Assembly (NCBI GenBank): GCA_016209275.1
Contig: JACQWM010000004.1
Coordinates: forward strand, 1-42,242
Reading direction: 5' to 3'
From: Candidatus Omnitrophota bacterium
GTDB lineage: Bacteria; Omnitrophota; Gorgyraeia; Aquiviventales; Aquiviventaceae
Length of the DNA stretch: 42,242 nt
Shown: piece by piece, positions 1 to 42,242 of the stretch
Layout of the letters: each line of letters starts with the position of its first letter
How positions within the stretch are numbered: the stretch's first letter is position 1
Notes under the pieces: model-generated
The model's input: only the letters and a program-made list of their open reading frames with translations
Told to the model about the DNA's origin: nothing
The model's database searches: none
Translations under genes and position numbers: made by a program

Positions 1-129
1 CACCGACGCTTTCCTCGTCGGACAACCCACGTTCTCGTGTACTGGCAGTGTGGGCATCGGTGCCGCCGGGTCATGCCTCCATGATACTAAACTAGGTGGC
101 TGGAACACGACTTTACCCTTAACCAATCC

Positions 130-1407
130 ATGTCTATCGTACTCATCTTGTGGGCGGGATCAATGGGGCTAGGTCTCTGGGGGCCGGCCTGGGCGGTGGC
201 GCTCTCCACCGCGATGACGCTGGCGGTCTTTGTCATGGGCCAGCCGCAGGCCTTCAGCGGCATCTTCGGATGGGGGTACGCCGGCGCGCTGGCGGCATCG
301 CCGTGGGTATTGGCCGGGGAGCGGCGGCGGGTCGGCCGCATCATCCGCCGCTACCAGCAGGAACAGGGAGCGCGGCTCGCGCGCGTGTCGGATGCTTCAC
401 GCGCGCTCCTGAGCGTGCAGGCCCTCAACGAATCGCAAGAGTGCCGGATCACTCAGATGGCCGATCTCTACCACGTCACCAAGGAAACCAGCCGAGCGCT
501 GCGCATGGCCGAGCTGTTTCGCATCTTTCTCGTGTTAGCGCCCCGGCTGCTGCATGTGCGCGGATGGCGGCTCATCGATCTGACGCCAACACCGCCGACG
601 GCGTTCCGCGCGGCCGCGGCGGCCGACGGGAGCTTTCAGATGGCATCCGCCGGCCCGCTGCTTCCCCAGGAAGAAGGCCTCGTTGCGCAAACGGCGAGCA
701 CAAGCCAGGTGGTGCGTGTGGCGCCACCCCTGTGCGCCATCGCGCTCGCGCGTGAGCAGCGGCCGGTCGCGGTTCTTGTCGCGGAGGATCTGCCCGAATC
801 AGAGGAAGCGGTGTTGGCGATCGTGGCGAACCAGCTCTCGCTGCAATGCTCGCGCATCATCTTGTATGAGCAAGTGGAAGCCATGGCGGTGACCGATGCG
901 CTCACCGGCTTGTTCGTCCGCGGGCATTTCATGAGCCGAGCCAGGGAGGAAATCGCGCGCTGCACGCGGCACGGCCTGGTGAGCGTGCTGCTGATGGTCG
1001 ATCTCGATTGGTTCAAGCAGAAGAACGACACCTACGGGCACCTCGTCGGCGATGTGGTGCTGCAGCAGGTGGCGAAACGCCTCCAGCAGCGCCTGCGCGA
1101 CATCGATCTGCTCGCCCGCTTCGGCGGGGAAGAGTTCATTCTGCTGCTCATTGAGACCGAGCTGGCCGAAGCCGTGCCGATTGCGGACCGCATCCGCCAG
1201 CTCGTGGAGGAGGCACCCATCCGCGCCTATGACGAGACGCTGCAGCAAACCGTCAGCATCGGCTTGGCGGCGTATCCAACACACGCCTCGACTCTGGAGG
1301 AGCTGATCGACCACGCCGACCAAGCGCTGTATGCCGCCAAGCGCTCCGGCCGCAACCGCGTTGTGGTGTGGGACCAAACGGCCGGAACGGCGACACAAGA
1401 CGCATGA
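130..1407 (+). CDS. Membrane-anchored diguanylate cyclase (GGDEF protein)
   Basis: This 425-residue protein should make cyclic di-GMP from two GTP at the inner membrane. Two hydrophobic segments lie at about residues 3-37 and 42-62, followed by a basic, helical linker (63-115) and a middle region (about 115-255) that looks like a degenerate GAF-type sensor. The GGDEF domain is C-terminal: the signature GGEEF is at residues 332-336, and the inhibitory I-site RDID sits exactly five residues before it (322-325), so product inhibition is expected. The start is the first ATG after in-frame stops near base 82; no clear Shine-Dalgarno precedes it, so the true start could be a few codons away. It may control glycan export or attachment, but only its position suggests this. 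The stop codon lies inside a heptamer repeat. Confidence 0.88.
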   Translation: MSIVLILWAGSMGLGLWGPAWAVALSTAMTLAVFVMGQPQAFSGIFGWGYAGALAASPWVLAGERRRVGRIIRRYQQEQGARLARVSDASRALLSVQALNESQECRITQMADLYHVTKETSRALRMAELFRIFLVLAPRLLHVRGWRLIDLTPTPPTAFRAAAAADGSFQMASAGPLLPQEEGLVAQTASTSQVVRVAPPLCAIALAREQRPVAVLVAEDLPESEEAVLAIVANQLSLQCSRIILYEQVEAMAVTDALTGLFVRGHFMSRAREEIARCTRHGLVSVLLMVDLDWFKQKNDTYGHLVGDVVLQQVAKRLQQRLRDIDLLARFGGEEFILLLIETELAEAVPIADRIRQLVEEAPIRAYDETLQQTVSIGLAAYPTHASTLEELIDHADQALYAAKRSGRNRVVVWDQTAGTATQDA

Positions 1408-1465
1408 CCCACGACACATGACTGAAAAACAGTTCTCGTCATAGGTCATGCGTCATGGGTCATGG
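1388..1465. repeat. Inverted heptamer-repeat element, site 1 (NCATGAC / GTCATGN)
   Basis: The left arm is read in 7-base steps ending in GAC: CGGCGAC, ACAAGAC, GCATGAC, CCACGAC, ACATGAC (1388-1422). After a 15-base spacer the right arm runs as GTCATAG, GTCATGC, GTCATGG, GTCATGG (1438-1465). Bases 1403-1422 pair with 1445-1464 as a 20-bp stem with a few mismatches. The TGA stop of the diguanylate cyclase is inside the third left unit. No T-run follows, so it is not a classical terminator. The same layout, with a different heptamer, recurs at 7694-7824 and 13033-13149. Confidence 0.8.
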
Positions 1466-1555
1466 ATCGCCGTTCGGCTGGAAGGTGGAATTCTGGATAA
1501 AGTTGTGCTAACGTGATCGGGTAATGACGTCAATAGTATCCAAGGAGCGCGACAG

Positions 1556-2230
1556 ATGAAGATTTTTCTGGATTCCGCAAACCTCAAGGAAATCCGAGAG
1601 GCCAAAAGCTGGGGCGCGATCGACGGGGTCACGACCAACCCGAGCCTCGTGGCGAAAGAGCGGCGCGAGTTTTTCCCGCTGCTGAAGGAGATCTGTCAGG
1701 TCGCGGATGGCCCGGTCAGCATGGAGACCATTGCCACCGATGCCGCCGGCATGGTGGAGGAAGGCCGGATGTTTGCGAAGTTGCATCCGCACATCGTGGT
1801 GAAGTGCCCGTTGACCAAAGACGGGTTAAAGGCGACGCGCCAGCTCGCCGCGGAGAGCATCCGCGTGAACGTCACCCTCTGCTTTTCTGCGAGCCAGGCC
1901 CTGCTGGCGGCGAAAGCCGGGGCCACCTATATCTCGCCGTTCGTCGGCCGGCTCGATGACATCAGCAGTGATGGGATGCAGCTGATCCGCGACATCAAAA
2001 CGATCTACGCCAACTACCCGTTTTCCACCCAGATCCTGGTCGCGAGCATCCGCCATCCGCTGCACGTGGTGGAGGCGGCGACGATCGGCGCTGATGTGGC
2101 GACGATGCCGTTTGCCGTGCTCGAGGCGCTCGTGAAGCACCCGCTGACCGACGCAGGATTGGCGCGGTTTCTCAAGGATTGGGAGCAGCTTCCTCCTGAG
2201 GCGAAATCGTGGAAGGCCATCGCGCGTTGA
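1556..2230 (+). CDS. tal: Transaldolase / fructose-6-phosphate aldolase family (TalC type)
   Basis: This 224-residue protein belongs to the short transaldolase family, which moves a dihydroxyacetone unit between sugar phosphates in the cytosol through a Schiff base. The N-terminus [13 protein letters not shown] and the TTNPSL motif at about residue 26 are diagnostic. The expected catalytic lysine is K83, in [10 protein letters not shown]. Length fits the family (about 215-225). AAGGAG at 1542-1547, eight bases before the ATG, supports the start. The stop overlaps the front of lptD. It could supply sedoheptulose-7-phosphate, the precursor of the GDP-heptose made by genes further right, or act in general pentose metabolism. 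Transaldolase and F6P aldolase activity cannot be separated by eye. Confidence 0.9.
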
Positions 2231-5121
2231 AACACGCCTTCACGTGTTTTCTGACCGTCTGCGTCATCACCGCCTCCTGGCCGCTGCGGCTGGCCGCGGA
2301 TGACGAACAGCACCGCTGGGCGCAGACGTTGTCCGCCCTCAAGCGCGGCGAGTATTCGCAAGCCCTTGATGCCGCCGAGCGCGCCGCATCCTTGCACCCC
2401 AACGATCCCTGGGCCCCGCTGTATACGCAGCTTGCAGAACAGCGCCTTCAAACCCCCGCTGGCTTTGCGCAGCTCACCCCGCAGCAATTGGCCGCCTTAA
2501 AGGGCAGACTGGCCGAGGAAGAGCGGCAGCAGCGGCGCGCGGGATCCGCGCTGCGCGCGATGGAGCGGCAGATCACGCGCGAGCAGTCACGATGGGATCG
2601 AGCGCTGGCGCACGAGCAGCAGCAGGCCGAGCGCGTGGCCAAGCAGCATGAGCGGCAGCTCAAGCGCGAAGCCCGCAAGCAGGTCACCGCGAAGCGCGCA
2701 GAAGCGACACCCACCGTGCCGGCCGTCATCGCGGAGCGCGCTGAGGAGCCCTCAGCGCCTGCTCCAGCGCCCGCGGAGATCGCCGCGCTGGCACCGGCGG
2801 AGCGCGCCCCATCGGTAGAATTATCACCGGTGTTTGTGGGCTCGCCTCTGCCGCCGCCATCCGGCGACGCGCAGGCCACCATACCGAGCCTGCGGGGGCG
2901 GCCGACTCCGCCGAGCGGGGCGGTGCAGATCAACGCGCGGCAGATGCATATGTCCCCGGATCAAAAGGTTGCCGTGGCCGACGGCGATGTGGAGGTGGTC
3001 TACGAGGATACATTGCTGACGGCCGATCACCTGACCCTGTTTACCGACACGAAGGACGTCTATGCCGAGGGCCGCATTCGCCTTGAGCAGGGCGCGCAGG
3101 TGTTCCGCGGCGACGCCGCCCAGTACAACTTCGTGACGCATAAGGGGCGGTTCCTCCAAGGGACCGTCTCCTCGCCGCCCTGGCATCAGCATGGCCGAAC
3201 CGTGGAGCATGTCGCCGAGGGTGTCTATGAAGTGACCCCGGGGTACCTGACCTCCTGCGACATGGAGCCGCCGCATTTCAAATTTTCCGGGCGGCGGGCC
3301 ATCGTGTTCGCCGAGGATCGGCTGGCCCGGGCCAGCAGCGCGGCCCTGTTCGTTGAGCAAGTCCCCGTGTTCTATCTGCCCTGGATGGTGTTTTCAGAGC
3401 TGCAATCGCCCTTTTACGTGATTCCAGGGAAGAAAAAGCCGTGGGAGCAATTCGTGCTCACCGGCTACCGGTATGAGTGGCCCCAGAACCATCAGGGCAA
3501 TTTCCATCTGGACTGGAGGCGGAACTTCGCGTGGGGGGAAGGGTGGGATCACGCCTTTGAGTCCACGGCATTCGGCCGGGGGCTGATCAAGCTCTACTAC
3601 AATCAAGTCGGCAACCGCGCCATGCGAGCGGAGGAGCGGCCCAAGGGCGCGGATCATGACCGGTATCGCGCGATGCTGCGCCACCAGTGGCAGCCGATGC
3701 CCGACACCAACGTGATCACCAATTTTTCCAAGTTCAGCGACGCGAATTTCCGCCAGGAATTCCTCTTTCGCGAGGAGTTCACCAAGGATGAAAGCCCGGA
3801 GAGCTTCATCTCCGCGGTGCAGAGCACCGATGCCTATGCGCTGACCAGCCTGTTCCGCCGGCGCGTCAATCGGTTTGATACGACCACGAATGCCGAGCCT
3901 GAGCTGACCTTTCAGGTGAACCCGAAGCAGATCGGCACCTCGCAGCTATTTTCCGAAGCCGCGCTGGATATCGCCAACTTGCAGACGAAATTGCCGCATT
4001 CGGACAACGATACCGATGCCATTCGAGTGGATTGGTTCCAAGAGCTCAAGTACGCCATGAGCCTGTTTCGGCCGCTGGAGGTGACCCCCCGTGCCGGCAT
4101 GCGGCAGACGTTTTACACCAAGGATCGGCAGGGCACGGATCGCCAGGGGCAGCGCGATTTCCTCAGCGGGCAATTTTCGATGGGAGCCGATGCGAGCCTG
4201 AAGCTCTTCCGCGTCTTCCCGGTGATGAGCAACTGGGCTGGTCTGAATCTTCATTGGCTGCGGCATGTGGTGACGCCGACATTGGCCTACGAGTACGTGG
4301 CCCCCCCGACCGTTCCGGATAATCTGCTCAGCTTTTCCGCCGCCGAGGGTGTGACAAATCGGATGACCTTCGGCTTGGAGAACAAACTCCAAACCCGCCG
4401 CCCCTTAGGGCCGAACAACAAGCTCCGTAACGTGGATCTGGCACGACTCCTCGTGTCGGTCCCGTATACATATCGGGGCCGGGGCAACAAGCAGGGCGGT
4501 CGGCTGGGTGAGTTTAGCGTGGATGTCGAGACGTACCCGTGGCCCTGGATGCGCCTGGAGACCGCGTGGGAGATTCCCAGCCATTTTCCGAAGGGCTCGC
4601 GGGATACCCGGGTTCAAACCTGGAACATGGACCTGGTACTCGTCGGCGGCCAGGGCCAGCCCACCGCGTATGCCGCCTCGGACGTCCAAGCGCCGGTCTA
4701 CCGGGCGTTTGAGCCCGGCGTGCGGGGGGGCATCGAATTGCTGCCGCAAGGGCAGTGGTACTTCGGGATGGGGCACCGGTATTCGCAGAATGACAAGACT
4801 GAAACGGTGATGGAATTCGACTGGGGGCTCAGCCCAAAATGGCAGCTCACGACGTTTCACCGCTACACCTGGAAGGAAGTCTCCGGATCGGCCAAGCGGT
4901 TTAACAATCTCCGGGAATACCAGTACAGCCTGCGCCGTGATTTGCACGATTGGATGGCGGAGTTCATCTATCGGGTGGATCGGGAATTCGGCGAAGAGGT
5001 GCTCTTCACCCTGACCCTGAAAGCCTTTCCCCAGATGCCCATTGAAGCCGGCGACTCCTACCACCAGCCCAAGATCGGCTCCCAGAGCAGCCCCTTCTCG
5101 CCGATTCGCATTCAACAGTAG
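2209..5121 (+). CDS. lptD: LPS-assembly protein LptD (OstA), outer membrane
   Basis: This 970-residue protein should be the outer-membrane beta-barrel that inserts lipopolysaccharide into the outer leaflet. A signal peptide covers about residues 7-31 (cleavage near RLA-AD). A TPR-like helical stretch (about 40-85) and a long Ala/Arg/Gln/Glu-rich coiled coil (about 95-170) follow, which is unusual for LptD, then a Pro/Ala-rich linker. The OstA/LptA-like beta-jellyroll starts near residue 240, with the family motif [11 protein letters not shown] at 347-357. The C-terminal 550 residues are rich in aromatic alternating strands, as in the LptD barrel. ATG 2209 lies inside tal; TTG at 2227 would form a TTGA junction with the tal stop and is an equally good start. 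Apart from Cys in the signal peptide only C350 is present, so the two disulfides of the Escherichia coli protein cannot form. Confidence 0.92.
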
Positions 5122-5134
5122 ACAGCGCTATTTC

Positions 5135-5143
5135 TGTTATAAT
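5135..5143 (+). promoter_or_regulatory. Extended -10 promoter upstream of ugd
   Basis: The sequence TGTTATAAT is a perfect TGnTATAAT extended -10 element in an AT-rich island within otherwise GC-rich DNA. No good -35 hexamer lies 16-18 bases upstream (TAGACA at 5119-5124 is only 13 bases away), which is acceptable for extended -10 promoters. Transcription would start near 5150, leaving a leader of only about eight bases before the ATG at 5158. An alternative reading is that AAGG at 5146-5149 is the ribosome binding site and the AT-richness is chance. Confidence 0.5.
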
Positions 5144-5157
5144 ATAAGGTTACGTGC

Positions 5158-6465
5158 ATGGATATCGCAGTTATTGGCGCAGGGCATGTTGGATTAGTCA
5201 CCGGGGCCTGTTTTGCCGACCTGGGGCATCGGGTCATCATGGTGGACAATGACGCCGCGCGTATCAGCGGCCTGCGGCGGGGCCTCATGCCCTACTACGA
5301 GCCTGGATTGGAGGAGCTCGTGGCGCGCGGGGTGCGGGAGAAGCGCTTAAGCTTTACCGTCTCGCTGGGCCGCGGGGTGGAGCGGTCCACCGTCCTCTTT
5401 ATCGCCGTTGGCACGCCCCAGAAGACCACCGGGGAGGCCGATCTGGTCTACGTGGAGGCGGTCGCGCGGGAGATTGCCGGCCATCTGCGCAGCTATCGGC
5501 TCATCGTGGAGAAATCCACCGTGCCGGTGCAGACCGGGCAGTGGATTGCGCGGACCATCAAGGCCCATCTGAAACGCAAGGTGTCCTTCGATGTGGCCTC
5601 CAACCCGGAGTTTCTCCGCGAGGGCACCGCGATCCAAGATTTCATGAAGCCGGACCGCGTGGTGCTGGGGGTGGAAAGCGCTCGAGCAGAGAACGCGCTC
5701 CGGGATCTCTATGCGCCGCTGCATGCCCCGCTTGTGGTCACGGATATCAGCAGCGCTGAACTGATCAAGCACGCCTCCAACTCCTTCCTGGCGATGAAGA
5801 TTTCTTTTATCAATGCGATCGCAAACATCTGCGAGCGCTCCGGCGGCGATGTGGAGCGCGTGGCGGAGGGCATGGGATTGGATCATCGCATCGGGCGGGC
5901 CTTCTTGAGCGCGGGCGTGTCGTATGGCGGATTTTGCTTTCCGAAGGACGTCGATGCGTTCATTAAGATATCAGAGCAGCTCGGATACGATTTTCAGTTG
6001 CTCAAGGCGGTCCGCGCCATTAACGAGGAGCAAAAGCGGCGGTTTGTGGCCAAAATCCATGAGGCCCTCTGGGTGGTGAAAGGCAAAACCATCGGCATCT
6101 TAGGCTTAGCGTTCAAACCGAACACCGATGACATGCGATTTGCTCCCTCCATCGACGTCATCCGCGCGCTGCAATCAGAAGGGGCCGCGGTCAAGGCGTT
6201 TGACCCGCAGGCGATGGGCGAGGCCGCGCGTCTGCTGTCTCACGTGAAGCTCTGCAAGGATCCGTACGAGGCGGCGAAGGCGGCGGATTGCGTGGCGGTG
6301 TTGACCGAATGGAACGAGTTTACGGAGCTGGATTTCGCGCGGCTCAAGAAGCTCATGCGGCAGCCGCTGATCGTGGACGGGCGAAATATCTACGAGCCGC
6401 AGCGGATGCAAGCCCTGGGGTTCCGCTACGTGGGAGTTGGGCGCAATGGCGACGCGGCTCATTAA
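5158..6465 (+). CDS. ugd: UDP-glucose 6-dehydrogenase
   Basis: This 435-residue enzyme oxidises UDP-glucose twice with NAD+ to UDP-glucuronate in the cytosol. The NAD-binding motif GAGHVG is at residues 7-12. The catalytic nucleophile is C260 in GGFCFPKD, preceded by the conserved LIKHASNSFLAMKISFINA segment with active-site Lys and Asn. The C-terminal UDP-binding domain shows GLAFKPNTDDMR. Length is typical. UDP-glucuronate is the substrate of the UDP-xylose synthase at 14414, so the two genes probably form one branch. It is the first gene after the likely promoter at 5135 and overlaps the next gene by 20 bases. Two paralogues in the window (9633 and 22398) differ at the active site. Confidence 0.95.
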   Translation: MDIAVIGAGHVGLVTGACFADLGHRVIMVDNDAARISGLRRGLMPYYEPGLEELVARGVREKRLSFTVSLGRGVERSTVLFIAVGTPQKTTGEADLVYVEAVAREIAGHLRSYRLIVEKSTVPVQTGQWIARTIKAHLKRKVSFDVASNPEFLREGTAIQDFMKPDRVVLGVESARAENALRDLYAPLHAPLVVTDISSAELIKHASNSFLAMKISFINAIANICERSGGDVERVAEGMGLDHRIGRAFLSAGVSYGGFCFPKDVDAFIKISEQLGYDFQLLKAVRAINEEQKRRFVAKIHEALWVVKGKTIGILGLAFKPNTDDMRFAPSIDVIRALQSEGAAVKAFDPQAMGEAARLLSHVKLCKDPYEAAKAADCVAVLTEWNEFTELDFARLKKLMRQPLIVDGRNIYEPQRMQALGFRYVGVGRNGDAAH

Positions 6466-6913
6466 GGGGGTGCGGGTCAAACCGCTGAAGGTCATTCCGG
6501 ATGAGCGGGGGTGTTTGTTCGAAATGCTGCGACGGGATGAGCCGCTCTTCCAGAAATTCGGCCAGGTCTACTGCACGGCGGTGTATCGCGGCGTCGTGAA
6601 GGGATGGCATTATCACAAGCGGCAGGTCGACAACTTTGTGTGCGTCGCCGGCATGATCAAGCTCGTCCTGTATGACGGCCGTGCGGGCTCTCCAACGAAG
6701 GGCCTCATCAACGAGTTCTTCATGGGGGCGCAGCAGCAGCTCCTCGTGCAGATTCCCGCCGGCATCTATCACGGGTTTAAAGGGTTGACGGAGCCGGAAG
6801 CCCTCGTCATCAACATCGCCAGCGAGCCGTACCATCATGCCAAGCCGGATGAGTACCGCCTCCCGCCCCACGGCGGCGACATTCCATATGACTGGGCGCG
6901 CAAGGATGGGTAA
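6446..6913 (+). CDS. rmlC: dTDP-4-dehydrorhamnose 3,5-epimerase-like cupin (RmlC)
   Basis: This small cupin (155 residues from the ATG at 6446; a TTG at 6437 would add three) should epimerise C3 and C5 of dTDP-4-keto-6-deoxyglucose in dTDP-L-rhamnose synthesis. The segment VVKGWHYHKRQVDNF holds the candidate catalytic His of the RmlC RGLHYQ motif, and IPAGIYHGFKGL matches the second cupin motif. It is about 25 residues shorter than typical RmlC (about 180) and somewhat divergent, so a related sugar-epimerising or isomerising cupin is possible. The adjoining rmlA, rmlB and rmlD support the RmlC role. The start overlaps ugd by 20 bases. Confidence 0.8.
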   Translation: MATRLIKGVRVKPLKVIPDERGCLFEMLRRDEPLFQKFGQVYCTAVYRGVVKGWHYHKRQVDNFVCVAGMIKLVLYDGRAGSPTKGLINEFFMGAQQQLLVQIPAGIYHGFKGLTEPEALVINIASEPYHHAKPDEYRLPPHGGDIPYDWARKDG

Positions 6914-6916
6914 GCG

Positions 6917-7684
6917 ATGAAAGGGGTGATTCTGGCCGGGGGGCTTGGAAAACGGCTGGAGCCGCTCACGCGCATCACGAATAAGCATCTGCTGCCGGTC
7001 TATGATCGGCCGATGATTTATTATCCTCTCCAGACGCTGGTGGATGCCGGGATCAGCCAAATTCTCATCGTGACCGGCGGCAATAACGCCGGCGATTTCC
7101 TCCGATTGCTCGGCAACGGGCGCGACTTCGGCTTGAAGCACATCGATTACACCTATCAGCGCGGCGAAGGCGGCATTGCCGAGGCCCTCAGCCTCGCCGA
7201 GCACTTTGCTGGGGGAGCGCCCATCGTGGTGATCCTGGGAGATAACATCGTCGAGAAAAGCATCCGGCCCTCGGTGGAGCGGTTCGCCCGGCAGGGGCAA
7301 GGGGCCAAGATCCTCCTGAAGGAGGTCGAGGATCCCTGGCGCTTCGGCGTCGCCGAGCTGCAGGGCGATCGGATCATCGGGATCGAAGAAAAACCCCAGA
7401 AGCCTAAGTCGAATTCTATTGTGACGGGCATCTACATGTACGATCCGCGGGTGTTTGACATTATTCAGACGCTGAAACCCTCAGGGCGCGGGGAGCTGGA
7501 GATCACCGACGTCAACAATGACTACATCCGGGCCGGCCAGATGACGTACGACCTGCTGGACGGCTGGTGGACCGATGCGGGACTGCCTGAGACGCTGTAT
7601 CGAGCGGCCACGTTAGTGAGAGAACGAGCGCTCCAGCAGGGCCACGTTCCTCCTCTAGCAACTGAACCCTCTGCGCAGAGATGA
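6917..7684 (+). CDS. rmlA: Glucose-1-phosphate thymidylyltransferase (RmlA)
   Basis: This 255-residue enzyme joins glucose-1-phosphate and dTTP to dTDP-glucose, the first step to dTDP-rhamnose. The nucleotide-binding signature GGLGKRLEPLT (residues 8-18) is followed by NKHLLPVYDRPMIYYPL, which is characteristic of RmlA. The metal-binding region reads ILGDNIVE, and GELEITDVNNDY and DAG near the end fit sugar binding. It is shorter than the Escherichia coli enzyme (about 290) at the C-terminus, where the allosteric site lies, so feedback control may differ. Only three bases separate it from rmlC. Downstream the gap to rmlB is filled by a heptamer repeat. Confidence 0.93.
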   Translation: MKGVILAGGLGKRLEPLTRITNKHLLPVYDRPMIYYPLQTLVDAGISQILIVTGGNNAGDFLRLLGNGRDFGLKHIDYTYQRGEGGIAEALSLAEHFAGGAPIVVILGDNIVEKSIRPSVERFARQGQGAKILLKEVEDPWRFGVAELQGDRIIGIEEKPQKPKSNSIVTGIYMYDPRVFDIIQTLKPSGRGELEITDVNNDYIRAGQMTYDLLDGWWTDAGLPETLYRAATLVRERALQQGHVPPLATEPSAQR

Positions 7685-7693
7685 AACCGGCGA

Positions 7694-7824
7694 ATTGTCG
7701 ATTGTCGATTGTCGATTGTCGATTAACGTTCGATTTGGTGATTGACGAACTACTATTTACCAATCAACAATCGGCAATCGTCAATCAAAAATTAATCGTC
7801 AATCGGCAATCGTCATTCGAAAAT
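7694..7824. repeat. Inverted heptamer-repeat element, site 2 (ATTGNCG)
   Basis: Four perfect tandem ATTGTCG units (7694-7721) are followed by ATTAACG and, after a break, ATTGACG (7741-7747). The right half carries the reverse complement family: CGGCAAT, CGTCAAT (7772-7785), CGTCAAT, CGGCAAT, CGTCATT, CGAAAAT (7797-7824). The element fills nearly the whole space between rmlA and rmlB, ending five bases before the rmlB ATG. It is AT-rich against GC-rich genes. It could fold as a long imperfect hairpin. Confidence 0.85.
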
Positions 7825-7829
7825 CCCCT

Positions 7830-8861
7830 ATGAGGATTTTAGTCACTGGGGGTGCTGGGTTCATCGGGTCGCACTTCATCCGCGCGTGGCTGAAGGCTCA
7901 TCCAGCGGATACGGTGGTGAACCTCGACGCCCTGACCTACGCCGGCTCCTCGGAGCGGTTGGCGGATGTGGACGAGCGGCGGCACGCCCTGCTTCACGGC
8001 GATATCTGCGATGGGGCGATCGTGGAGCAGGCCATCGCGGGCTGCGAGCTGCTCGTGCATTGCGCCGCGGAGACGCACGTGGACCGCTCCATCACCAACG
8101 CCGCGAAATTTTTGCGCACGAATATTGAAGGCACGCGCGTGCTGCTGGAGGCGGCGAGGGCCGCCGGGGTCAAGCGGGTTATCCACATCAGCACGGATGA
8201 AGTCTACGGGCCGGTGCTCAACGGAGCGGTTGAGGAAACAGCGCCCCTCGCACCCAAGAGCCCGTACGCGGCCAGCAAGGCGGCCGGCGATCTGCTGGCT
8301 CAATCGTACTACGCCACGTACGGACTGCCGGTGATCGTCGTGCGCCCGACCAATTGCTACGGTCCGGGACAATTTCCCGAGAAGCTGATTCCGCTGGCCA
8401 TCACGAACGTGCTGGATGGGCGATCGGTTCCGGTGTATGGCGACGGCCAACAGCGCCGTGCGTGGCTCTTTGTCACCGATGCGTGCGCCGCGATCCAGGC
8501 GGTGATCGAGCGGGGTGCGTTAGGCGAGGTGTACAATGTGGCCGGCGAAAGCGAGCAGCCGAATCTGCAGACCGTGGGGATGATTTTGGAGCTGTTGCGC
8601 GCTTCCGCATCGCTCATCGAGCATGTGGCAGACCGCCCCGGGCATGATCGGCGGTATGCGATGCGGGATGATCGGCTGCGCGCGCTGGAATGGCAGCCGC
8701 GCGTGACATTTGCCGATGGATTGGCCAGGACGACCGCCTGGTATCGCACACAGGAGATGTGGTGGCGGCCCCTCGTGAGGCAACTGCGTGAAGATTCTTA
8801 TCACTGGCTCAACCGGTCTGCTGGGCCAAGCCCTCATCAAGCTGCTCGCTCAGCACCCTGA
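7830..8861 (+). CDS. rmlB: dTDP-glucose 4,6-dehydratase (RmlB)
   Basis: This 343-residue extended SDR should convert dTDP-glucose to dTDP-4-keto-6-deoxyglucose. It shows the Rossmann motif [11 protein letters not shown] near the N-terminus, LDALTYAGS (typical RmlB), the catalytic STDEVYG motif, and YAASK with the catalytic Tyr and Lys. The end is unusual: it runs 74 bases into rmlD in another frame, giving a polar tail after SYHWLNRSAG that probably is not part of the fold. No Shine-Dalgarno is visible because a heptamer repeat abuts the ATG, so translation may depend on an unstructured or unusual leader. Confidence 0.93.
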   Translation: MRILVTGGAGFIGSHFIRAWLKAHPADTVVNLDALTYAGSSERLADVDERRHALLHGDICDGAIVEQAIAGCELLVHCAAETHVDRSITNAAKFLRTNIEGTRVLLEAARAAGVKRVIHISTDEVYGPVLNGAVEETAPLAPKSPYAASKAAGDLLAQSYYATYGLPVIVVRPTNCYGPGQFPEKLIPLAITNVLDGRSVPVYGDGQQRRAWLFVTDACAAIQAVIERGALGEVYNVAGESEQPNLQTVGMILELLRASASLIEHVADRPGHDRRYAMRDDRLRALEWQPRVTFADGLARTTAWYRTQEMWWRPLVRQLREDSYHWLNRSAGPSPHQAARSAP

Positions 8862-9684
8862 CGTGGTGGGCGTGTCGCGCCATCCAGCATTGGTGCCCTC
8901 GTTGGGGCGGCATCGGGTGTGCGATCTTGCCGAGGCTGAGCCCACACAGCGCCTCTTGCAGGCCGAGCAGCCCGCGCTGATCATTCACGCGCAAGCGCTC
9001 TCGAATGTGGATGAGGCCGAGCAGGATCCCGCGCTGGCGCGTCGCATGAATGTGGAGGCGACGGCGCATCTGGCGCGCGCCATCCAACAGACGGACACGG
9101 TGTTGCTGTATGTCAGCACCGATTATGTGTTCGATGGCGCGAAGGGACGGCCGTATGTGGAGTCGGATGCGCCGCATCCCATCAGCGTCTACGGCCGCAG
9201 CAAGCTCGAGGGCGAGCAGGCGGCCCTGCGGCACTCGCGCGCGATCGTGGCGAGGCCGAGCACGCTGTTTGGCGCCGGCCGGATGAATTTCTGTCATCAG
9301 GTGGCCGAGCGGCTTCGCGCGCATCAACCAGTTGAGGCGTTTCGCGATCAAGTGACCTCGCCGACATTCACTGATGATCTGGCCGCGGAGCTCATCCGAT
9401 TAGGCGAAGCGGCGGTTGCGCGCCATGAGGGATTCACCCCGCGCATCTACCATCTGGCGAATGCCGGAGCCTGCAGCCGCCTCGCGTTTGCCCAGCGCAT
9501 TGCCGCGCTGATGGGATGCGACCCGACGCTGGTCCACGCGATTCCAATGGCAGCGCTTCAGCGGCCAGCACCTCGGCCAGCCTATTCCGCGCTGGCCACG
9601 GAACACGAAACGACAGGAAGGAGTTTGCGATCATGGGACGAAGCCCTCATCGCGTATCTGCGCCAGCAGCGCTGGCTGAATTAG
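8788..9684 (+). CDS. rmlD: dTDP-4-dehydrorhamnose reductase (RmlD)
   Basis: This 298-residue SDR reduces dTDP-4-keto-L-rhamnose to dTDP-L-rhamnose, closing the pathway. The GTG start at 8788 gives MKILITGSTGLLGQAL with an intact nucleotide-binding motif. STDYVFDG and YGRSKLEGE carry the family signature and the Tyr/Lys pair. The length is usual for RmlD. It begins 74 bases inside rmlB and ends 52 bases inside the next gene, unusually deep overlaps on both sides. Rhamnose donors are used in O-antigen or other surface glycans; no rhamnosyltransferase is seen here. Confidence 0.92.
   Translation: MKILITGSTGLLGQALIKLLAQHPDVVGVSRHPALVPSLGRHRVCDLAEAEPTQRLLQAEQPALIIHAQALSNVDEAEQDPALARRMNVEATAHLARAIQQTDTVLLYVSTDYVFDGAKGRPYVESDAPHPISVYGRSKLEGEQAALRHSRAIVARPSTLFGAGRMNFCHQVAERLRAHQPVEAFRDQVTSPTFTDDLAAELIRLGEAAVARHEGFTPRIYHLANAGACSRLAFAQRIAALMGCDPTLVHAIPMAALQRPAPRPAYSALATEHETTGRSLRSWDEALIAYLRQQRWLN
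9615..9623 (+). promoter_or_regulatory. Ribosome binding site fixing the WbpA-like start
   Basis: AGGAAGGAG lies nine bases before the ATG at 9633, inside the 3' end of rmlD. It selects that ATG over an open upstream extension of 39 codons, whose residues are low-complexity Ser/Ala and lack likeness to the family. Confidence 0.75.
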
Positions 9685-10979
9685 CCGAACGCATCCGCAG
9701 CCGCACGGCCCGCATCGGCGTCATCGGCCTGGGGTATGTGGGCCTGCCGCTGGCCGTTGAGTTTGCGAAAGAAGGATTTGCCGTCACCGGGATCGATCTC
9801 GATCGCTCCCGCGTTGAGGGGGTGAACAGCGCGCGCTCCTACATTCTTGATGTCTCCGACCGGGAGCTGGCGGCGGTGCGCAAGCCGCATCGCCTGCAGG
9901 CCACCGGCTCCTTTGATGCCCTCAGCGATCAGGATGCGGTGATCATTTGCGTGCCCACCCCGCTGCGCAAGACGCGCGAACCTGACATGTCGTACATTAT
10001 TTCCGCCTCGCAGGAAATCGCCAAGCGGGTGCATCGGGGGATGCTGATTGTTCTGGAAAGCACGACCTATCCCGGCACGACCGAGGAAGTCATTCTCCCC
10101 GCCTTGGAAGCGCAAGGGCTGACGGTGGGAAGAGATTTCTGTCTGGCCTTTTCGCCGGAGCGGATCGATCCGGGTAATCCGACCTTCATGACGCGGAACA
10201 TCCCCAAGGTCATCGGTGGCATTACCGAGCGCTGCACGGCCATGGCGCAAGCGCTCTACAGCGCGATCATCCAGCAGACGGTGCCGGTCTCAAGTGCCAA
10301 GTCCGCCGAGATGGTGAAATTGCTGGAGAACACCTTCCGCGCCGTGAATATCGGGTTGGTCAATGAAATGGCGCTGATTTGCGATCGCCTCGGCATCGAC
10401 GTGTGGGAAGTGATCGAGGCGGCGAAGACCAAGCCGTTCGGCTTCATGCCGTTTTATCCAGGCCCTGGAATCGGAGGGCACTGTATCCCCAGCGACCCGG
10501 TCTATCTGGCCTGGAAGGTGCGCGTGCACGGCTTCGAGGCGCGGTTCATCGAGCTGGCCTCGCAGATCAACGGCGCGATGCCTGAGCACGTGGTGAACCG
10601 CGTGGTGCAGGCGCTCAATGACCGGCGCAAAGCCATGAAGGGTGCGACCATCCTGCTGCTGGGGTTGGCGTATAAACGCGACGTGGGGGACCTGCGGGAC
10701 TCTCCGGCCTTTGATGTCGCGCGGCTGTTGCATGAACGCGGGGCGCGGGTGACCTATCACGATCCGTTTGTTCCCTCGGTGCCACTGAACGGGGCGACCG
10801 CCCGCTCGGTCGCACTCACGGCGGCCACGCTGCGCTCGGCGCATTGCGCGGTCCTCCTCACCAATCATTCCAGGGTGGACTATGACCTGGTGTTGCGTTA
10901 TGCGCCCGTCATCGTCGACACCCGCAACCATCTTCGGCAGTTTTCCGGGGGCAAGAGCCAGAAGGTGATCACACTGTAA
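9633..10979 (+). CDS. wbpA: UDP-N-acetylhexosamine 6-dehydrogenase (WbpA/WecC family)
   Basis: This 448-residue NAD-dependent enzyme should oxidise UDP-GlcNAc or UDP-ManNAc to the uronate. Evidence: the motif VIGLGYVGLPLAVEFA near residue 28, STTYPGTTEEV, the FSPERIDPGN signature that separates this family from UDP-glucose dehydrogenases, and catalytic C284 in GIGGHCIPSDP. The C-terminal domain has LGLAYKRDVGDLRDSPA. WbpA (GlcNAc) and WecC (ManNAc) types are hard to split by eye; the neighbouring epimerase, DegT aminotransferase and distant Gfo/Idh/MocA gene would suit a WbpA-B-E-like path to a 2,3-diamino uronic acid. The start is set by the strong ribosome binding site at 9615. Confidence 0.9.
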   Translation: MGRSPHRVSAPAALAELAERIRSRTARIGVIGLGYVGLPLAVEFAKEGFAVTGIDLDRSRVEGVNSARSYILDVSDRELAAVRKPHRLQATGSFDALSDQDAVIICVPTPLRKTREPDMSYIISASQEIAKRVHRGMLIVLESTTYPGTTEEVILPALEAQGLTVGRDFCLAFSPERIDPGNPTFMTRNIPKVIGGITERCTAMAQALYSAIIQQTVPVSSAKSAEMVKLLENTFRAVNIGLVNEMALICDRLGIDVWEVIEAAKTKPFGFMPFYPGPGIGGHCIPSDPVYLAWKVRVHGFEARFIELASQINGAMPEHVVNRVVQALNDRRKAMKGATILLLGLAYKRDVGDLRDSPAFDVARLLHERGARVTYHDPFVPSVPLNGATARSVALTAATLRSAHCAVLLTNHSRVDYDLVLRYAPVIVDTRNHLRQFSGGKSQKVITL

Positions 10980-11941
10980 TGTCACGCTATCTCGTCACAG
11001 GCGGGGCGGGGTTCATCGGCTCGCATGTCGTCGATGCGCTGCTGCGCGCCGGGCATCAGGTGCGCGTGCTCGATAATCTCTCCACCGGCACGCTCGACAA
11101 TCTCTCTGAGAGCCGCTCGCGCATCGAATTCATTGAAGGCGACATTCGGGATCGCGCCATCGTGGCCGCGACCTGCCAGGGCATCGACGCCATCATCCAT
11201 GAAGCCGCCTGGCGCAGCGTGCCGAAGTCGATGGCGGATCCGTATGGGTATATGGAGGTCAATGTCTTAGGGACCGTCAATCTGTTCGACGCGGCCTGCG
11301 CTGCGCGGGTGAAGCGAGTGGTCTGCGTGTCCTCCAGTTCCGTGTATGGGGAAGCCAAGACGATGCCGCTGCGGGAGGATCATCCCGCGGCACCGATTTC
11401 GCCCTACGCCGCCTCGAAGCTGGCGGATGAGCTGCTCTGCGGCATGTTTTCGCGCGCCTTTCACTTGGAAACCGTGGCGGTGCGCTATTTCAATGTCTTC
11501 GGCCCGCGGCAAAGCCTGGAAAATGATTACGCCGTGGTGATTCCAAAATTCATCGACTGCCTGTTGCGGAAAGAACCCGCGCCTATTTATGGCGATGGCC
11601 GCCAAACGCGCGATTTTACGTATGTCGAGAACGTCGTCGACGCTACGGTGTTGGCCTCAACAGTCCCCGGGGTCAGCGGCGAGGTGTTCAACGTGGCTCT
11701 TGGCGAAGAGCATTCCGTGCTGGAGTTGTGGGAAGCTCTCAATCGGATTTTCGGCCTGCAGATCGCGCCGTCCTTCCAACCGCCCCGTCCCGGGGATGTG
11801 TATCGAACGCTCGCTGACCCGTCAAAGGCCAACAGCCGTTTGGGTTGGCAGGGCCGAGTTCAGTTTACCGAAGGCCTGCGTCGCACGGTGGAGTGGTTCC
11901 GGGCTCATCAGTCAACTCATGCCGCAGATTCCCTTCATTGA
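10979..11941 (+). CDS. NAD-dependent sugar epimerase (UDP-GlcNAc/GlcNAcA 4-epimerase-like SDR)
   Basis: This 320-residue extended SDR resembles UDP-glucose and UDP-N-acetylglucosamine 4-epimerases. It has [16 protein letters not shown] in the cofactor-discriminating loop, SSSSVYG, and the catalytic pair in SPYAASK. The phrase AVRYFNVFGPRQ is frequent in the WbpP/TviC group, which acts on N-acetylated sugars and their uronates. Its TAATG junction with the WbpA-like gene suggests they act in succession, for example giving UDP-GalNAcA. The substrate is inference. It overlaps the next gene by 23 bases. Confidence 0.85.
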   Translation: MSRYLVTGGAGFIGSHVVDALLRAGHQVRVLDNLSTGTLDNLSESRSRIEFIEGDIRDRAIVAATCQGIDAIIHEAAWRSVPKSMADPYGYMEVNVLGTVNLFDAACAARVKRVVCVSSSSVYGEAKTMPLREDHPAAPISPYAASKLADELLCGMFSRAFHLETVAVRYFNVFGPRQSLENDYAVVIPKFIDCLLRKEPAPIYGDGRQTRDFTYVENVVDATVLASTVPGVSGEVFNVALGEEHSVLELWEALNRIFGLQIAPSFQPPRPGDVYRTLADPSKANSRLGWQGRVQFTEGLRRTVEWFRAHQSTHAADSLH

Positions 11942-13037
11942 TCTTCGTGCCCAATATCTCTCGATTAAGCCGGAGATCGATGCGGCCATCGCCCGGGTCG
12001 TGGACAGCGGCCAGTTTGTGCTCGGGCCTGAGGGGGAAGCGCTTGAGCAGGAGCTTGCCGCCTATTGCGGCACGCGCCACGCGGCGGCGGTCGCCTCAGG
12101 GACCGACGCGCTGATCCTCTCGCTTCGAGCCTGCGGGATCGGGCCGGGCGATGAAGTCATCACCACGGCCTATACCTTTGCGGCGACCGTTGAGGCGATC
12201 CTGCTCGTCGGGGCGACCCCGGTGCTCGTCGATATCGATCCGAAGATCTGCACGCTTGATCTGAACCAGGCGGCCGCCGCCGCAACCCCTAAGACAAAAG
12301 CGATCATCCCGGTCCATCTCTACGGGCATCCCTGTGCGATGCTTGAGCTGATGACGATGGCCAGACAACGAGGCTGGCGGGTCATCGAAGACTGCGCCCA
12401 AGCGATCGGGGCAACCGTGCAGGGGCGGCGCGTTGGCAGCTTCGGCGATGCCGGCTGCCTGAGCTTCTATCCGACGAAAAATCTCGGCGGCTATGGCGAC
12501 GGCGGCATGGTCGTGACCAACGATGCGAAGATGGCCGAGCAGGTGCGCGTATTGCGCAATCACGGGGGGCGCGAACGGTACCAGCATCTGGCGCTTGGCA
12601 CCAACAGCCGGTTGGATGAATTGCAGGCCGCCGTCCTCCGCGTGAAATTGCGTCATTTGGACGCCTGGACGCAGGCGCGGAAGACGCATGCCGCAGCGTA
12701 TGCCAACGCCTTAACGGCGGCAAAGCTGGAGGATGCGACGCTGCCCAGCACGTTGCCCGGCTATGGCCATGTCTATCATCTGTATGTCATCCAAACGCCT
12801 CATCGCGATCGCGCGCAACAGCATTTGGCAGAGCAGGGCATTGCGACACAAGTCGCCTACCCCTCAGCGCTCTGCGACCAGCCCGCGTTTCGTGAACCGT
12901 CGGTGCGATGCGCGCCGTGTCCCATCGCGCGTCGCGTGGCCCAGCGCGTCCTGGCCTTGCCGATGTATCCTGAGCTGAGTGATGAGCAGATTGAGCGCGT
13001 CGTCAAAACATTAGCCGAAAGTCTTAAGACGAATTGA
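11919..13037 (+). CDS. DegT/DnrJ/EryC1 PLP-dependent sugar aminotransferase
   Basis: This 372-residue protein should transfer an amino group from glutamate to a keto-sugar nucleotide. Family marks: IPFIDLRAQY at the N-terminus, SGTDAL in the phosphate-binding loop, the EDCAQAIGA segment, and the Schiff-base lysine K187 in FYPTKNLGGYGDGG. The ATG at 11919 gives the usual N-terminus; an open extension upstream to 11589 is only an out-of-frame reading of the epimerase gene. Within the WbpA/epimerase context a WbpE-like 3-amination is a fair guess. The TGA stop is part of the heptamer repeat that follows. Contrast the second DegT protein at 17966, which lacks the lysine. Confidence 0.9.
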   Translation: MPQIPFIDLRAQYLSIKPEIDAAIARVVDSGQFVLGPEGEALEQELAAYCGTRHAAAVASGTDALILSLRACGIGPGDEVITTAYTFAATVEAILLVGATPVLVDIDPKICTLDLNQAAAAATPKTKAIIPVHLYGHPCAMLELMTMARQRGWRVIEDCAQAIGATVQGRRVGSFGDAGCLSFYPTKNLGGYGDGGMVVTNDAKMAEQVRVLRNHGGRERYQHLALGTNSRLDELQAAVLRVKLRHLDAWTQARKTHAAAYANALTAAKLEDATLPSTLPGYGHVYHLYVIQTPHRDRAQQHLAEQGIATQVAYPSALCDQPAFREPSVRCAPCPIARRVAQRVLALPMYPELSDEQIERVVKTLAESLKTN

Positions 13038-13149
13038 CGATTGACGATTTTCGATTGACGATTAATTTTTTGAATTTTCGATTGCCAATTGTCAATCGTC
13101 AATCGCACATCGACAATTAATCGACAATCGTAACTCGATAATCGAAAAT
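13033..13149. repeat. Inverted heptamer-repeat element, site 3 (ATTGNCG)
   Basis: Units ATTGACG, ATTGACG, ATTTTCG, ATTGACG run from 13033 to 13060, then an AT-rich centre, ATTTTCG and ATTGCCA (13074-13087). The inverse set follows: CGTCAAT (13097), CGACAAT (13111 and 13122), CGTAACT, CGATAAT, CGAAAAT (13129-13149). The first unit contributes the stop codon of the upstream aminotransferase gene. The last unit, CGAAAAT, is also the last unit of site 2; it ends seven bases before the lhgO ATG. The element fills the whole gap between the two genes. Confidence 0.85.
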
Positions 13150-13156
13150 TCCTCTT

Positions 13157-14407
13157 ATGGCTTATGATGATGTGATCATTGTCGGCGGCGGCATCGTCGG
13201 GTTGGCGACGGCGATGGAGCTGCTGGGCCAGCAGCCCGGTCTTGCCCTCGCCGTGCTCGAGAAAGAGCCGCAGGTTGCCGCGCATCAAACAGCTCATAAC
13301 AGCGGCGTCATCCACTCTGGCTTGTATTATCGTCCCGGGTCGCTCAAGGCTCAGACCTGCGTGGCCGGGGCGACGTTGCTCATCGAGTTTTGCCGGCAGC
13401 ACGCCATTCCCTTTGAGATGTGCGGCAAGCTCGTGGTGGCCACCCAGGCCTCCGAGCTGCCGAGGCTTCAGACGCTCTATGAGCGCGGCATCGCGAATGG
13501 CGTGGCCGGGCTGCGGCGGATCGGCCCGGAAGAAATCCGCGAGCTCGAACCGCATGCGCGCGGCATCGCCGCCCTCCATGTGCCCAGCGCCGGGTTGGTG
13601 GACTACGGGCAGGTGGCTGAGGCGATGGCCTCGGTCATTCGCCAGCGCGGAGGCGTGATCCAGTGCTCAACGCGCGTGACGGGAATCGCCCGGCGGGGAA
13701 GCGAGTGGGTGCTGCAAACGACGCAGGGCGAGTGCCGCGCGCCATATGTGATCACGTGCGGGGGATTGCAGTCCGATCGGCTTGCGCGCTCCGCGGACGG
13801 ATCATCGGACGTGCAGATCGTTCCGTTCCGCGGGGAGTATTACGATGTGAGGCCGCAGCGGCGGTATCTAGTGAAGCATATGATTTATCCGGTGCCGGAC
13901 CCGGCCATGCCGTTCCTCGGCGTGCACTTCACCCGGTCCATCCACGGCGGGGTGCACGCGGGCCCGAACGCGGTGCTGGCATGGAAGCGGGAAGGATATC
14001 GCAAGACCGATGTCAGCCTCCCGGATCTGGCCTCGATGCTCGGGTTCCCAGGATTTTGGCGCATGAGCCGCACCCAGTGGCGCACCGGGCTCCATGAAGC
14101 GTATCGATCATGGAGCCGACGGGCATTTGTCCGAGCCTTGCAGCGGTTGGTGCCCGAGATTCAAGAGCGCGACGTCACGCCCAATGGCAGCGGCGTGCGG
14201 GCCCAAGCGGTTGACCAGCAGGGAAGACTGCTGGATGACTTTGATATCGCCACCGCCATCAACGCCGTCCACGTCCGCAACGTGCCTTCGCCCGCCGCCA
14301 CCGCCTCCATCCGCATCGGCCAGCACATCACGCAGATGGTGGCCAGCGCGTTCGGTTTGGACGCCGGAGTTCGGCTTGACGCAGCCAGGACGGGTAGGCT
14401 ACAGTAA
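13157..14407 (+). CDS. lhgO: L-2-hydroxyglutarate oxidase (LhgO), FAD-dependent
   Basis: This 416-residue flavoprotein of the DAO family should oxidise L-2-hydroxyglutarate to 2-oxoglutarate, feeding electrons to the quinone pool. FAD-binding motif GGGIVG is at residues 10-15; AHNSGVIHSGLYYRPGSLKA and VPFRGEYYDV are strongly typical of LhgO, as is HAGPNAVLAWKREGY. Length fits (about 400). Its presence inside a sugar locus is the odd part. A plausible link is WbpB-type Gfo/Idh/MocA sugar oxidases, some of which recycle NADH by reducing 2-oxoglutarate to 2-hydroxyglutarate; a Gfo/Idh/MocA gene is at 23807. This link is inference, and the stereochemistry must match. Confidence 0.9.
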   Translation: MAYDDVIIVGGGIVGLATAMELLGQQPGLALAVLEKEPQVAAHQTAHNSGVIHSGLYYRPGSLKAQTCVAGATLLIEFCRQHAIPFEMCGKLVVATQASELPRLQTLYERGIANGVAGLRRIGPEEIRELEPHARGIAALHVPSAGLVDYGQVAEAMASVIRQRGGVIQCSTRVTGIARRGSEWVLQTTQGECRAPYVITCGGLQSDRLARSADGSSDVQIVPFRGEYYDVRPQRRYLVKHMIYPVPDPAMPFLGVHFTRSIHGGVHAGPNAVLAWKREGYRKTDVSLPDLASMLGFPGFWRMSRTQWRTGLHEAYRSWSRRAFVRALQRLVPEIQERDVTPNGSGVRAQAVDQQGRLLDDFDIATAINAVHVRNVPSPAATASIRIGQHITQMVASAFGLDAGVRLDAARTGRLQ

Positions 14408-14413
14408 CGCGAC

Positions 14414-15349
14414 ATGCGCATCCTCTTGACCGGCGGGGCGGGGTTTATTGGATCGCATCTGTGCGATCGCTTGATCGCCGAAGGGCATCAGGTGGTGTGC
14501 GTGGATAATTTTCTCACCGGGCAGCAATCCAATATCGCGCATCTGCTCTCGAAGCCCGCGTTTGCCCTCAGCCGGCACGACATCACGCAACCCCTCCCAC
14601 TCTCAGGCTCCCTGGAGTACGTGCTGCACTTCGCCTCTCCCGCAAGCCCTGTCGATTATCTCAAGCACGGCGTGGAAACGCTGCTGGTTGGATCGCTGGG
14701 AACCCTCAACGCGCTCGAGATCGCCAAAGCCAAGCGCGCGAAATTTCTGCTGGCCTCCACCTCGGAAGTCTACGGCGACCCTGACGTGCATCCGCAACCG
14801 GAAACCTATTGGGGCCATGTCAACCCGGTCGGGCCGCGCAGCGTGTACGACGAAGCCAAGCGGTTCGCCGAAGCCTTGACCATGGCCTACCATCGCACCC
14901 ACGGCGTGGATACTCGAATCATTCGGGTGTTCAACACGTATGGGCCGCGCATGAGACTGGATGATGGCCGGGCCGTGCCAACATTTATTTGGCAAGCCAT
15001 GAAGGGGGAACCCCTGACGGTCTACGGCCAAGGCGCACAGACCAGGAGTTTCTGCTATATCGACGATCTCATCGAGGGGATCCGCAAGCTCATGGACAGC
15101 GACATTCACGATCCGGTCAATCTGGGCAACCCGGATGAGCGGACGATGCTCGACATCGCGCAAAAAATCATCGCGCAGTTTCCCGGAACGAAGAGCCGGA
15201 TCGAGTTTCGCCCGCTGCCCATCGATGATCCCAAGCAGCGCCGGCCGGATTTGACGCGCGCCAAGACGCTGCTGCAGTGGCAGCCGCGCACGACCCTGGA
15301 TGAAGGGCTCGCCAAGACCATCGCCTGGTTCCGCGCCGCAGCGCCATGA
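14414..15349 (+). CDS. uxs: UDP-glucuronate decarboxylase (UDP-xylose synthase)
   Basis: This 311-residue SDR should convert UDP-glucuronate to UDP-xylose with NAD+ recycled internally. The signature is clear: [15 protein letters not shown], the [12 protein letters not shown] loop, the [20 protein letters not shown] stretch, and [17 protein letters not shown] with the catalytic Tyr/Lys and the Arg typical of decarboxylases. [11 protein letters not shown] follows. It uses the product of ugd at 5158. It lies six bases after lhgO and its stop overlaps the next ATG (ATGA), which couples it to the GT-C glycosyltransferase; xylose could be that enzyme's sugar, but lipid-linked donors are usual for that fold. 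Confidence 0.93.
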
Positions 15350-17163
15350 CCACGACTGTTGCTGAATTGCCGAGGAAGACTCCACCCCGCATCTCCGTCG
15401 GGCGCGCGGCGCTGGCGGTCTGTGCCGGCGTCGGCTTGTGCGCCGTGGTGCTCGCCGAGGTGTGGTGGTGGCGCGGCGGCCTGGTGCGGCTGTCGCTGCC
15501 GATCGCCGATGAGCGCGGATTTCCGCTGCCGGTGCTGTATTGGGCGAGTGTCGCACTCTACACGCTGGCCTACAATGCGCTCCTCGGCGCTCGTCGGAGC
15601 CTAGCGGATGCCGTCCGGTTAGGGTTTGGCGTGCATCTGTCCGCGCTGCTGGCGACGCTGGTCTGGCAGATGACGTCCCAGCACGGTCTGGAGCTTTCCA
15701 TCTGGTATGTGCGCTATTGGCAGGTGTTCTGGATCATGGCGCTGGCCATCGGCCTGGTGTGGACGATCCGCTTCATGGCGGCCTGGCGGCAGGCTGCTCC
15801 CGGGGCGGCGGATGGCTACCTGATGCCACTGGTGATCAGCTATGCGGGGTTTTGGGTCTCATCGGCTGCGCTCAATCCCTGGGTGACGCTCTTGGCCACG
15901 GCATTGGGGTTGTGTGCGGCGATCGCCACAGGAGTGGCACGAGTGGCAACAGGCGCTGCGCGCCTGCGGCAATGGGTGCGGCGCGAACGCGTGTTTCTGG
16001 CGGGCGTGTTTCTGCTCGCACTTGGTTTTCGGCTGTTCTATACCGTGCGTATCTTGCACAGCCCGGACTTCCTCAACGCAGGTTCCGATGGACCGGCCTA
16101 TGACGCCCTAGCCTGGGCGCTGGCGCAGGGAACGGTTGATCCTCGATGGGGAAACATTCCCATGTTTGCGCCAGGCTATGTCCGATTTTTAGCCGCGGTG
16201 TATCATGTCGCCGGGAGAAACTATTTTCTCGTGTGCGCGCTCCAGTCCCTCATCGGCGCGTCAGCTTGTCTGCTGTTGTATAGCATCGGCAAGCGGCTCT
16301 TCGGTGTCATGGTCGCGCGGGTGGCCGCGGTCTTCGGGGCGCTGAACTTTCCGATGATTTTCGCGGCCGCGTCCATCGGTCACCAGGCGTTGGATCTGTT
16401 TTGGACCTTGCTCGTGGTCTGGTGCCTGGTGCGGTATGTCCAGCAGCCGGCGCGCTGGGGCCGGTGGATGTTGGGGATTGGCGCCTTGCTCGGCTGGGCC
16501 ACGGTGACCCGCGAGGGCAATGGCGTCTTCTGGCTCGGGCTGCTCGGATGGTTGATGCTCGGCATGTCGCGAGTGGTCGGATGGCGCAAGGCGCTGTGGC
16601 ACGCGGCGATGCTCTCCGTCGGATTTCTCGTGGTGCTCTCGCCGTTTGTCGCCGGGAAGGGGGGCGGCTTGCGGGGCCGCATGGGCGCGCAGTGGATGAT
16701 CAATCCCAATTCATCCGCGCAGGTTCGGACCTGGTTTAATCCATGGACGGATCCGGTCGCCGCCCGGGAGCGACTTCGGCAGCAGCCGATCACTGTCCTC
16801 GTCAAGGTGACGCAGGAGGTCATCGGAAATTTCAAAGCGCTATGTTTGAATCAAGGCTACGGGTCATTTGATCCGGTGTTTCTTCTGCGGCGCAGCACCT
16901 ATTATTACGGCCTGTGGAGCTATGCCTATGTGTTGGCGTTTATCGGCTTATTTCGCGTGCTCGCGCAATCGATCCGCTCGCCCACGCAGAGGCTGGGATG
17001 GTGGCTGATTCTGCTCGTGCTGGTGTGCCGCTCGCTGCCGCATCTGTTTTTTGAATCCGCCTACCGCCATCGCGTGCCCATGGAGCCGTATGTGATTTTG
17101 CTGGCCGCCTATGGTCTTTTTCAGTTGACAAAACGGTCAGATCGGATAGAGTATCATCCGTAA
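15346..17163 (+). CDS. GT-C fold membrane glycosyltransferase (GT39/ArnT-like)
   Basis: This 605-residue inner-membrane protein has roughly fifteen hydrophobic segments. The first five (about residues 20-205) form an N-terminal membrane block; the GT-C core seems to begin at about residue 216 with [16 protein letters not shown], followed by a polar loop with [18 protein letters not shown] that carries the acidic residue expected for metal or donor binding. [16 protein letters not shown] and [16 protein letters not shown] near the end are typical of PMT/ArnT-like proteins. Such enzymes use polyprenyl-phosphate sugars and act on the periplasmic side. Acceptor and sugar are unknown. It ends the first block of the locus. 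Confidence 0.85.
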
Positions 17164-17180
17164 CGTTCAGTCCATGAACG
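17164..17180. promoter_or_regulatory. Candidate operator O1 (CGTTCA-N5-TGAACG)
   Basis: CGTTCA, five bases GTCCA, TGAACG: a perfect 6-bp inverted repeat starting directly after the stop of the glycosyltransferase gene. The same half sites with the same five-base spacing recur at 17270-17286, 106 bp away centre to centre. Spacing of about ten helical turns would place a dimeric repressor on the same DNA face at both sites. No T-run follows, which argues against a terminator. Confidence 0.55.
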
Positions 17181-17268
17181 GGAACCTTCCTCGTACGTAC
17201 TTCGGCCAGTCTTGCGAGCGCTCTCAATAAATGCTGCTCTATCATTGGATGATCGTGGTGGGTGCAAG

Positions 17269-17287
17269 GCGTTCAACCATTGAACGC
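17269..17287. promoter_or_regulatory. Candidate operator O2 (GCGTTCAA-CCA-TTGAACGC)
   Basis: A perfect palindrome with 8-bp arms and a 3-base centre; its inner part matches O1 as CGTTCA-N5-TGAACG. It ends eight bases before the ATG of the winged-helix regulator, overlapping where the ribosome binding site would be. Binding here would block the regulator gene, consistent with autoregulation. As RNA it could also form a hairpin hiding the start. Confidence 0.6.
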
Positions 17288-17295
17288 GTGGGCGG

Positions 17296-17934
17296 ATGAC
17301 CCAAAACACCTACCGCGACATGCATCTGCTTGATGAGCTGAGCCGATCGCCCGATTCCTCCCAGCGCGAAATCTCCAAACGGATCGGCGTCGCCCTCGGC
17401 ATGACGAACCTCATGCTGCGACGGTTGGTCAAGAAGGGCTATGTCAAGATCATCGGTACAAAGAGCAATCGGCTTCGGTACCTGATCACCCCGCAAGGCA
17501 TCCTCGAGAAGTCCCGCCTGACGTACGAATTCATCGAATACTCGCTCCAGTTGTACAGCCGCGTGCGCCATTCGCTGCGCGAGCAGCTAGCACTCGTCGC
17601 CCAAGAGGGGCAGCGCCGCATCCTGCTCTCCGGCACCGGAGAGCTGGCCGAGATCGCGTTTCTCACGATCCATGAAATGAAGCTCGAGCTCATCGGTGTG
17701 GTGGAGGAGCCGTTGCGTCGCGAGCGGTTTCTCGGCCAGCCGGTGCAGGGGATCGAAACCGTCATGACCGCGGCTTATGATTACATCATCGAGGCGTCCC
17801 GGCCCTGGGGCGATACGACCGGGGTGGAGCGGCTGCTGAAGCTGGGGGTGTCTCCTGCGCGCATCATTTCGCTGGCCCATCCGGTCATGACAACACCTCA
17901 GGCGGTTGAGGTCGCAGCGCACGAGGTCGCGTAA
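17296..17934 (+). CDS. Winged-helix (MarR-like) regulator with Rossmann-like sensor domain
   Basis: This 212-residue protein has an N-terminal winged helix (about residues 6-70): DELSRSPDSSQREISKRIGV and LMLRRLVKKGYVKI form the recognition and wing region, close to the MarR-type regulators found in exopolysaccharide clusters. A helical linker (80-105) leads to a C-terminal half with RRILLSGTGELAEIAFLTI and a run of alternating strands and helices like a CoA-binding or PglD-type Rossmann domain. It may sense a nucleotide or nucleotide sugar. It sits just after the paired palindromes and before the second block, so it probably controls that block and itself. The ligand is unknown. Confidence 0.8.
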   Translation: MTQNTYRDMHLLDELSRSPDSSQREISKRIGVALGMTNLMLRRLVKKGYVKIIGTKSNRLRYLITPQGILEKSRLTYEFIEYSLQLYSRVRHSLREQLALVAQEGQRRILLSGTGELAEIAFLTIHEMKLELIGVVEEPLRRERFLGQPVQGIETVMTAAYDYIIEASRPWGDTTGVERLLKLGVSPARIISLAHPVMTTPQAVEVAAHEVA

Positions 17935-17952
17935 GCCTCACCACCCAACACA

Positions 17953-17959
17953 GAGAGGA
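17953..17959 (+). promoter_or_regulatory. Ribosome binding site fixing the start at 17966
   Basis: GAGAGGA lies six bases before ATG 17966. It rules out an upstream in-frame start at 17906, which would overlap the regulator gene and add a Lys/Arg-rich tail not seen in DegT proteins. Confidence 0.75.
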
Positions 17960-17965
17960 CCACTG

Positions 17966-19111
<1,146 letters not shown>

Positions 19112-19117
19112 CGCGCG

Positions 19118-19822
19118 ATGCAGGTGGTGATTTTGGCCGGCGGGCTTGGCACGCGGCTTCGACCGCTGACGAACCGGCTCCCAAAAGTCCTGGTCCGCGT
19201 GCAGGGGAAACCATTCCTGCAGTATCAGCTGTCGTGGCTCGCGCGGCACGGGTTAAGGGATGTGGTGCTCTGCGTCGGCCACCGCGCAGCACAGATTCAA
19301 GCGTTTGCCAAGGATGGCCGGGCGTTTGGCATGCGCATCGCGTATGCACAAGAGGGGCGGCGGTTGCTCGGAACAGCCGGGGCGTTGAAGCATGCGGCCG
19401 CATTGCTCGATGAGCGGTTTTGCGTGCTGAATGGCGACTCCTACTTGCCGATCAACCCGATGGAGCCGATTACGTATTTTCTGCGGCGGGACCTCACGGC
19501 GCTGATGGTGGCGTTCAAGAATCGCGGGCGGTATGGCCGCAGCAATGCCAAGGTGCGAGGCGGTTTTGTGACCCTCTACACCAGGCAGGGCCGCGTGCCT
19601 GGGCTGGATACGATCGATTACGGCCTACGCATCTTTAGAAAATCGGTGTTGCGCCTCATCCCCTCCAAGACGTTTTGCGACATGGATACGCTCTATGAGC
19701 GGCTGATTGCGCGGGATGCGCTGGCGTCGTACATGGTGGCCGAGCCGTTTTACGAAGTCGGCGCCCCGCCGGGCTTGGCCCGGTTTGAGCGATACGTGGA
19801 ACGCACGGGATTGGCCCGATGA
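19118..19822 (+). CDS. hddC: Sugar-1-phosphate nucleotidyltransferase (HddC-like)
   Basis: This 234-residue protein has the nucleotidyltransferase signature [11 protein letters not shown] at residues 8-18, LPKVLVRVQGKPFLQYQL, and the metal-binding stretch VLNGDSYL. The short single-domain form and NRLPKVLV wording fit the guanylyltransferases that make GDP-D-glycero-alpha-D-manno-heptose (HddC). The gene is followed, with an ATGA overlap, by an HddA-type kinase and then GmhB, the order expected for this pathway. A role with another sugar-1-phosphate cannot be excluded from sequence alone. Confidence 0.82.
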   Translation: MQVVILAGGLGTRLRPLTNRLPKVLVRVQGKPFLQYQLSWLARHGLRDVVLCVGHRAAQIQAFAKDGRAFGMRIAYAQEGRRLLGTAGALKHAAALLDERFCVLNGDSYLPINPMEPITYFLRRDLTALMVAFKNRGRYGRSNAKVRGGFVTLYTRQGRVPGLDTIDYGLRIFRKSVLRLIPSKTFCDMDTLYERLIARDALASYMVAEPFYEVGAPPGLARFERYVERTGLAR

Positions 19823-20808
19823 TTATTTCTCGAACGCCGGTGCGCATCCCGTTGGGCGGGGGAGGCACCGACCTGCCGGCGTATTACGAGCAGTTTGAAT
19901 CGCTGATCTTGACGGCGGCGGTCAACCGGTTTGTGTTCATCGTCGTCAAGAAGCATTTCGAGGAGACGGTGCGGTTTACCGGCTACCATCGCAAAGAAGT
20001 GGTGAAGACGCGTGAGGAAATCCAGCATCCCGTGGTCCGGGAGGCGCTGGAGCTGCTGAAGATCGCCCCAGGCATTGAAATCGTCTCCATCTCCGATGTG
20101 CCGGCGAACACAGGGTTAGGCACCTCGAGCAGCTTCACGGTGGGGCTGCTCAACGCCCTGCACGCCTATAAAGGCGAGCACCCCACCCCAGAGACCCTGG
20201 CCCGTGAGGCGCTGACGATCGAGCGGATCATCCTGAAAGAGCCGGGCGGGCTGCAGGATCAATATGTGGCGGCCTATGGCGGGCTGCTCTCGCTTGGCAT
20301 TAGCACTAAAGGGAAAGTGGCGGTGCATGCCCTGAAGGTCGATCCGCATGTCGTCTCAGAGCTGGAAAACCGCCTGGTGTTTTTTTACACCAACTTCTCA
20401 CGCACGGCCAGCGAGATTCAAGCCGGGCACGCGCAAGCGATCTCCAGCGGGAACGGCCAGGCGCTGGAAAGTCTCCATGAGATCAAGCGGATCGGCCTGA
20501 AAACGAAAACGGCCTTTGAAGCCGGTGACCTTGACGGATTCGGCCGGCTGCTCCATGCGCATTGGGATTCCAAGAAGAAGCTCGGCGGCAACATCTCCAA
20601 CGGCAGCATTGATCGCTGGTATCAGATCGCCATGGAGGCCGGTGCCTTAGGCGGCAAGCTGATGGGTGCCGGCGGCGGCGGGTTTCTGATGCTCTACTGC
20701 CACCCTGAGGCCAAGCATCGCATTCGCGCCCTGCTGGCCAAGGAATCGCTGAAGGAAATCGCCTTTCGGTTCGAGGCCACCGGGTCGCGGATCATCTTGA
20801 ACATCTAG
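19819..20808 (+). CDS. hddA: GHMP kinase, D-glycero-D-manno-heptose 7-phosphate kinase (HddA-like)
   Basis: This 329-residue GHMP kinase should phosphorylate C1 of heptose-7-phosphate to the 1,7-bisphosphate. N-terminal RTPVRIPLGGGGTDLPAYY is characteristic of HddA. The ATP loop reads VPANTGLGTSSSFTVGLL, and the third GHMP motif is KLMGAGGGGFLM near residue 282. Length fits. The ATGA junction on the left and GmhB on the right make the alpha-heptose route likely. A paralogue at 33792 shares the opening RTPxRI and all three motifs, so the locus encodes two such kinases. Confidence 0.88.
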   Translation: MIISRTPVRIPLGGGGTDLPAYYEQFESLILTAAVNRFVFIVVKKHFEETVRFTGYHRKEVVKTREEIQHPVVREALELLKIAPGIEIVSISDVPANTGLGTSSSFTVGLLNALHAYKGEHPTPETLAREALTIERIILKEPGGLQDQYVAAYGGLLSLGISTKGKVAVHALKVDPHVVSELENRLVFFYTNFSRTASEIQAGHAQAISSGNGQALESLHEIKRIGLKTKTAFEAGDLDGFGRLLHAHWDSKKKLGGNISNGSIDRWYQIAMEAGALGGKLMGAGGGGFLMLYCHPEAKHRIRALLAKESLKEIAFRFEATGSRIILNI

Positions 20809-20821
20809 AGCACCTTGCATC

Positions 20822-21421
20822 ATGAGCAAAACCGTCTTCTTGGATCGCGATGGCGTCGTGAATCATCTCATCTACGTCCCCGAGCATGGGCGCGTCGAAA
20901 CGCCGCTGAGGCCGCAGCAATTTCGCCTGATGGCCGGCGTGGCCAAAGGGATTAAAACCCTTCAGGCGGCCGGGTTTCAGGTGGTCCTCGTGTCCAATCA
21001 GCCAGGGATCGCCAAAGGCCAGTTAACGCTGCGGATGTTCGCGCGCATCCGAGCCAAGGCGCAGCGGCTGCTGGCGCGCGAAGGGGTGCGCCTCGACGGA
21101 GAGTACTATTGCCTTCACCACCCTCAGGCTGCGCGAAAGCCATACCGCAAACGCTGCGCGTGCCGCAAACCGCAGCCGGGACTGATTCTGCAGGCCGCCA
21201 GGGAGCGAGCCTCCGAGGTGAGGTCGTCATTTATGGTCGGCGATGGCTTGGTGGATGTTGAAGCCGGGCAGCGGGCAGGCTGCCATACCATCCTGGTGGG
21301 CCACACCAGCTCGTTGTTAACACGGGTGATGAAGCGCAAGCAGCTCTTTCCCACGTATCTGGCGGAGAATTTTGACGAAGCCGTCGACTACATTCTCGAT
21401 CCAACAAGGCCGTCCTCATGA
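20822..21421 (+). CDS. gmhB: D-glycero-D-manno-heptose 1,7-bisphosphate 7-phosphatase (GmhB)
   Basis: This 199-residue HAD phosphatase should release the 7-phosphate of heptose bisphosphate. Nucleophile D8 and acid/base D10 are in FLDRDGVVN; the second HAD motif is VLVSNQPGIAKG. The structural zinc site of GmhB is present: CLHH with Cys and His, then CACRKP with two Cys. The final acidic motif is MVGDGLVDVEAG, where GmhB usually has GD followed by D. Length fits the family. Together with 19118, 19819 and 26771 it completes a route from sedoheptulose-7-phosphate to a GDP-heptose. Confidence 0.92.
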   Translation: MSKTVFLDRDGVVNHLIYVPEHGRVETPLRPQQFRLMAGVAKGIKTLQAAGFQVVLVSNQPGIAKGQLTLRMFARIRAKAQRLLAREGVRLDGEYYCLHHPQAARKPYRKRCACRKPQPGLILQAARERASEVRSSFMVGDGLVDVEAGQRAGCHTILVGHTSSLLTRVMKRKQLFPTYLAENFDEAVDYILDPTRPSS

Positions 21422-22398
21422 GCGAGATCAAATCACTGGGCCCGTTTTTCGTCACCGGGGGCGCTGGGTTCATCGGCAGCGTGCTGGTGGATCGCTTGGT
21501 GGACGCCGGCTGCGAGGTCACGGTGTACGACAATCTCTGCCGAGGGATCAACTGGGTTGAGCCGCACGCGCGCAGCGGACGGATCACGTTCGTTGAGGCG
21601 GATTTGCTCGATCGCGATCGCGTCGCTCAGGCGATGGCCGGGACCAAATTCGTCTGGCACCTGGGGGGCAACACCGACATTCCTGCCGGGTTAAAGAATA
21701 CGGAGCTGGACATCAAGCACGCCGTCGTGGCGACGTACCATGTGCTGGAGGCGATGCGCCGGCACGGTATTGGGCCGATCGTGTTTACCTCTAGCGGCGC
21801 GGTCTACGGCCGGGCCACGGTCAGCCCCAGCCCGGAGACGTACGGGCCGTTGATGCCGCTGTCGCTCTATGGCGCAGGCAAGCTGGCCTGCGAAGGCATG
21901 ATCAGCGCCTACTGCGAAATGTTTCATCTTCGCGCGAGGATTGTGCGGCTGGGCAATGCGATCGGCGCTCGGATGGGGCATAGCTGCATCTGCGATTTCG
22001 TGAAGAAGCTGTCCAAGAACCCGCGCGAGATGGAAATCCTCGGCGATGGCAGCGGGGCCAAAAATTATTTTCTCGTGGATGAGTGCGTTGACGGAATGCT
22101 GCATCTGGTGACGCGCGTATTTTCGCCGCAGGATCCGGCATGCGACATCATCAATGTCGGGACGAGCTCATCCGCCTCGGTGATGACGATTGTGCGCATC
22201 CTGCTGGAAGAAATGGGATTGAAGGACGTGCGTTTTCGGTACACCGGAGGGGCGGAAGGCTGGCCCGGAGACCAGGCGACGGTCTACCTGGATGTGCGCA
22301 AGGTGAACGCGCTTGGCTGGTCGGCGAAGCTGACCTCGGAAGATGCGATCCGCGTGGCGATCCAGCAATATTTGAACGTGTTGGCCGGTGTGCATTGA
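21418..22398 (+). CDS. NAD-dependent epimerase/dehydratase (GalE-like SDR)
   Basis: This 326-residue extended SDR has [15 protein letters not shown], the NLCRG loop after the second strand, a HLGGNTDIPAG segment, FTSSGAVYG, and the catalytic pair in SLYGAGKLACE. It resembles UDP-glucose 4-epimerase relatives found in heptose and O-antigen clusters, but the substrate-binding part differs enough that I cannot name the sugar. The ATGA junction with gmhB suggests it works on the heptose product. Its end overlaps the next start as TGATG. Confidence 0.78.
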   Translation: MSEIKSLGPFFVTGGAGFIGSVLVDRLVDAGCEVTVYDNLCRGINWVEPHARSGRITFVEADLLDRDRVAQAMAGTKFVWHLGGNTDIPAGLKNTELDIKHAVVATYHVLEAMRRHGIGPIVFTSSGAVYGRATVSPSPETYGPLMPLSLYGAGKLACEGMISAYCEMFHLRARIVRLGNAIGARMGHSCICDFVKKLSKNPREMEILGDGSGAKNYFLVDECVDGMLHLVTRVFSPQDPACDIINVGTSSSASVMTIVRILLEEMGLKDVRFRYTGGAEGWPGDQATVYLDVRKVNALGWSAKLTSEDAIRVAIQQYLNVLAGVH

Positions 22399-23810
22399 TG
22401 CCACGACGAGCGACGCAGGTGTGCACGATTGGGTTGTGGCATTTGGGCGTGGTCACCTCGGCCTGTCTTGCGAAGCTTGGCTACCGCGTCATTGGCGTCG
22501 ATGCCGATCGCGAGCGCATCGAGCGACTCATGCGCGGTGAGCCGCCGCTGTTTGAGCCGGGACTCGCCGAGTTGATCCAGCAGCATCTCGCGGATGGCCG
22601 GCTGACCTTTACGTCGAATCTTGAGGAGGCGGTGCGGCGCGCCGAAACGGTGATCATTGCCTTCGATACCCCGGTGGATGCCAACGATGAGATCGATGTC
22701 AGCCCGGTGCGTGAGACCATCCGCGCGATCGCGCCGTGGCTGCAACCGCGCGCCATGGTCCTCATGGAAAGCCAGATGCCGGTCGGCACCTGCCAGCGGT
22801 TGAGCCACATCCTCCAACAGGCCCAACCGACGCAGCCTCCCCGCCTGGCGTATGTGCCGGAGAATTTGCGGCTGGGGAACGCCCTCGCGCGGTTCTTGAA
22901 TCCGACGATGCTGATCATCGGGGCACAGGATGAGAGCGCGAAGGAGGCGGTCGATGCGTTCTTCAGCGACGTGCCCTCGCCGCGGATCTTCATGGACCTG
23001 GCCACGGCCGAAATGACCAAGCACGCGCTCAACGCGTTTTTCGCCACCTGTGTCAGTTTCGCGAACGAATTAGGGCAGCTCTGCGATGCGGTCGGCGCGG
23101 ATGGTCTGAAAGTCGCCGACGCGCTGCGAGCCGATGAGCGCATCGGCCGGCATGCGCTGGTCGTGCCAGGAGCACCCTTTGGCGGCGGGACCTTAGCGCG
23201 CGATCTGCGAGTGCTTCAACATGTCGGACGCGCCCACGAGAGCGCGACCCCCTTGCTCGATGCGATCTTCGAGGTCAATGAACGACAGAAGCGCTTAGTC
23301 CTGACTCGACTCACACACCGTTTTGGGACGCTGAGCGGCTTGAAGGTCGGCCTGCTGGGCTTGACGTACAAAGCCGGGACGAGCACCTTGCGGCGGTCTC
23401 CGGCCTTGGAGCTTATCGGCCATCTCGTGGCTGCCGGGGCCCAGGTCAGCGCCTATGACCCAAAGGCGGATATGTCGGAACTGCGCTCCGCCATGACCTT
23501 CCGGTTATGCCACAGCGCCTACGAAGCGGCTGAAGGGATGGATGCGTTGGTCATCAGCACCGAGTGGCCGGAGTTTCGCGAGCTAGACTTTCGCGCGCTG
23601 CGAAATACGCTGCGAACTCCGTTGATTCTGGATACGAAAAACTTCCTGGATCCGGCGATGGTCATGAAGGCTGGCTGCCAGTACATCGGCATCGGCCGGG
23701 GGACGGTCCCACGCCCTGCCGCTGGCCCGAAGGGTCCTGCGCTTCGCGCAGCGCTGCCTTCGGCAGCTGCGGCAGGGCGTGGGACAGGCGCTGAGGAGCA
23801 ACGATCATGA
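22398..23810 (+). CDS. UDP-glucose dehydrogenase paralogue lacking the catalytic Cys
   Basis: This 470-residue protein has the three-domain layout of nucleotide-sugar dehydrogenases: GLWHLGVVTSACLAKLGYRV at the N-terminus, PENLRLGNAL where FNPEFLREG is usual, the EMTKHALNAFFATCVSFANE helix with Lys and Asn, and GLTYKAGTSTLRRSPA in the UDP-binding domain. In the active site GGGTLARD replaces GGFCFPKD, so T265 stands in place of the nucleophilic Cys. A full oxidation to a uronate should fail; a single oxidation, another redox step or a regulatory role is possible. The last 35 or so residues, rich in Ala, Pro and Gly, are coded mainly by the palindromic element at 23706-23785. The TGATG overlap fixes the start. 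Confidence 0.82.
   Translation: MPRRATQVCTIGLWHLGVVTSACLAKLGYRVIGVDADRERIERLMRGEPPLFEPGLAELIQQHLADGRLTFTSNLEEAVRRAETVIIAFDTPVDANDEIDVSPVRETIRAIAPWLQPRAMVLMESQMPVGTCQRLSHILQQAQPTQPPRLAYVPENLRLGNALARFLNPTMLIIGAQDESAKEAVDAFFSDVPSPRIFMDLATAEMTKHALNAFFATCVSFANELGQLCDAVGADGLKVADALRADERIGRHALVVPGAPFGGGTLARDLRVLQHVGRAHESATPLLDAIFEVNERQKRLVLTRLTHRFGTLSGLKVGLLGLTYKAGTSTLRRSPALELIGHLVAAGAQVSAYDPKADMSELRSAMTFRLCHSAYEAAEGMDALVISTEWPEFRELDFRALRNTLRTPLILDTKNFLDPAMVMKAGCQYIGIGRGTVPRPAAGPKGPALRAALPSAAAAGRGTGAEEQRS
23706..23785. repeat. Cloverleaf-like palindromic element at a gene's 3' end
   Basis: Perfect 17-bp terminal inverted repeats, GTCCCACGCCCTGCCGC (23706-23722) and its complement (23769-23785), enclose three small hairpins: a GGCCC/GGGTC stem with GAA loop (23724-23736), CTGCGC/GCGCAG with TTC loop (23737-23751) and GCTGCC/GGCAGC with TTC loop (23753-23767). 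The whole 80 bases fold as a four-armed shape. It stays open in the reading frame and codes the low-complexity tail of the dehydrogenase paralogue, starting right after GIGRG, where the first dehydrogenase (5158) would end. This looks like insertion of a small mobile palindromic element. Confidence 0.85.
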
Positions 23811-24853
23811 GAGTTGGCATCGTCGGGGCAGGGCTTCAGGCGAAGCGGCGAGCTCCTATTCTGAAGGCGTTTCCGAACACGGAGATTGTCGTCATTTCGT
23901 CGGAGCATCTGGCGTCCGCTGAAGCGCTGGCCCGTCCGCTTGGATGCGAGGCGGCGGTGGGCTGGGATTGGGTGGCTCAGCGGGATGATCTTGACGCGAT
24001 TCTGGTGTGCACGCCGCCCCATTTGCATCATGCGATTACGCTGGCCGCCGTCACGAGCGGCAAGCACGTGTTGTGCGAAAAACCGTTGGCGCGCACGCTG
24101 GAGGAGGCGACCGAGATGGTCGCCGCCGCATGGGCGGCCAAACGGGTGTTGAAATGCGGATTTAACCACCGGCATCATCCCGGGGTGATCCGAGCGAAAC
24201 ACTGGGTCGATCAGGGCAACACCGGGCCTCTTATTTTCGTGCGGTGCCGCTATGGCATTTGCGGCCGCCCCGGCTATGAGCAGGAATGGCGAGCGGATCC
24301 GGCAATCGTCGGCGGCGGGCAGTTGATGGAGCAGGGGATTCATGCGATTGATTTGGCGCGGATGTTCCTGGGCGATTTCCAGAAAGTGACCGGCTTCGTC
24401 GGCACATCGTACTGGCAGACCGGGCCGCTTGAGGATAACGGATTCGTGCTGTTGCAGACGGCGGCAGGCCAGATGGCCTCCATCCATGCCAGCCTCACCC
24501 AATGGAAGAATATCTTTTCCTTGGAAGTCTTCGGCCGAGATGGGTATGCCGTCATCGAAGGGTTGGGCGGCAGCTACGGCAACGAGCGAGTGATGCTGGG
24601 CCGTCGCGCCTTCGATGCGCCGTTTGCTGAAGAGGTGGTCGAGTTTCGCGGCCAAGATTCGTCATGGAAAGACGAATGGCGGGAATTCGCCTCGGCCATC
24701 GCCGAGGGACGCGAGCCGCTCGGCAGCGGAGCAGACGGGGTCGAGGGCATTCGCCTCGTCCTCGCGGCGTATGAGGCGGCACAGCGCGGTGTCACGGTAA
24801 GTCTTGAACCTGGGCGCGGGGCATGGGAAGAGCATCCAGCCAAACGTGCTTGA
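23807..24853 (+). CDS. Gfo/Idh/MocA family oxidoreductase
   Basis: This 348-residue NAD(P)-dependent sugar oxidoreductase has the Rossmann start VGIVGAGLQAKRR, the catalytic lysine K92 in CEKPLA, and GGGQLMEQGIHAIDL with H179 and D182 as likely active-site residues; the first acidic residue of that motif is Glu rather than Asp. Length is typical. It could be a WbpB-like enzyme oxidising C3 of a UDP-HexNAc uronate ahead of the DegT transaminase at 11919, which would also explain lhgO, or a reductase for a keto sugar in the heptose branch. The start overlaps the previous stop (ATGA) with GAGGAG at 23793-23798. Confidence 0.85.
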   Translation: MRVGIVGAGLQAKRRAPILKAFPNTEIVVISSEHLASAEALARPLGCEAAVGWDWVAQRDDLDAILVCTPPHLHHAITLAAVTSGKHVLCEKPLARTLEEATEMVAAAWAAKRVLKCGFNHRHHPGVIRAKHWVDQGNTGPLIFVRCRYGICGRPGYEQEWRADPAIVGGGQLMEQGIHAIDLARMFLGDFQKVTGFVGTSYWQTGPLEDNGFVLLQTAAGQMASIHASLTQWKNIFSLEVFGRDGYAVIEGLGGSYGNERVMLGRRAFDAPFAEEVVEFRGQDSSWKDEWREFASAIAEGREPLGSGADGVEGIRLVLAAYEAAQRGVTVSLEPGRGAWEEHPAKRA

Positions 24854-25794
24854 TCACCGGCTGCGGCGGGTTCATCGGCTCGCACTTGGCCGAGCTGATG
24901 CTCGCGCGCGGCTGGCAGGTCTGGGGGACGGTCCACCGGCAGGCCGAGAATCTTCGTCATTTCGCACAGCAGATCCGCACCGTGGAGATTGAGTTGTCGG
25001 ATCGCGCCGCCCTCCACCGGGTGGTGGCTGAGGCACGACCCGACGCGGTGTTCCATTTGGCCAGCCAGGGCTATATCGGTCCCTCGTGGGAGGATCCTGT
25101 CGGGACATTCACGGCGAACGTGCTCGGCACGCTGTACCTCTTCGAGGCGATGCACGCCTCGGCGAGCGAGGCTGTCGCCGTGTTGGTCAGCTCGAGTGCC
25201 GCCTATGGGGGCGCGTCAGGAGCCGGGATGATCCCTGAAACACAGCCCTTTGGCCCAGGCAGCCCGTACGCCGTGAGCAAGATCGCTCAGGAAATGCTGG
25301 GAGACATGTATTGGCGAAGCCGGAATCTCAAGGTTATCCGCGCGCGCCCATTTGCGCTGATCGGCCCGCGAAAGACCAGAGATGCCGTGTCAGATTTCGC
25401 CCGGGGGATCGTGCGCATCGAGCAGCATGAGGCCGAGGCCTTGCCGGTGGGAGATCTGGCGATGATCCGGGATTTTGTGGATGTGCGCGATGGAGCCAAT
25501 GCCTTGCGGCTCCTGGCTGAACGCGGCGCGCCCGGCGAGGCCTACAACGTGTGCGCCGGGATCGGCACGTCGCTGCAGGAAATACTCACCGAGCTGATCG
25601 CGCTGTCAGGACGGCCGGTTCGCGTCGTGGTCGATGCCGGCCGGATCCGCCAGGCGGATGATGCCGCGCTCATCGGCGATCCGAGCAAATTACAGCGCCT
25701 CGGCTGGCAGCCGCAGATTCCGCTGCGCCAAACGCTCGCCGAGACGTTGGCGTTCTGGCGGACCCATGCCGCCGCCGACCGAGTGCTGGTATGA
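24823..25794 (+). CDS. rmd: GDP-6-deoxy-D-mannose reductase-like SDR (Rmd/GMD family)
   Basis: This 323-residue SDR resembles GDP-4-keto-6-deoxymannose reductase (Rmd) and its relatives. It shows TGCGGFIGSHLAELM, LASQGYIGPSWEDP, SSSAAYG, YAVSK, RPFALIGPRKTRDAVSDFA and IRDFVDVRDGANA, the last two being close to the Rmd pattern. It starts 31 bases inside the previous gene. In this block it may reduce a GDP-4-keto-6-deoxy sugar, hexose or heptose (compare DmhB in Yersinia heptose synthesis). No classical GDP-mannose 4,6-dehydratase with a long form is seen, so one of the SDRs must play that part or it lies outside the window. Confidence 0.8.
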   Translation: MGRASSQTCLITGCGGFIGSHLAELMLARGWQVWGTVHRQAENLRHFAQQIRTVEIELSDRAALHRVVAEARPDAVFHLASQGYIGPSWEDPVGTFTANVLGTLYLFEAMHASASEAVAVLVSSSAAYGGASGAGMIPETQPFGPGSPYAVSKIAQEMLGDMYWRSRNLKVIRARPFALIGPRKTRDAVSDFARGIVRIEQHEAEALPVGDLAMIRDFVDVRDGANALRLLAERGAPGEAYNVCAGIGTSLQEILTELIALSGRPVRVVVDAGRIRQADDAALIGDPSKLQRLGWQPQIPLRQTLAETLAFWRTHAAADRVLV

Positions 25795-25804
25795 GGGGCG
25801 AGCC

Positions 25805-26752
25805 ATGACCGACTCCTGGTGGGCGCAGCGGCCGGTGTTAGTGACCGGCGGAGCCGGGTTCATTGGTTCCCATCTGACGGACGCGCTGATCGCGAAGGGG
25901 GCGAAGGTTTCGGTGCTGGATTGCGCGGATTCGCCGGATCGGCTGCAGCCGGTGATGGACCGCATCACCTACCTGCACGCCGATGCCGTGGCGTGGGATC
26001 TTCCGGCGGCAGGGACGGAGCGCTTCGATGTCATCTACCACCTGGCGGCGTTTTCCATGCTGACGGCCGCGGAGCGCAGCCCGGAGCTGACCTATCGCCA
26101 AAACGTCATGGGGATCGCCAACATGCTGCGGATCGCGCGGCGGTGCGCGGTGACCAAATTTATTTTTACCTCAGCCGGCGGGCTCTATACCAATGTGCCG
26201 AAATATCTGCCCATCGATGAGCAGCACCCGATCGATCCGGCCCAGGGCGTGTATGTCATGACGAAGCGAATCGGGGAGTTGTTGTGCGAGGAATTCCATC
26301 GGCAGTACGGCGTGCCATCGGTGGTCTTCCGGCTGTTTAACACGTATGGCCCGCGGCAATCGGCAGACTTCTTGATTCCTGCGCTGATCAAGGAAGCGTG
26401 CGAGCGCGGGACGATCACCGTCAGAAGCGAGCAGGTCAGGCGGGATTTTACATTTGTGCAGGACATGGTTGAGGCGCTGCTGAAGGGAGCGGAATCCGAT
26501 TTTATCGGCGGGCCGGTGAATTTGGGCACCGGCACGGCGCATGGTTTAGGAGACGTGGCGGAGCATATCGCACGGCTGCTCGGGGCGAAGGTGCAGTGCC
26601 TGCATCAGCCGGCATTCGGGCCGAGCAATCAGGTGTGCAATAACGCGCGAGCGCGCCAGGTGCTGAACTGGCAGCCCGCCGTTTCCCTGGAGCAGGGCTT
26701 GGCGATGACCGTCAATGCGCTCAAGGAACAGTTCGCTGTATCACCGACCTAA
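25805..26752 (+). CDS. NAD-dependent epimerase/dehydratase, substrate unknown
   Basis: This 315-residue SDR has [40 protein letters not shown] in place of the more common SSxxVYG, and the Tyr/Lys pair in YVMTKRIGE. RLFNTYGPRQSADFLIPALI and RRDFTFVQDMVEALL are like 4,6-dehydratases. It might be the 4,6-dehydratase that acts before the Rmd-like or DegT enzymes, but the catalytic Asp-Glu pair of dehydratases is not clear: the STDEVYG motif is absent. The ATG at 25805 is chosen since upstream codons overlap the preceding gene. Ten bases separate them. Confidence 0.75.
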   Translation: MTDSWWAQRPVLVTGGAGFIGSHLTDALIAKGAKVSVLDCADSPDRLQPVMDRITYLHADAVAWDLPAAGTERFDVIYHLAAFSMLTAAERSPELTYRQNVMGIANMLRIARRCAVTKFIFTSAGGLYTNVPKYLPIDEQHPIDPAQGVYVMTKRIGELLCEEFHRQYGVPSVVFRLFNTYGPRQSADFLIPALIKEACERGTITVRSEQVRRDFTFVQDMVEALLKGAESDFIGGPVNLGTGTAHGLGDVAEHIARLLGAKVQCLHQPAFGPSNQVCNNARARQVLNWQPAVSLEQGLAMTVNALKEQFAVSPT

Positions 26753-26770
26753 GAGGAGGCGCGCGGGGGG

Positions 26771-27400
26771 ATGAAGACGGCAGTGGAAGCGGCAACCGGG
26801 TTGGAGCTGATCGCGAGCGAGCTGGAAGACAGCGCGCAGACGAAGATCAAACTCAAGGAGCACGCCGAGGCGATCAATGCGATTGCCGCGGCGATGGTCA
26901 AGGCGTTGAGGCGCGGCGGCAAGATCGTGTTCTTTGGCAACGGGGGGAGCGCTGCGGATGCCCAGCACCTGGCGGCGGAGTTCGTGGGGCAATTCCACGA
27001 TGTGCGGCCAGGGTTGCCGGCGATGTCGCTGACGGTCAACACCTCGGTGCTGACGGCCATCGGCAACGATTTCTCCTTTGAGGAAATCTTCTCGCGGCAA
27101 GTCGAGGCGTTGGTGACGGCCGATGATGTCGCCGTCGCCATCAGCACCGGCGGCTATTCGCCGTTGGCGGGGAAATTTTCAAAGAATGTCGTCCGGGGCG
27201 TTGAAGAAGCCAAGAAAAAGGGCGCCACGACCGTGGGGCTGCTGGGGAAAAGCGGCGGACTCTTGGCGACGATGGTGGATCTACCGCTGGTGGTCCCCTC
27301 CCAGAATACGCAGCGGATCCAGGAGGCCCACATCACCATCGGACATATCCTCTGCACGCTGACTGAGAAGGGATTGGCTGAGGAGGGGGCCTCGGCCTAA
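26771..27400 (+). CDS. gmhA: Sedoheptulose-7-phosphate isomerase (GmhA)
   Basis: This 209-residue SIS-domain enzyme should turn sedoheptulose-7-phosphate into D-glycero-D-manno-heptose-7-phosphate, the entry step to all bacterial heptoses. GNGGSAADAQHLAAEFVG carries the phosphate loop and the metal ligands His and Glu four residues apart; IQEAHITIGHI supplies the C-terminal Gln and His eight residues apart. All four GmhA metal/catalytic positions are thus kept, unlike in the second SIS protein at 41490. GAGGAGG at 26753-26759 precedes the ATG. It feeds HddA at 19819. Confidence 0.92.
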   Translation: MKTAVEAATGLELIASELEDSAQTKIKLKEHAEAINAIAAAMVKALRRGGKIVFFGNGGSAADAQHLAAEFVGQFHDVRPGLPAMSLTVNTSVLTAIGNDFSFEEIFSRQVEALVTADDVAVAISTGGYSPLAGKFSKNVVRGVEEAKKKGATTVGLLGKSGGLLATMVDLPLVVPSQNTQRIQEAHITIGHILCTLTEKGLAEEGASA

Positions 27401-27404
27401 CCGC

Positions 27405-28352
27405 ATGCGAAGCGACGCGACGATCTACGTGGCAGGGCAAACCACGCTGCTCGGGGCGGCTATCGTGCGCGCGCTCAAGCGCCAGCGCTGCCTGCTCATT
27501 GAGGAGCGCGACCCTGATTTTTCCGATCGCGCAGCGGTCGACGCGTTTCTCCGCCGGACCTCGCCCGAGGCGATGATCATCGCCGCGGGAGCATCCGGGG
27601 GGATTCACGCCAACCAAGCCTTTCCTGCGGAGTTCATGCAGGATAACCTGCTGGTGGCGTGCCATCTCATCGACAGCGCCTATCGGCATGGGGTGGGCAA
27701 GCTGTTGTACTTGGGCAGCTCGTGCAGCTATCCGAAACACTGCCCTCAACCGATGCGGATTGAATCCCTGCTCACCGGGCCGCTGGAGCCCACGAATGCG
27801 CCGTATGCCGTGGCCAAGCTTGCCGGCATGACGTTGTGCCAGGCGTACCGCCAACAATTCGGGGCCATGTTCATCGTCGGCATTCCCGGCGATGCGTTTG
27901 GGCCGGGTGATGATTTCCACCCGGACCGGTCGCACGTCATCGCCTCACTCATCCGCAAGATGCACGAGGCGAAGGAGGGAGGGGCGGCCTCCGTCGAGGT
28001 GTGGGGGACCGGGCGGCCCCGGCGGGGCTTCATCTTCGCGGACGATTTGGCGAGCGCGTGCCTGTTCGTGTTGCGCGCGTATGAGGGTGCTGAGCCGATC
28101 AACATCGCCGGCGATTGGGATGTGTCCATCAAGGACGTGGCCGAGCTCATCAAAGAGGTGGTCGGGTTTTCAGGCGCGTTGCAGTTTAATGCGAGCAAGC
28201 CTGACGGCATTCCGGTCAAAGTGCTGGATGGGAGCCGGCTGTACCAGATGGGATGGCGGCCCCGACACACGATCCGGGAGGCGCTGTCAGCGACGTACCA
28301 ATGGTTTGTGGGCACGCAGCAGGAGATGCCGGCCGTAAGGAGTGGAGCATGA
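27405..28352 (+). CDS. fcl: GDP-L-fucose synthase-like epimerase/reductase (Fcl/ColC type)
   Basis: This 315-residue SDR follows the GDP-fucose synthase pattern: GASGGIHANQAFPAEFMQDN, LGSSCSYPKHCPQPM, EPTNAPYAVAKLAGM with the catalytic Tyr/Lys, and FGPGDDFHPDRSHVIASLI with the family His. The N-terminal glycine motif is altered: GQTTLLG where GxxGxxG is usual, so the middle Gly is Thr. ColC, which makes GDP-colitose from the ColD product, belongs to this same family, and the ColD-like DegT protein is at 17966. The real substrate could therefore be a 3-deoxy or heptose derivative rather than the fucose precursor. ATGA junction with the next gene. Confidence 0.83.
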   Translation: MRSDATIYVAGQTTLLGAAIVRALKRQRCLLIEERDPDFSDRAAVDAFLRRTSPEAMIIAAGASGGIHANQAFPAEFMQDNLLVACHLIDSAYRHGVGKLLYLGSSCSYPKHCPQPMRIESLLTGPLEPTNAPYAVAKLAGMTLCQAYRQQFGAMFIVGIPGDAFGPGDDFHPDRSHVIASLIRKMHEAKEGGAASVEVWGTGRPRRGFIFADDLASACLFVLRAYEGAEPINIAGDWDVSIKDVAELIKEVVGFSGALQFNASKPDGIPVKVLDGSRLYQMGWRPRHTIREALSATYQWFVGTQQEMPAVRSGA

Positions 28353-29338
28353 TCCAGTGCGAAGGCGGAGTGAAACTGAAGAAGCAAGAAGCCCTCGGGC
28401 TCTTCCGGAAGCTGCTGCTGGGCCGCCTGGTGGAAGAGCGCATCCGGAAAGAATATCCCTCGGATCAGATCAAGACGGCGGCGCATCTCGGCATCGGCGG
28501 AGAGGCGATTCCGGTGGGGGTGGGCCATTGCCTGCCGAAGGGGACCAAGGCGTTCGGAACGTATCGGAATCATGTGCTGTATTTGTCCATGTCGGATGAT
28601 GTGGATGGATTTTTCGCGGAAATGTACGGCCGCCTCACCGCGCCGGCAAAAGGCAAGGCTGGCTCCATGCATATGTGCTCGCCGGAGCACGGACTGATGG
28701 CGACGTCGGCGGTGGTGGGCACACCGATTCCGCTGGCGGCGGGTGCCGCCTTGGCCAGCGTCTACCGGCAATCTCGCGAGTTGGCCGTCGTCTTTTTCGG
28801 CGATGGCGCGGTTGAGGAAGGCGTGTTTTGGGAGACGTTGAATTTTGCGTCGCTGCGGCAGCTTCCGATGGTGTTCGTCTGCGAGGACAATGGGCTGGCC
28901 ATCCACACCCCGACATCGGAGCGGCAAGGGTTTCGCTCGATTCCGGAAGCGGTGGCGGGGTTCAACTGCCATGTCGCCAGCGGCGACGGCAGCGACCTGC
29001 AGGGCGTAATCGCTCTGACGCGCGAGATGCTCAAGCGCATGGCCGAGGAACCTAAGCCGGGATTCCTGCATTTGACCTATTTGCGGTTTCTCGAGCACGT
29101 AGGCCCTGGGGAAGATTTCCACATCGGCTACCGCCGTCGGCCGACCCCGGAAGAAGCGGAGCGGCTCGACCCGGTACGACGGTTTGAGAAAGAGTTGCTC
29201 CAAGACGGCTACTCTGAGCCAGAGCTGGAGGCGATTCGCATTGAGGTTGCACGGCAGATTGACCGCAGCGTGGCCCAGGCTCAGCAGGCCCCGCTACCAC
29301 CTGCGTCAGAACTCTACACGGATGTGGTGACGGGATGA
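28349..29338 (+). CDS. Thiamine-diphosphate E1 alpha subunit (pyruvate-dehydrogenase type), orphan
   Basis: This 329-residue protein is an E1 alpha homologue of 2-oxo acid dehydrogenases. The TPP/magnesium motif begins GDGAVEEG at residues 151-158 and ends in CEDNGLAIHTP. GKAGSMHM and YRNHVLYL are typical of pyruvate and acetoin E1 alpha subunits. The start ATG overlaps the previous stop as ATGA with AAGGAG just upstream. Its beta subunit follows with another ATGA, but no E2 lipoyl protein or E3 is encoded in the window. In avilamycin synthesis the similar pair AviB1/AviB2 was assigned to adding a two-carbon branch to a sugar; a like role is inferred here. Confidence 0.9.
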   Translation: MIQCEGGVKLKKQEALGLFRKLLLGRLVEERIRKEYPSDQIKTAAHLGIGGEAIPVGVGHCLPKGTKAFGTYRNHVLYLSMSDDVDGFFAEMYGRLTAPAKGKAGSMHMCSPEHGLMATSAVVGTPIPLAAGAALASVYRQSRELAVVFFGDGAVEEGVFWETLNFASLRQLPMVFVCEDNGLAIHTPTSERQGFRSIPEAVAGFNCHVASGDGSDLQGVIALTREMLKRMAEEPKPGFLHLTYLRFLEHVGPGEDFHIGYRRRPTPEEAERLDPVRRFEKELLQDGYSEPELEAIRIEVARQIDRSVAQAQQAPLPPASELYTDVVTG

Positions 29339-30381
29339 GCTCCAAGACGCTGACGTATCGTGAAGCGCTGAATCGCGCCCTGGTGAAAGAAATGGAGGCG
29401 GATCCGGACGTGTTTGTGTTCGGTCTTGACGTCCCTGACCACAAACGGATTTATGGCAGCACGAAGGGGCTCGTGGAGCAATTTGGCGCGCGGCGGGTGT
29501 TCGGCACGCCGCTGTCGGAAGAGGCGATGACCGGGGTGGCCTTAGGGGCAGCCTTGTCGGGTCTGCGGCCCATCCATGTGCATATCCGCGCAGACTTCAT
29601 GCTGCTGGGGATGAATCAAATCGCGAACATGGCGTCCAACCTGCGCTACATGAGCGGCGGGCGGTTGCGCCTCCCGCTCGTCATCCGGGCGATGATCGGC
29701 CGCGGCTGGGGCCAATCGGCGCAGCACAGCAAGTCGATGCACAGCATCTTCGCGCACTTTCCGGGATTAAAAGTGGTGCTGCCGACGACGCCGCAGGATG
29801 CGTACAGCTTGATGCGCTCCTCGATCCGAGACGACAATCCGGTGATTTTCCTCGAGCACCGCTGGCTCTACGACATCGCGGGCGAGGTTGATGAGGAGTG
29901 CGTGATTCCGTTGGGGCCGCCTGGAGTGCTTCGCGCAGGCGATGCGGCGACGGTCGTGGCGACGTCCTGGATGAACGTGGAGGCCGTGAAGGCCGCCGAG
30001 GTCTTGGCCAAGAAGCGAGGGATAGAGCTTGAGGTGATCGACGTCCGGACCGTTTCGCCGTTTCAGGAAGATGTGATTGCGGCCTCGGTGGAGAAGACCA
30101 AGCACTGCATCGTCGTCGACCACGACTGGGTCTTCTGCGGCTTCGGGGCTGAAGTGGCGGCACGGATCAGCCACCGGTGCTTTGGCTCATTGAAGCGCCC
30201 GGTGGAGCGGTTGGGGTATGCGCCGACTCCGTGCCCGACGACCCGGCCGCTGGAAACGTTGTTCTATCCATCGGCGGTGGAGATCATCCGGGTGGTGGAG
30301 CGGATGCTGGATCTTGGTCAAACCGACCTCAGCGACGAGTCATTCTACAGCTACGAACAGCGGTTCAAAGGGCCATTTTAA
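29335..30381 (+). CDS. Thiamine-diphosphate E1 beta subunit (transketolase-like), orphan
   Basis: This 348-residue partner of the preceding E1 alpha has LTYREALNRALVKEME at the N-terminus, FGTPLSEEAMTGVALGAAL with the glutamate that normally activates the thiazolium, the pyrimidine-binding region, and the C-terminal domain with EVIDVRTVSPFQED. These mark a complete beta subunit about 20 residues longer than usual. Together the pair should form an alpha2-beta2 decarboxylase making hydroxyethyl-TPP from pyruvate. Without E2, the C2 unit would go to another acceptor, such as a keto sugar from the neighbouring SDR and DegT enzymes. Junction with the next gene is TAATG. Confidence 0.9.
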   Translation: MSSKTLTYREALNRALVKEMEADPDVFVFGLDVPDHKRIYGSTKGLVEQFGARRVFGTPLSEEAMTGVALGAALSGLRPIHVHIRADFMLLGMNQIANMASNLRYMSGGRLRLPLVIRAMIGRGWGQSAQHSKSMHSIFAHFPGLKVVLPTTPQDAYSLMRSSIRDDNPVIFLEHRWLYDIAGEVDEECVIPLGPPGVLRAGDAATVVATSWMNVEAVKAAEVLAKKRGIELEVIDVRTVSPFQEDVIAASVEKTKHCIVVDHDWVFCGFGAEVAARISHRCFGSLKRPVERLGYAPTPCPTTRPLETLFYPSAVEIIRVVERMLDLGQTDLSDESFYSYEQRFKGPF

Positions 30382-31322
30382 TGGACGCCATCGACCAGCT
30401 GACCGACACGGCTGCGGTCATCGAGCCCAAGGCCGCGCGAGCTCGAGGCCAGCTGCGGGCCATGTGGGTTGCCCTGCGTCCTGAGCAATGGGTGAAGAAC
30501 CTCTTTGTCGCCGCCCCGTTGTTCTTTTCGCAGCGCTTAGGAGTCTCTGGCGCTGTCGAAGCGACCCTGGCGGCGATCGCGTTGTTCTGCGCGATGAGCA
30601 GCTCGGTGTATCTGTTGAATGACATCGTGGACCGCGAGCAGGATCACGTGCATCCGCGCAAACGGTTTCGCCCGATTGCGGCTGGCGAACTCTCGGTGAG
30701 CACGGCGCGGCTGATGATGGTGGTCCTTTGGCTTGCGGCGTTGCTCGGCAGTGTGAGGTTGTCTGCCGGCTTTGCCGGTGTGCTGATGGCCTATTGGGCG
30801 CTGAATTTCTGCTACAGCCGCTGGCTGAAACATCAGGTGATCGTGGATGTGTTCGTCGTGGCCGCAGGCTATTTGCTGCGCGTGCTCGCCGGGGCGGCTG
30901 TGATTCACGGCGCGGTCAGCACGTGGCTGCTCATCTGCACGACGCTGCTGGCCCTCTTCATTGGATTTTGCAAGCGGCGCTCGGAGTTGACCCTGCTGGC
31001 CCATGAGGCTCCGGGGCATCGGCAAGTCTTGGATGAGTATACCGTGCCGTTTCTGGACATGATGATCGGCATCGTTACCTCCGCCGCCATCGTCAGCTAC
31101 CTCCTCTATACGGCCAGCGATGAGGTGGCCCGGCAGTTTCATGCCCCTGGCCCGGTGGTGACCGCGCCCTTTGTGCTCTACGGATTTTTTCGCTACCTCT
31201 ATTTGGTGTATCAACGGCAGGAAGGCGGCGATCCGATCCAGCTGCTGCTGACGGATCGCCCCATGCAGATGACGGTGATGTTCTGGGTGGCCGCGGCCGG
31301 CGTCATGTTGTATTGGAGGTGA
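30381..31322 (+). CDS. UbiA-family prenyltransferase, decaprenyl-phosphate phosphoribosyltransferase-like
   Basis: This 313-residue inner-membrane protein has about eight hydrophobic helices. The first Asp-rich motif is NDIVDREQD (residues 80-88) followed by HPRKRFRPIAAGEL, a pattern shared by DPPR synthases such as mycobacterial UbiA and rhizobial NoeC. EQWVKNLFVAAPLFF near residue 30 also fits that subgroup. DPPR synthases put phosphoribose on a polyprenyl phosphate, leading to lipid-linked D-ribose or D-arabinofuranose. The usual DprE1/DprE2 epimerase pair is not obvious, although several unassigned SDRs are near. ATG 30381 is preferred over an extension into the E1 beta gene. Confidence 0.83.
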   Translation: MDAIDQLTDTAAVIEPKAARARGQLRAMWVALRPEQWVKNLFVAAPLFFSQRLGVSGAVEATLAAIALFCAMSSSVYLLNDIVDREQDHVHPRKRFRPIAAGELSVSTARLMMVVLWLAALLGSVRLSAGFAGVLMAYWALNFCYSRWLKHQVIVDVFVVAAGYLLRVLAGAAVIHGAVSTWLLICTTLLALFIGFCKRRSELTLLAHEAPGHRQVLDEYTVPFLDMMIGIVTSAAIVSYLLYTASDEVARQFHAPGPVVTAPFVLYGFFRYLYLVYQRQEGGDPIQLLLTDRPMQMTVMFWVAAAGVMLYWR

Positions 31323-31329
31323 CCTCGAC

Positions 31330-32262
31330 ATGCGCATCCTTGTGACGGGCGGTGCCGGCTACCTGGGATCGATGCTCGTGCCCGCGCTGTTGTCGGAAGG
31401 GCACGAGGTCACGGTCGTCGACAATTTCCTGTACGACCAACCCTCGCTGCTGGATTGCTGCCATCAGCGCACCCTGACGATTGTGCGAGGCGACGCGCGA
31501 GATGAGGCGCTCATGCGCCGGCTGCTGAGCGGCATGGACGTCGTGCTGCCGCTGGCGTGCCTGACCGGGGCTCCGCTGTGCGATAAAGATCCTTTGGAGG
31601 CGAAGAGCGTCAACCTCGATGCGATCCTGATGCTGCTCAAACTCCGGCAGCCCCAGCAGCGCATCATGTATCCGACGACGAACAGCGGCTACGGCATCGG
31701 GCAAGACGGCATTCATTGCACGGAGGAGACTCCGCTGAGGCCGATTTCGGTGTACGGCCGGTTGAAAGTGGAGGCGGAGCAAGCGGTGCTCGCCGCGGGC
31801 CATAGCCTGACGTACCGGCTGGCCACGGTCTTCGGCATCAGCCCGCGGATGCGGCTGGATTTGCTCGTCAATGATTTCGTCTACCGCGCCGTGACCGATG
31901 GAGCCATCGTCCTGTTCCAGGCGCACTTTAAGCGCAACTACATCCATATCCGCGATGTGGCGCGGGTCTTCCTGCATGGCCTCAGCCATTTTGATCAGAT
32001 GCAGGGGCAGGCGTACAACGTCGGGCTCTCCGACGCCAATCTGTCCAAGCGAGAGCTGTGCGAGGAAATCAAGAAGCAGGTTCCCGGCTTGTATTTCACC
32101 GAGGCGGAAATCGGCGAAGATACAGACAAGCGCAACTACATCGTGAGCAATGAGAAAATCGAGCGCACGGGATTTGCGCCGCAGGTGTCGCTGCGCGCCG
32201 GGATCGCCGAGCTGATCAAAGGCTATCAAATTATTCGTCGCAACGAGTATGCCAATGTGTGA
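31330..32262 (+). CDS. Divergent SDR epimerase/dehydratase with NSGYG motif
   Basis: This 310-residue SDR has TGGAGYLGSMLVPALL, VDNFLYDQPSLLD, and PLACLTGAPLCDKDP. The motif before the catalytic Tyr reads YPTTNSGYGIG instead of SSxxVYG, and the Tyr/Lys pair is in VYGRLKVEAE. YIHIRDVARVFLHGL and KRNYIVSNEKIERTGF follow. I cannot assign a sugar. It stands seven bases after the UbiA gene and shortly before a radical SAM gene, so it may modify a sugar on a lipid carrier or the E1 product. Confidence 0.75.
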   Translation: MRILVTGGAGYLGSMLVPALLSEGHEVTVVDNFLYDQPSLLDCCHQRTLTIVRGDARDEALMRRLLSGMDVVLPLACLTGAPLCDKDPLEAKSVNLDAILMLLKLRQPQQRIMYPTTNSGYGIGQDGIHCTEETPLRPISVYGRLKVEAEQAVLAAGHSLTYRLATVFGISPRMRLDLLVNDFVYRAVTDGAIVLFQAHFKRNYIHIRDVARVFLHGLSHFDQMQGQAYNVGLSDANLSKRELCEEIKKQVPGLYFTEAEIGEDTDKRNYIVSNEKIERTGFAPQVSLRAGIAELIKGYQIIRRNEYANV

Positions 32263-32271
32263 GGAGATGGG

Positions 32272-33795
32272 ATGATGCCGCTTAACGTCGTGCTGGTCAA
32301 TCCGGGGAGCCGCACGCAGATCTACCAGGGCTTAAGCAATACGCTCACCGCGATTGAGCCGCCGGTTTGGGCCGGACTGATGGCGACATTTTTGCGCCGG
32401 CGGGGCTTTTCCGTCGCCATCATTGACGCTGAAGCCGAAGAGCTGACCCCGCAGCAGGTGGCGGATCGCCTGGCTCTGCTTCAGCCTCGCCTGACCGCCG
32501 TGGTCGTCTATGGCCATCAGCCCTCCGCCTCAACGCAGAACATGACCGCGGCTGGGGCGACGTGCACCGCCATCAAACAGGCCGGGGTGGACACGACGGT
32601 GTGCTTAGTCGGCGGCCATGTGGCCGCCCTGCCGCAGCAGACGCTGCGCGAAGAGGACGCGGATTACGTCGGCGGCGGAGAAGGGCTCTATACGCTGCTG
32701 GACCTGGCAAGTGCGCTGGCGTCGTCCTCGACCATCGATCCTCGGAAGATTCGCGGCCTCTGGTGGCGGGAGGGGAGCGGCATCCACAGCAATCCCTCCG
32801 CCCCCCTCGTCAAACAGCTTGATGAGGAGATGCCGGAGATCGCCTGGGATCTGCTGCCGATGGAGAAGTACCGCGCCCACAACTGGCACTGTTTCGATGG
32901 GTTGGTGCGGCAACCGTACGCGGCGATTTACACGACCCTGGGCTGCCCCTACCACTGCACGTTCTGCTGCATCCAAGCACCGTTTAAGAGCGGCGAGAAG
33001 GAGCTCGGGTACAAGGACTCCGTCAACAGTTACCGGTTTTGGAGCATCCCGAAGGTCATCGCGCAGATCGACCGGCTCGTGAACGAGTACGGCGTGCGCA
33101 ACATCAAGATCGCGGATGAAATGTTCGTCTTAAATCCGCGGCACGTCGTGGGAATCTGCGAGGCGATCATCGAGCGGGGCTACGACCTCAACATTTGGGC
33201 CTACACCCGCGTGGACACGGTCCGCGAAGACATGATCGAGAAGCTTAAAGCGGCCGGGGTCAACTGGCTCGCGTTCGGGATCGAAGCGGCCAATGCCCGG
33301 GTGCGCGATGACGTGCAGAAAGGCATCGGGGAGGAGGACATCGCCAAGACCATCCGCCGGGTCCAAGCAGCCGGGATTCACGTGATCGGCAATTACATCT
33401 TCGGGTTGCCTGAAGATGATCTCTCCACGATGCAGGAAACCTTGGATCTGGCCCTTGAGCTCAACTGCGAGTTTGCGAATTTTTACTCGGCCATGGCGTA
33501 TCCGGGTAGCGCGCTGTATGACGCGGCGTTGAAGGAGGGGTGGCGGCTGCCCGAGCGGTGGTCCGGCTATTCCCAGCATGCGGTGGATACGCTGCCGCTG
33601 CCGACGAAGCATCTTTCCGGCGCTGAGGTGCTCAAGTTTCGGGATCACGCGTTTCACGTCTATTTCTCCAACCCGCGGTATCTGGAGATGGTCGAGCGGA
33701 AGTTCGGATCCAAGACCGCAGCGCACATCAACGAGATGGTGTCGCATCGCCTCATCCGGCAACAGACGGTCACTCAGGAAATCACCGCTCGATGA
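32272..33795 (+). CDS. B12-binding radical SAM protein 1
   Basis: This 507-residue protein starts with a cobalamin-binding Rossmann-like domain (about residues 1-165, ending in GGHVAALPQQTL and YVGGGEGLYTLL), then a radical SAM core whose iron-sulfur ligands are C225, C229 and C232 in GCPYHCTFCC. FGIEAANARVRDDVQKG and IFGLPEDDLSTMQETL are standard parts of the barrel. The layout is that of class B radical SAM methylases and related enzymes, which methylate unactivated carbons or do other radical steps. GAGGAG at 32261-32266 serves ATG 32272 or the next ATG at 32275. A target on a sugar or lipid carrier is inferred only from neighbours. Confidence 0.87.
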   Translation: MMPLNVVLVNPGSRTQIYQGLSNTLTAIEPPVWAGLMATFLRRRGFSVAIIDAEAEELTPQQVADRLALLQPRLTAVVVYGHQPSASTQNMTAAGATCTAIKQAGVDTTVCLVGGHVAALPQQTLREEDADYVGGGEGLYTLLDLASALASSSTIDPRKIRGLWWREGSGIHSNPSAPLVKQLDEEMPEIAWDLLPMEKYRAHNWHCFDGLVRQPYAAIYTTLGCPYHCTFCCIQAPFKSGEKELGYKDSVNSYRFWSIPKVIAQIDRLVNEYGVRNIKIADEMFVLNPRHVVGICEAIIERGYDLNIWAYTRVDTVREDMIEKLKAAGVNWLAFGIEAANARVRDDVQKGIGEEDIAKTIRRVQAAGIHVIGNYIFGLPEDDLSTMQETLDLALELNCEFANFYSAMAYPGSALYDAALKEGWRLPERWSGYSQHAVDTLPLPTKHLSGAEVLKFRDHAFHVYFSNPRYLEMVERKFGSKTAAHINEMVSHRLIRQQTVTQEITAR

Positions 33796-34814
33796 TCATT
33801 AGCAGAACGCCATTTCGCATCTCGCTCTTCGGGGGCGGCACGGATTATCCCGCGTGGTATCGCGAGCGCGGGGGTGCCGTGCTCGTGACCACTATGAACA
33901 AGTACTGCTATCTCTCGTGCCGGTGGCTGCCGCCGTTTTTTGACTACGCCAGCCGGGTTGTCTGGTCGCAGATCGAGCTGGTGAACGATGCCTCTAAGAT
34001 CCAGCATCCGGTGGTCCGGGAGACGCTGAAATTTCTCAACATCACGCAGGGTGTTGAGCTCCACCATACCGGAGATCTGCCAGCGCGGACGGGCTTAGGC
34101 TCAAGCTCCTCATTTACCGTTGGCCTGCTGCACGCCCTGTATGGGCTCAAGGGAATGATGCCCAGCAAAGCCCAGCTCGCCCGCGATGCCATTCATGTGG
34201 AGCAGGAGCGGCTCAACGAACATGTCGGATGCCAGGACCAGGTGATCACCGCCTTCGGCGGATTGAATCGCATCGAATTTCTGCGGGATGGCACGTTTCA
34301 CGTCTCGCCCGTCATGCTGGCGGAGGATCGCCTCGCGGAGCTCCAAGACCATCTCATGCTGTTTTTCACCGGGGTCTCCCGCAATGCGTCTGAGATCGCC
34401 GCGGAGCAGATCAAGGCGACCGAGCGCAAGGTCGCCGAACTGCAGCGGATGCACCAGATGGTGGATGAAGCGATTCGCCTGCTGCAGGGGACGGAGGACA
34501 TCGCAGTACTCGGCCGCCTGCTCCATGACGGATGGCAGCTGAAGAAGAGCCTGACCGACCGAATCTCCACGGCGCAGATCGACGAGATGTACGACGCGGC
34601 TCTCCGGGCCGGGGCGATCGGCGGCAAGCTACTGGGGGCTGGCGGGGGCGGGTTTTTCCTGGTGTTCGCCAGGCCCACAGATCATGAGCGCGTGAGCGAA
34701 GCGCTCCGCGATCTGCTGCATGTGCCGTTTCGGTTCGAGCACGCAGGCAGCCGAATTATTTTTTACGAGCCGCAAGAAGTTCCCGAGCGAGAACGCATCA
34801 CCACTGGGACGTGA
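33792..34814 (+). CDS. GHMP kinase 2 (HddA-like paralogue)
   Basis: This 340-residue kinase shares with HddA the start RTPFRISLFGGGTDYPAWY, the ATP loop LPARTGLGSSSSFTVGLL, and the third motif KLLGAGGGGFFLVF. It differs from the kinase at 19819 over the substrate-binding middle, for example PPFFDYASRVVWS after the third strand. It may use another heptose phosphate or sugar phosphate. The SIS protein at 41490 and nucleotidyltransferase at 42092 could be its partners, mirroring the first heptose set. ATGA junction with the radical SAM gene. Confidence 0.85.
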   Translation: MIISRTPFRISLFGGGTDYPAWYRERGGAVLVTTMNKYCYLSCRWLPPFFDYASRVVWSQIELVNDASKIQHPVVRETLKFLNITQGVELHHTGDLPARTGLGSSSSFTVGLLHALYGLKGMMPSKAQLARDAIHVEQERLNEHVGCQDQVITAFGGLNRIEFLRDGTFHVSPVMLAEDRLAELQDHLMLFFTGVSRNASEIAAEQIKATERKVAELQRMHQMVDEAIRLLQGTEDIAVLGRLLHDGWQLKKSLTDRISTAQIDEMYDAALRAGAIGGKLLGAGGGGFFLVFARPTDHERVSEALRDLLHVPFRFEHAGSRIIFYEPQEVPERERITTGT

Positions 34815-34815
34815 C

Positions 34816-35829
34816 ATGCCCAAGCCAGGAGAGATCGGGGGAAGCGTCGCTTGCGCGCCAGCGCTTTCTGTGATCATTCCCATCTTCAACGAGGAGGCGA
34901 TTCTGCTAGAGCTGGCCGAGCGGCTCACCCGCTGCCTGTGGGAGATGGGGGTGTCCTATGAGATCATCTTCGTGGATGATGGCAGCACGGACCGTTCGGG
35001 GGACATCTTGGAGCGCCTCGCGGCTGACTCGCACATTCGAGCGGTCCAGCTCTCACGGAACTTCGGCTTGACCATCGCGGTGACCGCAGGCCTGGATCAT
35101 GCGAGCGGCGAGCTCATCGCGCTGATGGATGGGGATCTGCAGGATGCCCCGGAAGATTTGCCGACGCTGGTGGCCAAGGTGCGCGAAGGTTACGATGTCG
35201 TCTACGCCATCCGGACCAAGCGCAAGGAGTCGATCATCAAGCGCGCCGTGGTCTTCGCGTTCTATCGGATGCTCAGTCGCATGACCTCGACCCCGCTGCC
35301 TGTGGATTCAGGGCTGTTCTCGGTGATGACCCGTCCGGTCGTCAACGCCCTGAAGCGTTTGCCTGAGCGTAGCCGCTACCTCAGTGGATTGCGAGCCTGG
35401 GTGGGCTTCACGCAATGTGGGGTTCCGATCGAGCGGGCCACCCGGCGAGTCGGAGCACCCCGTCAGACCTGGCGCAAGCTCAGTCGTCTGGCGATCGATG
35501 GGATGGTGTCATTCTCGTACGTCCCGCTGCGTCTGGCGACCGTGGCCGGGATCGTCACGGCGATCCTCTCGGCTGCTGGCGGCGTGTGGGCGGTATACAT
35601 GCGATTGTCGAGCGTCAATCCGCCCCCTGGCTGGGCGTCAATCGTGCTCATCGTGCTGTTCATCGGTAGCGTTCAACTGTTGGCGCTCGGCGTGATCGGA
35701 GAGTACATCGGGCGGGTCTATGATGAAGTGAAGGGCAGGCCGCTCTACGTGGTTCGAGCACGGAAAGGATTTGCTCAGCAGGCGGAGGCCGCAGGATGGC
35801 AGGTCGGGACCGGATGCGAATCGCGTTAG
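34816..35829 (+). CDS. Family 2 glycosyltransferase with two C-terminal membrane helices (GtrB/ArnC-like)
   Basis: This 337-residue inner-membrane enzyme should move a sugar from a nucleotide donor to polyprenyl phosphate. The GT-A domain shows LSVIIPIFNEE, EIIFVDDGSTD, QLSRNFGLTIAVTAGLDHA and ALMDGDLQDAPED (DxD-type metal site), then the QWRK-like region. Two membrane helices follow at about residues 237-258 and 270-300. This is the GtrB/DPM1/ArnC pattern. It could supply a lipid-linked sugar to the GT-C enzyme at 15346. ATG 34816 sits one base after the previous stop. Confidence 0.9.
   Translation: MPKPGEIGGSVACAPALSVIIPIFNEEAILLELAERLTRCLWEMGVSYEIIFVDDGSTDRSGDILERLAADSHIRAVQLSRNFGLTIAVTAGLDHASGELIALMDGDLQDAPEDLPTLVAKVREGYDVVYAIRTKRKESIIKRAVVFAFYRMLSRMTSTPLPVDSGLFSVMTRPVVNALKRLPERSRYLSGLRAWVGFTQCGVPIERATRRVGAPRQTWRKLSRLAIDGMVSFSYVPLRLATVAGIVTAILSAAGGVWAVYMRLSSVNPPPGWASIVLIVLFIGSVQLLALGVIGEYIGRVYDEVKGRPLYVVRARKGFAQQAEAAGWQVGTGCESR
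35784..35788 (+). promoter_or_regulatory. GGAGG ribosome binding site for radical SAM protein 2
   Basis: GGAGG lies seven bases before ATG 35796 and inside the glycosyltransferase gene. It favours that ATG over the more family-like ATG 35814 (MRIALVDVRSG), which lacks a good site. Confidence 0.6.
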
Positions 35830-37127
35830 TTGACGTGCGCTCCGGTCGGCGCGAGTGCATCAATCGGGATTTCATGGCCGGCTATGGCTGGGCGTTCAAC
35901 GCCGGCGATTCCTTCCCAGCCAAGCTCATCGAGATGGCCAAGCTCTTTGGCGAGCGCGTGCCGCTGATGTCGTATGGGTATCTCTCCGCGTTCTTCCGGC
36001 GCGCCGGCCATGAGGTGATCGTGGGGCCCGGGGTGCCGGACGATGCCGACCTAGCGATCATCCAATCCTCCATGGTGGAGCACACCGCCGAGCTGCGCAC
36101 CGCCGACCGAATTCGGCAGACCACGCGCGCCAAGATCGGGTTCATCGGGCCGTTTTCCGGGGCGAGGCCTGAGCTGTATGAAGCCCATGCGGATTTTATC
36201 ATCCGAGGAGAGCCTGAAGTCTGGGGCGAGCGGCTCGCTCAAGGCGACATCCCGGCAGGTGTCGTGAACGGAACCGAGAAGCTCAAGGTCGACGATCTGC
36301 CGTTTCCGGATTGGTCGCCGTTTCCCATCCGCTCCTACTCGTACCTGCCGGTCTTGAAGGAACGGCCGTTTTTGCCGATCCTCAGCAGCCGGGGATGTGT
36401 CTATGCGTGCAGCTATTGTCCCTACCCGGTCTTCTACGAATGGAACAAGCGAAGCGCGTCGAGTGTCCTGCAGGAGATCGCCTTCCTGGTCGAGCGATAC
36501 GGCATCCGCGGCCTGCTGTTCCGCGATCCCTTGTTCACCGCGGATCGCAAGCGGATCGTCGCCATCTGCGAAGGGATCATCAAGGCCGGCCACCGCCTGC
36601 GATGGGCGTGCGAGACCAGGCTGGATTTGCTCGATCAGTCGCTGCTCGATCTCATGGAGCGGGCTGGCCTGCGAGTCCTCAACGTGGCGGTCGAGTCAGC
36701 CGATGACACGGTGCTGATGGGTGTCAAGCGCAAGAACGCGACGGTGAGCCACCAAGAGACGATCATCCGCTACTGCGATCGCAAGGGCATCCGGGTGACC
36801 GTGTTCTACGTGCTGGCACTTCCGGAAGACACCGAAGCGACGATTCGAAAAACCGTGGCCCATGCGAAACGGCTCAACACGCATGTCGCGCAGTTCTTCG
36901 TCTGCACGCCGTTTCCTGGCACCGCTTTTTACGAGTCGTTGAAAGAGCGGATCGTTGAGGCCGACTGGGAACGCTTCGACTGCTATACGCCGACGTTTCG
37001 GCATGACCATCTGCAGCCGGAGCAAATCGTGCGGCTGAAAGAGCACGCCTACTGTTCCTATTATTATCGGCCCGCATGGCTGCTGGCCTGTCTGCGCCGA
37101 GCCAGCCGGGCGCTGATCCACGGGTGA
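35796..37127 (+). CDS. B12-binding radical SAM protein 2
   Basis: This 443-residue protein has an N-terminal cobalamin-binding-like domain (to about residue 150, with GYLSAFFRRAGHEVIVGPGV and FIIRGEPEVW) and a radical SAM core with C201, C205 and C208 in GCVYACSYCPYP. VESADDTVLMGVKRK and YVLALPEDTEATI continue the barrel. The cobalamin domain is shorter and lacks a DxHxxG motif, as in many class B enzymes. It overlaps the GT2 gene by 34 bases, so it is probably co-translated with it. Its substrate is unknown. A start at 35814 would shorten it by six residues. Confidence 0.85.
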   Translation: MAGRDRMRIALVDVRSGRRECINRDFMAGYGWAFNAGDSFPAKLIEMAKLFGERVPLMSYGYLSAFFRRAGHEVIVGPGVPDDADLAIIQSSMVEHTAELRTADRIRQTTRAKIGFIGPFSGARPELYEAHADFIIRGEPEVWGERLAQGDIPAGVVNGTEKLKVDDLPFPDWSPFPIRSYSYLPVLKERPFLPILSSRGCVYACSYCPYPVFYEWNKRSASSVLQEIAFLVERYGIRGLLFRDPLFTADRKRIVAICEGIIKAGHRLRWACETRLDLLDQSLLDLMERAGLRVLNVAVESADDTVLMGVKRKNATVSHQETIIRYCDRKGIRVTVFYVLALPEDTEATIRKTVAHAKRLNTHVAQFFVCTPFPGTAFYESLKERIVEADWERFDCYTPTFRHDHLQPEQIVRLKEHAYCSYYYRPAWLLACLRRASRALIHG

Positions 37128-37140
37128 AGGGAGCCGTCGT

Positions 37141-38163
37141 ATGCGCGTGCTGGTGACTGGGGCGAGCGGGTTTCTTGGCGCGGCCTTGGCGCGCGCTCAT
37201 CGAGCCTCCGGCGATGAGGTGCTGGCACTCCGGCACACCACGCCGCTGCCGCCAGATCTGGCCGGCGCGGTCGAAGAGTTGCGCGGAGACCTGCGGGACG
37301 CGGAGCGTCTTGGCCGGCCCGCGGTGGATGTGCTCTACCATTGCGCGGCGCTGATGGCAGATCGCGAAGACGCCCCCTACGCGGAATTTCATCGCATCAA
37401 CGTCCTGGGGACGGTGTCGTTGCTGCGCGCTGCGCGGTCGATGGGTCTGAAGCGCTTCGTCCATGTCAGTTCGGCCGGGGTGCTCGGACACACCCAGGCT
37501 CCAGCGACGGAAGCCGACCCGTACGGCCGCACGCTGACGAAGTACGAGCGTTCAAAAATGGAAGCGGAAATCATCGCGCGGCAAGCGATGCAAGACGGGC
37601 TGCCGGTCACCATCGTGCGGCCGGCACAGCTCTATGGGCCGGGCATGCGGCATCTCTGGCCGAAACTCATTGACGCCATCCGCCGAGGACGCGCCGTGCG
37701 GCCCGGGCCGGGGGCGGCGAAGATCCACTTCACCCATATCGACGATGTCGTTTGCGGGATCCGGTTGGCGGCCGAGGCCCCGTGCGCCGTGGGGCAGCTC
37801 TACCATCTCGCAGCCGCCTCGCCGGTGACCGCCCGGCATGCCCTGGAATCCATCGCGAGGGCGTTGGGGGTGCGGCCGCCGCGTCCCGTGCCCTATTGGC
37901 CCGTGTGGGCCGCGGCCGCGGCGGTCGAGCGGCTGCCCTGGCATCTTCGGTCTGGCCCATGGCGCATGCTGACGGTTCATCATGTGGAGCTCTTCGCTCG
38001 CGACCGGGTCTACGCGATCGACAAAGCCAGGACCGAATTGGGCTACGGTCCTGTCGTGTCGTGGGATGATGCCCTCGCCTCAGTGGTGGCGTCGTACGTC
38101 GAGCCTCAGGTCCCACTCCATCACCCGCAGCCGACTGACCCGTTGGAGCGCATGGTGAGATGA
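37141..38163 (+). CDS. NAD-dependent epimerase/dehydratase (3-beta-HSD-like SDR)
   Basis: This 340-residue SDR opens with VLVTGASGFLGAALARAH, has HVSSAGVLG, and the Tyr/Lys pair in KYERSKMEAE. The C-terminal part, with PYWPVWAAAAAVERLPWHL, contains a hydrophobic patch as in 3-beta-hydroxysteroid dehydrogenase-like SDRs, so a lipid-linked or membrane-near substrate is possible. A ribosome binding site AAGGGAG lies at 37127-37133. The end overlaps the next start as ATGA, tying it to the radical SAM-ABC fusion. Confidence 0.8.
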   Translation: MRVLVTGASGFLGAALARAHRASGDEVLALRHTTPLPPDLAGAVEELRGDLRDAERLGRPAVDVLYHCAALMADREDAPYAEFHRINVLGTVSLLRAARSMGLKRFVHVSSAGVLGHTQAPATEADPYGRTLTKYERSKMEAEIIARQAMQDGLPVTIVRPAQLYGPGMRHLWPKLIDAIRRGRAVRPGPGAAKIHFTHIDDVVCGIRLAAEAPCAVGQLYHLAAASPVTARHALESIARALGVRPPRPVPYWPVWAAAAAVERLPWHLRSGPWRMLTVHHVELFARDRVYAIDKARTELGYGPVVSWDDALASVVASYVEPQVPLHHPQPTDPLERMVR

Positions 38164-41100
38164 GCGTCGTGACGATCATTCGTCCGCCGACGGTGTTTTC
38201 TCGTCGGGCCTACAGCGCGCCCATCGTCCCGCCGCTCGGATCGGCGTACCTCGCAGCCGCCCTTCGGGAGGCAGGGATGGAACCGCAGGTGATCGACGCC
38301 GTGGGGGAGGACATCGAGCACATCGGCGTGACATCGCGGCCGAATCTCGCGTACCAGGGTCTGGCGATCGATCGGATCATTGATCGGATCTCCCCTCAGA
38401 CACGGCTCATCGCGATCTCGGCGATGTTCTCCCAGGAATGGCCTCATATCGAAGAGCTGATTCAGCGCCTCGGATCGGCGCGTCCCAACGTGCCGATCGC
38501 GGTCGGCGGGGAACACGCCACGGCGGCATGGGAGTACATCCTCGAGACGTCGCCAGCGGTCGCCTGTGTGGGGATCGGCGAGGGCGAGGAGCTCCTGTGC
38601 GATCTGGCCCGATGGGCCGACGGCGGCGGCGAGCTCGGAGCCATCCCAGGCATCGCGTATCGGCAGGCGGGGAACGCCGTCATGACCTCCCCGCGCAACA
38701 GGATTCGGGATGTCGATGGGCTCCCCTGGCCGGCGTGGGACCTGGTGCCGATCGAATCGTATCTTGGCGGAGGCTATGGCCATGGGGTGGATCTCGGCCG
38801 GAGCATGCCGATCTTAGCCACCCGGGGCTGTCCGTTTCAGTGCACCTTCTGCTCCAATCCCGCGATGTGGACGACGCGGTATGTGATGCGGGATATGGCC
38901 AAGGTCATTGATGAGATCGAGGCGTACCTGCGCGACTATCAGGCGACGAACATCGATTTCTACGACCTCACCGCCATCATCCGGAAAGACTGGGTGCTCA
39001 AGTTCTGCGACGAGATCCTTCGACGGAAGCTCGTGTTCACGTGGCAGCTCCCCAGCGGAACCCGCAGCGAGGCGCTCGATGGCGAGGTGCTGCCCAAACT
39101 GTATGAAGCCGGGTGCCGCAACCTGACCTACGCCCCGGAGAGCGGGTCGGAGCGCACGCTCAAGGCGATCAAGAAGGAGGTCCGCCTGCCAAAGATGGTC
39201 GAGTCCATCGCCTCGGCCAAGCGCGCCGGCATCAGCCTGAAGTGCAACCTCATCATCGGCTTTCCCACCGAGCGGCGATCCGACATGTGGCAGACCCTCC
39301 GCTTCGCCATGAAGATGGCCTGGCTGGGTGTGGATGATGTGCCGCTGTACTTGTTTTCACCCTATCCCGGAAGCGAGCTCTACCAGTACCTGCGTTCGAC
39401 GGGGAAGATTCCAACCATGGACAATGACTACTTCGAGTCGCTCGTCTGCTTCATGGACCTCTCGAGGTCCAGCCGGTACTGCGAGCGGGTCGGTCCGTTC
39501 GAGCTCAACGTCTATCGGGTCGCGGGCATGGCGGCCTTCTATGGCTTGAGTTACCTCCGGCATCCTTCGCGCATTCTTCGGACGCTCCGCAACCTGTGGC
39601 ATCGTGAGGCGACCACCGTGTTTGAGCAGCGGCTCATCGATATCTCCCGTCGCGCCTCATTCGCGATCGTCCGCCGCTTCAGGCGCCAGACGCTGGCCTT
39701 TTACTGGCGGACCGTGGTTACACCGTACCCGAAAGAAGTTGGCGCCATCATGCTGCTGATGTTCGTGGGTGCGGTGCTGGATGCGGCCACTGTGGGCATG
39801 ACGGTGCCGGTGCTGGATGTGTTAACCGCCGCCGGGCGCGTCCCGCAGGGGCCGGCGGTGACGATCGCCGGCGATCTGCTGCGTCTGATGGGGATCGCGC
39901 CGACGATTGAAGCGGTGGCGTTTGCCTTGATCGTCATCGCCAGCGCGCTGTTTTTGCTCCGCAGCGTCTTCTTCGTGGTCGATCAGCAGTACACGGCGAA
40001 GATTGCGGTCACGTTGCGATGTGCGACCAAGGCGGTGTTGTTCGAGCGGTTCCTGCGCGCGCAATACGAAGAGGTGCTCTCGCGCGGCCGCGGCCGGATT
40101 CTGAATGAGATCAACGCGCCGGCAGAGACCTTGGGCGGAGCCATCATGAATCTCGGCTCGCTCTTCATGGGCGTCTTCAGCAGCCTCGTCATGATCGCCT
40201 TGCTGCTCTACCTCTCGTGGTGGGGCACGATCGTCTTAGGCGGCGTGGCCCTGGCCGGAATGCAAGGGTGGCGCTGGTATGCGGATGCCCGCGCCGCCGG
40301 CGAGGGGAAAACGCTGTATCGGCTGCGCAACGACCAAAACAAGACCCAAGTCGACGCGATTGACGGATTGAAGATCGTGAAGACGTACGATTTGGAGCAT
40401 CGGATGACGGAGCGGTATGCCGGATGGCTGCGGCAGGAGCTGCGGCCGGAGCTGCGGCTGGTGTTCTTCCAGTACGGGCCGGTCATCGTGAATGAGCTGC
40501 TGGCGGCCGTGATCGTGGTGGGCTTAAGCGCGTGTTTGCTGCTTGTGCCGCGGCTGGGCCTGCGGCTGTCGATTTTGGCGGCGTTTCTGCTGGCGATCCG
40601 GAAAATCGCCCCGTCGCTGGCCACGGTGAATAAGGCGAGCGTCAACCTCAGCCGCTTCCGCCCGGTGCTTGAGACCATCGCCGAGCTGCAGACGCAATTG
40701 CCGCAGGAGCGGCTCGGCGGCCGCCCCGTCGGGCGGGTGGATGAGGTGCGGCTGCGCGAGGTTTCCTTCACCTATGCCTCGCGGCCTGATCGCGAGGTGC
40801 TGCATGACATTGAGGCGGTGCTGCGCCGCGGCACGGTGACGGCGGTCGTCGGATCGACCGGCTCTGGCAAGAGCACGCTCGCCAACCTCTTGCTTGGGTT
40901 GTTGTCGCCGCGGGCGGGGAGTGTGTTGATCAACGGTGTTGCGCTGCAGGAATTGGATTTGGCCGGTTGGCGCGCGCGGATCGGCTGTGTGCCCCAGGAT
41001 GTGTTTGTCTTCAATGCGACGATCGGCGACAACATCGCGCTGGGCGATGCCTCGCTCTCGTCTGCCCAGATCGAGCAGGCGGCCCGTGTGGCCCAGCTGC

Positions 41101-41489
41101 ACGACTTTGTGGTGTCGCTGCCGGAAGGATATGAGACGCTCGTCGGCGATCGGGGCTTGCGGCTCTCCGGCGGCCAGTGCCAGCGGCTGTCCATTGCGCG
41201 CGCGGTCGCGCGGCGGCCGCAGGTGTTGATGTTCGATGAGGCGACGAGCGCGCTGGACACGGTGACCGAGCGCGCGGTGCAGGAAGCCATCAACGCCTTG
41301 CATGAAGACGCGATTAGCGTCGTGATCGCCCATCGCCTCAGCACGGTGAAGCAGGCGGATCAGATCCTGGTGCTGAAAGACGGACGGATCGCGGAACTCG
41401 GCACGCACGAGACCCTCATGCGGCAGCAGGGCGTCTACGCCGGCTTGTACCTGCATGATGAGCCCGTCGCGGTGGCTGCGGAGCGCTAA
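38160..41489 (+). CDS. Fusion: B12-type radical SAM enzyme plus ABC exporter half-transporter
   Basis: One frame of 1109 residues carries two full proteins. Residues 1-200: cobalamin-binding-like domain (VPPLGSAYLAAALREAGME, VGGEHATAAWEYIL). About 210-440: radical SAM core with C224, C228, C231 in GCPFQCTFC. About 440-520: a basic helical linker (SRRASFAIVRRFRRQTLAFY). About 525-830: six-helix ABC transmembrane domain. About 860-1100: nucleotide-binding domain with Walker A GSTGSGKST (898-906, K904), signature LSGGQ (1002-1006), Walker B D1026/E1027 and switch H1058. The ABC half looks like MsbA/PglK-type lipid exporters. No stop interrupts the join. A coupled role, changing a lipid-linked glycan and then flipping it, is my inference. 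Confidence 0.88.
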   Translation: MSVVTIIRPPTVFSRRAYSAPIVPPLGSAYLAAALREAGMEPQVIDAVGEDIEHIGVTSRPNLAYQGLAIDRIIDRISPQTRLIAISAMFSQEWPHIEELIQRLGSARPNVPIAVGGEHATAAWEYILETSPAVACVGIGEGEELLCDLARWADGGGELGAIPGIAYRQAGNAVMTSPRNRIRDVDGLPWPAWDLVPIESYLGGGYGHGVDLGRSMPILATRGCPFQCTFCSNPAMWTTRYVMRDMAKVIDEIEAYLRDYQATNIDFYDLTAIIRKDWVLKFCDEILRRKLVFTWQLPSGTRSEALDGEVLPKLYEAGCRNLTYAPESGSERTLKAIKKEVRLPKMVESIASAKRAGISLKCNLIIGFPTERRSDMWQTLRFAMKMAWLGVDDVPLYLFSPYPGSELYQYLRSTGKIPTMDNDYFESLVCFMDLSRSSRYCERVGPFELNVYRVAGMAAFYGLSYLRHPSRILRTLRNLWHREATTVFEQRLIDISRRASFAIVRRFRRQTLAFYWRTVVTPYPKEVGAIMLLMFVGAVLDAATVGMTVPVLDVLTAAGRVPQGPAVTIAGDLLRLMGIAPTIEAVAFALIVIASALFLLRSVFFVVDQQYTAKIAVTLRCATKAVLFERFLRAQYEEVLSRGRGRILNEINAPAETLGGAIMNLGSLFMGVFSSLVMIALLLYLSWWGTIVLGGVALAGMQGWRWYADARAAGEGKTLYRLRNDQNKTQVDAIDGLKIVKTYDLEHRMTERYAGWLRQELRPELRLVFFQYGPVIVNELLAAVIVVGLSACLLLVPRLGLRLSILAAFLLAIRKIAPSLATVNKASVNLSRFRPVLETIAELQTQLPQERLGGRPVGRVDEVRLREVSFTYASRPDREVLHDIEAVLRRGTVTAVVGSTGSGKSTLANLLLGLLSPRAGSVLINGVALQELDLAGWRARIGCVPQDVFVFNATIGDNIALGDASLSSAQIEQAARVAQLHDFVVSLPEGYETLVGDRGLRLSGGQCQRLSIARAVARRPQVLMFDEATSALDTVTERAVQEAINALHEDAISVVIAHRLSTVKQADQILVLKDGRIAELGTHETLMRQQGVYAGLYLHDEPVAVAAER

Positions 41490-42095
41490 ATGCCGACGGT
41501 GAAACCGCGCACGGATGAGCAAGAGTTTTTGGAGCGGTATTTTGAAAGCTTCCGCCGGCTCTCGGAAGGCTCAGAGAGCCTCTTCGCGCAGCTGATCAGG
41601 ATCAAGCGCATCCTGGTTCAGGCCCATCGCGCCGGAGGCAAGGCGGTGGTGATCGGCAACGGGGGCAGTGCGGCCATCGCGAGCCATGTGGCGGTCGACC
41701 TGACGAAAAATGCCGGAGTTCAGGCCATCAACTTTAATGAGGCCGATCTCATCACCTGCTTGGCGAACGACTACGGGTATGAGCAATGGCTGGCCAAGGC
41801 CGTTGAGCTGTATGGGGAGCCGGGGGATGTGCTGGTGGCGATTTCCTCCAGCGGGACATCCAAGAATATCCTCAATGCCTGCGCGGCGGCGCAGCGCAAA
41901 TCGTTTGCGTCCGTGATCACGCTCTCAGGATTTTCACCGGAGAACCCGCTGCGCCGGTTTGGGGATGAGAATTTGTGGGTGGACAGCCGCGCGTATAACT
42001 TGGTGGAAGCGACGCATCAGTTGTGGTTGCTGGCCGTGGTCGATCTGATCATCGGCAAGGCCGAATATCCAGCATCAGGACCCGCAACATCATGA
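41490..42095 (+). CDS. SIS-domain protein, GmhA paralogue with altered active site
   Basis: This 201-residue protein has the SIS fold and phosphate loop [26 protein letters not shown], and a helical start. Relative to GmhA, the second metal ligand Glu is Asp (HVAVD), and at the C-terminal IQExHxxxxxH site the sequence reads [11 protein letters not shown], so Gln and the last His are lost. It is unlikely to be a canonical zinc isomerase for sedoheptulose-7-phosphate; a related sugar phosphate is possible. It follows the fusion gene directly and shares ATGA with the next gene. Confidence 0.82.
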
Positions 42096-42242
42096 AGGAA
42101 ATGATGCAACGTCCGAAGCAGGCCGTGATCTTAGCCGGGGGACGCGGCACGCGGCTGCGGCCGCTGACGGATACGCGGCCCAAGCCGATGATCGAGTTCC
42201 ACGGCAAGCCGTTTATGGCGTACCTGCTTGAGCTGCTGCGGG
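42092..42242 (+). CDS. Sugar-1-phosphate nucleotidyltransferase, 5' part only
   Basis: Fifty codons are seen before the window ends. They read [20 protein letters not shown] and then [20 protein letters not shown], the nucleotide-binding signature of the nucleotidyltransferase family, closest in style to HddC and RmlA-like proteins. The ATG overlaps the stop of the SIS gene (ATGA); ATGs at 42101 and 42104 are alternatives. With the second GHMP kinase (33792) and the SIS paralogue (41490) it forms a second sugar-activation set. Confidence 0.85.

Follow-up and report, generated by a model that had tools for sequence, protein, structure and literature searches.

A family of tiny mobile cloverleaf elements in Omnitrophota and Elusimicrobia whose surviving copies appear to be mostly readable by ribosomes

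The palindrome found at the 3' end of a dehydrogenase-like gene in the window (the whole 42,242-nt stretch of Candidatus Omnitrophota DNA analysed here) belongs to a family of tiny mobile DNA elements that had not been described before and is present in two poorly known groundwater phyla, Omnitrophota and Elusimicrobia. Its members share their ends, have variable but paired interiors, are flanked by 3-bp duplications, have element-free counterparts at orthologous sites and are found inserted in frame within conserved proteins, with open frames running through the element. We hold it to be highly probable that we are dealing with a mobile cassette, non-autonomous and conserved in its cloverleaf fold, which inserts with a 3-bp stagger and whose surviving copies are mostly ribosome-readable.

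The window copy is a near-perfect four-armed palindrome at 23706-23785 (fold z = -4.75). Its folding energy as DNA is -43.5 kcal/mol versus -29.8 ± 2.9 kcal/mol for shuffled sequences, none of the 200 shuffles equalling it, which confirms the sequence-only reading of this region as an outer stem made of perfect 17-bp inverted repeats (23706-23722 and 23769-23785) that carries three triloop hairpins. Comparison with the family trims one base from each side, the outermost G-C pair being flank, and leaves a 78-bp element with the termini YCCCACNNCCTG...CAGGNNGTGGGR. The features are listed below; the two genes are on the + strand and the other features are given without strand.

22398-23810, + strand: UDP-glucose/GDP-mannose dehydrogenase-like gene (Pfam), encoded from about residue 437 by the element (VPRPAAGPKGPALRAALPSAAAAGRGT) plus GAEEQRS; homologues stop after GIGRG
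23704-23706: left putative 3-bp target repeat, CGG, with one mismatch to the right one (the family duplicates 3 bp in 85/98)
23707-23784: mobile cloverleaf element within its family boundaries (TCCCACGCCCTGCCGC ... GCGGCAGGGCGTGGGA), 78 bp, the ends being common to all relatives; fold z = -4.75
23707-23722: left arm of the outer stem; the first 12 bases are the family end YCCCACNNCCTG, the last 4 are copy-specific yet paired
23724-23736: inner hairpin 1, GGCCC-GAA-GGGTC, triloop GAA, one G.T pair
23737-23751: inner hairpin 2, CTGCGC-TTC-GCGCAG, triloop TTC
23753-23767: inner hairpin 3, GCTGCC-TTC-GGCAGC, tip GCC-TTC-GGC
23769-23784: right arm of the outer stem (CAGGNNGTGGGR end)
23785-23787: right putative 3-bp target repeat, CAG (the family duplicates 3 bp in 85/98)
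23807-24853, + strand: next gene, GFO/IDH/MocA oxidoreductase; its start codon and the stop codon of the extended gene overlap as ATGA

By its length, its three triloop hairpins, its common GCC-NNN-GGC tip and its reading phase, the window copy is typical of the family, and it is 82% identical to a copy in G001 across its full length. The GCC-TTC-GGC tip of its hairpin 3 is the commonest one in the family for hairpins 1 and 3.

The element lies in frame at the 3' end of its host gene. The Pfam domains PF03721, PF00984 and PF03720 cover the dehydrogenase-like protein up to residue 419, and the motif GIGRG directly precedes the insertion. Since the homologues from sister genomes and the paralogue encoded in the window at 5161-6450 end about 0-15 residues from GIGRG, the tail of about 35 extra residues, of which 26-27 are element-encoded, is lineage-specific. 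It had been proposed from the sequence that the element codes for a tail beyond the point where the relative ends, and that a small mobile repeat supplied this new C-terminus without breaking the coupling to the next gene. All of this holds: the tail is absent from the homologues, the paralogue included; the TGA of the extended gene still overlaps the ATG at 23807; and the dispersed relatives, 3-bp duplications, element-free sites and tail-less homologues support the mobile origin. The window copy is a fusion-type insertion at the C-terminus of a UDP-glucose-dehydrogenase paralogue. As a separate observation, UDP-glucose dehydrogenase genes of two other genomes (L189:287-3115, G003 C60; L188:318-3083, G010 C45) are interrupted, within the central domain, by an intein of about 490 aa with Intein_splicing, Hint and LAGLIDADG_3 domains.

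Roughly 70-130 relatives of the window element, 60-166 bp long, were found. When 59 relatives were searched with BLAST, full-length copies that are 77-82% identical turned up in other genera of the same family. In the own genome, BLAST returned the window copy alone, because the element interiors diverge. The suggested search with the 17-base arm fared likewise, the exact arm occurring once, but with the end pattern six full-length copies were found dispersed in the own genome (on C3, C4, which is that of the window, C42, C52, C56 and C59); a unique sequence was therefore rejected as a reading of the window copy. In 84,980 bacterial and archaeal species genomes, the strict two-ended pattern matched 27 loci, each of them in a metagenome-assembled genome (MAG) of Candidatus Omnitrophota or Elusimicrobia; all element carriers are MAGs. 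The reversed-pattern control for the end searches was near zero. Element ends on the forward strand numbered 48 in G022 and 43 in G010, against 0-4 for the controls, and G008 has about 28 copies in 610 kb. Viral contigs of IMG/VR gave no match to the pattern, and a viral vehicle was rejected on that account. At the end of a contig of G008, at least two near-identical element ends are clustered in tandem (L251:1-115, C15).

The constant part of the family is YCCCACNNCCTG and its complement (YCCCAC/GTGGGR, with no GTAG/CGTC tag). The interior differs in nearly every copy and varies greatly between copies, but it remains paired, and in nearly all copies the fold consists of a roughly 16-bp stem with two or three hairpins. 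Stem positions 13, 14 and 15, which the two-ended search pattern leaves unconstrained, are Watson-Crick pairs in 62, 59 and 63 of 69 copies, with several pair types at each, and RNAalifold found seven pairs with changes on both sides. In two genera (G022 and G008), the gene of a KorA-like 2-oxoacid:ferredoxin oxidoreductase holds a copy at an identical position; there, a G-C pair of hairpin 2 in one is a C-G pair in the other.

Evidence of movement came from the flanks. Among the 51 copies with TCCCAC..GTGGGA ends, 42 had identical flanking 3-mers, versus 19.7% when the flanks of different copies were paired; flanking 2-mers and 4-mers of the same 51 copies gave no signal. In a larger set, exact 3-bp flanking repeats were present in 85 of 98 copies, and were for the most part TGA/TCA (65), followed by CCA/TGG (7) and TAA/TTA (7), with a few ACA, AAG, CTA and CGA. 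The target duplications to be looked for according to the sequence-only reading are thus a property of the family; the window copy, one of the six copies with one mismatch between flanking 3-mers (CGG/CAG), has an imperfect one. At its flanks no perfect duplication was seen, and no empty-site orthologue of it was found. Such sites exist for other copies. In G089, a 91-bp copy separates two genes that we take, from our own reading of the sequences, to be gltX and cysS. Minus the element and one TGA, this junction is TGTATGATC (TGTATGAT, like that of the element-free G068, which reads TGTATGATT); in G137 and G078, also without the element, the gltX stop and the cysS start form an ATGA overlap. 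A second presence/absence pair is made by L110, which carries the element, and the element-free site of G078. The shared ends, the 3-bp duplications and the element-free orthologous sites together show that the family has moved and that its insertion took place with a 3-bp stagger.

How the copies sit in genes appears to depend on their length. Among the duplicated copies, the classes 0, 1 and 2 mod 3 number 39, 8 and 38, so that 1 mod 3 is rare. The fusion copies have a length divisible by 3 and lie within conserved domains; all copies located within a Pfam or PDB-aligned domain belong to this length class. In PckA of G019, the element corresponds to query residues 218-243; the solved homologue 1j3b aligns on both sides of the insert, up to its residue 184 and again from 183, with nothing missing. 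In-frame copies were also found within NuoF, RibF (own genome), OGG, FecR, a KorA-like oxidoreductase (two cases), TilS, a Mur ligase and a phosphodiesterase; in ComEC the element lies in another phase. In a prepilin-like gene (L108:2034-2117), the element ends in GRGI-TLIELLAV and supplies a Gly before the presumed prepilin cleavage site (TLIELL motif).

The second type has a length of 2 mod 3 with a TGA duplication, and encodes a leader of the form MIPPPx...QVVG*. In these copies the base before the first TGA is A, G or T, which places a start codon 5' of the element (36 of 36). Of 34 copies, 33 have a leader frame without any stop along the element; the other two sense frames are open in 22 and 16, the antisense ones in 15-19, and the expectation from shuffling is 14.7. 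In the low-GC subset the leader frame is open in 13 of 13, versus 4 and 4. The leaders are 26-50 codons long, and their terminal TGA overlaps the start (ATG) of the gene that follows. Upstream, an ORF of at least 50 codons (50-1294) ends exactly at the first TGA in 27 of 34 copies, which means that the insertion entered an ATGA overlap; the element is now linked by one such overlap to gene A and by another to gene B. Some TGA copies are exceptions and lack read-through: five whose length is 1 mod 3 and two whose length is 0 mod 3. Termination-reinitiation is known to take place at ATGA overlaps (PMC6728339). The two types, fusion and mini-cistron, both presumably translated, explain most of the copies; we infer that the copies which survive are mostly ribosome-readable ones. 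The literature search, made in openly accessible papers, gave no match to the mini-cistron mode, which appears to be new, and no report of palindromic elements in Omnitrophota or Elusimicrobia.

Some copies are in non-coding hosts. In G003 and G010, a tRNA gene is interrupted by a group I intron (L167:1441-1713 and L173:1381-1685), which holds a copy at the same position in both. The C42 copy of the own genome is within a c-di-GMP-I riboswitch (L151:1532-1673), upstream of a protein with a Y1-transposase domain. Such locations suit an element that is tolerated wherever a loop can be extended.

Candidate mobilisers were sought in several ways. In 610 kb of G008 there was no multi-kb element with family ends; the sole weak end pair, 3.7 kb apart, was rejected as an autonomous parent, its ends resembling those of the family in the seed only. 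Nor was a longer element with family ends present at the examined PF01609 and PF01797 loci, and DDE_Tnp_1 proteins are absent from most carriers. The REP-associated transposase to be looked for according to the sequence-only reading is not supported as mobiliser: Y1 genes are present in 16 of the 20 genomes examined, element-free ones included; none was found in the carrier G018; and no element end was near any of the ten Y1 loci checked. The one Y1-domain gene about 0.5 kb from the C42 copy is a lone neighbour, not flanked by repeats. Both DDE_Tnp_1 and Y1 transposases were rejected as mobilisers for want of linkage to the elements. Target duplications of 3 bp are not expected of Y1 enzymes. 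The idea that the middle arms are copies of host targets was also rejected, their matches being mostly to other elements.

The sequence of events that we propose is the following. The cassette has terminal repeats with 12 constant bp, followed by 4 bases that vary but pair, and as a rule three hairpins. An enzyme, probably acting in trans, would make a staggered cut of 3 bp, mostly at TNA (TGA/TCA), and insert the cassette there; the conserved folded form might reflect recognition of a cruciform or of a single strand. When the length is a multiple of 3, the element and its duplication would add about 26-30 residues (..PPPA....AGGG..) inside, before or after the host protein. With a length of 2 mod 3 in an ATGA overlap, the duplicated TGA would turn it into a mini-cistron: gene A would stop at the first TGA, and the leader would start on the first ATG and end on the TGA overlapping the ATG of gene B. 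Lying between two ATGA overlaps, the leader would keep translational coupling, and the translating ribosome would melt the hairpins. Selection would afterwards retain the copies that ribosomes can read.

A bolder version, which we regard as possible though rather unlikely, is that the element evolved as a mini-gene: it would recognise ATGA overlaps or TNA, be moved by a novel system acting on the folded strand, have an interior selected to be both paired and stop-free, and invade operons without breaking the neighbours. As an add-on to it, the leader peptides may act on the host or on the movement of the element itself. That the element is instead an immobile regulatory RNA belonging to these genes, an attenuator or a leader-peptide hairpin, is suggested by its strong conserved fold and by the many copies encoding a leader peptide coupled to the next gene. 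We consider this very unlikely: copies occur in unrelated genes, within protein domains, in a group I intron and in a riboswitch, the target duplications and element-free orthologous sites speak against it, the empty sites already contradicting it, and the window copy matches no Rfam family (the sole match, to mir-2756, was below threshold and was rejected as due to chance).

A REP-type palindrome moved by a RAYT/Y1 transposase would also be palindromic, dispersed and sometimes intragenic, and Y1 genes are common in the genomes examined (16/20). Such an origin is hard to believe given the consistent 3-bp duplications, the length of 60-166 bp, the ends devoid of a GTAG/CGTC tag and the lack of association between elements and Y1 genes, which exist in element-free genomes, were not found in the carrier G018 and have no element end nearby (0/10 loci). 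There is similarly little to be said for an insert that is removed at the RNA level or skipped by ribosomes, as are mobile bypassing elements in some mitochondria, and so remains untranslated. The stable hairpin and the entry into highly conserved protein regions (PckA, NuoF) would suit it, but all domain-internal copies have lengths divisible by 3 and the leader stays free of stops in 33 of 34; such length classes and stop-free frames make no sense unless the element is translated. Finally, one could take the window copy by itself for a GC-rich palindrome that arose by chance, or for a local duplication, foreign to the family in either case, as its single exact arm and its flanks without perfect duplication might suggest; this is contradicted by its BLAST relatives, its exact family ends, 78-bp length, triloop hairpins, GCC-NNN-GGC tip, reading phase and 82% identity to the G001 copy, and has practically no chance of being right.

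Taken as a mobile cassette, the element can be set beside known systems. Its lifestyle is closest to that of the Rickettsia palindromic elements (RPEs), to which the sequence-only reading had likened it. RPEs are described as about 150 bp long and as in-frame inserts of unrelated genes (Ogata 2000, 2002, as reviewed in PMC10969869), and those of R. conorii end in CGTC (PMC3733652). Both are short, palindromic, probably mobile repeats that form dispersed families and lie in frame within unrelated protein genes, where they encode an inserted peptide. The Omnitrophota/Elusimicrobia element differs by its other ends, without CGTC, its cloverleaf with constant 12-bp ends and variable interior, its clear 3-bp duplications and its second mode, the ATGA-flanked mini-cistron. 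Its strict ends were found only in these two phyla among the 84,980 genomes, RPEs being compared by description; the likeness is one of lifestyle only, and membership is unsupported, because taxa and ends differ.

Miniature inverted-repeat elements (MITEs) are the right broad class, although no parent transposon turned up in 610 kb of G008 or at the PF01609 and PF01797 loci covered, and the interior of the element is a coding one. The element shares with them its small size, terminal inverted repeats, fixed 3-bp target-site duplication (85/98, with empty sites) and lack of a transposase gene. It differs in that no parent transposon with the same ends was found and that, instead of decayed transposon sequence, it has a structured interior with one stop-free frame. 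REP/RAYT palindromes (PMC3733652) are likewise palindromic, dispersed and in part intragenic, but the element is longer (60-166 bp versus a 20-40 bp palindrome with a GTAG or CGTC tag at one end), carries no such tag, has terminal repeats and a 3-bp duplication, and is not linked to a RAYT gene flanked by repeats (0/10 Y1 loci near element ends). Length, end tags and linkage thus exclude membership. The GC clusters of yeast mitochondrial DNA and the mobile bypassing elements are also tiny, GC-rich, folded mobile sequences able to enter genes; the present element is bacterial, has constant terminal repeats and is, judging from its frames, translated and not skipped. The 3-bp duplications argue against an integron attC identity.

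In-frame palindromic mobile elements have hitherto been treated as peculiar to Rickettsia and its kin. If our reading is true, a second, unrelated family in two other phyla implies that small mobile DNA repeatedly adds peptides to essential proteins, and the ATGA mini-cistron mode is a route by which foreign DNA may enter an operon with neither gene disturbed. The annotation of Omnitrophota and Elusimicrobia genomes is affected as well, as the elements create N-terminal extensions and small ORFs.

Other repeats were seen along the way. The genus of G089 has two further dispersed repeats, a palindrome of about 38 bp and a 99-bp repeat with many near-identical copies (L110:4500-4583 and 7721-7820). 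The window itself contains, at 7692-7825 and 13033-13151, two AT-rich arrays of AATCGTCAATCG-like units, in inverted orientation and about 5.3 kb apart.
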